A stretch of 59,014 nucleotides of DNA from an uncultured Pelagibacteraceae bacterium (GTDB lineage Bacteria; Pseudomonadota; Alphaproteobacteria; Pelagibacterales; Pelagibacteraceae), in contig CACIVM010000004.1 in assembly GCA_902590115.1 (NCBI GenBank), positions 1-59,014 on the forward strand. Reading direction: 5' to 3'. Positions within the stretch are counted from its first letter, which is position 1. Every line of letters begins with the position of its first letter. Made by a program: the position numbers and the translations under genes. The notes under the pieces were generated by a model, which was not told where the DNA came from, did no database searches, and saw nothing but the letters and a program-made list of their open reading frames with translations. This document shows, piece by piece, positions 1 to 59,014 of the stretch.

Positions 1-2
1 CA

Positions 3-767
3 AATGTTGATAGTGTCAATTCAGAAAAGAAAGTACATAAGGAGGAATATTCTCATGAAGAGTTTGGAGAGGTTGAAGTTAAAGATATACCAAGAGTAAA
101 AAGATTATCAGGACCTCAATTAGTTAGATCATGGAGCGAAATACCTCATGTAACTCAGCACGATGAATTAGATATTACGGAAATGGAGGAATTTAGAAAA
201 TCTCTACGTGATGTATTCACTGGTGCAAAAGTTGCAGTTACTCCATTAGCTTTTATAACCAGAGCCGTGATTAATGGTTTACAAACTTATCCAAATTTTA
301 ATTGCTCTATAGACTCAATAAATAATAAAATTACTTATAAAAAATATTTTCATATTGGATATGCGGTAGATACACCCCATGGACTCATGGTGCCAAAACT
401 TAGAGATGTAGATAAAATGGGAATAAAAAAAATTTCTGATGAATTAAGAAAAGTTAGTAAATTGTGTAGAGACTTAAAAATAGATAAAAAGGATTTTTTT
501 GGTGGTTCGATGACTATATCTAGTCTAGGTGGAATAGGCGGAAATTACTTCACACCAATTATTAATCCTCCAGAAGTTGCGATTTTGGGTGTGGGACGGT
601 CATTTGACAAAATAATAAGAAAAGATGGAAAATTTATTTTAAGAAAAATGCTTCCAATTTCTTTATCGTATGACCACAGAATAATCGATGGTGCTGAGGC
701 TGCAAGATTTTGTGTTAACCTAAGTCAAAGTCTTGGTAAAGATTTTGCCTTCAAGCTTGCTGTTTAA
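3..767 (+). CDS. Dihydrolipoamide acyltransferase (E2), probably of pyruvate dehydrogenase; 5'-truncated
   Basis: This is the C-terminal catalytic domain of a 2-oxoacid dehydrogenase E2, which moves an acyl group from the lipoyl arm to CoA. The frame is open from base 3, so 254 residues are visible and the lipoyl and E3-binding domains lie outside the window. The opening stretch with IPHVTQHDELDIT is typical of AceF-type acetyltransferases. The catalytic motif DHRIIDG is intact (His 225 and Asp 229 of the visible part). The internal ATG at 183 is not the real start. The enzyme differs from the 2-oxoglutarate dehydrogenase E2 at 40715-42019. Acetyl specificity is inferred from similarity to AceF, not proven. 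Confidence 0.9.
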   Translation, partial: NVDSVNSEKKVHKEEYSHEEFGEVEVKDIPRVKRLSGPQLVRSWSEIPHVTQHDELDITEMEEFRKSLRDVFTGAKVAVTPLAFITRAVINGLQTYPNFNCSIDSINNKITYKKYFHIGYAVDTPHGLMVPKLRDVDKMGIKKISDELRKVSKLCRDLKIDKKDFFGGSMTISSLGGIGGNYFTPIINPPEVAILGVGRSFDKIIRKDGKFILRKMLPISLSYDHRIIDGAEAARFCVNLSQSLGKDFAFKLAV

Positions 768-789
768 GATATTTTAAATAAATAAAATT

Positions 790-1689
790 ATGAGTAAAAA
801 ATTATTTTCAATTCTTTGCGCCATTAGTTGTTCTTTAATTTGGGGTTCTGCCTTTGTCGCACAGGATTTAGGAATGGATTATAATGGACCTTTTACATTC
901 ACTTTTGGAAGGCTATTTTTAGGTTTCTTAACATTATTACCTTTTTTTTTAATTTTCGAATATAAAAAAACCAAGAATATTGTTTTTAATTATAAAAATT
1001 CTTTTTATTTATTAATTATTGGTTTTCTTCTTTCTACAGGAAATGTGTTACAACAATTTGCATTGTTATATACTGATGTTGCTAACACAGCAGTGTTTAC
1101 AATTTTTTATGTAGTATTAGTCCCTTTTGTTTCTTACAAATTTTTTTCTAAAGATATTCATCGCTCGGTTTGGCTCTCGGTAGTAATTTGTATGCTGGGT
1201 GGTATTTTATTAACTGAATTTAATAATATTGAAGTTAGATTTGGAGACAGTATTGCAGTATTTAATGCATTATTTTGGGCATTCCACATTGTTTTTATTT
1301 CAAAATTTTTAAAAGAATTTGACTATCCAATTACAATGGCTTGTATTCAATGTCTTTATGGCTCTATGTTTGCATTAATTCCAGCAATCTTGAGTGAAAA
1401 TATTAGTTTAACAAATATGATTTTAGATGGAAAAGAAATGGTTTACGCAGGCGTTTTATCCAGTGGGGTTGCTTTTTTGTTACAAATCTATGGTCAACAA
1501 AATTTATCGCCTGCTCCAGTCGCAATTATCTTCTCTTTAGAAGGTGTTTTTGCTTCAATTTTTGGATGGATTATTTTAAATCAATATCTCAATGAGATAA
1601 AGATACTTGGTATTACTTTAATTTTAATTGCAGTAATTTTTTCACAATTAGCACCAATCTATGATAAAAAAAAATATGGACGAGTCTAA
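790..1689 (+). CDS. EamA/DMT-family transporter
   Basis: A 299-residue inner-membrane protein with about ten hydrophobic helices arranged as two EamA repeats, the hallmark of the drug/metabolite transporter superfamily. The N-terminus has the typical motif LIWGSAFVA near residues 17-25, and the second repeat begins around residue 150. Members export amino acids, sugars or other metabolites; the substrate cannot be read from the sequence. It follows the E2 gene by 22 bases and overlaps the thioesterase gene, so these three genes are probably co-transcribed. No signs of decay. Confidence 0.85.
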   Translation: MSKKLFSILCAISCSLIWGSAFVAQDLGMDYNGPFTFTFGRLFLGFLTLLPFFLIFEYKKTKNIVFNYKNSFYLLIIGFLLSTGNVLQQFALLYTDVANTAVFTIFYVVLVPFVSYKFFSKDIHRSVWLSVVICMLGGILLTEFNNIEVRFGDSIAVFNALFWAFHIVFISKFLKEFDYPITMACIQCLYGSMFALIPAILSENISLTNMILDGKEMVYAGVLSSGVAFLLQIYGQQNLSPAPVAIIFSLEGVFASIFGWIILNQYLNEIKILGITLILIAVIFSQLAPIYDKKKYGRV

Positions 1690-2053
1690 AAAAGGTTTTA
1701 TGAAACATCTTGGAGGACTAAATTTTAGGAAAATTGAAGAAAATAATTTTGAATTTTCGGTAGAAATTAAAGAAATGCATTTAAATACTGGTGGTATTGC
1801 TCATGGTGGTTTTTTAGCAACAATAGCAGACGCTGGCATGGGCACTGCTGCTCACATGATATCTGAAAACAAAAGATGTGTTACAATTAATTTGGAAATA
1901 AAATTTTTATCAGCAGGAAAATTAGGAGATGATTTGATTGGGAAGGTTCAAATATTGAAAAAAACAAAAACGTTAATTTTTATAAATTGTATCATGTCTA
2001 ATTCAAAAGAAATAGTAAGTTCGGCTAGTGGCACATGGAAAATATTAAATTAA
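1676..2053 (+). CDS. PaaI-family hotdog thioesterase
   Basis: A hotdog-fold acyl-CoA thioesterase of the PaaI/4HBT type, about 125 residues, normal for the family. The signature NTGGIAHGGFLATIADAG carries the His-Gly-Gly turn and the helix-capping Asp of the active site. Two starts are possible: ATG at 1661 or ATG at 1676. I chose the second because it shortens the overlap with the upstream transporter to 14 bases and begins just before conserved sequence; the first would add only five residues. It probably hydrolyses small or aromatic acyl-CoA; the substrate is unknown. Confidence 0.82.
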   Translation: MDESKKGFMKHLGGLNFRKIEENNFEFSVEIKEMHLNTGGIAHGGFLATIADAGMGTAAHMISENKRCVTINLEIKFLSAGKLGDDLIGKVQILKKTKTLIFINCIMSNSKEIVSSASGTWKILN

Positions 2054-2090
2054 TTTCATGATTTTTTTAAAGATTTTTACTAATCTAATT

Positions 2091-2243
2091 TTATTTATTT
2101 TTTTGTCTTATTTTTGTTATACCACAATCTTTACATTTTACAGTTTCGGTGGACCCTGCAGCACCAAATCCAAATTTAGTGTCGATTATATCGTATCTAT
2201 GCAATCCAATATAGCAGAACCATTTATAAATCTGCTTTAACAT
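2091..2243 (-). CDS. Small zinc-ribbon-like protein (50 aa)
   Basis: A 50-residue frame starting at ATG 2243, four bases after the stop of the TRAP permease gene, so it looks like the last gene of that operon. Four potential metal ligands are spaced as Cys10-x4-His15-x21-Cys37-x2-Cys40, followed by Gly41, with an aromatic and glycine-rich middle (KFGFGAAG). The CxxCG knuckle and the early C/H pair resemble small zinc-ribbon proteins. The composition (low Leu/Ile, fixed Cys/His) looks like a real protein, unlike the overlapping + strand frame at 2058-2240. It ends 37 bases from the convergent thioesterase gene. The function is unknown; I do not recognise a named family with certainty. Confidence 0.68.
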   Translation of the reverse strand: MLKQIYKWFCYIGLHRYDIIDTKFGFGAAGSTETVKCKDCGITKIRQKNK

Positions 2244-2247
2244 AATT

Positions 2248-4593
2248 TTACTCTAATTTTCTTCTAAAATTATTATATCCAAAAATTAAAATTAATAGAA
2301 ATGAAAAGGGGTAAATTATTGCTTTATTTGGTCGATTTAAGTTTTCAATTTTGAATTCACTGATAACATCCTCTGTTTCCATCCCTGCTTTTTTAGCCAA
2401 TCCGTTCCATTTTAAGGTATCAATAGTCAATCTCCCTTCTTTATTAATTAAATTAATTCCATATTGTTCTAAATTATACCGTTGATCAAAACTATCTTTT
2501 TCAATAACAAATAACTTATATCTGTCCCCATACTCCGTTCTTCTTACCACTTTTATGTGTACTGCCCTGTCAGGATTAAATTGAATCATATTAATTTTTT
2601 CTACCTGAAGTGGTTGATCCTCAAATTTTGGATAAAACTTATCTAAAATATATCCGGGTCTAAATAGTGACATAGAAATTAAAAGAAAAGCTATAATCTC
2701 ATACCATTTTAAACGATTAACAAACCAACCTTGCGTAGCTGAAGTAAAAATTAAAATAGCTACTAAAGATGTGAAAACAACGGTTAAACCATGCCAAAAA
2801 TTTTCTATACCAATCAACAATAGTTCTGGATTAAATATAAATACTATAGGTAAAATTCCAGTTCTCAAACTATACCAAAAGGCCTGAACTCCTGTTTTAA
2901 TTGGATCTGCCTTCGATATAGCTGCTGCAGCATAGGAGGCAAGACCAACAGGTGGTGTAACATCCGCCATTAAACCATAATAGAAAACATATAAGTGAAT
3001 AGCGATTAAAGGGAAAATGTATCCTGAGGCGCTTCCTACCTCCACAACAACTTGAGCCATTAAAGCTGCAACAACTAAATAGTTGGCAGTGGTTGGTAAT
3101 CCCATTCCTAAAATGATGCACAGAACAGCGGTTAATAAAAGAAGTGTAATCACATTTCCTCCTGAAATTGCCTCTACAATAACAATAAGATTATTACTTA
3201 AACCAGTTGAAGCTACTGCACCTACAATTATACCTGCGGTAGCAATAGCTATTGCAACACTGATCATGTTTAAAGCACCTTTTTCTAATCCCGTGATAAC
3301 CTTATTATATCCTTCTTTGAAACCGCTTAAAAAACTTTCTTTAAGCTTAATTGCAATAAAAACCTCTTTAAAAATAATGATCAAAAATAGGGATAAAATT
3401 GAATAAAATACTGCTGATGCTGCTGTCCAACGCTCAACTAATAATAAATACACAAGAATGAATATTGGTATTAAAAAATGTAAACCGCTTAAAAAAGTTT
3501 TACCTAATGGCGGTATTTGATTTTCGGGCAATCCTTTAATATTTAATTTTACTGACTCTAAGTGTGAAATATAAAATAAGGCTATATAAGAAATTATTGC
3601 TGGTAAAAACGCGTGAGTGATAACTGTAAAGTACGATATCCCAAGTAATTCCGCCATCACAAAAGCGGCGGCACCCATAATTGGTGGCATGATCTGTCCA
3701 TTAACTGATGCAGCTACCTCAATAGCTCCTGCTTTTGTAGGAGTAAGACCAGTTCTTTTCATTATTGGAATTGTAAAAGTTCCAGTTGTTACTGTGTTTG
3801 CTACTGAAGAACCTGAAATCAAACCAGTCAATCCTGAAGCCAAAATAGCAGCCTTAGCTGGCCCTCCTCTCATTTTACCTACTAATGCGAAAGCCAAATT
3901 TAGAAAATATTTTCCACCGCCTGCAGCATCTAAAGTTGCTCCGAATAAAACAAAAAGAAAAATAAAACTTACAGATACACTTATAGGTATCCCGAAAATT
4001 GCCTCCCCACCAAACCAATGATAACCAACCAATCTCGTTATTGATAAACCTTGATGAGAGATCAAGTCTGGCATTTTTTGTCCAAATATTGAAAATAGTA
4101 AAAATATTAAAGCTATAGCTACTAATGGTATACCAATAGCTCTTCTTGTAGCCTCTAAAAGCAGTAAAATTCCAATACTTCCAAGAATTAACTCATAAGA
4201 AATTTTTAAACCAAATAAATCAACTGAGGCAAGTATTCCCTGTCTATAAACTAAACCTTCATACTCTATGACTAGATAAAATGTAGCTAAAATAGAAATT
4301 AAAGATAAAGAAAAATCAATTATATTTATTGGTGAATTTCTTTTTGACTTATAGGCGGGATAAGCTAAAAAACAAAGACACAATCCGAACGCTAAATGAA
4401 TTGCTCTTGCTGGAACATCTATAAATTTCCCAAAATCTAATAAAAATGGAAGAGGTGAAGCATACCATAGTTGAAATAACGACCATGTTATTGCTAAAAA
4501 ACCAACTAGTTTAAGATTCCAATTACTAAGATTTCTTCTTGAACCACCCTCCTCATCGTGCTTCTTAAAAAAACTTTCATTAACTTGTGACAT
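2248..4593 (-). CDS. TRAP transporter permease, fused small and large subunits (TAXI type)
   Basis: A 781-residue fused TRAP permease combining the 4-helix DctQ-like and 12-helix DctM-like parts in one chain, the form that works with TAXI binding proteins. It drives substrate uptake with an ion gradient. Glycine-rich conserved segments are visible, such as LASGLTGLISGSSVANTVTT and LGMGLPTTANYLVVA. The last ~120 residues form a non-membrane domain (around NGLAKKAGMETEDVI) before a final helix, matching the DUF3394-type tail of this family. The gene lies 58 bases downstream of its binding-protein gene, separated from it by an intrinsic terminator. The substrate is not known. Confidence 0.93.
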   Translation of the reverse strand: MSQVNESFFKKHDEEGGSRRNLSNWNLKLVGFLAITWSLFQLWYASPLPFLLDFGKFIDVPARAIHLAFGLCLCFLAYPAYKSKRNSPINIIDFSLSLISILATFYLVIEYEGLVYRQGILASVDLFGLKISYELILGSIGILLLLEATRRAIGIPLVAIALIFLLFSIFGQKMPDLISHQGLSITRLVGYHWFGGEAIFGIPISVSVSFIFLFVLFGATLDAAGGGKYFLNLAFALVGKMRGGPAKAAILASGLTGLISGSSVANTVTTGTFTIPIMKRTGLTPTKAGAIEVAASVNGQIMPPIMGAAAFVMAELLGISYFTVITHAFLPAIISYIALFYISHLESVKLNIKGLPENQIPPLGKTFLSGLHFLIPIFILVYLLLVERWTAASAVFYSILSLFLIIIFKEVFIAIKLKESFLSGFKEGYNKVITGLEKGALNMISVAIAIATAGIIVGAVASTGLSNNLIVIVEAISGGNVITLLLLTAVLCIILGMGLPTTANYLVVAALMAQVVVEVGSASGYIFPLIAIHLYVFYYGLMADVTPPVGLASYAAAAISKADPIKTGVQAFWYSLRTGILPIVFIFNPELLLIGIENFWHGLTVVFTSLVAILIFTSATQGWFVNRLKWYEIIAFLLISMSLFRPGYILDKFYPKFEDQPLQVEKINMIQFNPDRAVHIKVVRRTEYGDRYKLFVIEKDSFDQRYNLEQYGINLINKEGRLTIDTLKWNGLAKKAGMETEDVISEFKIENLNRPNKAIIYPFSFLLILIFGYNNFRRKLE

Positions 4594-4604
4594 TTTAATA
4601 GCAT

Positions 4605-4637
4605 AAAAAAAAAGGCCCAGTTATGCAACTGGGCCTT
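4605..4637 (-). terminator. Intrinsic terminator between TAXI gene and permease gene
   Basis: On the minus strand a perfect inverted repeat (AAGGCCCAGTT / AACTGGGCCTT, 4612-4637, 4-base loop) is followed by a run of nine T. It sits 14 bases past the binding-protein stop and just before the permease gene. A leaky terminator here would give high binding-protein and low permease expression, as is common for uptake systems; that role is inferred. Confidence 0.88.
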
Positions 4638-4651
4638 AAATCTTAATAGAC

Positions 4652-5650
4652 TTACATTAAGCCTTTTTCTTTATAGTATTTAACTGCACCAGGATGTAAA
4701 GGGGCAGATAAACCGTCTACTATCATTTTTTTAGGATCAAGATTTGCAAATGCTGGGTGTTGTTTTTTAAAATCGTCAAGATTTTCAAAAACAGCTTTTA
4801 CAACTGCATAAACTAGATCATCTGATACGTCTGCACTTGTTACAAAAGAAGCCATTACACCAAATGTTGTTACATCTTTTTTTGATGTTTTATATGTTCC
4901 TTTTGGAATAGTAGCAAAAGCGTAAAATGGATTATCAGCAACTAATTTTTTAACAGCATCAGTATTTAAATTTATGATACTTGCTCCACATCCATCTGTA
5001 GATTGTGCTACACCTGCATTTGGTACACCAACAGTGTAACCAAAGGCATCAATTTTTTTATCACAAAGTGCGCCAGATTGTTCTGATGAAGTAAGTTCTG
5101 AAGTTGAGCCAAAATATCCGGTATCAACTCCATGAGCTTCCATTAAAACTTCAAAAGTACCTCTTTGTCCTGAACCTGGGTTACCTATATTAACTTTTTT
5201 CCCTTTTAAAGATTTCCAATCTTTAATTTTAGATCCTTTTCTAGCAATAATCTGAAATGGTTCTGGGTGGGCAGAAAAAACTGCTCTAAGTTTGTCGTAA
5301 GGTTTCACTTTATCGGGTCTCGTACCATTATAAGCATGATATTGCCAATCTGATTGTGCAACACCAAATTGAAGTTCACCTTGCATGATCTGACCAATGT
5401 TATAAGTAGATCCCCCTGTTGAAGGAGCTGAACATCTATAAGCTTTTTCAGTTCCTTTTTTTCTTCCATGCTCTGCTGATTGTAATTTTGCTACCATTTT
5501 ACATACTGCATTTCCTACTTGGAAATAAACTCCAGTAGGTCCGCCTGTTCCTATTGAAAAGAATTCAGCCGATTTTGCTATTGATGTAATTGGACTTGAA
5601 ACAGCAATCATTACTAATGCTGCAGAGATAGTAGATATTATTTTTTTCAT
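4652..5650 (-). CDS. TAXI-family TRAP transporter solute-binding protein
   Basis: A 332-residue periplasmic binding protein. Residues 1-27 form a clear signal peptide (positively charged start, hydrophobic core, AKSA cleavage region). The mature start FFSIGTGGPTGVYFQVGNAVC is the conserved TAXI opening with the GTGG loop that contacts the ligand. The upstream sequence holds a good Shine-Dalgarno (AAGGGAG, 7 bases before ATG) and its own promoter at 5678-5706. It delivers an unknown solute, possibly an amino acid or organic acid, to the fused permease encoded next to it. Confidence 0.94.
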   Translation of the reverse strand: MKKIISTISAALVMIAVSSPITSIAKSAEFFSIGTGGPTGVYFQVGNAVCKMVAKLQSAEHGRKKGTEKAYRCSAPSTGGSTYNIGQIMQGELQFGVAQSDWQYHAYNGTRPDKVKPYDKLRAVFSAHPEPFQIIARKGSKIKDWKSLKGKKVNIGNPGSGQRGTFEVLMEAHGVDTGYFGSTSELTSSEQSGALCDKKIDAFGYTVGVPNAGVAQSTDGCGASIINLNTDAVKKLVADNPFYAFATIPKGTYKTSKKDVTTFGVMASFVTSADVSDDLVYAVVKAVFENLDDFKKQHPAFANLDPKKMIVDGLSAPLHPGAVKYYKEKGLM

Positions 5651-5677
5651 ATATCTCCCTTGTTAATTTATTTAATA

Positions 5678-5706
5678 ATTAAACTATTGAAAACGACGTA
5701 GGTCAA
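5678..5706 (-). promoter_or_regulatory. Predicted sigma-70 promoter of the TAXI gene
   Basis: On the minus strand, TTGACC (5706-5701) and TTTAAT (5683-5678) are separated by 17 bases, within the 65-base gap before the TAXI gene. The start would lie about 20 bases before the Shine-Dalgarno. It would let the binding protein be made independently of the aminotransferase gene upstream. Confidence 0.6.
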
Positions 5707-5715
5707 AGGGAATCT

Positions 5716-6951
5716 TTATAAATTTTTCGCCCAATTTGACAGTTTTTTAACACCCTCTACTACATTTGGTGCATGTTTTTTTAAAACTTCTATGTTTAAA
5801 CTGTCGCCTTTAGATACTTTATTTAGTATCTCAGTACCATCAAAATCTGTGTAGCTTAATCTCACAATCATCCTACTTGGTTTAAAACCGAAGTCAGAAC
5901 CTGGTAATAAAGCCACACCAGTATCAGATAATATTTTATCACACATTTGAGATGAGTTTTTAAACTTGCTATTTAAAAACTCTGGCATTAAATAAAATCC
6001 GCCTTCTGGAGGATTTATTAAAACTTTATTAGATTTTAGACTTCGGTAAACATAGTTTCCAACATAATTTAAAATTTTTATTACATTATTTTTGTAATCA
6101 CTCAAATCATCTGTATAAGCTTTTACTGCAGCATATTGAACAGGACTATTAACTGTAGAATATGACTCACTTGCAATAGTTTTTAATTTATCCATAAAAT
6201 ATGACAATTTTTTTGGCACTGCAAAAAAACCAAGTCTCCAACCACCTGCTCCACACCATTTACTAAGCCCTCCGCTTATAAACGTTCCCTCAGGATAATA
6301 ACTTGATATGGAAGTATATTTCTTATTAAAAGTAAGATCTGTATAAATTTCATCTGATAATATTAATATTTTATTTTTTTTTGCTGCTTTAGCTATCTCT
6401 GATAAATTTTTACAAATGGTTCCAGATGGATTATTTGGAGAATTTATAATCAGTATTAATTTTTTTTTTTTAAGTTTTTTAACTGCTTTATCTAAGTCAT
6501 CAACTTTTGGAAACCAATTGTTTTCTCTAGTAGTTTTAATCCAATGAACTTTGTTTCGAGCTATAAAAGCTTGAGGCTCGTATGATACCCAACTTGGAAC
6601 TGGTAATAAAATTTCACCATTAAAAACAACATGCATCAAAAGCATAGCCTCCTTTGATCCAGGAGTAATTATAATATTTTCCTCAGAGTAATTTACTCCA
6701 GTTTTTTTAATTAAATGTTTAGATATTGCGACCCTCAAGTCTCTTAATCCCTGAATAGGAAGGTAATCTTTTCTATAAGCATTCTTTTTAAGAACATTTA
6801 CCACTCCTTCAGGAATTGGGAAAGGTGATTGACCAAAGCCAAATCTATAAATTTTTTTTCCTTTTTTAGATAATTCTTTAGATTTTTCGTTTATTGCTAA
6901 AGTTGCTGAGGGTTTAATTCTATTAATGTTTTTTTTTATAATTTTACTCAT
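5716..6951 (-). CDS. Class I/II PLP-dependent aminotransferase
   Basis: A 411-residue fold-type I aminotransferase. The motifs are SPNNPSGTIC (residues 171-180, PLP and substrate contact), LSDEIYTDL (Asp200 pairing with the pyridine nitrogen), and SGGLSKWCGAGGWRLGF with the Schiff-base Lys at 231. A C-terminal RMIVRLSY holds the carboxylate-binding Arg. Length and motifs resemble aspartate- or aromatic-type aminotransferases; the exact amino donor is not determined. It lies upstream of the TAXI-TRAP genes, so it may handle an imported amino acid, but the TAXI gene has its own promoter and the link is only positional. Confidence 0.88.
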   Translation of the reverse strand: MSKIIKKNINRIKPSATLAINEKSKELSKKGKKIYRFGFGQSPFPIPEGVVNVLKKNAYRKDYLPIQGLRDLRVAISKHLIKKTGVNYSEENIIITPGSKEAMLLMHVVFNGEILLPVPSWVSYEPQAFIARNKVHWIKTTRENNWFPKVDDLDKAVKKLKKKKLILIINSPNNPSGTICKNLSEIAKAAKKNKILILSDEIYTDLTFNKKYTSISSYYPEGTFISGGLSKWCGAGGWRLGFFAVPKKLSYFMDKLKTIASESYSTVNSPVQYAAVKAYTDDLSDYKNNVIKILNYVGNYVYRSLKSNKVLINPPEGGFYLMPEFLNSKFKNSSQMCDKILSDTGVALLPGSDFGFKPSRMIVRLSYTDFDGTEILNKVSKGDSLNIEVLKKHAPNVVEGVKKLSNWAKNL

Positions 6952-6975
6952 CTAAATAATTTATTTAGTTAAGAA

Positions 6976-7005
6976 TCTATACGGGGACTAGGGGTTTTAA
7001 GTCAA
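6976..7005 (-). promoter_or_regulatory. Predicted promoter of the aminotransferase gene
   Basis: On the minus strand, TTGACT (7005-7000) and TATAGA (6981-6976) are 18 bases apart, 24 bases upstream of the aminotransferase ATG. It stands back to back with the promoter of the helicase gene in the 166-base divergent gap 6952-7117. Confidence 0.55.
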
Positions 7006-7029
7006 ATACAATCTTAAAAATTAGAACAT

Positions 7030-7058
7030 TTGACAAATTGATTCGGTCATGTTTTAAT
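7030..7058 (+). promoter_or_regulatory. Predicted promoter of the helicase-carD cluster
   Basis: A consensus TTGACA (7030-7035) and TTTAAT (7053-7058) with a 17-base spacer, about 60 bases before the helicase ATG. It is the only good + strand promoter I see before the four overlapping or abutting genes that end with carD. Confidence 0.6.
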
Positions 7059-7117
7059 CATCTTTTGTTCTCAACAATTATCTACATGTAGTATAAAAAA
7101 AAAATTCTTACACAATT

Positions 7118-9598
7118 ATGGAAAATACCTCAAAAAAAATAATTTCTCTTTTAGGGCCAACCAATACTGGGAAAACTTTCGTAGCTATTGAAAAAATGCT
7201 TCAGTACGAAAGTGGGATCTTCGGTTTACCCCTGCGGCTTCTGGCGAGAGAAGTTTACGATAAATGCGTTTCAAAAGTTGGAAAAGAAAAAGTTGCACTT
7301 ATAACTGGAGAAGAAAAGTTGATACCTAGTAATGCTGATTTTTTTATTTGTACTGTCGAGTCAATGCCCAAGGATAAGAAAGTTGATTTTGTTGCTGTAG
7401 ATGAAATACAAATGTGTTGTGATAAAGAGCGGGGTCATATTTTTACAGACCGACTTCTTCATTTTAGAGGAGAAAAATTAACAATGTTTTTAGGTTCACA
7501 AATAATGAAAAATATAATTCTGGATCTGATTCCAGGTGTCGAATTTGAGAACAAAGAAAGATTTTCCAAGCTAAGTTATGGAGGATATAAAAAAATTTCC
7601 AGACTAGACAGAAAAGTTGCAATTATTGCATTTTCAATTGAGGAGGTCTATGCATTAGCTGAATTAATTAGAAGACAAAAAGGAGGTGCAGCAGTTGTTA
7701 TGGGCTCATTAAGTCCAAAGACTAGAAATTCACAAGTAGAATTATATCAATCAGGTGATGTTGATTATTTAGTGGCTACTGACGCAATTGGAATGGGTTT
7801 AAATATGGATATAAATGAAATTTACTTTTCTAATCTAAAAAAATTTGATGGAAAAAAAACAAGACGTCTTAATATTGTTGAAATATCACAAATAGCTGGT
7901 AGAGCAGGTAGGTTTAAAAATGATGGTATTTTTGGAACTACGGGAGACTGCGATAGCTTAAATTCTGATGAGGTAGAGAGTATAGAAAAACACTCACTAC
8001 CAGAAGCTAAAATGTTATATTGGAGAAACAATCAATTAGATTTTAAAAATCAAGATAGACTAGTTGCTTCTTTAGAATTAAAACCAAAACACAAGTCATT
8101 GCTTAGAACTCAAGACTCATTAGATGAGAACGTTTTAAGATATTTTTTAAAAAAGAGTGAAAACAATATCATTTACTCTAAAAATCTTGAGTTGCTTTGG
8201 GAGTGTTGTCAAATACCAGATTTTGAAAAAAAGGCTTATGGCCAACATATTAATATTGTTGATAAAGTTTTTAAATTTCTGTGCACAAGAAAAAATCGGA
8301 TACCAAATGAATACATGAGAGAACAACTTAAAGGTTTAGAAAAAGACCATGGTAATATAGATGTTTTATCACATAGAATTTCAAATGTAAGAACTTGGTC
8401 GTACGTTGCAAACAAAAAAAACTGGGTGGAAAATTCTGATTACTGGGTTCAAACTACAAAAAATATTGAAGACAAGCTTTCAGATAAACTTCACGATGAA
8501 CTTACTAGAAGTTTTATTGATAAAAAAATAAGTATTCTGTCTAGAGGATTGAAGCAAGATTTAATACTAAAAACAAAAATCGATGAGGAAAATAAAATAT
8601 TAATAGATGAACAGTTTATAGGTGAATTAAAAGGTTTAAAATTTATCATTGCTACTACCTCAAATACATTAGATACAGACATCAAATCAATTAGGAAGGC
8701 AGCTAGGAAAGGCATACAAGAGGAACTTGAGAAAAGGGTAGAAAAAATTATTAACGGAAGTGGTGATTCAATTATTTTTGACGAAAATTTTAAAATATGT
8801 TGGAAGAAATCTCCAATTGCAAAGCTTAAAAAAGGAGGCAATTATTTAAGTCCTGAAATTGAAATAATTGCTGATGATTCTCTTTCTTCCGAATTGAAAA
8901 TAAAGTTAGAAGATTATATTAAGAAATGGTTAGAAAATTTTCTAAATGACACTTTAGGAGATCTTATAAATTTGATAAATTTGAAAGTAGAAAATCAGTA
9001 TTTAAGAGCGCTTTCATTTCAATTATACGAGAAAAATGGAGTAATAAAAAGAAATGAGATAAATCAAATTGTAAAACTAATTCCCGAAAATGAGAAAAAA
9101 AAATTATGGGGTATGGGAATTAAAATTGGAAGGTATCATGTATTTCTTCCAAAAATGTTAAAACCTAAAGCTGTGACATTCAGAGTAGCCTTATGGAAAT
9201 TGTTTTTTAATAATAAAATTAATAATGAAATACCTAAATCCGGTCTAAACTTTCTTTATAGCAAATCTTTGGACAGGGATTTTCTTTTATTATGTGGTTT
9301 TGAAAAATTTAGAGATTATTATGTAAGAATAGACATTTTAGAAAAACTATTCATAAAAATTATTGAGAATACAAAAAATAAAAAATTTAAAATTAATAGT
9401 GACATGATCAATTTATTAGGTTGTAATAAAGAGAGTTTTTATAGTCTTTTAACTTTAATGAATTACAAAAAAGATAAAGATAAGGAAGATACATATTTTT
9501 TTATCGGTGATAGAAGAACAAATTTTAAGAAAAATGATAGACTAAAATCAGAGAATCCATTTAGTAAACTTATAAACCTCAAATTAAACCGAATATGA
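7118..9598 (+). CDS. SUV3-like ATP-dependent RNA/DNA helicase
   Basis: An 826-residue superfamily 2 helicase of the alphaproteobacterial family related to mitochondrial SUV3. Walker A is GPTNTGKT (residues 13-20), Walker B is DEIQ (95-98), and motif VI is QIAGRAGR (AGRAGR at 260-265). GMGLNMDINEIYF lies just before it, as in SUV3. The C-terminal half is longer than the helicase core and rich in Lys, Asn and Glu. SUV3 unwinds RNA for degradation in mitochondria; a role in bacterial RNA turnover is inference. The stop overlaps the next gene's ATG (ATGA), so the two are probably translationally coupled. Confidence 0.9.
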   Translation: MENTSKKIISLLGPTNTGKTFVAIEKMLQYESGIFGLPLRLLAREVYDKCVSKVGKEKVALITGEEKLIPSNADFFICTVESMPKDKKVDFVAVDEIQMCCDKERGHIFTDRLLHFRGEKLTMFLGSQIMKNIILDLIPGVEFENKERFSKLSYGGYKKISRLDRKVAIIAFSIEEVYALAELIRRQKGGAAVVMGSLSPKTRNSQVELYQSGDVDYLVATDAIGMGLNMDINEIYFSNLKKFDGKKTRRLNIVEISQIAGRAGRFKNDGIFGTTGDCDSLNSDEVESIEKHSLPEAKMLYWRNNQLDFKNQDRLVASLELKPKHKSLLRTQDSLDENVLRYFLKKSENNIIYSKNLELLWECCQIPDFEKKAYGQHINIVDKVFKFLCTRKNRIPNEYMREQLKGLEKDHGNIDVLSHRISNVRTWSYVANKKNWVENSDYWVQTTKNIEDKLSDKLHDELTRSFIDKKISILSRGLKQDLILKTKIDEENKILIDEQFIGELKGLKFIIATTSNTLDTDIKSIRKAARKGIQEELEKRVEKIINGSGDSIIFDENFKICWKKSPIAKLKKGGNYLSPEIEIIADDSLSSELKIKLEDYIKKWLENFLNDTLGDLINLINLKVENQYLRALSFQLYEKNGVIKRNEINQIVKLIPENEKKKLWGMGIKIGRYHVFLPKMLKPKAVTFRVALWKLFFNNKINNEIPKSGLNFLYSKSLDRDFLLLCGFEKFRDYYVRIDILEKLFIKIIENTKNKKFKINSDMINLLGCNKESFYSLLTLMNYKKDKDKEDTYFFIGDRRTNFKKNDRLKSENPFSKLINLKLNRI

Positions 9599-9984
9599 TA
9601 GAATTAGAAAAAAATAAATTAGTCGGTATAACAGCACTTCTTGTTAATGCTGCTAAAATAGATGAACATTATACAGATAGTGAAAAAAAAATAATACTTA
9701 AGTTTATTAAGAACAATAATACTAAATTAGATGCGAGTGAGATAATTAAAGAGGCAGAAATCCTTGAAAAAGAGTCTAATCAATTACTAAGTTTTACTAA
9801 ATTAATTAAGAATGAGACAAATGAATTTAAAGAAAACATAATTGAACAATTGTGGAAAATAATTATTTCAGATAAAAGTATTGATCAATTTGAGTCAAAT
9901 TTTATGAGAAGAATATGTGGTTTAATTTATTTCGATGATAAATTAAGCGGTGAAATTAAACTGAGATTAAAAAAAGGACTATGA
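9595..9984 (+). CDS. TerB-like all-helical protein
   Basis: A 129-residue, predicted all-helical protein. The region [20 protein letters not shown] followed by EKKIILKFI, and a second half with [21 protein letters not shown], match the TerB fold in which acidic residues of two helix pairs face each other. TerB proteins are linked to tellurite resistance and membrane stress, but small stand-alone members have no known role. It overlaps the helicase gene and the ferredoxin gene by 4 bases each. From memory, related alphaproteobacteria often carry a small S4-domain RNA-binding gene at this position, so this may be a lineage-specific neighbour. Confidence 0.72.
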
Positions 9985-10322
9985 CATATATTGTTAAAGA
10001 TGAGTGTATAAAATGTAAATTGACCGACTGTGTAGAGGTTTGTCCGGTGGATTGCTTTTATGAAGGAGAAAATATGTTAGTAATTAATCCAGATGAATGT
10101 ATTGACTGTGGAGTGTGTGAGCCTGAATGTCCAATAGATGCAATCAAAGCTGATAGTGATGAGACTGTAGAAGATAAAGAAAAATGGTTGTTGATAAATA
10201 AAAAGTTTTCTGCAATATGGCCCAATATTACCAAAAAGAAAGAGCCTATGATAGAAAGTGATAAATATAAAAATATGAAAAATAAACACGAGAAACATTT
10301 TTCAGAAAAACCTGGTAAATAA
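9981..10322 (+). CDS. fdxA: 7Fe ferredoxin (FdxA type)
   Basis: A 113-residue soluble ferredoxin with one [3Fe-4S] and one [4Fe-4S] site. The first cluster region is [17 protein letters not shown], with the widened spacing typical of 7Fe ferredoxins, and the second is [16 protein letters not shown]. The C-terminal tail of about 50 residues ([20 protein letters not shown]) is characteristic of the alphaproteobacterial FdxA family. The partner enzyme is unknown. It lies between the TerB-like gene and carD, a conserved alphaproteobacterial pairing with carD. Confidence 0.93.
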
Positions 10323-10323
10323 A

Positions 10324-10995
10324 ATGGCGAAAAAAAAGAAAAAAACCAAAAAGGTGAAAAAAATAAAAAAGATTATTAAAAAAAAATTAAGCAAAAATGT
10401 AACTTTAAAGCAAAATGATTCACAAAAAGTATTAAAACTTGGGCAAGATGAAAAACCTGAGATTAAGAAGATCAAAAAACAACCAACTGAAAAAAGAGCA
10501 TATAATTTAAAAGATTTTGTAGTTTATCCGAAACATGGTGTAGGAAAAATTACAGGCATCGAAAAAGCAACAATTGGCCAAATAGAGATTCAATTTTATA
10601 AAATTTTTATTGAGAGAGAAAAGCTTACTTTGACAGTGCCAATCAATCAGCAGTCTAATTTGAGACCAATATCATCTATAAATCAGATAAACAAATGTGT
10701 CTCTATTTTAAAAACTAAGCCAAAAATTCGAAGAACAATGTGGAGTAGACGTGCACAGGAATATGATCAAAAAATTAATTCAGGAAAAATCTATGATTTA
10801 GCTGAGGTAGTTAAAGACCTTAATAAAAACACAGATATCATGGCTGATCAATCTTATTCTGAAAGACAACTTTTTGAAAAAGCCTATGACAGACTTAAAT
10901 CAGAATTTGAAGCAGTTTTGAAGATTAGTTCCGAAGACGTACAGAAAAAAATGGATAAGGCTTTAGGAAGAGTTCAGATTTCTGAAGCACAATAA
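10324..10995 (+). CDS. carD: CarD-family RNA polymerase-binding regulator
   Basis: A CarD-type regulator of 223 residues that binds the RNA polymerase beta subunit and stabilises open promoter complexes, especially at rRNA promoters. The RNAP-interacting domain starts near residue 62 with LKDFVVYPKHGVGKITGIE, and the helical DNA-binding C-terminal domain follows (RRAQEYDQKINSG, YSERQLFEKAYDRL). Residues 1-55 form an unusually long Lys-rich extension (about half Lys) that could bind nucleic acid. The start is one base after the fdxA stop. A two-way terminator follows directly. Confidence 0.92.
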   Translation: MAKKKKKTKKVKKIKKIIKKKLSKNVTLKQNDSQKVLKLGQDEKPEIKKIKKQPTEKRAYNLKDFVVYPKHGVGKITGIEKATIGQIEIQFYKIFIEREKLTLTVPINQQSNLRPISSINQINKCVSILKTKPKIRRTMWSRRAQEYDQKINSGKIYDLAEVVKDLNKNTDIMADQSYSERQLFEKAYDRLKSEFEAVLKISSEDVQKKMDKALGRVQISEAQ

Positions 10996-10996
10996 A

Positions 10997-11033
10997 AAAC
11001 GCCCTTTTTATAGATTTTAAAAAGGGCGTTTTT
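10997..11033. terminator. Bidirectional intrinsic terminator between carD and the 22-aa gene
   Basis: A 14-base perfect stem (AAACGCCCTTTTTA / TAAAAAGGGCGTTT, 10997-11010 and 11018-11031) with a 7-base loop. T-runs follow the stem on both strands, so it can end transcription of carD (+) and of the small basic gene (-). It is one of only three strong intrinsic terminators seen in the window. Confidence 0.92.
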
Positions 11034-11043
11034 AAAAAAGAAG

Positions 11044-11112
11044 TTATCTTCTTCTTCTTCTTCTTCTTTTAGCTTTTTTCTTCTTTTTAGCTTTTTTTCT
11101 TCGTTTAGCCAT
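11044..11112 (-). CDS. 22-residue Lys/Arg-rich peptide
   Basis: A 22-codon frame beginning MAKRRKKAKK and ending in seven consecutive Arg (all AGA). Apart from the initial Met and three Ala, every residue is Lys or Arg. A strong Shine-Dalgarno, AGGGAG, lies 6 bases upstream of the ATG. A TTGACA element lies about 75 bases upstream, and the two-way terminator lies 11 bases past the stop. This full set of signals argues for a real, well-expressed gene. The composition suggests binding to nucleic acid or to the ribosome, but the function is unknown. The Arg codons form an (AGA)7 repeat, which could also expand or contract. Confidence 0.72.
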   Translation of the reverse strand: MAKRRKKAKKKKKAKRRRRRRR

Positions 11113-11321
11113 CTTTTCTCCCTGTTAGCAAACAAATCTTTATGATTCGTTTTATTAATTAATCTTTAAGTTTTTTTTCTTTGATGTCAAACACAAATTG
11201 TTGAGTAATTTTTTTTTAAATTTATAAATTTTTTATTTTTTTTATTAAAATTAAATATATATAAAAAGTTAAGTAATATCAGTGTTTTTTTAAGATAATT
11301 TAAATTACTTTTTTTATTAAA
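11113..11321. other. AT-rich intergenic stretch
   Basis: About 209 bases between the start of the 22-residue gene and the end of the fatty acyl-CoA ligase gene. Its left part carries the Shine-Dalgarno and probable promoter of the small gene. The rest is nearly all A and T, with short palindromes such as TAATTTAAATTA but no convincing terminator, RNA or open frame. Confidence 0.6.
11162..11190 (-). promoter_or_regulatory. Possible promoter of the 22-aa gene
   Basis: On the minus strand a perfect TTGACA (11190-11185) is followed, after 17 bases, by AAAGAT (11167-11162), a weak -10 element. The perfect -35 and its placement upstream of a strong Shine-Dalgarno support it; the -10 match is only partial. 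Confidence 0.4.
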
Positions 11322-12998
11322 TTAATAAAGTTTTTCTATTTCTTGTTTATAATTTTTTAAAATTTCTTTTCTTTTTAACTTTAATGTTGGTGTTAACATT
11401 CTATTTTCAATTGTAAATTCATTTGTTATTAATTTAAATTTTTTAACTTTTTCAATTAAAGATAAACTTTTGTTAACATTTTCTATATATTTCTTAATAT
11501 TATCTTCGTTTGATAAATCATCAGTAACAATTAATGCTACTAAATAATTTTTCTTATCTCCATAAACGAAACATTGTTTAATTTTTTCATTTAAACAAAG
11601 AAGATTCTCTATTTTGGTAGGTGAAATATTGTCACCGCCCAAATTAACAATAAGTTCTTTTTTTCTATCCGTTATTTTTAAATTTCCGTCCACGTTAAAT
11701 TCACCAATATCTCCAGTATGTAACCACCCATCTCTAATAACCATATCTGTCTCCTCTTTTTTATTCCAATATCCAAGCATGATATTTTCACCTTTTATCA
11801 GTATCTCCCCATCACTTGCTATTTTTACCTGAGTAGTTTTAAAAGGTGGTCCAACTGTTTCTACTTTAATATTTTGAGGTAGGTTACAACTTACAACTGG
11901 TGATGCTTCTGTAAGACCATATCCTTGTAAAGTTGGTAAACCTATAGAATTCAAAAATTCACCAATTTTTTTATCAAGTGCACCACCACCTGAAACAAAC
12001 GCTTGAAGTTGACCTCCAAATTGATTTTTTACTTTTTTTCTTACTAGATTTTCACAAAAAAAATTAATTAATTTCTCACTAAAACTTAATTCAATTTTAT
12101 TCAAGGTTTTTGTTCCTATAATTATTGTATAATCAATTAATTTTCTTTTAAGACCTCTTTGTTTAGAGAAATTGGAAGATATCTTGTTATATAAATTTTG
12201 ATAAAATCTTGGGACTGCTGTCATTATAGTTGGTTTAGTAATTACCATATTTGACAAAAGTTTTTCTAGGCTTTCAGCATAAAATATTTTTGCTCCAATA
12301 AGGATTTGCACAAATTGCACAGTATGTTCGTATGAATGCGAGAGAGGTAACCAAGTTAAAAAAATAGGATCTTTTTTTTTTATTAGAGGATCTAATAGAT
12401 CATAGGCGCCTTCACAGTTTGAGAGAATTCCACCATGACTCAAAATTACTCCTTTTGGATTTCCAGAAGTACCAGAAGTATAGATAATACAAGCTGGTTC
12501 TCTTCTTTTTAGATTAATATTTATTATTTTTTCCGAACTATTATTTTTTAGAATTTCTTCTATCAACAAACTTTCTACTTCTAGCTTTTCAAACGAAATA
12601 ATTTTTTTAATATCAGAATTAATAAATTTTTTTATCTTTTTAAATTGATCATTATTTGAAATAATTAAAATTGTTGGTTTGCAATCTTTTAGAATATATT
12701 CATAATCATTGGATGAGTAAGTAGTGAATACTGGCACTGAAATACCTCCCGCATTCATTATTGCTATGTCAGCTATTAACCAGTAAGGTCTATTTTCAGA
12801 AAGTATTAAACATCTATCGCCTTTATTAATTAATTTCTTTATCTCGTAAGTAAGTTTAAATATTTTTTCTGAAATTTCTTTCCAAGTATAAGTAGATTTA
12901 TTTGCTTTTAACCATCTTAAAAACGGCTTATCAGGATCTATTGTTTCATATTTTTTAAAATATAATTCAACTAAACTATTTAATTCTTTAACATTCAT
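11322..12998 (-). CDS. AMP-dependent long-chain fatty acid-CoA ligase
   Basis: A 558-residue adenylate-forming enzyme that activates fatty acids to acyl-CoA. Motif A1 is YTSGTSGNPKG (residues 173-183), the second motif is QGYGLTEASPVVSC, and the ADP-release region contains GWLHTGDIGEF and DRKKELIV. The length matches the FadD15-type ligases. The start codon is 4 bases from the 3' end of tRNA-Leu and has no room for a Shine-Dalgarno outside the tRNA, so translation may be leaderless after tRNA processing. Chain-length preference is not readable. Confidence 0.88.
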   Translation of the reverse strand: MNVKELNSLVELYFKKYETIDPDKPFLRWLKANKSTYTWKEISEKIFKLTYEIKKLINKGDRCLILSENRPYWLIADIAIMNAGGISVPVFTTYSSNDYEYILKDCKPTILIISNNDQFKKIKKFINSDIKKIISFEKLEVESLLIEEILKNNSSEKIININLKRREPACIIYTSGTSGNPKGVILSHGGILSNCEGAYDLLDPLIKKKDPIFLTWLPLSHSYEHTVQFVQILIGAKIFYAESLEKLLSNMVITKPTIMTAVPRFYQNLYNKISSNFSKQRGLKRKLIDYTIIIGTKTLNKIELSFSEKLINFFCENLVRKKVKNQFGGQLQAFVSGGGALDKKIGEFLNSIGLPTLQGYGLTEASPVVSCNLPQNIKVETVGPPFKTTQVKIASDGEILIKGENIMLGYWNKKEETDMVIRDGWLHTGDIGEFNVDGNLKITDRKKELIVNLGGDNISPTKIENLLCLNEKIKQCFVYGDKKNYLVALIVTDDLSNEDNIKKYIENVNKSLSLIEKVKKFKLITNEFTIENRMLTPTLKLKRKEILKNYKQEIEKLY

Positions 12999-13002
12999 AA
13001 TT

Positions 13003-13089
13003 TGGTGGGCGAAGAGAGACTCGAACTCTCAAGGTATTGCTACCACCGGATTTTGAGTCCGGCGCGTCTACCAGTTCCACCATTCGCCC
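13003..13089 (-). tRNA. tRNA-Leu (anticodon CAA)
   Basis: An 87-base tRNA on the minus strand. Acceptor stem GGGCGAA pairs with TTCGCCC, followed by discriminator A and an encoded CCA (13005-13003). The anticodon loop CTCAAAA between CCGGA and TCCGG gives CAA (13055-13053), reading UUG. The long variable arm (GGTGGTAGCAATACC region) and T-loop GTTCGAGTC are those of a class II leucine tRNA. It lies between the double winged-helix gene and the acyl-CoA ligase gene, on the same strand as both. Confidence 0.96.
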
Positions 13090-13132
13090 TATATTAAATA
13101 ATTTTACGAAATTTTACAAAAAAAATCTATTT

Positions 13133-14227
13133 TTATATTTTCTTAATTGAAAGAGCTTCTTTTTTAAACAAATCAAAAAAAGTTGTAACAAATTTAGCTA
13201 AATCAATTTGGTTAGTAATAAATATTTTTTCAAGTTCTTTTATGTGTTTTTTGTATTTTTTACCTAGTGTATAAAGTTGATTTTTATCTTTTAAAATAAG
13301 TTCTCTTTTTTCCAATATATTTAGTTTTCTTATAGCTGTTGCTCTTGGTATGCCAGTTATCTCTGATATTGACGATGCATTAACTCCAATTATTTTTCCA
13401 TCAAAATTGACCACTGTTTTCATCCAATTAACATATGAACTTTCACCTAAATCTCTGTCTGTAAGTTGATTAGAAAATGTAAGTGGCTTATTTGCAAAAT
13501 TTTCTTTTACTTTTGAAGATTGATTAGCGTAGATAATTCCTGCCACAAAAAAAGTCTCAAGATCTCCATAGAAAGATCTTTGCCTAATTAAAAACGGTAT
13601 TGCAAATCTAAAAAAGAATCTCCAAACTAAAGTGAAATTTTGTCTTATAAATTTTTCAATATCGTCTGAGGAGATCGGCGATCCGAACCAGTCTTGTGTT
13701 GATAAATATTTTGAGCAAGTCGATAGAACTCCCGACATTAATTTTATTGATTGTCTTGGCCTCTGATAGGTAAAAGCTTTCGGGGTAATAATAATTTTTT
13801 TACCCTTTCTAGAAATTACATTATCTCTTGTCATTTCATTTATTTTTCTTCGAACAGTTTCTTTTGGTATTTTTAAATCTTGAGATATTTCTATTAAGTT
13901 AATTTTTTCGATTTCATATTCTGCCTTAGAGTAAAATGCTTCTTCAGAATATATTATAAATAAATCAGCGTAGTGCCTGAAAGATTTTTGTATCAAATAA
14001 ATTAATATAAAATATTTATCAATATCATTAAAAGTTTTATAAGCATTTCTTTGCCATTCAATCACAAATTTAAACCATTGATCTATCCATCTTCCAAGAT
14101 TTGAGGAAAGTATAGAGTGTACCTCAGTTTTGTTTATAAAGTCGTCTGGAATATTAAGATCTTTTTTTTTAGAGAAATCTAGTGTTGTAATATTGCTATT
14201 TTTTTTTTGTTCAAATTTGTCATTCAT
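13133..14227 (-). CDS. Unrecognised protein with two winged-helix motifs
   Basis: A 364-residue protein I cannot assign to a named family. Two helix-turn-helix segments stand out: residues 110-147 (LIEISQDLKIPKETVRRKIN, then a basic wing RKGKKIII) and residues 281-320 (SSISEITGIPRATAIRKLN, then a second wing). They resemble each other (EI-x6-IP-x2-T-x2-RK), suggesting an internal duplication. I start at ATG 14227 rather than the longer frame from 14386, because the extension would run 143 bases into the divergent yqaA-like gene. Only 16 bases separate the two starts. It is probably a DNA-binding regulator; its target is unknown. Confidence 0.7.
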   Translation of the reverse strand: MNDKFEQKKNSNITTLDFSKKKDLNIPDDFINKTEVHSILSSNLGRWIDQWFKFVIEWQRNAYKTFNDIDKYFILIYLIQKSFRHYADLFIIYSEEAFYSKAEYEIEKINLIEISQDLKIPKETVRRKINEMTRDNVISRKGKKIIITPKAFTYQRPRQSIKLMSGVLSTCSKYLSTQDWFGSPISSDDIEKFIRQNFTLVWRFFFRFAIPFLIRQRSFYGDLETFFVAGIIYANQSSKVKENFANKPLTFSNQLTDRDLGESSYVNWMKTVVNFDGKIIGVNASSISEITGIPRATAIRKLNILEKRELILKDKNQLYTLGKKYKKHIKELEKIFITNQIDLAKFVTTFFDLFKKEALSIKKI

Positions 14228-14243
14228 AAATGTATAAAGAAAA

Positions 14244-14840
14244 ATGTTTAAAAAATTATATGATAGTTGTATTGAATTAGCTAGACATAAATTATCCAAG
14301 CAATTTCTTGCATTTGTATCATTCATAGAAAGTTCCTTCTTCCCAATTCCACCTGATGTTATGATGGTACCAATGATAATTGCCAAAAAAGAGGATTTTT
14401 TTAAAATATTTTTAATTTCAACTGTATTTTCAGTTTTAGGTGGACTATTTGGATATTTTTTAGGATCAATATTTTTAGAGTTCTCTATGTCGATAATAGA
14501 ATTCTATAACTATCAAGAAAAGGTTTACTCATTACAAGAGGATTTATCTAAGAAACAAGGCCAAATCATATGGCTCACGACTTTATTCTTGGCCGGATTT
14601 ACTCCATTACCTTATAAAGTTTTTACTATCACTAGTGGAATTATTGGATTTAATTTAGTTCTATTTATTTTAATAAGTTTTATTTCTAGAGGGCTGAGGT
14701 TTTTTGTCGTCTCGTATCTTACTATGAAGTTCGGTCAAAAATTTATAGACCAGTTTGAGAAGAAGGGTGCAAAGCTATTCTTAATTGGAGGTTTATTAAT
14801 CATTGTAATAGCTTTAACTTTTTATTTTTTGACAATTTAA
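14244..14840 (+). CDS. YqaA/DedA-family membrane protein
   Basis: A 198-residue inner-membrane protein of the YqaA branch of the DedA/SNARE-associated superfamily. The conserved opening FVSFIESSFFPIPPDVMMVP (residues 25-44) with its Glu and Pro residues, and the later GFTPLPYKVFTITSG, are family signatures. About five hydrophobic segments are present. DedA proteins are implicated in lipid flipping and membrane homeostasis; the role of this branch is less clear. It leads the yqaA-dsbB-coq7 cluster, with dsbB starting 4 bases later. Confidence 0.87.
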   Translation: MFKKLYDSCIELARHKLSKQFLAFVSFIESSFFPIPPDVMMVPMIIAKKEDFFKIFLISTVFSVLGGLFGYFLGSIFLEFSMSIIEFYNYQEKVYSLQEDLSKKQGQIIWLTTLFLAGFTPLPYKVFTITSGIIGFNLVLFILISFISRGLRFFVVSYLTMKFGQKFIDQFEKKGAKLFLIGGLLIIVIALTFYFLTI

Positions 14841-14844
14841 TAAT

Positions 14845-15321
14845 ATGATTAGAGAATATTTTTTAAAAACAATTTTACTATTCAGCTTTTTTGCAATGAG
14901 TTCGGCATACTATATAGAGTATATTTTGGGTTATCAGCCATGTAATCTATGCATTTTACAAAGAATACCTTATATAGGATCTATAATTATAATTACATTT
15001 TTTTTTATTTTTAAAAGATTTGAAAAACTAATCTTATTTACGATACTTATTTTGTTTTTTTTTGGTTTTATAATTTCTTTTTACCATTTTGGGATCGAAA
15101 ATAACTTTTTTCAAGAAAGTTTTATCTGCAATTTAACTGGGGATAGTAAAATTACAAATTCTAGCGAATTGTTAAAAAGCTTAAAAACAGGTCCAATTAG
15201 CTGTAAAGATGTTCCTTTTAAACTTTTAGGGATGTCACTTGCTTCAATTAATACAGTTTTAACATTAATCATATGTGTTATAAGTCTTAGAATTTTAGTT
15301 AATTATGAAAAAAACAAATAA
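14845..15321 (+). CDS. dsbB: Disulfide bond formation protein DsbB
   Basis: A 158-residue four-helix membrane protein that oxidises DsbA and passes electrons to ubiquinone. The redox motif CNLC lies at residues 33-36 within QPCNLCILQR, whose Arg contacts quinone. The second periplasmic loop has the other Cys pair (SFICNLTGD and GPISCKD). The length is typical of the DsbB/BdbC family. Its 3' end overlaps coq7 by 17 bases, which fits the shared dependence on ubiquinone. Confidence 0.92.
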   Translation: MIREYFLKTILLFSFFAMSSAYYIEYILGYQPCNLCILQRIPYIGSIIIITFFFIFKRFEKLILFTILILFFFGFIISFYHFGIENNFFQESFICNLTGDSKITNSSELLKSLKTGPISCKDVPFKLLGMSLASINTVLTLIICVISLRILVNYEKNK

Positions 15322-15838
15322 AAAAATTCTAGAGGAAATAATAAGAGTTGACCATGCTGGTGAAAGAGGTGCTATTAAGATTTATGAAGGGCAACTTTTA
15401 GCTTTAAAAACACTTAAACAAGATGAAGAGTTAAAAAGAAAAATAGAAGAAATGAAAGAGCATGAAACTGAACATTATGAGTATTTTGATGAGGAAATAA
15501 AAAAAAGAAATATTAAACCAACTAAATTCCTTCCAGTATGGGATTTGTTAGGTGTAACTCTAGGTTTTGGAACAGCAATGTTAGGAAAAAAAGCTGCTAT
15601 GTTGTGCACAGCTTCTGTTGAAGAAGTAATTGACGGTCATTATCAAGATCAAACATATAAACTAGGTGAAGATGAAGAGAGTCTAAAACAAAAAATAAAG
15701 AAGTTTAGACAAGACGAATTAGATCATAAGGATTTTGCCTATGAAGAAGGTGCCACAAAAAAAGGCTTGTACAATATTTTGGATAAAGTCATTAAAACCT
15801 CTTCAAGAATTGCAATAGCTATTTCAGAGAAATATTAA
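15305..15838 (+). CDS. coq7: 3-demethoxyubiquinol hydroxylase Coq7
   Basis: A 177-residue di-iron hydroxylase that performs the last hydroxylation in ubiquinone synthesis. The ferritin-like core shows RVDHAGERGAIKIYEGQ (Glu20) and KEHETEHYEYF in the first half, and SVEEVIDGHY plus FRQDELDHKDFA in the second. These supply the Glu and His iron ligands. It overlaps dsbB. Its stop codon directly abuts the stop of the convergent HNH gene, with no base between them and no hairpin. Confidence 0.94.
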   Translation: MKKTNKKILEEIIRVDHAGERGAIKIYEGQLLALKTLKQDEELKRKIEEMKEHETEHYEYFDEEIKKRNIKPTKFLPVWDLLGVTLGFGTAMLGKKAAMLCTASVEEVIDGHYQDQTYKLGEDEESLKQKIKKFRQDELDHKDFAYEEGATKKGLYNILDKVIKTSSRIAIAISEKY

Positions 15839-16408
15839 TTAAGGCTCAAGTTCTATATCCCAATATAAATAATCCATCCAACTTTCGTGCAAAAAATTTG
15901 GAGGAAAGTTTCTTCCATTTTTGTGTAGATCGTCAACAGTTGGTCTATATGGTTTGTTAAAGAGTTTCATTCCTGACTGTTCAAAAAGTTTTCCTCCTTT
16001 TTTAACATTACATGTTGAACATGCTGTAACAACGTTTTCCCAGTCTGTCATACCTCCTTTAGATTTTGGTAACAGGTGGTCAAATGTTAAATCTTTTTTA
16101 TCTCCGCAGTACTGGCAAGTAAACTTATCTCTCAAAAAAACATTAAAACGCGTAAAATTTGGATTTTCAGATGGTTTAACAAAATTTTTAAGAGCTATAA
16201 CACTTGGAAGATTCATTTCAAATGATGGGCTTCTTATTTTTCTTTTGTAATTTGAAACAATACTTACTCTATTTAGGAAGACTGACTTTATTGCATCTTG
16301 CCAGCACCACAATGATAATGGGTAATAGCTAAGAGGTCTAAAATCCGCGTTGAGAACTAATGCGGGACATTTTTCAAGAGGCACATTTTCATTTGAAGAA
16401 ATAATCAT
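15839..16408 (-). CDS. HNH endonuclease
   Basis: A 189-residue HNH nuclease of the type with a structural zinc site. Zinc-binding pairs are CQYC (98, 101) and CSTC (130, 133). The catalytic part is FDHLLPKSKGGMTDWENVV, with His111 and Asn125. The N-terminal ~85 residues (PALVLNADFRPLSYYPLSLWCW) are a conserved leader of this alphaproteobacterial family. It is not next to any restriction, phage or toxin gene, so a housekeeping role such as DNA repair seems likelier than defence, but this is not established. Confidence 0.9.
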   Translation of the reverse strand: MIISSNENVPLEKCPALVLNADFRPLSYYPLSLWCWQDAIKSVFLNRVSIVSNYKRKIRSPSFEMNLPSVIALKNFVKPSENPNFTRFNVFLRDKFTCQYCGDKKDLTFDHLLPKSKGGMTDWENVVTACSTCNVKKGGKLFEQSGMKLFNKPYRPTVDDLHKNGRNFPPNFLHESWMDYLYWDIELEP

Positions 16409-16472
16409 AATTAAAAGTTAACTGAAACCATAATTATTATCAAGATATAATTTTGTATCATAAGGTAGGTAT

Positions 16473-17126
16473 TTAATATAAATTTTTTTTAAGAAATTCT
16501 AACCCAGAACTTGAGCCAATTGGAGATATTCTATGTTCACAATTCTTCATGATAATTGTCTCTACTTTATATTTCATTTTATCAAAAAAATCTTTCGCTT
16601 CTAAAAGATAGCTTATTGGAACCACTTCATCTTTATCTCCATGCATGAGTATAATCTCTGGTCTTGAGAAAATATTTTTACTTAAATGATCAACATCAAT
16701 TATCTTTCCTGAATAACCAATGATAGAATTAATTTTATCTTTACGTTTTAGACCAGTTTGAAGTGTAAGCATACAACCTTGACTAAATCCACCTATGCTA
16801 ATTTGAGATGAGCTTAATTTATATTCTTCTTTCACTTCATTTATCAAAAGATTTAATTTAATCTCTGCAGAAATAGATTTGTTAAGAATTTTTTCTTTAG
16901 ATTGATCCATTAAATCAAACCACTGGTATCCTCCGGGACTAACTTCACATTTTTCTGGTCCGTCTGGACAAATAAAAACTGTTTCTTGTAAATAATTTTT
17001 CCAGTAATTTGCTAAAATTGATATATCTTTACCATCTCCTCCATAGCCATGACAAAGTATCACTGCATTTTTCGCTTTTTTTTTCGAAAAAGGATTAATT
17101 ATAGTTGTATTAAGTGAGTAGCTCAT
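16473..17126 (-). CDS. Alpha/beta-hydrolase carboxylesterase
   Basis: A 217-residue serine hydrolase of the phospholipase/carboxylesterase family (YpfH/EstB-like). The nucleophile elbow is GGFSQG with Ser115. The acid lies in MHGDKDEVVP and the His in NCEHRIS, completing the triad. The oxyanion region is LCHGYGGDGKD near residue 24. No signal peptide is visible, so it is probably cytoplasmic. The 18-base gap to the divergent HIG1-like gene must hold overlapping expression signals. The natural ester substrate is unknown. Confidence 0.85.
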   Translation of the reverse strand: MSYSLNTTIINPFSKKKAKNAVILCHGYGGDGKDISILANYWKNYLQETVFICPDGPEKCEVSPGGYQWFDLMDQSKEKILNKSISAEIKLNLLINEVKEEYKLSSSQISIGGFSQGCMLTLQTGLKRKDKINSIIGYSGKIIDVDHLSKNIFSRPEIILMHGDKDEVVPISYLLEAKDFFDKMKYKVETIIMKNCEHRISPIGSSSGLEFLKKNLY

Positions 17127-17144
17127 GATAGTAACCTTTTAATT

Positions 17145-17345
17145 ATGACAGAGTTAATTTTTAATTTCATAGGTTTTACCTTATTAGGAGCGGTAGCCAT
17201 AGTTTTAATCCTTGGTATTTATACTTTATTTAAAGGTGGTAATACTAGTAAAAAATATTCAAATAAGTTAATGCAATTAAGAGTTCTGCTTCAATTTATT
17301 GCGATTATAGTTTTGGTAGTTTTAGCCTATTTTTTTAAAAATTGA
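17145..17345 (+). CDS. HIG1-like twin-transmembrane protein
   Basis: A 66-residue membrane protein with two helices (about residues 7-29 and 45-63) joined by a short basic loop, FKGGNTSKKYSNKLMQLRVLLQ. The SNKLMxxRVLLQ stretch is the conserved signature of the HIG1 domain found in alphaproteobacteria and mitochondria, where members associate with the bc1-cytochrome oxidase supercomplex. A role in respiration is therefore plausible. The last 11 bases overlap the end of the convergent thioredoxin-like gene. Confidence 0.8.
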   Translation: MTELIFNFIGFTLLGAVAIVLILGIYTLFKGGNTSKKYSNKLMQLRVLLQFIAIIVLVVLAYFFKN

Positions 17346-17865
17346 TTTTTCTTAAAAAATTAACAAATTTTTTATCTTCAAAATTAATCTCCCCGATTAC
17401 TCTGGCAAACTCGTTACCATTTTTGTCTATTATAATTGTAGTGGGAAGACCTCGAAGTCTAAATTTTTTTGCTAAACTGAAATCAGGATCAAAAAATATG
17501 TCTAAATTTTTTAAATTTAGATCTTGATAATAGGCTTTTGATTTTATTTTGTTAGGCTTTTCCATATTAATTGGAAAAATTCTTAGATTTGGAAATTGAG
17601 CCGATAATTTGTCTAAAGATGGCATTTCTTTTTTACAAGGAGCACACCATGTGGCCCAAAAGTTTAAAATCACGATGTTGCCTTTATTTTTCGATAATTC
17701 AACATCCTGAAGATTAAAATCTTTAAATTTAATATTTTGAATTATTTTTGGATTTTCGTGGATTATTAAATTATTAGGTAAAGCTGAACTAGCGCTAATA
17801 TTTATGAGGAAAAATAATGATAATATTGTGTGAATATAGATTTTAAAAGATTTACTAATTTTCAT
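17335..17865 (-). CDS. TlpA-like thiol-disulfide oxidoreductase
   Basis: A 176-residue thioredoxin-fold protein. The N-terminus (residues 1-28) is a signal peptide or membrane anchor, so it acts in the periplasm. The active site is NFWATWCAPCKKEMP with Cys74 and Cys77, and the cis-Pro is in GLPTTIIIDKNG. TlpA/ResA proteins reduce apocytochrome c or copper sites for heme and oxidase assembly. The proximity to the HIG1-like gene fits a respiratory link, but the target is not known. It is divergent from argH, with a 29-base gap. Confidence 0.9.
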   Translation of the reverse strand: MKISKSFKIYIHTILSLFFLINISASSALPNNLIIHENPKIIQNIKFKDFNLQDVELSKNKGNIVILNFWATWCAPCKKEMPSLDKLSAQFPNLRIFPINMEKPNKIKSKAYYQDLNLKNLDIFFDPDFSLAKKFRLRGLPTTIIIDKNGNEFARVIGEINFEDKKFVNFLRKINF

Positions 17866-17894
17866 ATTAATTTAAATTAAAAATAACATAAATT

Positions 17895-19280
17895 ATGACA
17901 AATAAAAATAAGACAGTTTGGTCAGGTAGATTTAAAAACTCAGTTTCTAAATCTTTTCAAAGAATTGGGGCTTCTATAAACGTAGATAAAAGACTCTACG
18001 AACAGGATATTTTCGCCTCAAAAGTTCATACTCAAATGCTTATAAAAAAAAAAATCATACCTGCTAAAGAAGGTAAAAAAATTCTAGAAGGATTAAATAA
18101 AATTAAAGAGCAAATTAGAAAAGGTAAATTTGTGTTCAAAGAAAAATTTGAGGATATTCATTTAAATATTGAGAAAAAATTATTTGAAATAATTGGTGAG
18201 TCAGCAGGCTACATGCACACTGCTAGATCAAGAAATGATCAAGTGGTAACAGACTTTAAACTTTGGGTTAAAGACTCATCACAAATTTTAATTAAAGAAT
18301 TGAGCTCATTAATGAAAAATATAGTTATTAAAGCTGAAAAAAATGTAAGCACTGTGATGCCTGGTTTCACCCATCTAAAAAATGCACAACCTATTTCCTT
18401 TGCGCATTACCTTTTAGCTTATTATGAGATGTTTAAAAGAGATAAAAAAAGATTTCAAAACAACTTAGAGCTAATAGATGAATCTCCTCTTGGAGTTGCA
18501 GCTTTATCCGGTACTTCTTACAATATAGATAGAAATTTTACGTCCAAAAAGCTTGGTTTTAAAAAACCTACGAACAACTCTATTGATACTGTTTCGGATA
18601 GAGATTTTGCAATAGATTTTCTTTATGCCTGCGCAGTGAGTGCGATGCATTTGTCTAGATTAGCTGAGGATTTTATTATATTAAACTCTGATGCTTATCA
18701 GTTGATAAAATTTAATGATAAAATGCTTACTGGTTCATCTATTATGCCTCAAAAAAAAAATCCTGACCCTGCGGAGCTTATAAGAGGTAGAACCGGAATA
18801 AATTATGGAAAATTAAATTCTATTTTAACAATTATGAAAGGACTTCCAATTTCATATTTTAAGGATTTACAAGATGATAAAGGATTAGTTTTTGATGGCT
18901 TTGATACTTTAAAAGATACTTTGATTATGAGCAATGAGTTAATTAAAAATATAATTCCAAATAAAACCAGAATGTTAGATATGGCACAAACTGGGTATAC
19001 AACAGCAACAGATTTTGCGGACTATCTTGTGAAAGATAAAAATTTATCTTTTAGGGAAGCATTTAAAGTATCATCAAAAATTGTAAATTATGCTGAAAAA
19101 AATAAAAAAAATTTAGATGATTTGTCCCTTAGTGAAATCAAAAAGTTCCATAAAAACGTAAATAATAATGTTTTAAAAATTTTTAATGTAAAAAACTCTA
19201 TGAATTCAAAAAATTCGCACGGTGGAACATCTGAAAGAAATATTAAAAAAATGATAAAAAAATATAAAAAGGAACTTTAA
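17895..19280 (+). CDS. argH: Argininosuccinate lyase
   Basis: The last enzyme of arginine synthesis, cleaving argininosuccinate to arginine and fumarate; it works as a tetramer in the cytoplasm. At 461 residues it is full length. The opening VWSGRF, the HTARSRNDQV motif near residue 112, and the fumarase-superfamily signature GSSIMPQKKNP (280-290) with its catalytic Ser are all present. The stop codon overlaps the ATG of the small lipoprotein gene, giving the order argH-lipoprotein-lysA. Confidence 0.97.
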   Translation: MTNKNKTVWSGRFKNSVSKSFQRIGASINVDKRLYEQDIFASKVHTQMLIKKKIIPAKEGKKILEGLNKIKEQIRKGKFVFKEKFEDIHLNIEKKLFEIIGESAGYMHTARSRNDQVVTDFKLWVKDSSQILIKELSSLMKNIVIKAEKNVSTVMPGFTHLKNAQPISFAHYLLAYYEMFKRDKKRFQNNLELIDESPLGVAALSGTSYNIDRNFTSKKLGFKKPTNNSIDTVSDRDFAIDFLYACAVSAMHLSRLAEDFIILNSDAYQLIKFNDKMLTGSSIMPQKKNPDPAELIRGRTGINYGKLNSILTIMKGLPISYFKDLQDDKGLVFDGFDTLKDTLIMSNELIKNIIPNKTRMLDMAQTGYTTATDFADYLVKDKNLSFREAFKVSSKIVNYAEKNKKNLDDLSLSEIKKFHKNVNNNVLKIFNVKNSMNSKNSHGGTSERNIKKMIKKYKKEL

Positions 19281-19390
19281 TGAAATTTGTTATCACTCTA
19301 ATGATATTAATTTTTGTATTGGGATCTTGTGGTAAAAAATCAGATCCTCAGTTTCAAGGGTCAATAAATGTTTATATCAAAATAATTTAA
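19280..19390 (+). CDS. Small LptM-like lipoprotein (36 aa)
   Basis: A 36-residue frame whose ATG overlaps the argH stop (TAATG). Residues 1-16 form a lipoprotein signal ending in the lipobox LGSC, with Cys17 as the lipidated residue, followed by GKKSDP. This matches the tiny lipoprotein found between argH and lysA in many proteobacteria (YifL/LptM, which assists the LptD outer-membrane machine). The tail is very short. It ends 3 bases before lysA, so it belongs to the same operon. The LptM function is transferred by position and motif only. Confidence 0.8.
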   Translation: MKFVITLMILIFVLGSCGKKSDPQFQGSINVYIKII

Positions 19391-19393
19391 TAT

Positions 19394-20623
19394 ATGTCAT
19401 ATATAAAATATAAAAAAAATAACCTATTTGTAGAGAATGTCTCTGTAAAAAAACTTACATCAAAGTTTAGTACTCCCTTTTACCTTTATTCCGAAGGTAG
19501 TATTATTGAGAATTACAAATCATTTTCAAATAATTTTAAAAAATCCAAACCGTTAATTTGTTTTTCAGTAAAGGCCAATTCAAATATTCAAATATTAAAA
19601 GTTTTAAAAAAACTGGGTTCAGGCGCAGATGTGGTCTCAGGTGGTGAATTACTTAAAGCAATTAAATCTGGTATAAAACCTAATAAAATAGTTTTTTCTG
19701 GTGTGGGTAAAACAGAGGAAGAAATTAGACTGGCAATAAATAAAAATATTTTATTAATAAATGTAGAGTCAGAAAATGAAGCTATACTTATTAATAAAAT
19801 TGCCGGCAAATTAAAAAAGAGGACCTCCATTGGCGTAAGGCTTAATCCAGATATAAATGCTCCGACGCATAAAAAAATATCTACTGGTAAAGCAGAGGAT
19901 AAATTTGGTCTTTCAAAAGCTGGCTTAATTTCATTTTGTCAGAATTGCAAAAAACTTAAAAATTTAAACTTAAATGCCATAAGTGTGCATATTGGAAGTC
20001 AAATATTAAGTGAAAAACCTTTTAAAAAAACTTTAAAAGTTTTAGAGGAAATAATAAAAAAAACGAAAATTAATTTCAAGTTTGTAGATCTCGGCGGAGG
20101 TTTTGGTATTGTATATAAAAAAAATGAAAAAAAAATAAATCTTAAGAGCTACTCAAATTTAGTCGAAAGGTTTAGAAAAAAATATGATTGTAATATTATT
20201 TTTGAACCAGGCCGAGCGATAATAGGTAATACAGCTATCTTGGTGGCTAGAGTGCAATATCTTAAAAAGGGATCAAATAAAACTTTCGCAATTCTTAATG
20301 CTGGTATGAATGATTTTATGAGGACTGCGCTATATGATGCGATACATAATATTATCCCGGTGGTTAAGAATAGTAAAAAAAATAAAGGATCGTTAGAATT
20401 TGTTGGTCCAATATGTGAAACAACTTGTAAATTTGTAAAATATAATAAATACCAAAGTATCAATCAATTGGATTACGTTGCTATCGCCGACGTTGGAGCT
20501 TATGGAGCCTCCCTGTCCTCAAACTATAATACTAAACCATTCATAGCTGAAGTTATTGTGAGTAGAAATGAAGCTAGAGTAATTAGAAAAAAACAGGATA
20601 TAAAAAGTTTACTCAACCAGTAA
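19394..20623 (+). CDS. lysA: Diaminopimelate decarboxylase
   Basis: Converts meso-diaminopimelate to lysine; a PLP enzyme of the alanine-racemase fold III. At 409 residues it is normal. The Schiff-base Lys is K60 in CFSVKANSN, the phosphate-binding glycines are LGGGFGI, and the specificity region is GPICETTCKF with the active-site Cys contributed across the dimer. The C-terminal VADVGAYGASLSSNYN is also characteristic. It overlaps plsC by one base. Confidence 0.97.
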   Translation: MSYIKYKKNNLFVENVSVKKLTSKFSTPFYLYSEGSIIENYKSFSNNFKKSKPLICFSVKANSNIQILKVLKKLGSGADVVSGGELLKAIKSGIKPNKIVFSGVGKTEEEIRLAINKNILLINVESENEAILINKIAGKLKKRTSIGVRLNPDINAPTHKKISTGKAEDKFGLSKAGLISFCQNCKKLKNLNLNAISVHIGSQILSEKPFKKTLKVLEEIIKKTKINFKFVDLGGGFGIVYKKNEKKINLKSYSNLVERFRKKYDCNIIFEPGRAIIGNTAILVARVQYLKKGSNKTFAILNAGMNDFMRTALYDAIHNIIPVVKNSKKNKGSLEFVGPICETTCKFVKYNKYQSINQLDYVAIADVGAYGASLSSNYNTKPFIAEVIVSRNEARVIRKKQDIKSLLNQ

Positions 20624-21330
20624 TGCAAGCTATAAGGTCGCTATTATTTACCATATTATTTTATTTAACTTTGATATTAGTTTTTATCATAGCTATACCA
20701 ACTTTAATTTTACCAAGTAAAGCCACATTAATTTGTGGAAAGTTATTAGCACATATAATTATATTTTTGTTGAAATACATTTTAGGTGCAAAAGTTACTT
20801 TTTCTGGAATAGAAAATCTAAAAAAAAATGAGAGGTTTTTTGTTGCAAGTGCACATCAATCTTTAATCGAAACATTTATACTCCAAGCCCCCTTACAATA
20901 TCCTATTTTTATTTTAAAAAAAGAACTTCTTAAAATACCTTTGTTTGGATGGTATTTAAAGAAAATTGGATCTATAGATATTACTAGGGATACAACAACA
21001 AAAGATAACTTAAATTTTTTTGAAAAGATTCAAAATAATATTAAAATTAATAAAAGACCTTTATTAATTTTTCCACAAGGTACAAGATTGAAATTTGGAG
21101 AAAGATTACCTTTTAAAAAAGGTGCTGCGCGAATTTATGAGGTGTTAAATTTACCTTGTGTTCCTGTTGCTTTAAATACTGGTAAGGTTTGGCCAAAAGG
21201 CGGTTTTTTAAAAAACAATAGTGAGATAAAAATATCTTTTTTAGAGCCCATTGAGCCTGGAAAAAACAAAGATGTTTTCTTAAAAGATTTAGAGGATAAA
21301 ATATATACCGCTATAGATGAGTTAGATTAA
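20623..21330 (+). CDS. plsC: 1-acyl-sn-glycerol-3-phosphate acyltransferase
   Basis: A 235-residue membrane-bound acyltransferase that makes phosphatidic acid from lysophosphatidic acid. Hydrophobic segments occupy residues 5-30 and 42-55. Acyltransferase motif I is HQSLIE (His78, Glu83), a variant of the usual HX4D that occurs in some proteobacterial relatives. Motif III is FPQGTR, in place of FPEGTR. The last 4 bases overlap the end of the convergent tyrA, with no terminator between them. Confidence 0.9.
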   Translation: MQAIRSLLFTILFYLTLILVFIIAIPTLILPSKATLICGKLLAHIIIFLLKYILGAKVTFSGIENLKKNERFFVASAHQSLIETFILQAPLQYPIFILKKELLKIPLFGWYLKKIGSIDITRDTTTKDNLNFFEKIQNNIKINKRPLLIFPQGTRLKFGERLPFKKGAARIYEVLNLPCVPVALNTGKVWPKGGFLKNNSEIKISFLEPIEPGKNKDVFLKDLEDKIYTAIDELD

Positions 21331-22232
21331 TCCTTTTTTCTTCCAAAATCAGGAGAAGCAACATCCTGGCCTGCTTTTATTATCTCTTTTCTGATATTTT
21401 TGGTTGATGCAAATATTTTAAGAAGTTTATCACTTTTTTTTTCTACTATTGCTTTTTTGAAATCATCAATATTTTTTGAAAAATCATCCAAAATTTTTAA
21501 AATATTTTCACTATTATCAATGAAAATATCCCTCCACATTAGCGGATCAGATGATGCAATACGTGTAAAATCTCTTAACCCACCTGCACTATATTTTATT
21601 ATTTCATTTTTAAATTTTTCATCAGTATTTATTGCTGTTATTACTAAATTGTATGCTACTGCATGAGGTAAATGACTTGTAAGCGCAAGAATATGGTCAT
21701 GATCTTGCACGGTCATTAATTTAACTTTACTACCCAAAAATTCCCAAAATTTTTTTAATTTTTCTAATTTATCTTTATTAGAATTTTTGTTGGCGCAAAT
21801 AATAGTCCATCTATCTTTGAACAAATCTTTAAATCCTGCATTAGGACCGCTTTCCTCCGTACCAGCAATAGGGTGTGAAGCCATCCAAAAAATATTTGAT
21901 AGATTTATAGTTTCAAATATTCTATTTACTTCCTTCTTTACCGATCCAGTGTCGGTAACAATTGTATTTTTTTTAAAGTGATCTTTTGCAGACAGTAATA
22001 CTTCTTTATAAGAGCTTAAAGGGACTGCAAGTATCACTAAATCTGAGTTTTTGACTGCCGACTGTATATCGCTAGATATATCTTTGCATAAATTTTTTTT
22101 TTTGATAGTTTCAATTACTTCATTTGATTTATCAAATACTGTAAATGACTCACAAATTTTTCTATTATTCAAATTTCTAAGAATTGATGATCCAATCAAT
22201 CCACACCCTATTATAGAGATTTTTTCAAACAT
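21327..22232 (-). CDS. tyrA: Prephenate/arogenate dehydrogenase
   Basis: A 301-residue NAD(P)-dependent dehydrogenase of tyrosine synthesis. The Rossmann motif GCGLIGSS starts at residue 9, followed by VTDTGSVK and SHPIAGTEESGP, which carries the catalytic His. HLPHAVAYNLV and GGLRDFTRIASSDP in the C-terminal half complete the prephenate dehydrogenase pattern. Whether prephenate or arogenate is preferred cannot be told. It overlaps hisC by 8 bases, the usual alphaproteobacterial pair. Confidence 0.93.
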   Translation of the reverse strand: MFEKISIIGCGLIGSSILRNLNNRKICESFTVFDKSNEVIETIKKKNLCKDISSDIQSAVKNSDLVILAVPLSSYKEVLLSAKDHFKKNTIVTDTGSVKKEVNRIFETINLSNIFWMASHPIAGTEESGPNAGFKDLFKDRWTIICANKNSNKDKLEKLKKFWEFLGSKVKLMTVQDHDHILALTSHLPHAVAYNLVITAINTDEKFKNEIIKYSAGGLRDFTRIASSDPLMWRDIFIDNSENILKILDDFSKNIDDFKKAIVEKKSDKLLKIFASTKNIRKEIIKAGQDVASPDFGRKKD

Positions 22233-23307
22233 TTATTAATTTTTTAAGAACTTTTATTAATTTTTTATTTTCTTTAGATTTACCTATCGTTATCCTTAAT
22301 GAGTTTTTAATACCGTAAACTTCCATTCTTCTTACCAGGATACCATTATTTGCTAATTTTTGAAAAATTTCCTTAGAGTCCCTTTTGATTTTATTGAAAT
22401 TAACAAGTAAAAAATTTCCTCCACTCTTATTTGTTTCAATTTTAAGTTTTTTAAATTCATAATATAATATTTTTGACCATCTTCTAACATGTTTTATTTC
22501 TTTTTTCAGCCAACTGGTATCATTTATAGCTGCAGAGGCTGCGAATAATGCAGCTCTGTTTACATTAAAGGGTGGTTTTAAAATATTCAATACTTTCAAG
22601 ATATACTTTGGTCCGTAACCCCATCCAACTCTTAAACCAGCTAGGCCATAAATTTTTGAAAATGTTCTTGTAACCACAACATTTTTTGATTTAGAAAATA
22701 GCGTTAATCCAGAACTGAAATCTTTATCTTTTACATACTCATTATAAGCATCGTCTATTACTAACAATATATTTTTTCTTAATTTTTTTCTTAGATATAA
22801 TAAGTCCTTCTTATTAAGGAATGTACCTGTAGGATTATTTGGATTCGCTAAAAAAACTATCTTCGTCTTATTTGTAACTTTTGACAGTATATTTTTTATA
22901 GAAATTTTATAATTTTTTTCTTTAGCAAATAATACTTTTGCTCCAGTTATTCTACTATAAATTCTATAAATTATAAAACTGTATTGAGATACTATTACTT
23001 CATCTCCTTTTTTTAAAAATAATTTACAAAGAAGTTCAAAAATTTGGTCTGATCCTGATCCAAGAATAATCTGATCAAAATTAATTTTAAATTTTTTTGA
23101 AATTGTCTTTTTTAAAAAATTCCCGTCGGCATCTGGGTAACGTAAAATATCTTTAGATGCTTTTGTATATTCTTTAATGGCTCTTGGACTTGGTCCAAGT
23201 GCAGACTCGTTTGCTGAAAGTTTAACTTTGGCGTATTTTTGCCTAAACAGGCTCAAACCAGGCAGATATTTTTCAGCGTTAATTTTTCTTGCTTTAGGTA
23301 AACTCAT
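22225..23307 (-). CDS. hisC: Histidinol-phosphate/aromatic aminotransferase
   Basis: A 360-residue PLP aminotransferase of the HisC family. It shows the N-terminal KLSANESALGPSP, the NPNNPTGTF motif, DDAYNEY and the Schiff-base Lys in RTFSKIYGLAGLRVGW. It transaminates imidazole-acetol phosphate in histidine synthesis. Its pairing with tyrA suggests it may also serve phenylalanine and tyrosine, as known for dual-function HisC enzymes; that is inference. It is divergent from the riboswitch-controlled metX. Confidence 0.92.
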   Translation of the reverse strand: MSLPKARKINAEKYLPGLSLFRQKYAKVKLSANESALGPSPRAIKEYTKASKDILRYPDADGNFLKKTISKKFKINFDQIILGSGSDQIFELLCKLFLKKGDEVIVSQYSFIIYRIYSRITGAKVLFAKEKNYKISIKNILSKVTNKTKIVFLANPNNPTGTFLNKKDLLYLRKKLRKNILLVIDDAYNEYVKDKDFSSGLTLFSKSKNVVVTRTFSKIYGLAGLRVGWGYGPKYILKVLNILKPPFNVNRAALFAASAAINDTSWLKKEIKHVRRWSKILYYEFKKLKIETNKSGGNFLLVNFNKIKRDSKEIFQKLANNGILVRRMEVYGIKNSLRITIGKSKENKKLIKVLKKLINV

Positions 23308-23367
23308 ATATTTAATAAGTATTTATATAAAAAGTATACTTATATCTATAATTCATTACATAGTAAT

Positions 23368-23396
23368 TTGACAAGTTTAAGACGATTTAGTACTAA
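23368..23396 (+). promoter_or_regulatory. Predicted promoter of metX
   Basis: TTGACA (23368-23373) and TACTAA (23391-23396) with a 17-base spacer. The transcript would begin near 23402, at the first base of the riboswitch P1 stem, so the RNA would consist of the aptamer with almost no leader before it. Confidence 0.6.
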
Positions 23397-23401
23397 TTCG
23401 A

Positions 23402-23452
23402 AGCGCTGATTTAACCGAATTGCAGGCGCTAAATAAATTTTGCTAAATAGGG
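23402..23452 (+). promoter_or_regulatory. SAM-II riboswitch aptamer
   Basis: This closely matches the SAM-II (metA-motif) pseudoknot. P1 is AGCGCT (23402-23407) with GGCGCT (23425-23430). The conserved loop GATTTAACC (23408-23416) is followed by GAATTGCA, and the 3' pseudoknot strand is TGCTAAATAGGG (23441-23452). Spacing of the conserved blocks equals that of the well-studied marine metX aptamer as I remember it. It binds S-adenosylmethionine and controls metX, the first committed step of methionine synthesis. Identity is from recall of the consensus, not from a covariance search. Confidence 0.92.
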
Positions 23453-23469
23453 TCAATGCCCAGTTTAGC
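23442..23469 (+). promoter_or_regulatory. Putative antiterminator hairpin of the metX leader
   Basis: GCTAAA (23442-23447) pairs with TTTAGC (23464-23469), and GGG (23450-23452) with CCC (23459-23461), across a 2x2 internal loop and a 6-base loop. It uses the aptamer's 3' pseudoknot strand and the 5' half of the terminator stem, so it excludes both. This is the arrangement expected for an antiterminator that forms without SAM. Confidence 0.65.
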
Positions 23470-23483
23470 TGGGCTTTTTTTTT
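23458..23483 (+). terminator. Attenuator-type terminator in the metX leader
   Basis: The stem GCCCAG / CTGGGC (23458-23463, 23469-23474) with a 5-base loop is followed by nine T (23475-23483). It lies 5 bases past the SAM-II aptamer and ends 5 bases before the metX start codon. It is therefore probably a SAM-dependent attenuator, not the end of an upstream gene, since the gene on its left runs the other way. Confidence 0.85.
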
Positions 23484-23488
23484 GGATT

Positions 23489-24625
23489 ATGGATAAATTT
23501 AAAGACATAAAAAAAATTACAATATCCAAACCACTTAAATTAGATTGTGGCAAAACTATTAGTAATTTTCCAATTGCATATGAAACATATGGAAAATTAA
23601 ATCATGAAAAAAATAATGCAATACTCGTCTTTCATGCTCTTACTGGAGATCAATTTGTTACTGAAACTAACCCAATAACTAATAAAGAAGGTTGGTGGAT
23701 TACAGCGGTGGGGCCAGGAAAATCAATAGATACTAATAAATACTTTGTCGTATGTGCAAATGTAATTGGTGGATGTATGGGCTCTTTAGGACCGAGAAAT
23801 ATTAATCCAGAAACAAACCAACCGTATGGATTAGACTTTCCAGTTATTACTATAAAAGATATGGTGAGAGCACAAGAAACTCTACTTAACCACTTAGGAG
23901 TCAAAAAACTTTTATGCGCTACAGGCGGATCTATGGGCGGAATGCAATTATTACAATTTTGTGCAACATTCCCAGATAAAACATTTTCAGCTATTCCTAT
24001 TGCTTGTAGTTCAAGTCATAGTGCACAAAATATCGCTTTAAATGAATTAGCTCGTCAAGCAATTATGGCGGATCCTGTATGGGATAATGGAAAATATTTT
24101 TTAAAAAATGTTCAGCCTAAAAATGGGTTAGCTGTAGCAAGAATGGTAGGTCATATTAGTTATTTATCTGAAAAAGGAATGCAGGAAAAATTTGGAAGAA
24201 AATTACAAGAAAAAGCAGATTATGAATTTAGTTTCAATGCAGATTTTCAAGTAGAAAGTTATTTAAGACATCAAGGTTATGCCTTTGTAGAAAGATTTGA
24301 TGCAAATTCAATTCTCTACATAACGAGAGCAATGGATTATTTTGATCTATCAAAACAGTTTAGAGGTGGACTTGTAGAAGCCTTTAGAAATCAAAAAACA
24401 AAATTTTTAGTAATATCTTTCACATCTGATTGGCTTTATACAACAAAAGAAAATAAAGATATTGTTATAGCATTGAATTCATCTGGTGCTGATGTTTCGT
24501 TTTCTGAAATCAAAACTGATAAAGGTCACGACTCTTTTTTATTAAACGAAAATGAATTTTTAAAAACTTTGAAGGGTTTTATTGACTCAATGTATGAAAA
24601 ATTTAAAAATGAAAAAGGAATTTAA
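23489..24625 (+). CDS. metX: Homoserine O-acetyltransferase
   Basis: A 378-residue alpha/beta hydrolase-fold enzyme that acylates homoserine in methionine synthesis. The nucleophile motif is GGSMGGMQ with Ser148. The acid (FTSDWLY) and His (KGHDSF) close to the C-terminus complete the triad. I start at ATG 23489 (MDKFKDIKK); the frame extends to an ATG at 23456, but those codons lie inside the terminator hairpin. No good Shine-Dalgarno is seen before 23489. Acetyl versus succinyl donor is not settled by sequence alone. MetW is encoded next. Confidence 0.94.
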   Translation: MDKFKDIKKITISKPLKLDCGKTISNFPIAYETYGKLNHEKNNAILVFHALTGDQFVTETNPITNKEGWWITAVGPGKSIDTNKYFVVCANVIGGCMGSLGPRNINPETNQPYGLDFPVITIKDMVRAQETLLNHLGVKKLLCATGGSMGGMQLLQFCATFPDKTFSAIPIACSSSHSAQNIALNELARQAIMADPVWDNGKYFLKNVQPKNGLAVARMVGHISYLSEKGMQEKFGRKLQEKADYEFSFNADFQVESYLRHQGYAFVERFDANSILYITRAMDYFDLSKQFRGGLVEAFRNQKTKFLVISFTSDWLYTTKENKDIVIALNSSGADVSFSEIKTDKGHDSFLLNENEFLKTLKGFIDSMYEKFKNEKGI

Positions 24626-25202
24626 AGTAATAGCAGAATTATTACCAGATAACTCAAGAGTATTGGATGTTGGTTGTGGAGATGGATCTTTAATGGATTT
24701 ACTTGAGAGGGAAAAAAAAATTGAGGTGCGTGGGTTAGAAATTAATAACGATAATGTTCAAAAATGTATACTCAAAGGTTTACCGGTTATTCAGGGCAAT
24801 GCTGAAACAGAGCTTCATCAATTTCCAAATCAATCATTTGATTACGTAATACTTAGTCAAACTTTGCAAGCATTTTATAATCCTGACAAGGTGCTTAAGG
24901 AGTTATTAAGAATAGGTTCCTCTGTCATTGTCTCAATTCCAAACTTTGGGTATTGGAAGGTAAGAATTAATCTTTTATTATTTGGTAAAATGCCAATAAC
25001 TAAAACTTTGCCAAATTCTTGGTATAATACACCTAATTTGCATATGTGCACAATTAAAGATTTATTTAATTTTTGTGATGAAAAAAATATTAATATTAAA
25101 AAGGTAATTGGAGTAAACCAAGATAAAACATCATTGATTACTAGAGGAAACTTGGAACTAAAAAATCTTTTTTCAAAGTTGGGAATATTTTTAATAGGAT
25201 GA
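24609..25202 (+). CDS. metW: Methionine biosynthesis protein MetW
   Basis: A 197-residue class I methyltransferase-fold protein that accompanies MetX in many proteobacteria and is thought to support its activity. The SAM-binding motif VLDVGCGDG is at residues 18-26, and the MetW-typical FDYVILSQTLQAFYNPDKVL follows. The frame also offers ATGs at 24582 and 24594. I chose 24609 because homologues begin close to the first strand and the overlap with metX is shorter (17 bases). It overlaps gloB by 4 bases. Confidence 0.88.
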   Translation: MKKEFKVIAELLPDNSRVLDVGCGDGSLMDLLEREKKIEVRGLEINNDNVQKCILKGLPVIQGNAETELHQFPNQSFDYVILSQTLQAFYNPDKVLKELLRIGSSVIVSIPNFGYWKVRINLLLFGKMPITKTLPNSWYNTPNLHMCTIKDLFNFCDEKNINIKKVIGVNQDKTSLITRGNLELKNLFSKLGIFLIG

Positions 25203-25924
25203 GTTTAAAAATTGATATAGTAAGATGTTTATCAGATAATTATGCTTACATAATTTATGATACCTATTCAAAAAATGTTGGAGTAGTTGATCCTTCAGAA
25301 TTTGATAAAATTAATACTTTTTTGGAAAAAAAATATAATAAATTAGATTTCATAATTAACACGCATCATCATGCTGACCATATTGGAGGAAATAGTGAGT
25401 TGAAAAAAAAATTCAATTCAAAAATAGTTGCATATTCAGGAGATACTTATAGAATTAATGATGTTGATATCAAAGTTAACAATAACGAAATTTTTCATTT
25501 TGGAAAAACTAAATTTAAAGTACTCAAAATTCCTGGACATACAAGTGGTCATATAAGCTTTTATAGCAGTGAAGAAAAAGTAATTTTTACAGGGGATACT
25601 CTATTTTCTTTTGGCTGTGGAAGAATTTTTGAGGGTAGTTATTTAGAAATGTTTAATTCTTTAAAAAAAATAAAATCCTTACCAAAAGATACAAAAATAT
25701 ATTTTGGTCATGAATACACGGTAAATAATATAAATTTTTGCTTGTCGTTTGATCAAAAAAATATTTTTTTAAATAAAAAGTTAGAGGAAATTAAATCAAA
25801 CCTAAAAAACAACATTTTTAGTACACCTTCAATTTTAGAGGATGAGCTTAAAGGCAATCTCTTTTTGAAAGCAAATAATCCAGCTGAATTCAAAAAATAT
25901 AGAGAATTAAAGGATAGTTTTTAG
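25199..25924 (+). CDS. gloB: Hydroxyacylglutathione hydrolase (glyoxalase II)
   Basis: A 241-residue metallo-beta-lactamase-fold hydrolase that releases D-lactate and glutathione from S-lactoylglutathione in methylglyoxal detoxification. The metal motif THHHADH spans residues 55-61, with further ligands in PGHTSGHISF, FTGDTLFSFGCGR and FGHEYT. The C-terminal substrate-binding part (NPAEFKKYRELKDSF) is present. It overlaps metW by 4 bases, so SAM control through the riboswitch may extend to it. Confidence 0.93.
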   Translation: MSLKIDIVRCLSDNYAYIIYDTYSKNVGVVDPSEFDKINTFLEKKYNKLDFIINTHHHADHIGGNSELKKKFNSKIVAYSGDTYRINDVDIKVNNNEIFHFGKTKFKVLKIPGHTSGHISFYSSEEKVIFTGDTLFSFGCGRIFEGSYLEMFNSLKKIKSLPKDTKIYFGHEYTVNNINFCLSFDQKNIFLNKKLEEIKSNLKNNIFSTPSILEDELKGNLFLKANNPAEFKKYRELKDSF

Positions 25925-25934
25925 ACTCCACTAC

Positions 25935-25962
25935 TTGACTTCATAATTGCAGAATATATATT
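25935..25962 (+). promoter_or_regulatory. Predicted promoter of rplU
   Basis: TTGACT (25935-25940) and TATATT (25957-25962) with a 16-base spacer. The transcript start would be near 25969, just before the Shine-Dalgarno AAGGAA at 25974, leaving almost no leader for L21 autoregulation. Confidence 0.65.
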
Positions 25963-25985
25963 GCTTTCAATTTAAGGAACATAAT

Positions 25986-26390
25986 ATGTCTTTTGCAATT
26001 ATAGAAACAGGTGGAAAACAATACAAGGTTAGTGCTAATAAGATTTTAAAGGTTGAAAAACTTAGCGCTGAAATTGGTAAAGTAATTCAGTTTAAAAATG
26101 TACTTTTAGTCAATGATGACAAAGTTACAGAAGTTGGAAACCCTTTAGTTACTGGAGCTGTAGTTGAAGCTAAACTCATTGAAAATATTAAAGACAAAAA
26201 AATATTAGTATTTCATAAGAGAAGAAGAAAACACTCTAGAAAAAAAAATGGGCATAGACAAAACTTGTCAAAGATTCAAATTACTAAAATTCTTTCAAAG
26301 GGTGGGACAGTGGTAGATGAATTCAAACCTGCAGTTAAAAAGGTGGAAGTAAAGAAAGACAAGAAAGCTATCAAGAAAACGGTAAAATAA
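25986..26390 (+). CDS. rplU: 50S ribosomal protein L21
   Basis: Ribosomal protein L21, 134 residues when started at ATG 25986, which follows a clear Shine-Dalgarno (AAGGAA). The body begins [13 protein letters not shown] and includes [26 protein letters not shown], the RNA-binding signature. About 30 extra residues at the C-terminus are rich in Lys and Val, making the protein longer than the ~103 residues of E. coli L21. The possible earlier ATG at 25947 would overlap the promoter and is rejected. It pairs with rpmA and obgE as in most bacteria. Confidence 0.96.
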
Positions 26391-26391
26391 T

Positions 26392-26646
26392 ATGGCAACA
26401 AAAAAAGCTGGTGGATCTTCAAGAAATGGACGAGATAGTAAAGGTCGAAGACTTGGAGTTAAAAAATTTGGAAACCAATCTGTTATACCAGGAAATATTA
26501 TAGTACGACAAAGAGGAACAAAAGTTCACCCTGGGGAAAATGTTGGAATGGGAAAAGACCACTCAATATACTCTTTAGTCAAAGGTAAAGTTAAATTCAA
26601 AAAAACAAAATTAAATCGAACTTTTGTTTCAGTTATCCCCAATTAA
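26392..26646 (+). CDS. rpmA: 50S ribosomal protein L27
   Basis: Ribosomal protein L27, 84 residues, full length. The N-terminus [21 protein letters not shown] is the conserved tail that reaches the peptidyl-transferase centre. It starts directly after Met, so it does not need the cleaved leader found in Firmicutes. It starts one base after rplU ends, with obgE 33 bases further. Confidence 0.97.
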
Positions 26647-26661
26647 TCAAATAAATAATAA

Positions 26662-28743
<2,082 letters not shown>

Positions 28744-28747
<4 letters not shown>

Positions 28748-29985
28748 TAGAAATAAAAAAAATAGGGATAAAGGCTAAAAATGCTTTTTATACTTTAAAA
28801 ACTTTAAGTCACAAACGTAGACAAGGTGTTCTTGAAAAATATAATAAGCTTTTGCTTAAAAATAAAGTTCAAATATTAAAAGAAAATAATAAAGATATAA
28901 AATCCGTTAAAAGAACTAGTTTAATTGATAGGTTAATTTTGAATGACAAAAAAATTGAGTCTATTAGAAACTCTATAAATCAAATACAAAAATTTAGCGA
29001 CCCGTTAGGTCAAATTTTAGAAAAATGGAGAAGACCAAATAAGATGACAATTCAAAGAGTCTCAACCCCTATAGGTGTTATTGGTGTCATATATGAAAGT
29101 AGACCAAACGTGACTGCTGACGTAGCGGCTTTATGTATAAAAACTGGTAACTGTGCAATTTTAAGAGGGGGGTCAGAGGCACTATATTCAAATAAAATTT
29201 TAGCTGAATTATTCAGAGCATCTTTAAAGCAAAAAAAAATTGATGAAAATTGTGTTCAATTCATCTCGAATACCAACAGAAGGATTGTAAATTTTTTATT
29301 ATCTGGTATGCAAAAATATATAGATGTAATAGTGCCCAGAGGTGGAAAAGGATTAGTTGCTAAAGTTCAAAATCTATCTAACGTACATGTTATCGGACAC
29401 TTAGAGGGTTTATGTCATCTATACATTGATAATGACTCTAATTACGAAAAAGCAAAAAAAATTGTTTTAAATTCAAAATTGAGAAGAACTAGTATTTGTG
29501 GTGCCTTAGAAACTCTTTTAATAAACGAGAGAGCAATTAGATCACATGGAATACCTTTGATAAATGAGCTTAAAAAGAGAGGATGTGAAATTTTAGTAGA
29601 CAAAAATATTAATAAACATTTAAAAGTAAAATTAAAGTTGGCCGGATTGAATGATTGGAAAACAGAGTATTTAGACAAAAAATTATCGATTAAGTCCGTC
29701 AAAAATGTGAATGAGGCTGTAGACCATATTATCAAATATGGAACTATGCACACTGATGGTATAATCACCAAAAATAAAAAAACTGCTAAGTTTTTTTTAG
29801 AAAATGTTAATAGCTCAATTGCTACTCATAATGTCTCTACACAATTTGCTGATGGTGGAGAATTCGGTTTTGGGGGTGAGATTGGAATATCTACCAATAA
29901 ACTTCCTCCCAGAGGACCAGTAGGTATTAAACAATTAACTTCATATAAATATATTTTATCTGGGGATAGTATTATTAGACCTTAA
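28744..29985 (+). CDS. proA: Glutamate-5-semialdehyde dehydrogenase (gamma-glutamyl phosphate reductase)
   Basis: The second step of proline synthesis, reducing gamma-glutamyl phosphate with NADPH. The 413 residues show VIYESRPNVTADVAALC, ILRGGSEA, VIVPRGGKGL and the catalytic Cys252 in RTSICGALETLL. The C-terminal GGEFGFGGEIGISTNKLPPRGPVG is the ProA signature. The gene overlaps proB by 4 bases and lies 9 bases before nadD. Confidence 0.96.
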
Positions 29986-29994
29986 AATTAGATA

Positions 29995-30540
29995 ATGAGG
30001 GAAAAGAATGTAAAATCTATTGGAATTTTAGGTGGTAGCTTTGATCCTCCACATAAAGGTCATCTTTACATCAGTAGAATTGGTATCAAAAATTTAAAGA
30101 TAAATAAATTATTTTGGTTGTTAACTAAAAAAAATCCATTTAAGGGAAAACCTTTGTTCTCTATTAATGAAAGAATAAGAAGATGTAAAAAAATAATTAG
30201 AAATAATAAAAAAATCAAAATAATATACTTAGATGATAAATTGAAATCTAATAAGGTTATCAAAGCTGTTTTATACCTTAAAAAAAAATATAAACAAAAA
30301 ATTTACTTTATTATGGGTTCCGACAATTTGATATCTTTTCATAGATGGACTAAATTTAGAGCTATAACTAAAAATAGTACACTTGTTGTTTTTTCAAGGA
30401 AAGGATTTGACAAAAAAGCCAGAAAATCTAATATATTCAGATATCTGAATAAAAAAAATATAATTTTTATTAAAAATAAAACTATGAATGTGTCTTCATC
30501 TCAATTGAGAAAAAATTATAATATTGTTAATGCATATTAA
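29995..30540 (+). CDS. nadD: Nicotinate-nucleotide adenylyltransferase
   Basis: Adenylates nicotinate mononucleotide in NAD synthesis. The 181 residues carry the nucleotidyltransferase motif GGSFDPPHKGH (residues 13-23, His20 and His23), the LTKKNPFKG loop, the IMGSDNL segment and the C-terminal SSSQLR in place of the usual ISSTxIR. The protein is very rich in Lys. It overlaps rsfS, a pairing conserved across most bacteria. Confidence 0.93.
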   Translation: MREKNVKSIGILGGSFDPPHKGHLYISRIGIKNLKINKLFWLLTKKNPFKGKPLFSINERIRRCKKIIRNNKKIKIIYLDDKLKSNKVIKAVLYLKKKYKQKIYFIMGSDNLISFHRWTKFRAITKNSTLVVFSRKGFDKKARKSNIFRYLNKKNIIFIKNKTMNVSSSQLRKNYNIVNAY

Positions 30541-30877
30541 TCTTTTAAAAAAAAAAATTGAAAAAATCTTAGATAATAATAAAGCATCAGAAATAGTCTC
30601 TATAGATTTAAAGAAAAAATCTTATATTGCAGATTATATGATTATAGCATCAGGAACATCCTCTAGACATCTTCAGTCTCTCTCTGAAATACTTGTTAGT
30701 GAATTAAAGGGGCTAGGAATAGAAAACTGCCGAATTGAAGGAAAAAATAGTAATGATTGGAAATTAGTCGATACAATTGATATAATAATACACTTATTTC
30801 ATCCTGATAAACGAAAATTTTATGATCTTGAAAAAATGTGGTCAGAACAAATTCCAAGAGAGAAGGCTTTGATATGA
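30524..30877 (+). CDS. rsfS: Ribosomal silencing factor RsfS
   Basis: A 117-residue RsfS/Iojap protein that binds L14 on the 50S subunit and blocks subunit joining when nutrients are short. The core shows YIADYMIIASGTSSRHLQSLSEILV and IENCRIEGKNSNDWKLVD. A second ATG at 30530 is equally possible as the start. It overlaps nadD by 17 bases and its stop overlaps the ctpA start (ATGA). Confidence 0.93.
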   Translation: MLMHINLLKKKIEKILDNNKASEIVSIDLKKKSYIADYMIIASGTSSRHLQSLSEILVSELKGLGIENCRIEGKNSNDWKLVDTIDIIIHLFHPDKRKFYDLEKMWSEQIPREKALI

Positions 30878-32016
30878 AAAAAATCTTAATAATCATTATT
30901 TTTTTTCATTTCATTAGTTCTCCACTATTAGCAAGTAAAGAAGATGAACTTTATAAAAAAATTGATCTCTTTGGTGAAGTTTTAGATAAAATAAAAAATG
31001 AATACGTTGATGAGGTAAATCAAGCAGAAGCCATGGACTCGGCTATAAATGGAGTTCTTCAATCGTTAGACCCTTATTCCGCATATATGAGTCCCGAACT
31101 ATTTCAAAGCATGCAAACAGAGACCAAAGGAGAGTTTGGGGGATTAGGAATTGAAATTGGAATGGAGTCTGGACTGGTTAAAGTTATTTCTCCCATTTCA
31201 GATACACCAGCTTTTAAGGCTGGTATCAAGGCAGGAGACTACATCATAAGAATTGGTGATGAGCAGGTTCAAGGAAAAACACTTATGGAGGCTGTTAAAC
31301 TTATGCGTGGACCAATTGGTTCAACTATTGAGCTTACTATCAGAAGAAAAAATGTAAAAAAAGCACTTAAATTCAACATTAAAAGAAAGATAATTGAGGT
31401 TAAATCAGTAGAAGCTAAAATTATTGGTGAAAAAAAAAAAATTGGTTATGTAAAATTAAAATCATTTAACGAAAACAGTGATCAACAGTTTTTTGGTACC
31501 GTTAAAAAATTTGAAAAAAACTTTAAGCCGATTGGATATGTAATTGATCTTAGAAATAATCCAGGAGGACTTTTGACACAAGCTATAAATATCACAGATT
31601 TTTTCCTAGATGATGGAGAAATTGTATCAACTAAAGGTAGGCGTCTATCTGAAACAAGAAAATTTTTTGCTAGAAAAGGTGATGGCATAAGTGGCAAACC
31701 AATAATCGTATTAATTAATAATGGGTCAGCCTCAGCATCTGAAATACTTGCTGGAGCATTAAAAGATCATAAAAGAGCCATTATACTTGGGGAAAATTCT
31801 TATGGTAAAGGTTCAGTGCAATCGATTATACCTTTAAGAAATGGTGGTGGTATCCGTTTAACAATTTCAAAATATTATTTGCCGTCCGGAAAATCAATTT
31901 CTGAGGTTGGTGTGGCTCCTGACATAGAAATAAAAGAACAAGGTGATGAGTTTCAAATTGATACAATTACTGATAACCAATTGAATTACGCTATTAAATT
32001 ATTTCAATCTTCTTGA
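30874..32016 (+). CDS. ctpA: S41-family C-terminal processing protease
   Basis: A 380-residue periplasmic serine protease. I start at ATG 30874, where a signal peptide begins (MKKILIIIIFFHFISSPLLA) and an ATGA overlap with rsfS occurs; the longer frame from 30838 would hide the signal. A PDZ domain (GLGIEIGMESGLVKVISPIS onward) precedes the S41 domain. That domain has the conserved NNGSASASEILAG and the catalytic Lys in NSYGKGSVQ. It trims periplasmic or membrane proteins; targets are unknown. It abuts rppH exactly. Confidence 0.93.
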   Translation: MKKILIIIIFFHFISSPLLASKEDELYKKIDLFGEVLDKIKNEYVDEVNQAEAMDSAINGVLQSLDPYSAYMSPELFQSMQTETKGEFGGLGIEIGMESGLVKVISPISDTPAFKAGIKAGDYIIRIGDEQVQGKTLMEAVKLMRGPIGSTIELTIRRKNVKKALKFNIKRKIIEVKSVEAKIIGEKKKIGYVKLKSFNENSDQQFFGTVKKFEKNFKPIGYVIDLRNNPGGLLTQAINITDFFLDDGEIVSTKGRRLSETRKFFARKGDGISGKPIIVLINNGSASASEILAGALKDHKRAIILGENSYGKGSVQSIIPLRNGGGIRLTISKYYLPSGKSISEVGVAPDIEIKEQGDEFQIDTITDNQLNYAIKLFQSS

Positions 32017-32484
32017 ATGGATAATCAATTACCACTCCGAAATGGTGTAGGAATAATCCTACTTAATAATAATAATCAAGTTTTTGTAGGAAAAAGAAAA
32101 GATAATCCGATAAATAAATGGCAAATGCCGCAAGGTGGTGTTGATGAAAATGAGACACATATAGATGCTATGAGAAGAGAACTACTAGAAGAAACAAGTA
32201 TTAAAAGTATTAAGATTTTAAAAGAAATTGAAAAATTTTTTGAATATGAACTACCAAAAAATTTAATTGGTATAATTTGGAAAGGTAAATATAGAGGTCA
32301 AAAGCAAAAATGGTTTATAGTTAGATTTGAGGGCAGTGAAAATGAGATTAATCTTAAAACTGATAAACCAGAATTTATTGAGTGGAAGTGGATTGAAATT
32401 GATATGTTAAGCTCTGTAATTGTTGATTTCAAAAAAAAAGTTTATGAGGAGTTAATTTTAGAAATAAGAAAAACTATCTACTAA
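32017..32484 (+). CDS. rppH: RNA pyrophosphohydrolase RppH
   Basis: A 155-residue Nudix hydrolase that removes pyrophosphate from mRNA 5' ends or hydrolyses dinucleoside polyphosphates. The Nudix box runs from G40 to I62 with REXXEE intact; the usual Gly before the last hydrophobic residue is Ser61. WQMPQGGVD and the trailing KQKWFIVRFEG are RppH-typical. It begins directly after the ctpA stop and its last 11 bases overlap the end of atpC on the other strand. Confidence 0.93.
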   Translation: MDNQLPLRNGVGIILLNNNNQVFVGKRKDNPINKWQMPQGGVDENETHIDAMRRELLEETSIKSIKILKEIEKFFEYELPKNLIGIIWKGKYRGQKQKWFIVRFEGSENEINLKTDKPEFIEWKWIEIDMLSSVIVDFKKKVYEELILEIRKTIY

Positions 32485-32866
32485 TTTCTTTTAATGTTTC
32501 AATTTTGCTTGAGATTAAAAATTTTTCTTTGTCTGAAATTTGATTTTGTAAAATTTCACTTTCAAGTTTATTAATAATATTTGGCGCCGATGATTTGTCG
32601 AATTTTTCTAAATCAATTGCGTTTTCAGTAAGTATCAGCAGATAATTGTTTTTAAATTCGACAGTCCCATCGTCAATTAAATAATTTTTAGAATTGGAGG
32701 ACTCTAAAAAAGTAATTATTCCCGGCTTTAGAAAAGTAATTATAGGAATATGATCTTTTAGTACAGTCATTTGACCTTCAAAAGCTGGTATAATAACTTC
32801 TGTGGTTTCAGTAGATAAAATACTTCTTTCAGGAGTAATTAAATCAAATTTAAATGTTTCAGACAT
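32474..32866 (-). CDS. atpC: ATP synthase F1 epsilon subunit
   Basis: The F1 epsilon subunit, 130 residues, part of the central stalk and an inhibitor of ATP hydrolysis. The N-terminal beta-sandwich starts FDLITPERSILSTETTEVIIPAFEGQMTVLKDH, with the conserved PAxEG-type turn, and the C-terminal helical hairpin follows. It is the last gene of atpHAGDC and of the long minus-strand run. Its end overlaps rppH by 11 bases, and no terminator hairpin is visible. Confidence 0.95.
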   Translation of the reverse strand: MSETFKFDLITPERSILSTETTEVIIPAFEGQMTVLKDHIPIITFLKPGIITFLESSNSKNYLIDDGTVEFKNNYLLILTENAIDLEKFDKSSAPNIINKLESEILQNQISDKEKFLISSKIETLKEISR

Positions 32867-32868
32867 TT

Positions 32869-35172
<2,304 letters not shown>

Positions 35173-35173
<1 letters not shown>

Positions 35174-36705
35174 TACTTAATTTCGTCTTTTAAGTTTTTT
35201 ATTAACTCTACTAATTCATTTTCATCACTTTCCTCTAATTTTCCTTTAGATTGGATATTTTCTAGTAAGCTTGGTTTTTCAGTCTTAACTTTTTCAAGAA
35301 GTTTTGTTTCAAAAGATTTTATACTCTTTAGTTCAATATCATCTAAATAACCTTTAACACCAGAGTAGATCAATATAACTTGTTCAGAAACTTTGAGAGG
35401 TGAGTATTGGTTTTGCTTAAGTAGCTCAGTTAATTTAGAACCTCTATTAAGTAATTTCTGAGTAGATGCGTCTAAATCAGATCCAAACTGTGCAAAAGCT
35501 GCCATTTCTCGATATTGTGCTAATTCGAGTTTAATCGATCCAGCAACTTTTTTCATAGCTTTAGTTTGTGCCGCTGAACCTACTCGAGAAACAGATAAAC
35601 CTACGTTTACAGCTGGTCTAATTCCTTGGTTAAATAGTTCTGTTTCTAAAAATATCTGACCATCGGTAATTGAGATTACGTTTGTAGGTATATAAGCTGA
35701 GACATCACCCGCTTGGGTTTCTATAATTGGAAGTGCTGTTAGTGAACCACCTCCATTATTCTCATTTAATTTTGCTGCTCTTTCTAATAATCTACTGTGA
35801 AGGTAAAAAACATCACCTGGATACGCCTCTCTGCCTGGTGGTCTTCTTAAAAGTAATGACATCTGTCTGTATGCTACTGCCTGTTTTGATAAATCATCAT
35901 AAATTATCAATGCATGCATTCCGTTGTCCCTAAAATACTCACCTATGGTACAACCAGTATATGGGGCTAAAAATTGTAAAGGTGCTGAGTCTGAAGCAGT
36001 CGCTGATACTACTGTAGTGTATTTCATAGCGCCAGCGTCCTCTAAAGTTTTAACAATTTGAGCAACGGTGGATCTTTTTTGTCCTATAGCAACATAAACA
36101 CAATAAAGTTTTTTCTTTTCATCATCAGTGTTATTCACCTCTTTTTGGTTTATTATTGTATCAACCGCTACAGCTGTCTTTCCAGTTTGTCTATCTCCGA
36201 TGATTAATTCTCTCTGACCCCTTCCAATTGGTATTAAGCTATCAATCGCTTTTAAACCTGTTTGCATAGGTTCATTAACTGATTGTCTTGGAATTATTCC
36301 TGGTGCTTTGACTTCTACCCTGTTTCTTTTGATATTTTTTGGAAGATTGCCTTTGCCATCTATTGGATTTCCTAATCCGTCAACGACTCTTCCGAGCAAC
36401 TCTTTACCTACAGGGACATCGACGATTGATTTTGTTCTTTTTACTTCATCTCCCTCTTTAATTTGCCTATCATCCCCAAAAATTACAACACCAACGTTAT
36501 CACTTTCCAAGTTTAATGCCATACCTTTCGATCCATCAGAAAATTGAACCATTTCTCCTGCTTGAACATTATCAAGACCGTATATCCTTGCTATTCCATC
36601 TCCCACAGACAAAACTTTACCAACTTCAGAAACTTCGGCTTTTTCACCAAAATTTTTAATCTGTTCCTTAATTAATCTCGTTATCTCTGAAGGGTTAATT
36701 TCCAT
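35173..36705 (-). CDS. atpA: ATP synthase F1 alpha subunit
   Basis: The non-catalytic nucleotide-binding alpha subunit of F1, 510 residues. The P-loop is GDRQTGKT (residues 170-177) and the signature [17 protein letters not shown] is present, with the alpha-type residues around [14 protein letters not shown]. It lies between atpH (1 base upstream) and atpG. The F0 genes are not in the window, as in other alphaproteobacteria where F0 and F1 operons are split. Confidence 0.98.
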
Positions 36706-36706
36706 T

Positions 36707-37255
36707 TTAATGCTCTGTCATTAAGTTCTTATATTTTTTAAGTTTACTTTTTAAAGATGAGTCTATCAAAATACTACCAATTTTTACCTTTAATCCACCT
36801 ATTAAGGTCTCATCAATCTTAAAGTCAAATTTTATTTTAGATCCTAGCATCTTTGAAAATTCATTACCTAAGTTATGGATCTTATCATCTTCTAATTTTT
36901 TTGAAGATATTAATTCAGCAGGAATTACACCTTTTTTTTTTGATGATAGAATTAAAAAATTATTTAATATATTTTTTATAAAAAAAACTCTTTTTTTTCT
37001 TATAAGAAGAAGTATAAAATTTTTTAAAATCATATTAATTTTAAGCGTCTCACAAATTTTTGTTATTAGTCTTTCTTGTTTATCATTTGAAATAGTTGGA
37101 TTTCTCAAAAAATTATGAAAGTCAATACTTTGGTCAATTAATTTTAAGATGTTTTTTACGTTTTGCTCAGTATTTTCTAGCTCAGATTTTTCATTTACTA
37201 ATTCAAATAGAGCTAGTGAATATCTCTCTGCGGTTTCATTTGAAAATGACTTCAT
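36707..37255 (-). CDS. atpH: ATP synthase F1 delta subunit
   Basis: The peripheral-stalk subunit that links F1 to F0, 182 residues. Recognisable parts are [15 protein letters not shown] at the start, [16 protein letters not shown], and the C-terminal [29 protein letters not shown]. It is divergent and Lys-rich compared with other delta subunits, but length and context are right. The 71-base gap before it is the largest in the minus-strand run and probably holds the F1 promoter. Confidence 0.95.
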
Positions 37256-37326
37256 AGGTTTCTATTTATAGAATTATTCGAGGTGTTATCATAAGAAAAT
37301 AATCTCTTCAAGATGCAAAGATACCA
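37256..37326 (-). promoter_or_regulatory. Probable promoter region of the F1 operon
   Basis: A 71-base gap between priA and atpH, the longest in the minus-strand run. On the minus strand it contains TTGCAT and TTGAAG upstream of TATGAT, and a TATAAA close to the start codon, but none of these pairs has ideal spacing. A promoter here is likely from the position; its exact elements are uncertain. Confidence 0.35.
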
Positions 37327-39282
37327 TTAATTAAAGTTAATTGGATCAACATCAACTGTAAGTTTAGTTTTACCAGTAGTTTTAAGATTATTCAAAATAT
37401 AGGCAAGTGAAGTATGCAAAAAACCCTTTTTTTTTGATCTCAATAAAATTCTCATTCTGAACTTTTTATTTATCTTATATATTGGTGCCTCAACGGGACC
37501 TAATATCTCAAAATTACCGATTTCAGAAAGCTTAATCTTTACTTTTCTTGCCCACTCAAAACTATTTTCCTTAGTGTTGGAGGAAATAATTATGGCTATC
37601 AACTTTCTAAAAGGTGGGAGATCATTTATTCTTCTTAATTCAAGCTCATCATTTAAAAATTTCTCCGGATTGTTAATTATTAAATCTTTCAAAGTTTTAT
37701 TTGTGGGCACTGTAGTTTGATAAATTATTTTTGAGTTGGACGAAAACCTTCCTGCTCTTCCACTAAGTTGATTATATAACTGCACATTTTTCTCAGCTGA
37801 CCTTAGGTCATAGCCTCTTCCAGAAAAATCAGCATCTACTACGACTATACAATTCAATTTTGGAAAATTAAAACCTTTTGAAATCATTTGTGTACCTATA
37901 AGAATATCAATCTTATTATCCTCAATTTCTTTTATAATATTTTCACTCTCTTTTTTTTTTGTTAAGTAATCGCTTGATATAATCTTGATATTCTTATTTG
38001 GAAATATTTCTCTTAGCTCATCAAATACTCTTTCAACGCCAGGTCCGTACATTAAAAAGTCACATAAAGTATTATTTTTTTTACATTTAATATCTGATTT
38101 GCAATTATAACCACAGTGATGACAAATTAATAAATTCTTAAATTTATGATAAGTTAAGTATATTGAGCAATTAGGACATGTGTGTCTAAATCCACAATTT
38201 TTACATATTAACAATGGTGAATAGCCTCGTCTATTAATAAAAAATAACACCTGATTATTCTTATTTAGGAAAGACTTTACTATCTTAATAGTTTCCTTAG
38301 ATATATTTTTATCTTTAAGTTTCTCCAAGTTTAAGTTTATAATTTCTGTTTCTGGTAGTGGGAAATTATCATATCTTTTATTAATTTTTACTACTTTATA
38401 TTTTTTTATCTTAATATTATTAAAAGTTTCAAGAGATGGGATGGATGTAACTAGATTAATTGGTATATTTTCTATAGAAGCTCTTGCAATAGCCATATCT
38501 CTAGCATTATATATTATACCCTCTTCTTGCTTATAAGATGTATCGTGCTCCTCATCTACAACAATTAAACCTAATTTTTTAAAAGGTAACGCCAAAGATG
38601 AGCGAGCACCAATTACTATCTTTATTTTATTTTTAAACACGCCTTGCCATATTATTCTTTTTTTCTTTAAAGAGATTTTTGAATGCCATATATATGGCTC
38701 ATAGCCAAAATATTCAGTAAATCTTTTCTTGAATTGGTTTGTTAAAAAAATTTCTGGAAGTAAAATTAATACTTGCTTCTCCCTAGATATAATTTTTTTG
38801 ATTTGTTTAAAATAGACGATAGTTTTTCCCGAACCTGTAACTCCTTGTAGGACTGAAACACTAAATCCTTTTTCATTTAAAGTTAAATTTGATAACGCCT
38901 TTTTTTGATCATTATTCAAATTAAATTTTTTATATGCTTTAGATTTAATTAAAGTCAGTTTCTCATCCTTAATTAAATTACTTTTATCTCCAAAACACAT
39001 TTTTAAGACTAATCCTCTTGGTGCTAAGTTGTAAGCTGAAAACCAATTTATAAATTTTATTAAATTTGCGTTTAATGAAATTCCAGAAATTTTTTTTTCA
39101 ATTGTTTTTAATTTAATGTTTTTTTGTGGCTCTTGTTGGCTATCCCAAACAACTCCAATTTCTTTTTTTTTACCAAACGGAACTTCTACTAAATCTCCAG
39201 GTTTAAATTTATCGAACTTATTTTTTATTTTATAAGTAAAAGGGTGATTAAATATTTTAGGAAGTAGCACAGGAACATTCAT
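37327..39282 (-). CDS. priA: Primosomal replication restart helicase PriA
   Basis: A 651-residue superfamily 2 helicase that reloads the replisome at stalled forks. The N-terminal 3'-DNA-binding domain (residues 1-100) is followed by Walker A GVTGSGKT (147-154), DEEHD, and a zinc domain with repeated CxxC pairs (CKNCG, CPNCS, CHHCG). The C-terminal half has GTQMISKGFNFPKL and QLSGRAGR. One Cys pair is irregular (CKKNNTLC in place of a CxxC). It is shorter than the ~730 residues of E. coli PriA, in line with genome streamlining. It lies between lpd and atpH. Confidence 0.94.
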   Translation of the reverse strand: MNVPVLLPKIFNHPFTYKIKNKFDKFKPGDLVEVPFGKKKEIGVVWDSQQEPQKNIKLKTIEKKISGISLNANLIKFINWFSAYNLAPRGLVLKMCFGDKSNLIKDEKLTLIKSKAYKKFNLNNDQKKALSNLTLNEKGFSVSVLQGVTGSGKTIVYFKQIKKIISREKQVLILLPEIFLTNQFKKRFTEYFGYEPYIWHSKISLKKKRIIWQGVFKNKIKIVIGARSSLALPFKKLGLIVVDEEHDTSYKQEEGIIYNARDMAIARASIENIPINLVTSIPSLETFNNIKIKKYKVVKINKRYDNFPLPETEIINLNLEKLKDKNISKETIKIVKSFLNKNNQVLFFINRRGYSPLLICKNCGFRHTCPNCSIYLTYHKFKNLLICHHCGYNCKSDIKCKKNNTLCDFLMYGPGVERVFDELREIFPNKNIKIISSDYLTKKKESENIIKEIEDNKIDILIGTQMISKGFNFPKLNCIVVVDADFSGRGYDLRSAEKNVQLYNQLSGRAGRFSSNSKIIYQTTVPTNKTLKDLIINNPEKFLNDELELRRINDLPPFRKLIAIIISSNTKENSFEWARKVKIKLSEIGNFEILGPVEAPIYKINKKFRMRILLRSKKKGFLHTSLAYILNNLKTTGKTKLTVDVDPINFN

Positions 39283-39312
39283 TTACAACTATTTTATTAA
39301 AAAAATTGACTA

Positions 39313-40713
39313 TTAAAAATGAATTGGTCTTTTATCAACAGCTAAAGCTGCTTCTTTTATTGCCTCTGTGTGTGTTGGGTGAGCATGACAAGTTCTTGCA
39401 ATATCTTCGGAACTAGCTCCAAATTCCATAGCTAACGCCATTTCTGCAATCATATCACCACTATGAGGACCGATGATATGCACACCTAATACCTTGTCAG
39501 TTTTAGCATCAGCTAATATTTTTACAAATCCATCTGTTTCGTTATTTACCTTAGCTCTAGAATTAGCTAAAAATGGAAACTTTCCTACTTTATAATTTTG
39601 ATTTTCTTTTTTTAACTGTTCTTCTGTTTTACCGACAGTTGCAACTTCTGGTGAGGTATAGATAACTCCTGGTATTACATCATAATTTACGTGTCCAGCT
39701 TGACCAGCCAAAATTTCTGCTACGGCTATACCCTCTTCCTCAGCCTTATGAGCTAACATTGGACCTTTTATAACATCGCCTATAGCATAAATGTTTTCTA
39801 GATTGGTTTGTAGCCTATTGTTTACTTCGATACGCCCTTTATCATCTTTTTTAATACCTAGTTTATTCAAATTAAGACCTTCGGTATACGGTTTTCTTCC
39901 TACAGAAATCAAAACTTTTTCAGCACTTATTATCTCTTTTTTTTTGTTTTTATCCATACATTCAACGTTTATTAAATTTACATCTTTTGAGACTGATAAA
40001 ACTCTTGTGCTCATTTTAAATTTAATGCCCTGCTTAATTAAAATTTTTTGGAATTCTTTAGATATTTCTTTATCCATACCCGGAGTAATATGATCTAGAC
40101 CTTCTACAACGGTAACTTCCGAACCCAAACGAGACCAGACTGAACCCATTTCTAAGCCAATATAACCTCCGCCAATAATTATTAAAGATTTGGGAATTTT
40201 ATCTAATGACAAAGCTCCTGTTGATGATATAATATTTTTTTCGTCAACATCTACTCCTGGAATTGTTGAAGGATAAGAACCAGTTGCTATAACTATATTT
40301 TTAGCTTTGTAAGATGTTTTTTGATCACCGTTATACAAAACAACATCATTTTTTGAAAATAACACACCTTTTCCTTTAAGGTAAGTTACCTTATTTTTTT
40401 TAAATAGAAATTCAACTCCTTTTGTTAATATTTGAACAGACTTATCTTTATTACTCATCATCTTTTTTACATTAATCTTTATATCTTTTAATTCAATTCC
40501 TTGTTTATCGAACTCATTTTTTGCCTTTTGATAATTATCAGATAAATTAAGTAAACTCTTAGAAGGTATACATCCCACGTTTAAACATGTGCCGCCTAAA
40601 GTACCTCTACTTTCAATACAAGCTGTTTTCAAACCTAGTTGAGACGCTCTAATAGCACAAACATATCCGCCAGGTCCGCCACCTATCACAATAAGATCAA
40701 AATTATTTTCCAT
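39313..40713 (-). CDS. lpd: Dihydrolipoamide dehydrogenase (E3)
   Basis: The flavoprotein E3 of 2-oxoacid dehydrogenase complexes, 466 residues. The FAD motif GGGPGGYVCA starts at residue 11, the redox pair is Cys43/Cys48 in GGTCLNVGCIPSK, the NAD motif is GGGYIGLEMG and the catalytic His-Glu pair is in HAHPTHTEA. It follows sucB by one base. As the only E3 in the window it probably serves both the 2-oxoglutarate complex and the pyruvate complex whose E2 end is at 3-767. Confidence 0.97.
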   Translation of the reverse strand: MENNFDLIVIGGGPGGYVCAIRASQLGLKTACIESRGTLGGTCLNVGCIPSKSLLNLSDNYQKAKNEFDKQGIELKDIKINVKKMMSNKDKSVQILTKGVEFLFKKNKVTYLKGKGVLFSKNDVVLYNGDQKTSYKAKNIVIATGSYPSTIPGVDVDEKNIISSTGALSLDKIPKSLIIIGGGYIGLEMGSVWSRLGSEVTVVEGLDHITPGMDKEISKEFQKILIKQGIKFKMSTRVLSVSKDVNLINVECMDKNKKKEIISAEKVLISVGRKPYTEGLNLNKLGIKKDDKGRIEVNNRLQTNLENIYAIGDVIKGPMLAHKAEEEGIAVAEILAGQAGHVNYDVIPGVIYTSPEVATVGKTEEQLKKENQNYKVGKFPFLANSRAKVNNETDGFVKILADAKTDKVLGVHIIGPHSGDMIAEMALAMEFGASSEDIARTCHAHPTHTEAIKEAALAVDKRPIHF

Positions 40714-40714
40714 T

Positions 40715-42019
40715 TTATAAGTTCAAAAACAACCTCTTTGGCTGTTCTAAAATTTCTTTAATAGTTTTTAAAAAAGACACCGCCTCTTTGCCGTCGATAA
40801 TTCTATGGTCATATGATAAAGCCAAATACATCATAGGTCTAATCTTAATTTCGTCGTTGATAACAATTGCTCTATTTATAATATTGTGCATTCCTAAAAC
40901 TGCTGACTGCGGAGGATTTAAAATGGGAGTAGATAACATTGAACCATAGATTCCTCCATTGCTTATAGTAAAAGTTCCTCCTTGAAGATCCTCAATTGTA
41001 ATTTTTCCTTCTCTGGCTTTCTGTCCGAGATCACTTATTCCATTTTCAATTTCTGCAAAAGACATCTCATCGCTATTTCTTAAAACAGGAACAACTAAGC
41101 CCCTGTCAGTGCCAACAGCGATGCTTATATTATAGTAATTTTTATAAATAATTTCATCATCTTGGACTTCAGCGTTTACAGCAGGATAATTTTTCAAACC
41201 AATTACACAAGCTTTCACAAAAAAAGACATGAAACCAAGCTTAACTGAATACTTTTTTTGAAATTCATTTTTATAATTATTTCTCATTGAAATAATTTCG
41301 TGCATATCAACTTCATTAAATGTAGTTAACATCGCAGCGTTATTTTGTGCCTCTTTTAATCTTTTAGCTATTGTAATTCGTAATCTTGTCATTTTAATTC
41401 TCTCTTCTGGACCATGAGATATTTTTCTTTGAGATGGTTTCGGTTTAACACTCATTAAATTTAAAATGTCCTCTTTGATAATTAATCCATTTTTTCCAGA
41501 TCCTTCTATGTTTGACAAATCAACATTCTTTTCAGCAGCAATTTTTCTAGCTGATGGAGATATTTTTTTTTCATGAGTCGGTAAATTTAATTTTTTTTCT
41601 TTCGTTTCTAGAGCTTGTTCTAATATTAATGGCTCCTCATTTTTGTTTTTATTGTCTGGTACACTGTCTAATACTAATGGCTCAACTTTTTTTTCAATTT
41701 TATTTTCTACTTTTTTTTCATTCTTTATTGGAGGTTTATAACTTTTGACTTCTTGAGATATGTCTTTGTTAGGCGAAACCTTAGATGATGAAATTGTTCC
41801 TAATAACGATCCTACGTTTACGGTCTGACCTTCTTTTACAGAGATAGTTTCTAAAACTCCGTTTGTAGGAGAGGGAACTTCAACATTAACTTTATCTGTT
41901 TCTAGTTCTACAATAGGTTCATCGGAATTAACTTTTTCCCCTTGGGCCTTAAGCCATTTAGCCACTGTAGCTTCTGTTACAGACTCACCAAGAGTAGGTA
42001 CTATAATTTTTTGAGACAT
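40715..42019 (-). CDS. sucB: 2-oxoglutarate dehydrogenase E2 (dihydrolipoamide succinyltransferase)
   Basis: The core succinyltransferase of the 2-oxoglutarate dehydrogenase complex, 434 residues. The single lipoyl domain carries the lipoyl Lys43 in [12 protein letters not shown] Lys/Glu-rich linker follows at about residues 85-145, then the E3-binding domain ([21 protein letters not shown]). The catalytic domain has [11 protein letters not shown]. It overlaps sucA by one base. Confidence 0.97.
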
Positions 42020-44919
42020 TAATTTTTATTTGCTAATACCTTTTCTAATATTTCTTTTTGTTGTGCAAGATGTTTATTGAGATTTCCAGTCGCAGTTGTA
42101 GACGATGCTTTTCTGCCTATATACCGCACTTTATCTTTCTTCTTACCAATTATTTCTAAAGTTCTATCGATATAATTTCTTACAGTATTCCAGGCTCCCA
42201 TATTTTTTGGCTCTTCTTGACACCAAAAAAATTTTGCATTTTTATATTTTTCAATAGTTCTTGCGAGAGTTTTAGCTGGAAAAGGATAAATTTGTTCCAG
42301 TCTAATTAAAACTATTTTATTATTTTTATTTTTTTCTCTCGCTTCAATTAGATCATAATATATTTTTCCTGAGCAAATAACAACTTTTTCTATTTTATTA
42401 TTTTTTTCCAACTTGATTATTGTTTTATCATTATTATAAGCATCATCGTTCAAGACTCTGTGAAAACTACTTTTTTTTCCAAATTCACTCAATTTCGATA
42501 CACATCTTTTATTTCTTAGTAAGGACTTAGGAGTCATAACAACTAAAGGTTTTCTAAAATCTCTGTGCATCTGTCTTCTTAAAGCATGAAAGTAATTAGC
42601 AGGTGTTGTACAATTTACAACTTGAATATTTTCTCCAGCACACATTTGCAAAAATCTTTCTAATCTTGCCGAAGAGTGTTCTGGTCCTTGTCCTTCATAA
42701 CCATGAGGTAGCAACATGACTAACCCACTTGCTCTCCCCCATTTGGACTCACCAGAAGTAATGAACTGATCTATGATTACTTGTGCTCCGTTGGCAAAAT
42801 CTCCAAATTGTGCTTCCCAGATTACTAAAGTTTCTGGCTCAGAAAGAGAGTAACCAAACTCAAAACCTAAAACAGCTAACTCTGAAAGCAAGCTATCAAT
42901 AACCTCTATTTTTTTTTGGCCGTTAGATATATTATTCAAAGGAATGTATCTATCATGATTTATTTGGTTTCTCAAAACCGAGTGTCGTTGACTAAAGGTT
43001 CCTCTTCCAGAGTCTTGGCCTGATAATCTTACTGAAAAACCCTCTGTTAATAAAGTGCCAAATGCAAGGCTTTCAGATGTAGACCAATCGATATTATCTT
43101 TTTCACTTATCATTTTATGTCTATTGTCAAAAATTTTTTTTAGAGTTTTATGAACATTAAAATTTTCAGGGATTCTGGTAATTTTTTTTCCTATTTCTAT
43201 TAGTTTTTTTTCATCTACACCACTTAGTCCACGCTTATCCTTTCCTAAACCAGGTTTAAACCTAGACCAAACCCCTTCAAACCATTTAAGCTCAGACTTA
43301 TAATTTTTTGAGGAATCAAATTCTCTCTCAAGATATTTTTTAAAAGAATTTTTTTTATCCTCAAGAAATTTATAATTTGTTAATCCCTCTTTTGTTAATT
43401 TTTTTCCGTATATTTCCAAAGTGGTCGGATGATTTCTAATTTTTTTATACATTAATGGTTGAGTAAAAGATGGTTCATCTCCCTCGTTGTGCCCAAACCT
43501 TCTGTAACAAACCATATCAATCACCACATCTCTATTAAATTTTTGTCTATATTCAGTAGCTACTTTTGCACAATGAACTACAGCCTCAGGATCATCCCCA
43601 TTTACATGAAATATTGGTGCTTGTGCAGTTTTTGCAACATCAGATGGATAAGGAGAAGATCTTGCAAATCTAGGAGCTGTAGTAAAACCGATTTGATTAT
43701 TGACAATTACATGTATTGTTCCACCAATGTTATGACCCGGTAAACCTGACATAGCAAAACACTCAGCAACAACACCTTGACCTGCGAAAGCTGCATCGCC
43801 ATGCATTAGAACTGGTATAACTTTTTTTCTATTTTTGTCTCTGTGAAAAAATTGCTTTGCTCTCACTTGACCAAGAACAACAGGGTTTACAGCCTCAAGG
43901 TGTGATGGGTTATCTGTTAAACTTATATGTACAACGTTTCCATCAAACTCACGGTTCGCTGAAGCACCTAGGTGATATTTTACATCACCTTCAAAATCTT
44001 TTTTTGCAGAGACTGATTTCCCAAAAAATTCACTAAATATAGCTTTATAGGGTTTACCCATAACATTGGCTAAAACATTTAACCTTCCTCTATGAGGCAT
44101 GCCAATTTTTATTTCTTTTGCACCCAAATTTCCTCCCCGTTTAATAATTTGCTCTAATGCAGGAATAAGCGCTTCACCTCCATCTAATCCAAATCTTTTT
44201 GTTCCAACAAATTTAATATGAAGATATTTTTCAAAACCCTCTGCCTCTATAACTTTATTTAAAATTGCTTTCTTTCCATTATCAGTAAACTCAATATCTT
44301 TTTCTGGTCCTTCTATTCTATTTCTGATCCATGCTTTTTCTTCTGGATCACCCATATGCATAAATTCATAGCCGATATTTGAACAATATGTTTTTTTTAG
44401 AATTCTCATAATTTCATCCAAATTTGCATATTTTAATCCCAACACTCCATCTAAAAAAATATTTCTTTTGTAATCAGATTTTGTAAAGCCATATGTTTCA
44501 GGTTTAAGTTCGGGATGCTGTTCTTTTTGTTGCAGATTTAAAGGGTCTAAATTTGCTATTAAATGTCCTCTGATTCTATAAGCTCTAATTAACATTATAG
44601 CTCTTACAGAGTCCTTTGATGCTTGCTCAGATTCCTCTGGACTATGAACTGTGCTTGATCCATTGGACTTGTCATCTTTATTAACTATATTTTCAACATT
44701 TGATACTATTTGATTTTTTTTAGGAGACCAACTTGGGCCATTAATATTTTTTTGAACTACTAAGTCTTCCTCATTCAAACCTTCAAAGAAATCTCTCCAA
44801 CTCTCTGGTAGTGTACTCGGCTCTGTAAGATATTGTGAATAATATTTCTCAATAAATGAAGAATTGCTTCCTGATAAGAATGATGTTTTTTTGAGTAAGT
44901 TATTTTTTGTGGATGACAT
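42019..44919 (-). CDS. sucA: 2-oxoglutarate dehydrogenase E1
   Basis: The thiamine-diphosphate-dependent E1 component, 966 residues, full length for bacterial SucA. The N-terminal [19 protein letters not shown] is the usual E2-docking region, [19 protein letters not shown] is the substrate channel, [14 protein letters not shown] is the ThDP motif, and [20 protein letters not shown] lies in the C-terminal third. It decarboxylates 2-oxoglutarate in the TCA cycle. The start codon is 28 bases after sucD. Confidence 0.98.
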
Positions 44920-44947
44920 GTCAATATCTTAACATAATTATATTAAA

Positions 44948-45823
44948 TCAACCATTAAGTTTAATGCTTAATGTTTTGCCTATGTCTGCAGGTGATTTTG
45001 CTATTGTTATTCCTGCTGATTTCATTTTCTCTATTTTATCCTCTGCTCCTCCTTTGCCTCCAGATATAATTGCACCTGCATGACCCATTCTTCGTCCAGG
45101 TGGTGCTGTCAACCCTGCAACGAAACCGACAGTTGGTTTTTTAATTTTTGAATTTTTAATAAACTCTGCTGCGTCCTCTTCAGCGACCCCTCCAATCTCA
45201 CCGATCATGATTATAGACTTTGTTTCAGTGTCTTTTAAGAATAGTTCCAAGCAATCTATAAAGTTAGTTCCATTGATTGGGTCTCCGCCTATACCAATAC
45301 ATGTTGATTGACCCATTCCATTAAGAGAGGTTTGTGCAACAGCTTCGTAAGTTAAAGTTCCTGATCTAGAGACTATACCCACTGAGCCTTTTTTATGAAT
45401 GTTTCCTGGCATTATACCAATTTTACATTCCTCAGGAGTAATAACTCCCGGACAATTGGGTCCAACTAGTCTGCTTTTACTTTTTATTAATCTATTTTTA
45501 ACTTTAATCATATCTAAAATTGGAATCCCTTCAGTAATACATACGATTAGTTTAATATCAGCTTCAATTGCCTCAATAATAGCGTCAGCTGCAAACTTTG
45601 GGGGGACATAAATCATTGTAGCATCAGGTTTGGTCATGTCTTTGGCTTCTTGCACAGAATTGAAAACAGGTAAACCTAAGTGCTTTTGTCCGCCTTTTTT
45701 TGGTGTTACGCCACCAACTAAATTTGTTCCATATTTAAGAGCTTGCTCAGAATGAAAGGAGCCATGTGTTCCTGTAAAACCCTGGCATATAACTTTAGTA
45801 CTTTTGTTTACCAAAATGGACAT
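44948..45823 (-). CDS. sucD: Succinyl-CoA synthetase alpha subunit
   Basis: The CoA-binding and phosphohistidine subunit of succinyl-CoA synthetase, 291 residues. The start contains [17 protein letters not shown] (CoA binding), VGPNCPGVI follows, and the phosphorylated His is His248 in [18 protein letters not shown]. It follows sucC without a gap. Confidence 0.97.
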
Positions 45824-46984
45824 TTATCTTATTGCCTTTACTATTTTTTTTGCTGCATCATTTAAATCAGTGGCTGATAATATCTTAAGTCCAGATTTAT
45901 CAAGAATTTCTTTTCCTTCCTTAAAATTTGTTCCTGCAAGTCTAACAACTAGAGGCACAGAGAGGTTTGTTTCTTTAGCGGCCTCAACAACACCATTGGC
46001 TAAAACATCACATCTCATTATTCCTCCAAAAATATTTATTAATATTCCTTTTACATTTTTGTCTTTTAGAATAAGTTTAAATGCGGCTGAAACTTTTTCT
46101 TTAGATGCTCCACCTCCGACATCTAAAAAATTTGCTGGCTCTTCACCATACAATTTAATTATATCCATTGTTGCCATAGCCAATCCTGCGCCATTGACCA
46201 TGCATCCTATCGATCCATCTAATTTTATATAAGCTAAATCATTTTTACTTGCCTCAATTTCTGTTGCTTCTTCCTCATTCAAATCTCTTAATTTTAAAAT
46301 ATCTGGTTGTCTAAAAAGTGAATTATCATCAAAATTCATCTTCGCATCTAAACAAATTAGTTTATTTTCTTTAGTAATTATCAATGGATTAATTTCAATT
46401 AAACTTGCATCTTTTTCAATAAGGATTTTATAAAGCGCTTTTACTAAAGAGAATGCATCTTTTTTTTGAGTGTTGTTCAAGCTGTAAGTACTAATTATTT
46501 TTTCGATGTCCTTATCATCTATTTCTCTCTTTAAGTCTATCTTTGTAGTTATAATTTTCTCTGGATTTTCGTTTGCAACCTTTTCGATATCCATTCCACC
46601 CTCGGTGCTACTAATAAAAGTAAATTTTGAGGAAGATCTATCTACTAAACAAGACAAATAAAATTCTTTTGAAATATCAGAAGCCTCCTCAATATAAACA
46701 CGCTTAACTTCTTTTCCTTTTGGTCCTGTTTGATGTGTAATGAGAGTCTTACCAAACATTTTTTTCGTCTCTTTTTCAAGTTCAATAAAATTATTTATTA
46801 GTTTTACCCCTCCAGCTTTACCTCTCCCACCAGCGTGAATTTGAGCTTTTAAAACAAATTTTTTTGATTTTAGTAGTTTGATCTTCTCTGAAATTTCTTT
46901 TTCTGAAAATATCACTACACCGCTTGATACAGGAGCACCGTATGTTTTTAAAATATCTTTGGCTTGGTGTTCGTGAATATTCAT
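45824..46984 (-). CDS. sucC: Succinyl-CoA synthetase beta subunit
   Basis: The nucleotide-binding ATP-grasp subunit of succinyl-CoA synthetase, 386 residues. It begins MNIHEHQAKDILKTYGAPV, with AQIHAGGRGKAGGVKL in the ATP-grasp region and the C-terminal NIFGGIMRCDVLANGVVEA. It makes ATP or GTP from succinyl-CoA. The start overlaps the stop of the FkbM-type gene by 4 bases (ATGA), so translation may be coupled to that inserted gene. Confidence 0.97.
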   Translation of the reverse strand: MNIHEHQAKDILKTYGAPVSSGVVIFSEKEISEKIKLLKSKKFVLKAQIHAGGRGKAGGVKLINNFIELEKETKKMFGKTLITHQTGPKGKEVKRVYIEEASDISKEFYLSCLVDRSSSKFTFISSTEGGMDIEKVANENPEKIITTKIDLKREIDDKDIEKIISTYSLNNTQKKDAFSLVKALYKILIEKDASLIEINPLIITKENKLICLDAKMNFDDNSLFRQPDILKLRDLNEEEATEIEASKNDLAYIKLDGSIGCMVNGAGLAMATMDIIKLYGEEPANFLDVGGGASKEKVSAAFKLILKDKNVKGILINIFGGIMRCDVLANGVVEAAKETNLSVPLVVRLAGTNFKEGKEILDKSGLKILSATDLNDAAKKIVKAIR

Positions 46985-47697
46985 TTTGTATTTCTGTTTA
47001 AATAAAATCTATCTTCCCAAGTCGTAAATGGAAATTTTAGTGTCTTTTTTAATATAAAATTATTTTTTATCAAGTAACTGTGTATTTTTTTCGGATTATA
47101 ATTCAAGTAAATATTGTCAATATGAAATTCGATTAATAAATACCTTACTTTTCGTATGTGAGTTCCCATACCCTTTAAAACTTGCAATTCATGCCCTTCG
47201 GTATCAATTTTTAAAAAGTCGATAGTATTTATTGATTTTTGTTTCAAAATACTACTCAATTTTAGACTTTTCACTAAGTAAATTTCACTAACCATATTTT
47301 CCAAAGTACTATCAAATAATTTAGCTTTATACTCTAGATAAGAATTACTTTTATTTGATTCAGTTAATGATGTTGTTAAATCATGTAAGTTTATTTTAAG
47401 TTTTTGATCTTTTATGGTGTCCGATACTGCGCAGTTGAATATTTTAACTCTTTTGTCATTTTTATATTTTTTTTTTATATAATTATAAACATTTTTTTGG
47501 GGCTCAAACATGTATATATTTTTTACTTGAAAATTATTTTTAATTAAATCTGTATATGTTCCATTATGAGCTCCAATATCAAAAAAACTTCTGATAGTAA
47601 CTTTATTTTTTTTTAAGAAATTTAAAATTTTTACTTGATGAAAATATTTATCTATAATATCAAAAAATACTATTGCTAGAAACCTAATTAATTTCAT
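46981..47697 (-). CDS. FkbM-family methyltransferase
   Basis: A 238-residue SAM-dependent methyltransferase of the FkbM type. Motif I is FFDIGAHNGTYTDLI (from about residue 38), the acidic strand end is MFEPQ, and FLKIDTEGHELQVLKGM is the diagnostic FkbM segment. Such enzymes often O-methylate sugars of lipopolysaccharide or other surface glycans. It overlaps both neighbours by 4 bases, so it is translated as part of the mdh-suc operon although its likely job is unrelated to the TCA cycle. Confidence 0.85.
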   Translation of the reverse strand: MKLIRFLAIVFFDIIDKYFHQVKILNFLKKNKVTIRSFFDIGAHNGTYTDLIKNNFQVKNIYMFEPQKNVYNYIKKKYKNDKRVKIFNCAVSDTIKDQKLKINLHDLTTSLTESNKSNSYLEYKAKLFDSTLENMVSEIYLVKSLKLSSILKQKSINTIDFLKIDTEGHELQVLKGMGTHIRKVRYLLIEFHIDNIYLNYNPKKIHSYLIKNNFILKKTLKFPFTTWEDRFYLNRNTK

Positions 47698-49262
47698 TTA
47701 AAATCGTGACATGATTTGTTAATTTTTAATTTAATAAGCATATCATTTATTTTTGTTTTTGAATAACACTCATTATTTAAAATAAGCTCTGTAATAGTTT
47801 TATTTTTTTCTACAGTTTCATAAATGAAATCTATCTTGTTGTCTTTCAAACTATTGATAAAAAAGAATTTATAATCATTAAAATATTTATTATCTTCTAA
47901 TGGAAAACTTACAGAGGGATGATGCCATTGATTTGGTGAATAGTCGTGAGTATTTAGCAGTGAAGCTAAAAATTGATAATCGGTTATTATAACTTTCTTC
48001 GAATTATCTAAAGAGAGTATTTTTTTAACATTTAGTAAATTTTCGATTTCTTTTTGAGGATTTTCTGGATACCGATATGTAATCCACTTCAAACCTTTAA
48101 GTTGATCACCGAGTTGACCCGCGTTAACTGCTTTGTCTAGATTTACTTTTTCTAGTTCGTTAAATTTTCTGTGCTCATTAAATCTCAAATGATACTTTGT
48201 TACAGAGAATATACAAATTAAAACACAAAATATTAAAACATAATTTTTATTAAAAATTCTGTCATTTACTGAGTGAAATATTGCGCACAAGAATGGTATG
48301 ATAAAAAAAATATAATTTTGATTTAAGGTATAGTATTGATGAAAAATTAGAATTAAAGCAAGAGAAATTGCAATTAATACATTAAATATTTTTTTTATAT
48401 TTTTATCTTTACCAAACCAAAGTTTAATAATTGAAATCGTCAGTATTATTATAAAAAAATTAATGAATTTATACTTTTCGATGACATTCAATAAATTGAA
48501 GTTATAATTTGCAAATCTGTAATTTCCTATTGAACTTGCAAATTGAATATATTGTTTATAAAAAAGTTTAAAATCAATATTAGCTATATAAAAAAATATA
48601 AAAATAAATGCTAAAGAAATTAACGATCCTAGAAATGAATTGAAAATAATCTGTTTAAAACTATCTTTTTTAAAAAAACAATAAAGAAATATTAAAGGCA
48701 AAAATACTATAATCCCATAAGCTGCTGGTGTTTGCTTAGATAAAAATGATAAACAAAAACATAAAGGTATGAATAAAAAATAAATATTATTACTATTATT
48801 TATTGCGCTAATAAAAAAATAAAAAGCTAATATAAGAAAAAAAGTTGCATGATGATCAACAAATGGAGTGCCAACTACTGGATAAAATAATAAACATATT
48901 AATGCTGAATAGAGTAAAGAATAATTTTTTTTTATTTTTAAACTTATAAAAAGGAAATAGCTAGAGACCGCTAAAAATAAATTAATTGCTGAAGAATGAA
49001 TTATAAATGATTGCCACGAAACATCTAAGAATAAAAAAAACATTGCATTTAGGTAATCAAGCAATGGCCCGGTAACTAACCAATAGTCTTTAAATGGAAT
49101 AAAACCGTTAAGTACTTTGTAACCTCCGTTATATAAAACTGTATTATCCATCGGCATTAAGCCAATGAAACCGTAATAATAATTTATAAAAAATGCAAAA
49201 AAGCCTAAAAAGATTACAGGTAAATATCTACTAAAGACTTGGATCAATTTTTTTTGCTGCAT
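47694..49262 (-). CDS. Polytopic membrane protein, probable GT39/GT-C-type glycosyltransferase
   Basis: A 522-residue protein with about ten to twelve hydrophobic helices and a C-terminal soluble part of ~150 residues. The first periplasmic loop ([18 protein letters not shown], then [15 protein letters not shown]) resembles GT39/PMT and ArnT enzymes, which use polyprenyl-phosphate sugars and need an acidic residue here. I start at ATG 49262, not 49283, because this shortens the overlap with mdh to 32 bases. It is very rich in Phe, Ile, Asn and Lys and less conserved-looking than its neighbours. Together with the FkbM gene it probably modifies a surface glycan. Confidence 0.7.
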
Positions 49263-50187
49263 TAAATAATTCTTTAACTGCATTTATTGATTTACTAAAA
49301 TTTTCTTTTTCATCTTTATTAAGTTTCAACTCAATAATTTTCTCTACTCCATTTTTTCCTATTATTACCGGAACACCAGCGTAAATATCTTTAACGTCAT
49401 ATTCCCCATTGATATAAGCTGCACATGGTAGCTCTTTCTTTTGGTCTTTTAAATAGCTTTCAGCCATTTCAATACCTGATGATGCAGGGGCATAGAAAGC
49501 TGATCCTTTTTCTAAATACTTTACTATTTCTGCGCCTCCAGTTTTGGTTCTGTTTATAATTTCAATAATTCTTTTTTCAGAAATTTTACCAGCTTTAATG
49601 AGTTCTTTTATGGGAGTTCCGTTAATAAAAGTATGATTTACCATAGCAACCATTGTGTCTCCATGTCCACCTAAAACTAATGATTTTATTTTACTAACAG
49701 AAATTTTCAATTCTTGGGATAAAAAATAAATAAATCTTGAAGAGTCTAAAATGCCAGCCATACCCACAACTTTATTCTTTGGCAAACCAGAGTACTTTTG
49801 TAATGCCATAACTATTACATCTAAAGGATTAGTTATACAAATTACGAATGCATTTGGAGACGTGTCTTTTATTCCATTTGCAACTTGCTTAATAATCTTT
49901 AAATTTATTTCTAATAAATCATCTCTTGTCATACCTGGCTTACGCGGCACACCAGCGGTTATTATTATAACATCAGAGTCTTTTGTGTCTGAATATTTAC
50001 TAGTACCAGTTATATTTATATCAAAATTTTCTATCGGTGAAGATTGAGCTATATCAAGGGCTTTTCCTTTAGCAATACCCTCGGCAACATCAAATAAAAC
50101 AACGTCTCCAATCTTTTTAGTTGCAATTAGATGTGCTAATGTACCTCCAATTTGACCTGCCCCGATTAATGTAATTTTCTTATTCAT
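49231..50187 (-). CDS. mdh: Malate dehydrogenase (LDH-like type)
   Basis: Oxidises malate to oxaloacetate with NAD. The 318 residues are of the LDH-like branch common in alphaproteobacteria. The NAD motif is [12 protein letters not shown] from residue 9, the substrate loop has [15 protein letters not shown] with the Arg residues of a malate enzyme, and the catalytic His175 is in LGGHGDTMV. It starts 1 base after mmsA. Its end is overlapped by the membrane glycosyltransferase-like gene. Confidence 0.96.
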
Positions 50188-50188
50188 T

Positions 50189-51682
50189 TTATTTCATAGT
50201 TGGCATCACAAATTCTGGGCCAGATCTTAAGCCTGATGGCCACCTTGATGTAATTGTTTTTAGCTTTGTGTAAAATCTAACTCCTTCAGGACCATGCATA
50301 TGTTGATCTCCAAACAATGACCTTTTCCACCCACCAAAACTATGGAAAGCCATAGGAACTGGAATAGGTATATTTATTCCAACCATACCAATTTTAGCTT
50401 GAGACGAAAAAGTTCTTCCAGTATCACCATCTCTTGTGAAGATACTGACTCCATTACCATATTCATGATCATTAACTAATTTCAAAGCCTCATCAAAATT
50501 CCTTGCCCTCACAACAGACAATACTGGACCAAATATCTCTTCCTTGTATATTCTCATATCTTTTTTTACATGATCAAATAAACATCCTCCCATATAAAAA
50601 CCTTTTTCATATCCTTGTAATTTTAATTTTCTTCCGTCTATGACAAGCTGAGCTCCTTCTTTTACACCAATATCAACGTAATTTTTTACTTTTTCTAAGT
50701 GTTCTTTGGTAACAAGTGGTCCCATTTCTGATTTCTTGTCCATACCAGGGCCTACCTTAAGTGATTCAACTTTCTTGGACAAATTATCAACTAATTTATC
50801 ACCTATGTCTCCAACTGCCACTGCTACTGATTGAGCCATGCATCTTTCCCCGGCTGATCCATATGCTGCACCCATCAAACCATTAACCGCTTGATCTAGA
50901 TCACAATCTGGCATTACGACGCAATGATTTTTAGCACCGCCAAGAGCTTGAACTCTTTTTTCATTTTTTGCACAGTTTTCGTAAATATACTTAGCTATCG
51001 GTGTTGAACCGACAAAACTAACAGCGGATATATCTTTATTGTCTATAATTGCATCAACAACTTCCTTATCTCCGTTAACAACATTTAAAACTCCTTCAGG
51101 AAGACCGGCTTCAAAAAATAACTCTGCTAATTTAATTGAGCAAGACGGATCTTTTTCAGAAGGTTTTAAAATAAAAGTATTTCCACATGCAATAGCCATT
51201 GGAAACATCCACATAGGTACCATAGCAGGAAAATTAAATGGAGTTATACCAGCGCAAACCCCCAAAGGTTGCCTTATTGACCAACTATCAACATTTGATC
51301 CAACATTTTCTGTGAATTCTCCTTTTAGTAATTGAGGTATACCGCAAGCATATTCGACTACTTCTAATCCTCTAGTAAGAGAACCTTTTGCGTCTTCATA
51401 AACTTTTCCGTGTTCTGAAACGATTATTTTAGTCAATTCATCAGAATTTTTTTCAATTAGCTCTTTAAATTTAAATAATACTCTTGCTCTTTGTAATGGT
51501 GGCTTAGAGGACCAACTTAAAAAAGCTTTTTTGGCATTCTCAACTGCTAAATTTAAATCTTTTTTTGAAGCCAAAATTACCTCACCACTTTGTTCTCCTG
51601 TGGAGGGATCAAATATCTTACTTTTTCTTTCTGATGCTCCATCATAGAGCTTTCCATTTACAAAATGCTTAATAAGTTTCAT
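50189..51682 (-). CDS. mmsA: Methylmalonate-semialdehyde dehydrogenase (CoA-acylating)
   Basis: A 497-residue aldehyde dehydrogenase that turns methylmalonate or malonate semialdehyde plus CoA into propionyl- or acetyl-CoA, used in valine, pyrimidine or inositol breakdown. The catalytic Cys281 is in [10 protein letters not shown]. Asn252 ([11 protein letters not shown]) replaces the general-base Glu, the hallmark of the CoA-dependent MmsA group. It lies between sdhB and mdh, an uncommon place that could feed carbon into the TCA cycle. The preferred semialdehyde is not determined. Confidence 0.93.
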
Positions 51683-51705
51683 TATCTGATTGAATAAATA
51701 AGCTT

Positions 51706-52485
51706 TTAGCTTGTTGCAAGCATTTTTTTAATTGAGCCTATTGCTTTTGCTGGATTTAATCCTTTTGGACAAGAATTAGTACAATTCATTATAGTGTGAC
51801 ATCTATAAAGCTTTAATTCATCTGCTACTTTTTTTAATCTAGCTTTTTTTTCATCATCTCTGCTATCGCTTATCCATCTATAAGCTTGTAACAAAACTGC
51901 TGGACCTAAATACTTATCTCCATTCCACCAATAACTAGGGCAAGCAGTGGAACAACACGCGCATAAAATACATTCATAATATCCATCAAGTTTTGATCTA
52001 TCCTCTTGTGATTGAATAATTTCTTGTTTTTCAGTCTCAGTTTTTGAGGATTTTAACCAAGGCTGTATAGACTCATACTGTTTATAAAGGTTACTTAAAT
52101 CTCCAATTAAATCCTTTATAACTCTTAAGTGGGGTAAAGGATAAATGTTTAAGTCCCCGTTAATATCACTATGAGACTTAATGCATGAAAGTGTGTTCAC
52201 CCCGTCGACATTCATTGCACATGATCCACATACACCATGAGCACACGACCTTCTAAAAGTTAATGATGGGTCTATTTCGTTTTTTATCTTAAAAAGAACA
52301 TCTAAAACTTTTGGTCCACAATTATCCATATCAACCTCAAATGTGTCTATTCGAGGATTTTTATTATCATCTGGGCTCCAACGATAAACATTTACTTTTT
52401 TTATATTTTGAGATCCGGTGGTGTCTTTATAGTAATTTCCTTTTATAATTTTTGAGTTTTCAGGAATACTAAACTTTGACATCAA
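51706..52485 (-). CDS. sdhB: Succinate dehydrogenase iron-sulfur subunit
   Basis: The iron-sulfur subunit of complex II, 259 residues. The 2Fe-2S ligands are in [14 protein letters not shown] and a later Cys (LSCIKS). The 4Fe-4S and 3Fe-4S ligands are in [16 protein letters not shown] and [14 protein letters not shown]. It passes electrons from the flavin to ubiquinone. It overlaps sdhA by 4 bases. Confidence 0.98.
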
Positions 52486-54257
52486 TAAACTCTTTCCTTC
52501 GGTGGAAAATACTGTACATCGTTAGTTAGGGTTCTAGAGTGAACATCTCTATATCTCACTTTGACTTCATTTTCTTTTTGCCACGCTAAGGTATGTTTCA
52601 TAAAGTTTTTATCATCTCTTTTTGTAAAATCCTCTCTAGCGTGTGCTCCTCTGCTTTCTTTTCTGTGAAAGGCCGAGTCCATTGTGGTCATCGCTTGCCT
52701 TATTAAATTATCGAATTCTAAACTTTCAACTAGATCTGTATTAAAAAGTAATGATTTATCTTTTACATTTAGATCTTTCATACCCTCTAGTGGTTTTCTA
52801 ATATCATTTACTCCCTGTTGAAGTGTCTCTTCGGTTCTAAAAACTGCACATTTACTTTGCATAGTTTTTTGCATTGATAGTCTAAGTTCAGAAGTTTTTG
52901 TAGTCCCATTAGAATTTCTAATTTTATCGAATCTGTCTAAACACTTATCGGTTTCGGAATTTGAGACACTCTCATGAGAAGATCCTACTTTGACTATTTC
53001 TGCAGCCCTTTTTGCTGCCGCTTTTCCAAATACCACTAAATCTATCAGTGAATTAGATCCTAACCTATTTGCTCCATGCACTGACACACAAGCGGCTTCT
53101 CCGATTGCCATGAGACCTGGAACTGTTTGCTCTGAACCGTTTAACGTTAATACCTCTGCCTTATAGTTTGTGGGTATCCCACCCATATTATAATGAACGG
53201 TAGGTACAACTGGTATTGGCTCTTTAGTTACATCAACTCCAGAAAAAGTTTTAGCAGACTCTGCAATTCCCGGTAATCTTTCATCAATTACTTTTTGATC
53301 TAAATGATCTAAGTGTAAGTTGACATGATCTTTTTCTTTGCCAACACCTCTACCTTCGTTAATCTCAATTGCTATAGATCTGCTTACAACATCTCTTGAA
53401 GCTAAGTCTTTTGCATTAGGTGCGTAACGTTCCATAAATCTTTCTCCCTTTGAATTCAAAAGGTAACCACCTTCACCTCTTACTCCCTCTGAAATCAAAC
53501 ATCCTACTCCGTAAATACCAGTTGGGTGAAATTGCACAAACTCCATATCTTGTAAAGGTAGACCAGCTCTTAAAACCATACCATTACCATCTCCTGTACA
53601 TGTATGCGCTGAAGTAGCTGAATAATATATTTTTCCGTATCCACCTGTTGCTATTATTGTTATGTGTGATCTAAATCGATGAATTGTTCCATCATTTAAA
53701 TTCCATGCTATTAATCCTTTGCACTCACCATCTTTCATAATTAAGTCTAATGCAAAATATTCTATAAAAAACTCTGTATTATGTTTTAATGCTTGTCCAT
53801 ATAATGTGTGCAAGATTGCATGACCTGTTCGATCTGCTGCAGCGCAAGTTCTTTGTGCTGTACCATTACCATAATTTTTTGTCATACCACCAAATGGTCT
53901 TTGATAAATTTTTCCGTCTTTTGTTCTGCTAAAAGGAACTCCATATTTTTCTAATTCAATCACAGCTCTTGGAGCCTCCTTACATAAATACTCTATTGCA
54001 TCTTGATCTCCTAACCAATCTGAGCCTTTCACTGTATCATACATGTGCCATCTCCAATCGTCTTCTCCCATATTGCCTAAAGCGGCTGAAATTCCACCTT
54101 GTGCTGCTGAAGTATGGCTTCTAGTCGGAAAAACTTTTGAGACGCAAGCAGTTTTTAAACCAGCCTCAGAAAGACCTACTGCTGCTCTTAAGCCTGAACC
54201 TCCTGCTCCCAGAACAACTACATCATACTCGTGATCAATAATTTTATATGCACTCAT
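52482..54257 (-). CDS. sdhA: Succinate dehydrogenase flavoprotein subunit
   Basis: The catalytic flavoprotein of complex II, 591 residues. The FAD motif [12 protein letters not shown] starts at residue 15, and covalent FAD attachment is expected at His48 in [32 protein letters not shown] and the C-terminal [11 protein letters not shown] are characteristic. It oxidises succinate to fumarate. It starts 2 bases after sdhD. Confidence 0.98.
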
Positions 54258-54259
54258 AA

Positions 54260-54583
54260 TTAAATATTTAATAATATTATAGTAATTAATGGTGTTATTA
54301 TAGCAAAAATATATAGGACTTTATTTGCGACATTTTTGATATTTTCATTGGATATATAATCCTCAAATATTTCACTTATATTTAGGGATGAATTAAAAAA
54401 CATTAATACTAAAAACAAAGAAAATAAAGACTTAAAAGTTGATGTTTTAAAAATCAATAGAAGCTCCTGATATTCATTATCAAATATTGATACAAAGTTG
54501 ATAATAAACCAAAGCATTAATGGAATTAGTAAAGCCGAGCTAATTTTTAAAAATAACCACTTTTTTGTAGATTTGTGCATCAT
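54260..54583 (-). CDS. sdhD: Succinate dehydrogenase membrane anchor subunit
   Basis: A 107-residue protein with three hydrophobic helices, located between sdhC and sdhA, the position of the small anchor SdhD. Sequence similarity to known SdhD is weak: no obvious heme-ligand His appears in the helices (the only His is near the N-terminus). The call therefore rests on position, length and topology. It overlaps sdhC by 4 bases. Confidence 0.8.
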
Positions 54584-54966
54584 ATTAATTTCTTTCCTAT
54601 TATATATATCATGATAGCTAGAACAATTGACCCTACAATAGTAAGCACTCCTGTTATCTTGGAAGTTTTTAAATCAAAACCATAGCCCATGTCCCATGCT
54701 AAATGTCTGACTTCATTTAGGATATGATAACTAAACGTCCAACATAGACCAATCGTAAGAAATTTACCAATATAAGAATTTATGAATAAGAAAAATGTAT
54801 TATAACTTAGATCAAAAGTAGTAACGATTATAACCCAGAAACAAATTAATATTGTTGCAATAATATTTAATACTCCAACAATTCTGTGAGTAATAGATAA
54901 AAGCGAAGAAATTTGCCAACTGTAAATATCTAGATGAGGTGTTAATGGATTGTTTTCGTATTGCAT
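54580..54966 (-). CDS. sdhC: Succinate dehydrogenase cytochrome b556 subunit
   Basis: The heme b-bearing membrane subunit of complex II, 128 residues with three helices. SITHRIVGVLN (His27, quinone side) and FSYHILNEVRHLAWDMG (likely heme ligand His81) are the family signatures. The N-terminal NPLTPHLDIYSWQISS is also typical. It starts 7 bases after asd. Confidence 0.95.
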   Translation of the reverse strand: MQYENNPLTPHLDIYSWQISSLLSITHRIVGVLNIIATILICFWVIIVTTFDLSYNTFFLFINSYIGKFLTIGLCWTFSYHILNEVRHLAWDMGYGFDLKTSKITGVLTIVGSIVLAIMIYIIGKKLI

Positions 54967-54973
54967 AAAAATT

Positions 54974-55960
54974 TTATTTTACTAACAATTCTGCTATTTG
55001 AACAGTATTTAATGCTGCTCCTTTTAATAAGTTATCTGACACAACCCAAAGATTTACAGCTTTAGAATTAGACCTATCTTTTCTTATTCTTGAAATATAT
55101 GTGGTATAGCTACCTTCAGCTTCGACTGGTGTAATATAACCTCCATCCTTTTGTGAGTCTAGTACCTTACAACCAGGTGCTTTAGCCAAAATATTCTTTA
55201 AATCAGATAAATTATAATCTTCTTCAAATTCAATATTAATTGACTCTGAGTGAGAATTTAAAACTGGAACTCTCACACATGTGGCTGAAAGTTTAATGTT
55301 TTTATCGAGGATTTTTTTAGTTTCTTTTTCCATTTTTAACTCTTCTTTAGTGTATCCATCCTCATCAAACTTATCTATATGCGGGATTAGATTAAAAGCT
55401 ATTTGTTTTGTAAAATTTTTAGAAATAGGTTTTTCACTATTAATAACTTGTTTAGTTTGTGAAATTAATTCATCCATTGGTGCTTTACCAGCTCCAGAAA
55501 CTGCTTGATATGTGGAAACAATTACCCTCCTTATTTTAAATTTGTCATGAAGTGGTTTAAGAACTAAAACCATTTGCATAGTTGAGCAATTTGGATTTGA
55601 GATGATATTTCTGTGGTTTTTTAAATCATCAGGATTAACCTCCGCGACTACTAATGGAACATTACTATTTAATCTAAAGTAGCTTGAATTATCTATAACA
55701 ATAGTTTTTTTTGAGGCTTTAGAAGCATATTTTTGAGATAATTGACTGCCTGCTGCAAAAAAAGTTATATCTGCTCTACTGAAATCATAGTTTGATAAAT
55801 CCTCAACAGATATTTTTTTATTCTTAAATTTAAAAGTTTTTCCTAAGCTTTTTTTTGACGCTACAAGATATAAATCATCAATTTTAATTGATGATTTTTC
55901 CAGTATTTCTATTGTTTTTCTGCCAACATTTCCAGTCGCACCTATTATTGAAAATTTCAT
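54974..55960 (-). CDS. asd: Aspartate-semialdehyde dehydrogenase
   Basis: Makes aspartate semialdehyde for the lysine, threonine and methionine branches. The 328 residues show the NADP motif IIGATGNVGRKTIEIL, the catalytic Cys125 in SNPNCSTMQM, and YQAVSGAGK. It is placed after leuB in the order leuC-leuD-leuB-asd common in alphaproteobacteria, and it supplies the precursor used by the lysA and metX routes also in this window. Confidence 0.96.
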   Translation of the reverse strand: MKFSIIGATGNVGRKTIEILEKSSIKIDDLYLVASKKSLGKTFKFKNKKISVEDLSNYDFSRADITFFAAGSQLSQKYASKASKKTIVIDNSSYFRLNSNVPLVVAEVNPDDLKNHRNIISNPNCSTMQMVLVLKPLHDKFKIRRVIVSTYQAVSGAGKAPMDELISQTKQVINSEKPISKNFTKQIAFNLIPHIDKFDEDGYTKEELKMEKETKKILDKNIKLSATCVRVPVLNSHSESINIEFEEDYNLSDLKNILAKAPGCKVLDSQKDGGYITPVEAEGSYTTYISRIRKDRSNSKAVNLWVVSDNLLKGAALNTVQIAELLVK

Positions 55961-55970
55961 AAGAATTACT

Positions 55971-57071
55971 TTATTTCAATTTTGAAATTATTGCATCACC
56001 CATCTGTGAAGTAGTTACCTCTTTTTTTCCAGATGACATTATATCTTTAGTTCTCAAGCCGTCATTTAAAACGTTATGAACTGCCTCGTCTAATAGATTT
56101 GCCTCTTTATCTAAGTCTAATGAATATTTTAAAGCCATAGAAAAACTTAAAATTGTCGCGATTGGATTAGCTATATTTTTTCCTGCAATATCGGGTGCAG
56201 ATCCATGTACAGGTTCATATAACGATCTTACCCTTCCATTTTTATCTTTAGATCCTAAAGAGGCTGAAGGCAGCAAGCCTAGTGATCCAGTTAACATCGC
56301 AGCTTCGTCTGATAGCATATCTCCAAATAAGTTATCAGCTAAGATCACATCGAATTGTTTTGGTTGCCTTAAAAGTTGCATAGCACAATTGTCTGCTAAC
56401 ATATGCTCTAATTCAACTTTTTTGAAATCTTTGTCTTTTAGTTTCTGAACTTCTTCTCTCCATAAAACACCTGCTTCCATTACATTAGATTTTTCACAAG
56501 AAGTGACTTTATTTTTTCTTTTTTTAGCTAGCTCAAAAGCCATTTTTGCTATTCTCTGAATTTCACTAGTTGTGTATACATGCGTATTAACACCCTTTCT
56601 CTCGTTATTTTTAATTGGCTCAATACCTCTTGGTTCACCAAAATATATGCCTCCAGTTAATTCTCTTACAATCATGATGTCTAACCCTGAAACTATTTCA
56701 GGTTTTAATGTTGATGAGTCAACTAATTGTTTAAAGCAGATCGCTGGTCTTAGATTGGCAAAAAGTTTTAATTCTTTTCTCAATTTTAACAGAGCACGCT
56801 CTGGTTTTTTCGAAAACTCAAGTTTGTCCCATTTTGGTCCACCACAAGCTCCAAGTATAACTGCATCACATTCTAATGATTTGTAAAATACTTCATCTGT
56901 GATAGGGATTTTATTCACATCTATGGAGGCTCCTCCAATTAGTTCTTCATCAATTTTAAAATCCATCGACTTATTTTTATTAAACCATTCAACAATTTTT
57001 CTTACTTCTCTAACAACTTCAGGGCCTATACCGTCTCCAGGTAAAAGTAAAAGTTTTCTACTGTTTTTCAT
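55971..57071 (-). CDS. leuB: 3-isopropylmalate dehydrogenase
   Basis: The third step of leucine synthesis, an NAD-dependent oxidative decarboxylase of 366 residues. [12 protein letters not shown] opens the protein; [35 protein letters not shown] and [13 protein letters not shown] are the substrate, metal and NAD segments. I start at ATG 57071, which overlaps the leuD stop as ATGA; the longer frame from 57086 adds only five residues. Confidence 0.96.
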
Positions 57072-57673
57072 ATGTTGTAAAGCCATGGTTTTGTTTTTTT
57101 TACTTTTTCCTCAAATGATGAGATTTTAGAAACTTTTTCCAATGACATACCAATCTGATCTAATCCCTCCAATAATCTTTTTTTCTTGTCAGGTTCAATA
57201 TCAAAATCAATTTTTTTATTTCCATAAAAAATTTGTTGTTTGGATAAATCAATATCAATCTCCTCTTTTCTTTTTGAATAACTAATCAATTCATTTATAA
57301 ACTGTTCCTCTAATTTGATTGGAAGAATTCCGTTATTAAAACAATTATTATAGAATATATCAGCGAAGCTTGGGCTAATGATACATCTTATTCCAAAATC
57401 TAAAAGAGCCCAAGGAGCATGTTCCCTAGATGACCCGCAACCAAAATTTTTACCTGTTATCAAAATTTTTGAACTTTTAAACGGTTCTTTGTTAAGAGTA
57501 AAATCAGACTTTAAATTTCCTTTTTCATCGTATCTCATCTCATAAAAAAGACTTTTTCCTAATCCAGTTCTTTTAATAGTTTTCAAAAACTGTTTTGGAA
57601 TTATCATATCCGTATCGATATTGATAAAAGAGATGTGAGCGGGAATACTTTTTAGTTTTAAAAATTTGTCCAT
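57068..57673 (-). CDS. leuD: 3-isopropylmalate dehydratase small subunit
   Basis: The small subunit of isopropylmalate isomerase, 201 residues. The swivel domain shows [16 protein letters not shown] and the diagnostic [17 protein letters not shown]. It joins LeuC to isomerise 2- to 3-isopropylmalate. It directly abuts leuC and overlaps leuB by 4 bases. Confidence 0.97.
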
Positions 57674-59014
57674 CTAATTTATCTTTCTAACATCGGACAA
57701 TCTACCAGTGATGGCTGCGGCGATTGCCATGCCCGGACTAACTAAATGTGTTCTTCCTCCCCTGCCTTGTCTTCCTTCAAAGTTTCTATTTGATGTTGAA
57801 GCACATCTCTCTTTAGCTGATAGTTGATCTTCATTCATACCTAAGCACATTGAACATCCTGGCTCTCTCCACTCAAAACCTGCGTTTTTGAAAATTTTAT
57901 CTAAACCTTCTTCTTCAGCTTGTTTTTTGACTAATCCTGAGCCTGGTACTACCATTGCGCTTACACCTTTTGATATTTTTTTTCCCTCTAAGAGTTTTGC
58001 AGCAGCTCTAAGATCCTCAATTCTTCCATTGGTGCAACTTCCTATAAAAATTTTATCAACTTTTATATCTGTGATTTTCATATTTGGACTTAGTCCCATG
58101 TATTCTAAAGATCTGTACATAGCTTCTTTTTTTTCTTTGTCTTTTTCTTTTTCTGGGTCAGGAACAAAGCCGGTTATTGGGCTTACATCTTGAGGTGAGG
58201 TTCCCCATGTGACTAGGGGTTCTATTTGATTTGCATCAATTGTTACCTCTTTATCAAAGATACAGTCCTCGTCTGAATACAATTCACGCCAATTCTTAAG
58301 AGCTTCTTCATAGTCTTTCCCTTTCGGTGTCATTGGTCTGTTTTTAAAATAATCAAATGTTTTCTGATCTGGTGCTATTAAACCAGCTCTTGCACCTGCC
58401 TCTATAGTCATATTGCATATTGTCATTCTTTGCTCAATGCTTAGGTCTCTAATTACTTCACCTGCAAACTCTATAACGTATCCTGTGCCACCGGCAGTTC
58501 CGATAGTTCCGATTATTTTTAAAATTACGTCTTTAGCAGTAACACCTATAGGTAACTTTCCATTAACATTTATTCTAAAATTCTTAGATTTTTTTTGAAT
58601 TAAAGTTTGTGTTGCAAGAACATGCTCTACTTCTGATGTACCAATACCGAAAGCTAGTGATCCAAAAGCTCCGTGTGTAGCGGTATGACTGTCCCCACAA
58701 ACTATAACTGTTCCAGGTTGAGTAAATCCTTGTTCTGGGCCTATAATGTGAACAATGCCTTGTCTTTTGTCATTAACATCAAAAAGTCTTATGTTAAAGT
58801 CTTTACAATTTTTTCTTAAGGTATCTACTTGCAATTTAGATTGTTCATCAGCAATACCTTTGGTTCTATCTGAAGTTGGAACATTATGATCAGGAACTGC
58901 TAATGTTAGTTCTGGCTTTCTTACTTTTCTTTTTTGAATACGTAAACCTTCAAATGCTTGCGGACTTGTAACCTCATGAATCAAATGACGATCAACATAA
59001 AGTAAACAAGTTCC
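57674..59014 (-). CDS. leuC: 3-isopropylmalate dehydratase large subunit; 5'-truncated
   Basis: The 4Fe-4S large subunit of isopropylmalate isomerase. The frame continues to the window edge ([15 protein letters not shown]), so 446 residues are visible and about 15-20 N-terminal residues are missing. The codon at 58984 is TTG inside the gene, not the start. Cluster ligands lie in [22 protein letters not shown] and GCSMCLGMN. The final Cys pair and the [20 protein letters not shown] segment are intact. It is the first visible gene of the minus-strand run. Confidence 0.97.

Follow-up and report, generated by a model that had tools for sequence, protein, structure and literature searches.

A conserved polybasic gene beside carD in SAR11 bacteria and its candidate role as a miniaturised histone-H1-like tail

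Bacterial histone-H1-like proteins include Chlamydia Hc2/HctB and the C-terminal repeats of Pseudomonas AlgP and PhaF. Their sequences are Lys/Ala(/Pro)-rich and presumably disordered, and the length of the repeats varies between close relatives. AlgP, with its Lys-Pro-Ala-Ala repeats, both binds DNA and acts on polyphosphate (polyP) granules (PMC9239181). A second relevant system is the GcrA/CcrM module. In Caulobacter, activation by GcrA involves the extended motif YGAKTCK (TGATTCG), whereas no such extension was found for Brevundimonas; the same survey predicted few GcrA/CcrM targets for SAR11 (PMC7987155). SAR11 bacteria possess a CcrM homologue and show a GANTC bias (PMC3973325), and are reported to lack CtrA (PMC2877005).

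The gene considered here lies in a 59,014-nucleotide stretch of DNA from an uncultured Pelagibacteraceae bacterium (the window). Its long SAR11 homologues carry AAPKKK/KPAA-like repeats and in this respect resemble HctB and AlgP, whereas the window member has 22 residues, is Arg-rich and contains no Pro. Unlike those proteins, the SAR11 protein also has no folded N-terminal domain and no match to a curated model, and its gene adjoins carD. The promoter invites the second comparison. As at alphaproteobacterial GcrA/CcrM promoters, a TGATTCG sequence (YGAKTCK) lies by a sigma-70-type promoter, and GcrA and a RAMA-domain methylase are present; the difference is that the SAR11 candidate site is downstream of the predicted transcription start, within a 5' hairpin.

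The 22-codon gene and its signals

The product consists of Lys and Arg (82% K+R) and three Ala residues. Among the window's other ATG frames of at least 20 codons, the most basic reaches 38% K+R, and in 60 second-order Markov shuffles no frame attained 80%, the maximum being 50%. As the frame is an outlier in both comparisons, a chance origin is dismissed. The original prediction had described such a frame, together with a strong Shine-Dalgarno (SD) sequence, a perfect TTGACA and a two-way terminator. All are present (Table 1), and the discrepancies in spacing (6 versus 5 nt between SD and ATG, 11 versus 10 nt between the stop codon and the 16-pair terminator stem) are counting points only. 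It had also noted that the gene faces carD, whose product has a Lys-rich extension; this is correct, the extension preceding the RID domain at residue 63. The list of features was nevertheless incomplete, as the 5' hairpin, the invariant CGAATCA of GcrA/CcrM type and the longer homologues had been overlooked. The promoter is missing from the list returned by a promoter scan of the window because its −10 element is weak.

Table 1. Features of the polybasic gene and its surroundings in the window.
Feature	Position	Strand	Basis
Polybasic gene, 22 codons, ATG to TAA, product MAKRRKKAKKKKKAKRRRRRRR	11044..11112	-	Window sequence; kept in same-genus loci, other genera and a second family
Shine-Dalgarno GGGAG, 5 nt 5' of ATG	11118..11122	-	GGGAG-type SD maintained across alignment
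−35 element TTGACA	11185..11190	-	Window sequence and same-genus alignment
Probable −10 element TAAAGA, 16-nt spacer	11163..11168	-	Inferred from sequence and alignment
5' leader hairpin AAACGAATC-ATAAA-GATTTGTTT, 9 pairs including one G.U	11130..11152	-	Alignment and folding of leaders
Invariant CGAATCA (other strand TGATTCG), candidate CcrM-methylated GcrA site	11143..11149	-	Leader comparison
Two-way intrinsic terminator, common to the gene and carD	10995..11033	both	16-pair stem, T-runs on both strands
carD (CarD RID and C-terminal domains), Lys-rich N-terminal extension	10324..10995	+	Convergent neighbour in every lineage seen

Distribution and length of the protein

Searches with so short and repetitive a peptide are unreliable, so carD served as the anchor for locating relatives. 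At the same-genus carD loci (L002-L030), frame, start, SD, TTGACA and two-way terminator align in 29 of 29, the upstream region being partial at L026, L011 and L022, which are cut by a contig edge. The frame is neither broken there nor a freely varying AGA repeat, the outcomes that would have spoken against the original prediction; ATG, SD, frame and stop are intact at all 29. The expected synonymous changes are also seen, with AAA/AAG and AGA/CGT/CGA exchanged among relatives (AAA 1864, AAG 649; AGA 1158, CGT 20, CGA 11). Genomes that gave no carD match are mostly incomplete; some (G006, G079, G205 and G222) are more than 90% complete and likewise gave none, which may reflect either absence or a missing contig.

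The gene also adjoins carD in genera g5, g7, g8, g10, g12 and g13, and in f2, a second family of the order. Of 22 further carD loci it is present at 21, of which 20 belong to genus g6 and one to g5; the exception, L295, meets a contig edge 206 bases past carD. TTGACA lies upstream in 196 of 203 distinct leader-and-gene pairs, and the terminator stem differs in sequence among genera but remains strong. A leader-plus-start pattern (CGAATCA, 1-7 nt, ATTYGT, 3-24 nt, ATGGCTAA), which is blind to ATGCC starts and to rebuilt 3' arms, matches 151 of 397 genomes of the order, with one copy per matching genome and none in a reversed control. One homologue (L111) starts with GTG and is included in the protein counts. 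In genome G408 (loci L062/L113) an apparent indel or frameshift in an A-rich run, which may be an assembly error, carries the frame past the usual AGATAG stop and extends the product to 47 residues.

At 30 carD loci from other alphaproteobacterial orders no convincing polybasic frame adjoins carD, and tblastn with the 22-mer found no match in phages. Searching the class with a profile of the long f2 form gave no match either; this null does not show absence, since the sample listed no f2 genome and the window's own genome was unmatched by either profile. On the sequences compared, every SAR11 lineage sampled retains the polybasic gene, and it is almost certainly a real, conserved coding gene. 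Given that SAR11 bacteria rank with the most abundant on Earth, a gene present in all sampled lineages would be among the commonest in the sea. It is too small for the usual gene finders, and trypsin would cut its product to fragments, leaving it invisible to standard proteomics.

The 203 leader-and-gene pairs encode 90 distinct proteins, which range from 20 to 91 residues and differ by many in-frame indels. In 83 of the 90 (those up to about 38-40 residues), the residues after the start are limited to K (1075), R (517), A (353), T (59), P (16), G (7) and S (7). These short proteins lack acidic, aromatic and aliphatic residues, although several such residues lie one base from AAA or AGA; single-base changes of AAA could yield E, Q, N, I or a stop. 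Outside the MAKR start and basic tail there is little position-specific identity, and length is loosely held, as expected for a charge-driven disordered binder.

Homologues in the same place are 80-91 aa long in f2 and 34-58 aa in g8, both with Lys/Ala/Pro repeats. A quick tree of CarD sequences, with other alphaproteobacteria as the root, leaves several inner forks open and places L108 on a long branch; its earliest split is that of f2 (80-91 aa), followed by the f1 lineages g5, g7, g8 and g12 (31-58 aa). The crown, comprising the window's genus, g9 and g6, has proteins of 20-35 aa (SH-aLRT 99 for the group). The length classes thus nest on the tree, and the simplest reading is shrinkage of the protein toward the crown. 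Growth in the other lineages is a possible converse, since the loci of other orders show no counterpart beside carD that would fix the direction. In either case the homologues form a natural deletion series, from 91 to 20 residues, that bears on how little of an H1-like tail still works.

The leader and its invariant heptamer

CGAATCA occurs in 184 of 185 distinct leaders, the remaining one having CGAATCG. It forms the 5' arm of the leader hairpin and lies 40-43 nt from the start of TTGACA, at about +5 relative to the predicted transcription start; the distance from TTGACA to ATG is 76-103 nt. The hairpin element AACGAATCA...GATTYGTT is found in exactly one copy in 33 of 41 same-genus genomes and not at all in the reversed control.

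The 3' arm is less constant. It is mostly GATTCGT in g6; in the window's genus (GATTTGTTT) GATTC has become GATTT, which keeps a G.U pair but loses the second GANTC, a methylase site. The arms pair as ATCACATAA/TTATGTGAT or ATCACTTAA/TTAAGTGAT in g5 and g12, as TCACTTAAAA/TTTTAAGTGA in g8, and as GAATCAC/GTGATTC or GAATCAA/TTGATTC in f2; in g5 and g8 the 3' arm has been replaced with pairing retained. Since pairing survives a change of partner and the heptamer is fixed whatever its partner, two separable constraints can be distinguished. The stem taken alone falls within the shuffled range in f2 and in one leader of g7 (shuffle fraction 0.09-0.31).

Several observations point to the GcrA/CcrM module. 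The complement of the heptamer, TGATTCG, fits YGAKTCK, the motif taken from Caulobacter, and a conserved GANTC with the extended sequence is thus found at the promoter. In profile searches, GcrA was detected in 13 of 14 genomes of the order and a RAMA-domain methylase in 14 of 14, so both GcrA and a CcrM-type methylase are available; Caulobacter was positive in both searches, and the GcrA control also matched Sulfolobus. In the window, GAATC and GATTC are depleted about fourfold in coding DNA (25 versus 105 expected) and not in intergenic DNA (5 versus 4.8 expected). GACTC and GAGTC are not depleted; avoidance of GANTC as a whole therefore does not describe the pattern, and GAWTC seems to be the word avoided. 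The pattern TTGACA-N25-45-CGAATCA is present in one copy in 12 of 15 genomes and adjoins carD wherever carD coordinates are available, with 5 chance hits in the reversed control.

In the proposed mechanism, CcrM would methylate the GAATC site at the promoter and GcrA would read the methylated site, making expression follow replication of the locus, in parallel with eukaryotic histone synthesis tracking S phase. The chances that GcrA/CcrM controls the gene are judged to be about even. This step is one that we infer, since a position near +5 is unlike that of a classical activator site and methylation is only predicted. The gene is, in any event, a concrete candidate target of the GcrA/CcrM module in SAR11.

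Because the site lies inside the hairpin, conservation of CGAATCA could partly be maintained at the RNA level. Carried to its end, this would make heptamer and hairpin a stabilising or regulatory 5' leader (for example, for feedback by the peptide) with no part for GcrA/CcrM, a possibility to be taken seriously that falls somewhat short of an even chance. Nearly every leader forms the stem, and its arms have been rebuilt from lineage to lineage; the window's genus has given up the methylase site yet retains the G.U pair, and the exchanged 3' arms of g5 and g8 still pair. Pairing of the SD also differs by length class, averaging 0.84 in the 31-58 aa class versus 0.25 in the short forms (0.41 in f2). 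An RNA-only role does not account as readily for a 5' arm fixed regardless of its partner and held at constant distance from the −35 element, or for the presence in it of a word depleted from the window's coding DNA. In the transcript as proposed, a short 5' hairpin would stabilise or tune the message and the 3' end would lie at the terminator common with carD.

In five leaders from the 31-58 aa lineages (L109, L112, L114, L117 and L118), a CUCC element can pair with the SD, which suggests translational control in these lineages that is absent in the short-form ones. Other roles for the leader were rejected: it is not an operator common to many genes, being single-copy in each genome, nor a leader peptide or attenuator, the only downstream gene being the convergent carD. 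Four additional RNA motifs described by Meyer et al. 2009 adjoin other genes, and carD is not mentioned in the main text of that paper. An Rfam search of the window and six loci returned tRNAs only.

Nature of the peptide and its neighbours

The gene product is proposed to be a miniaturised histone-H1-tail-like polybasic protein of Pelagibacterales. A peptide so dominated by charge would bind nucleic acid irrespective of sequence, and would most likely coat and compact the chromosome in the manner of the H1 tail, of HctB and of the AlgP repeats. Pfam and NCBIfam gave no meaningful match for any length class (E up to 10; chance hits to unrelated families only), no H1-like family profile among them, and a PDB sequence search matched neither the short nor the long form; kinship to H1-like proteins accordingly rests on composition and repeats. 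A Lys/Ala/Pro-rich repeat composition is found in the f2 (80-91 aa) and g8 (34-58 aa) forms, and the window 22-mer has K, R and A only. Bacterial H1-like proteins are the closest kind and the peptide may work alike, outside any curated family. H1-like binding to the chromosome is judged probable from composition. The fuller model, a minimal H1-like nucleoid peptide whose promoter is under CcrM/GcrA and whose expression follows replication, stands at an even balance. More tentative is the proposal that the SAR11 peptide of 20-30 K/R residues, derived by reduction of an H1-like protein and tied to replication via CcrM/GcrA, ranks with the smallest chromatin proteins known; SAR11, for which a lack of CtrA is reported, would then have a bacterial parallel to the coupling of histone supply with replication.

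The original prediction had suggested an abundant nucleic-acid- or ribosome-binding peptide, perhaps a minimal chromatin factor. A conserved, independently expressed gene for a peptide of this type is well supported, and the H1-tail-like homologues favour chromatin over the ribosome; high abundance and binding itself are predictions. In ribosomal proteins such as eL41 (eukaryotic/archaeal), bTHX and bS22 (both bacterial), a basic peptide fills a groove in rRNA. The SAR11 gene is likewise very short, highly basic and separate, and its size (20-30 aa), charge, strong SD, own terminator and order-wide conservation would all suit a small ribosome-associated protein made from its own strong mRNA. 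Such a role is nonetheless unlikely. The lengths of 20-91 residues, with many in-frame indels, contrast with the near-constant length of those proteins, and no conserved aromatic or hydrophobic residue offers an anchor that would fit rRNA. No curated ribosomal family in Pfam (E up to 10) and no solved ribosomal chain in the PDB was matched, in searches of low power for a low-complexity 22-mer, and the long homologues are H1-tail-like.

Decidedly unlikely, too, is a general polyanion binder (of polyP or RNA, or a membrane counter-ion) in place of a chromatin protein. AlgP, which acts on polyP granules besides binding DNA (PMC9239181), offers a precedent, but the neighbourhood has no polyP link and the adjoining gene, carD, encodes a transcription factor. 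That the frame is no gene at all, but a varying AGA/AAG repeat within a 3' region left open by accident, is exceedingly improbable: the sequence is of low complexity, the Arg run varies in length and one relative runs beyond the usual stop, but the start codon, SD, reading frame, stop, promoter and set of residues are conserved across the 90 distinct proteins, which refutes this as a general account.

The Lys-rich N-terminal extension of CarD, of about 55 residues, recurs in several further CarD proteins of Pelagibacterales; for most CarD matches from other alphaproteobacterial orders, the alignment begins only at about residue 45-60 of the query. Directly 5' of carD, a 113-aa frame with ferredoxin-type cysteine clusters occupies 9981-10322 (+). 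Further along, a tRNA gene (13006-13089, -; Rfam RF00005, 54.3 bits) lies between an AMP-ligase-like gene and the next reverse-strand frame.
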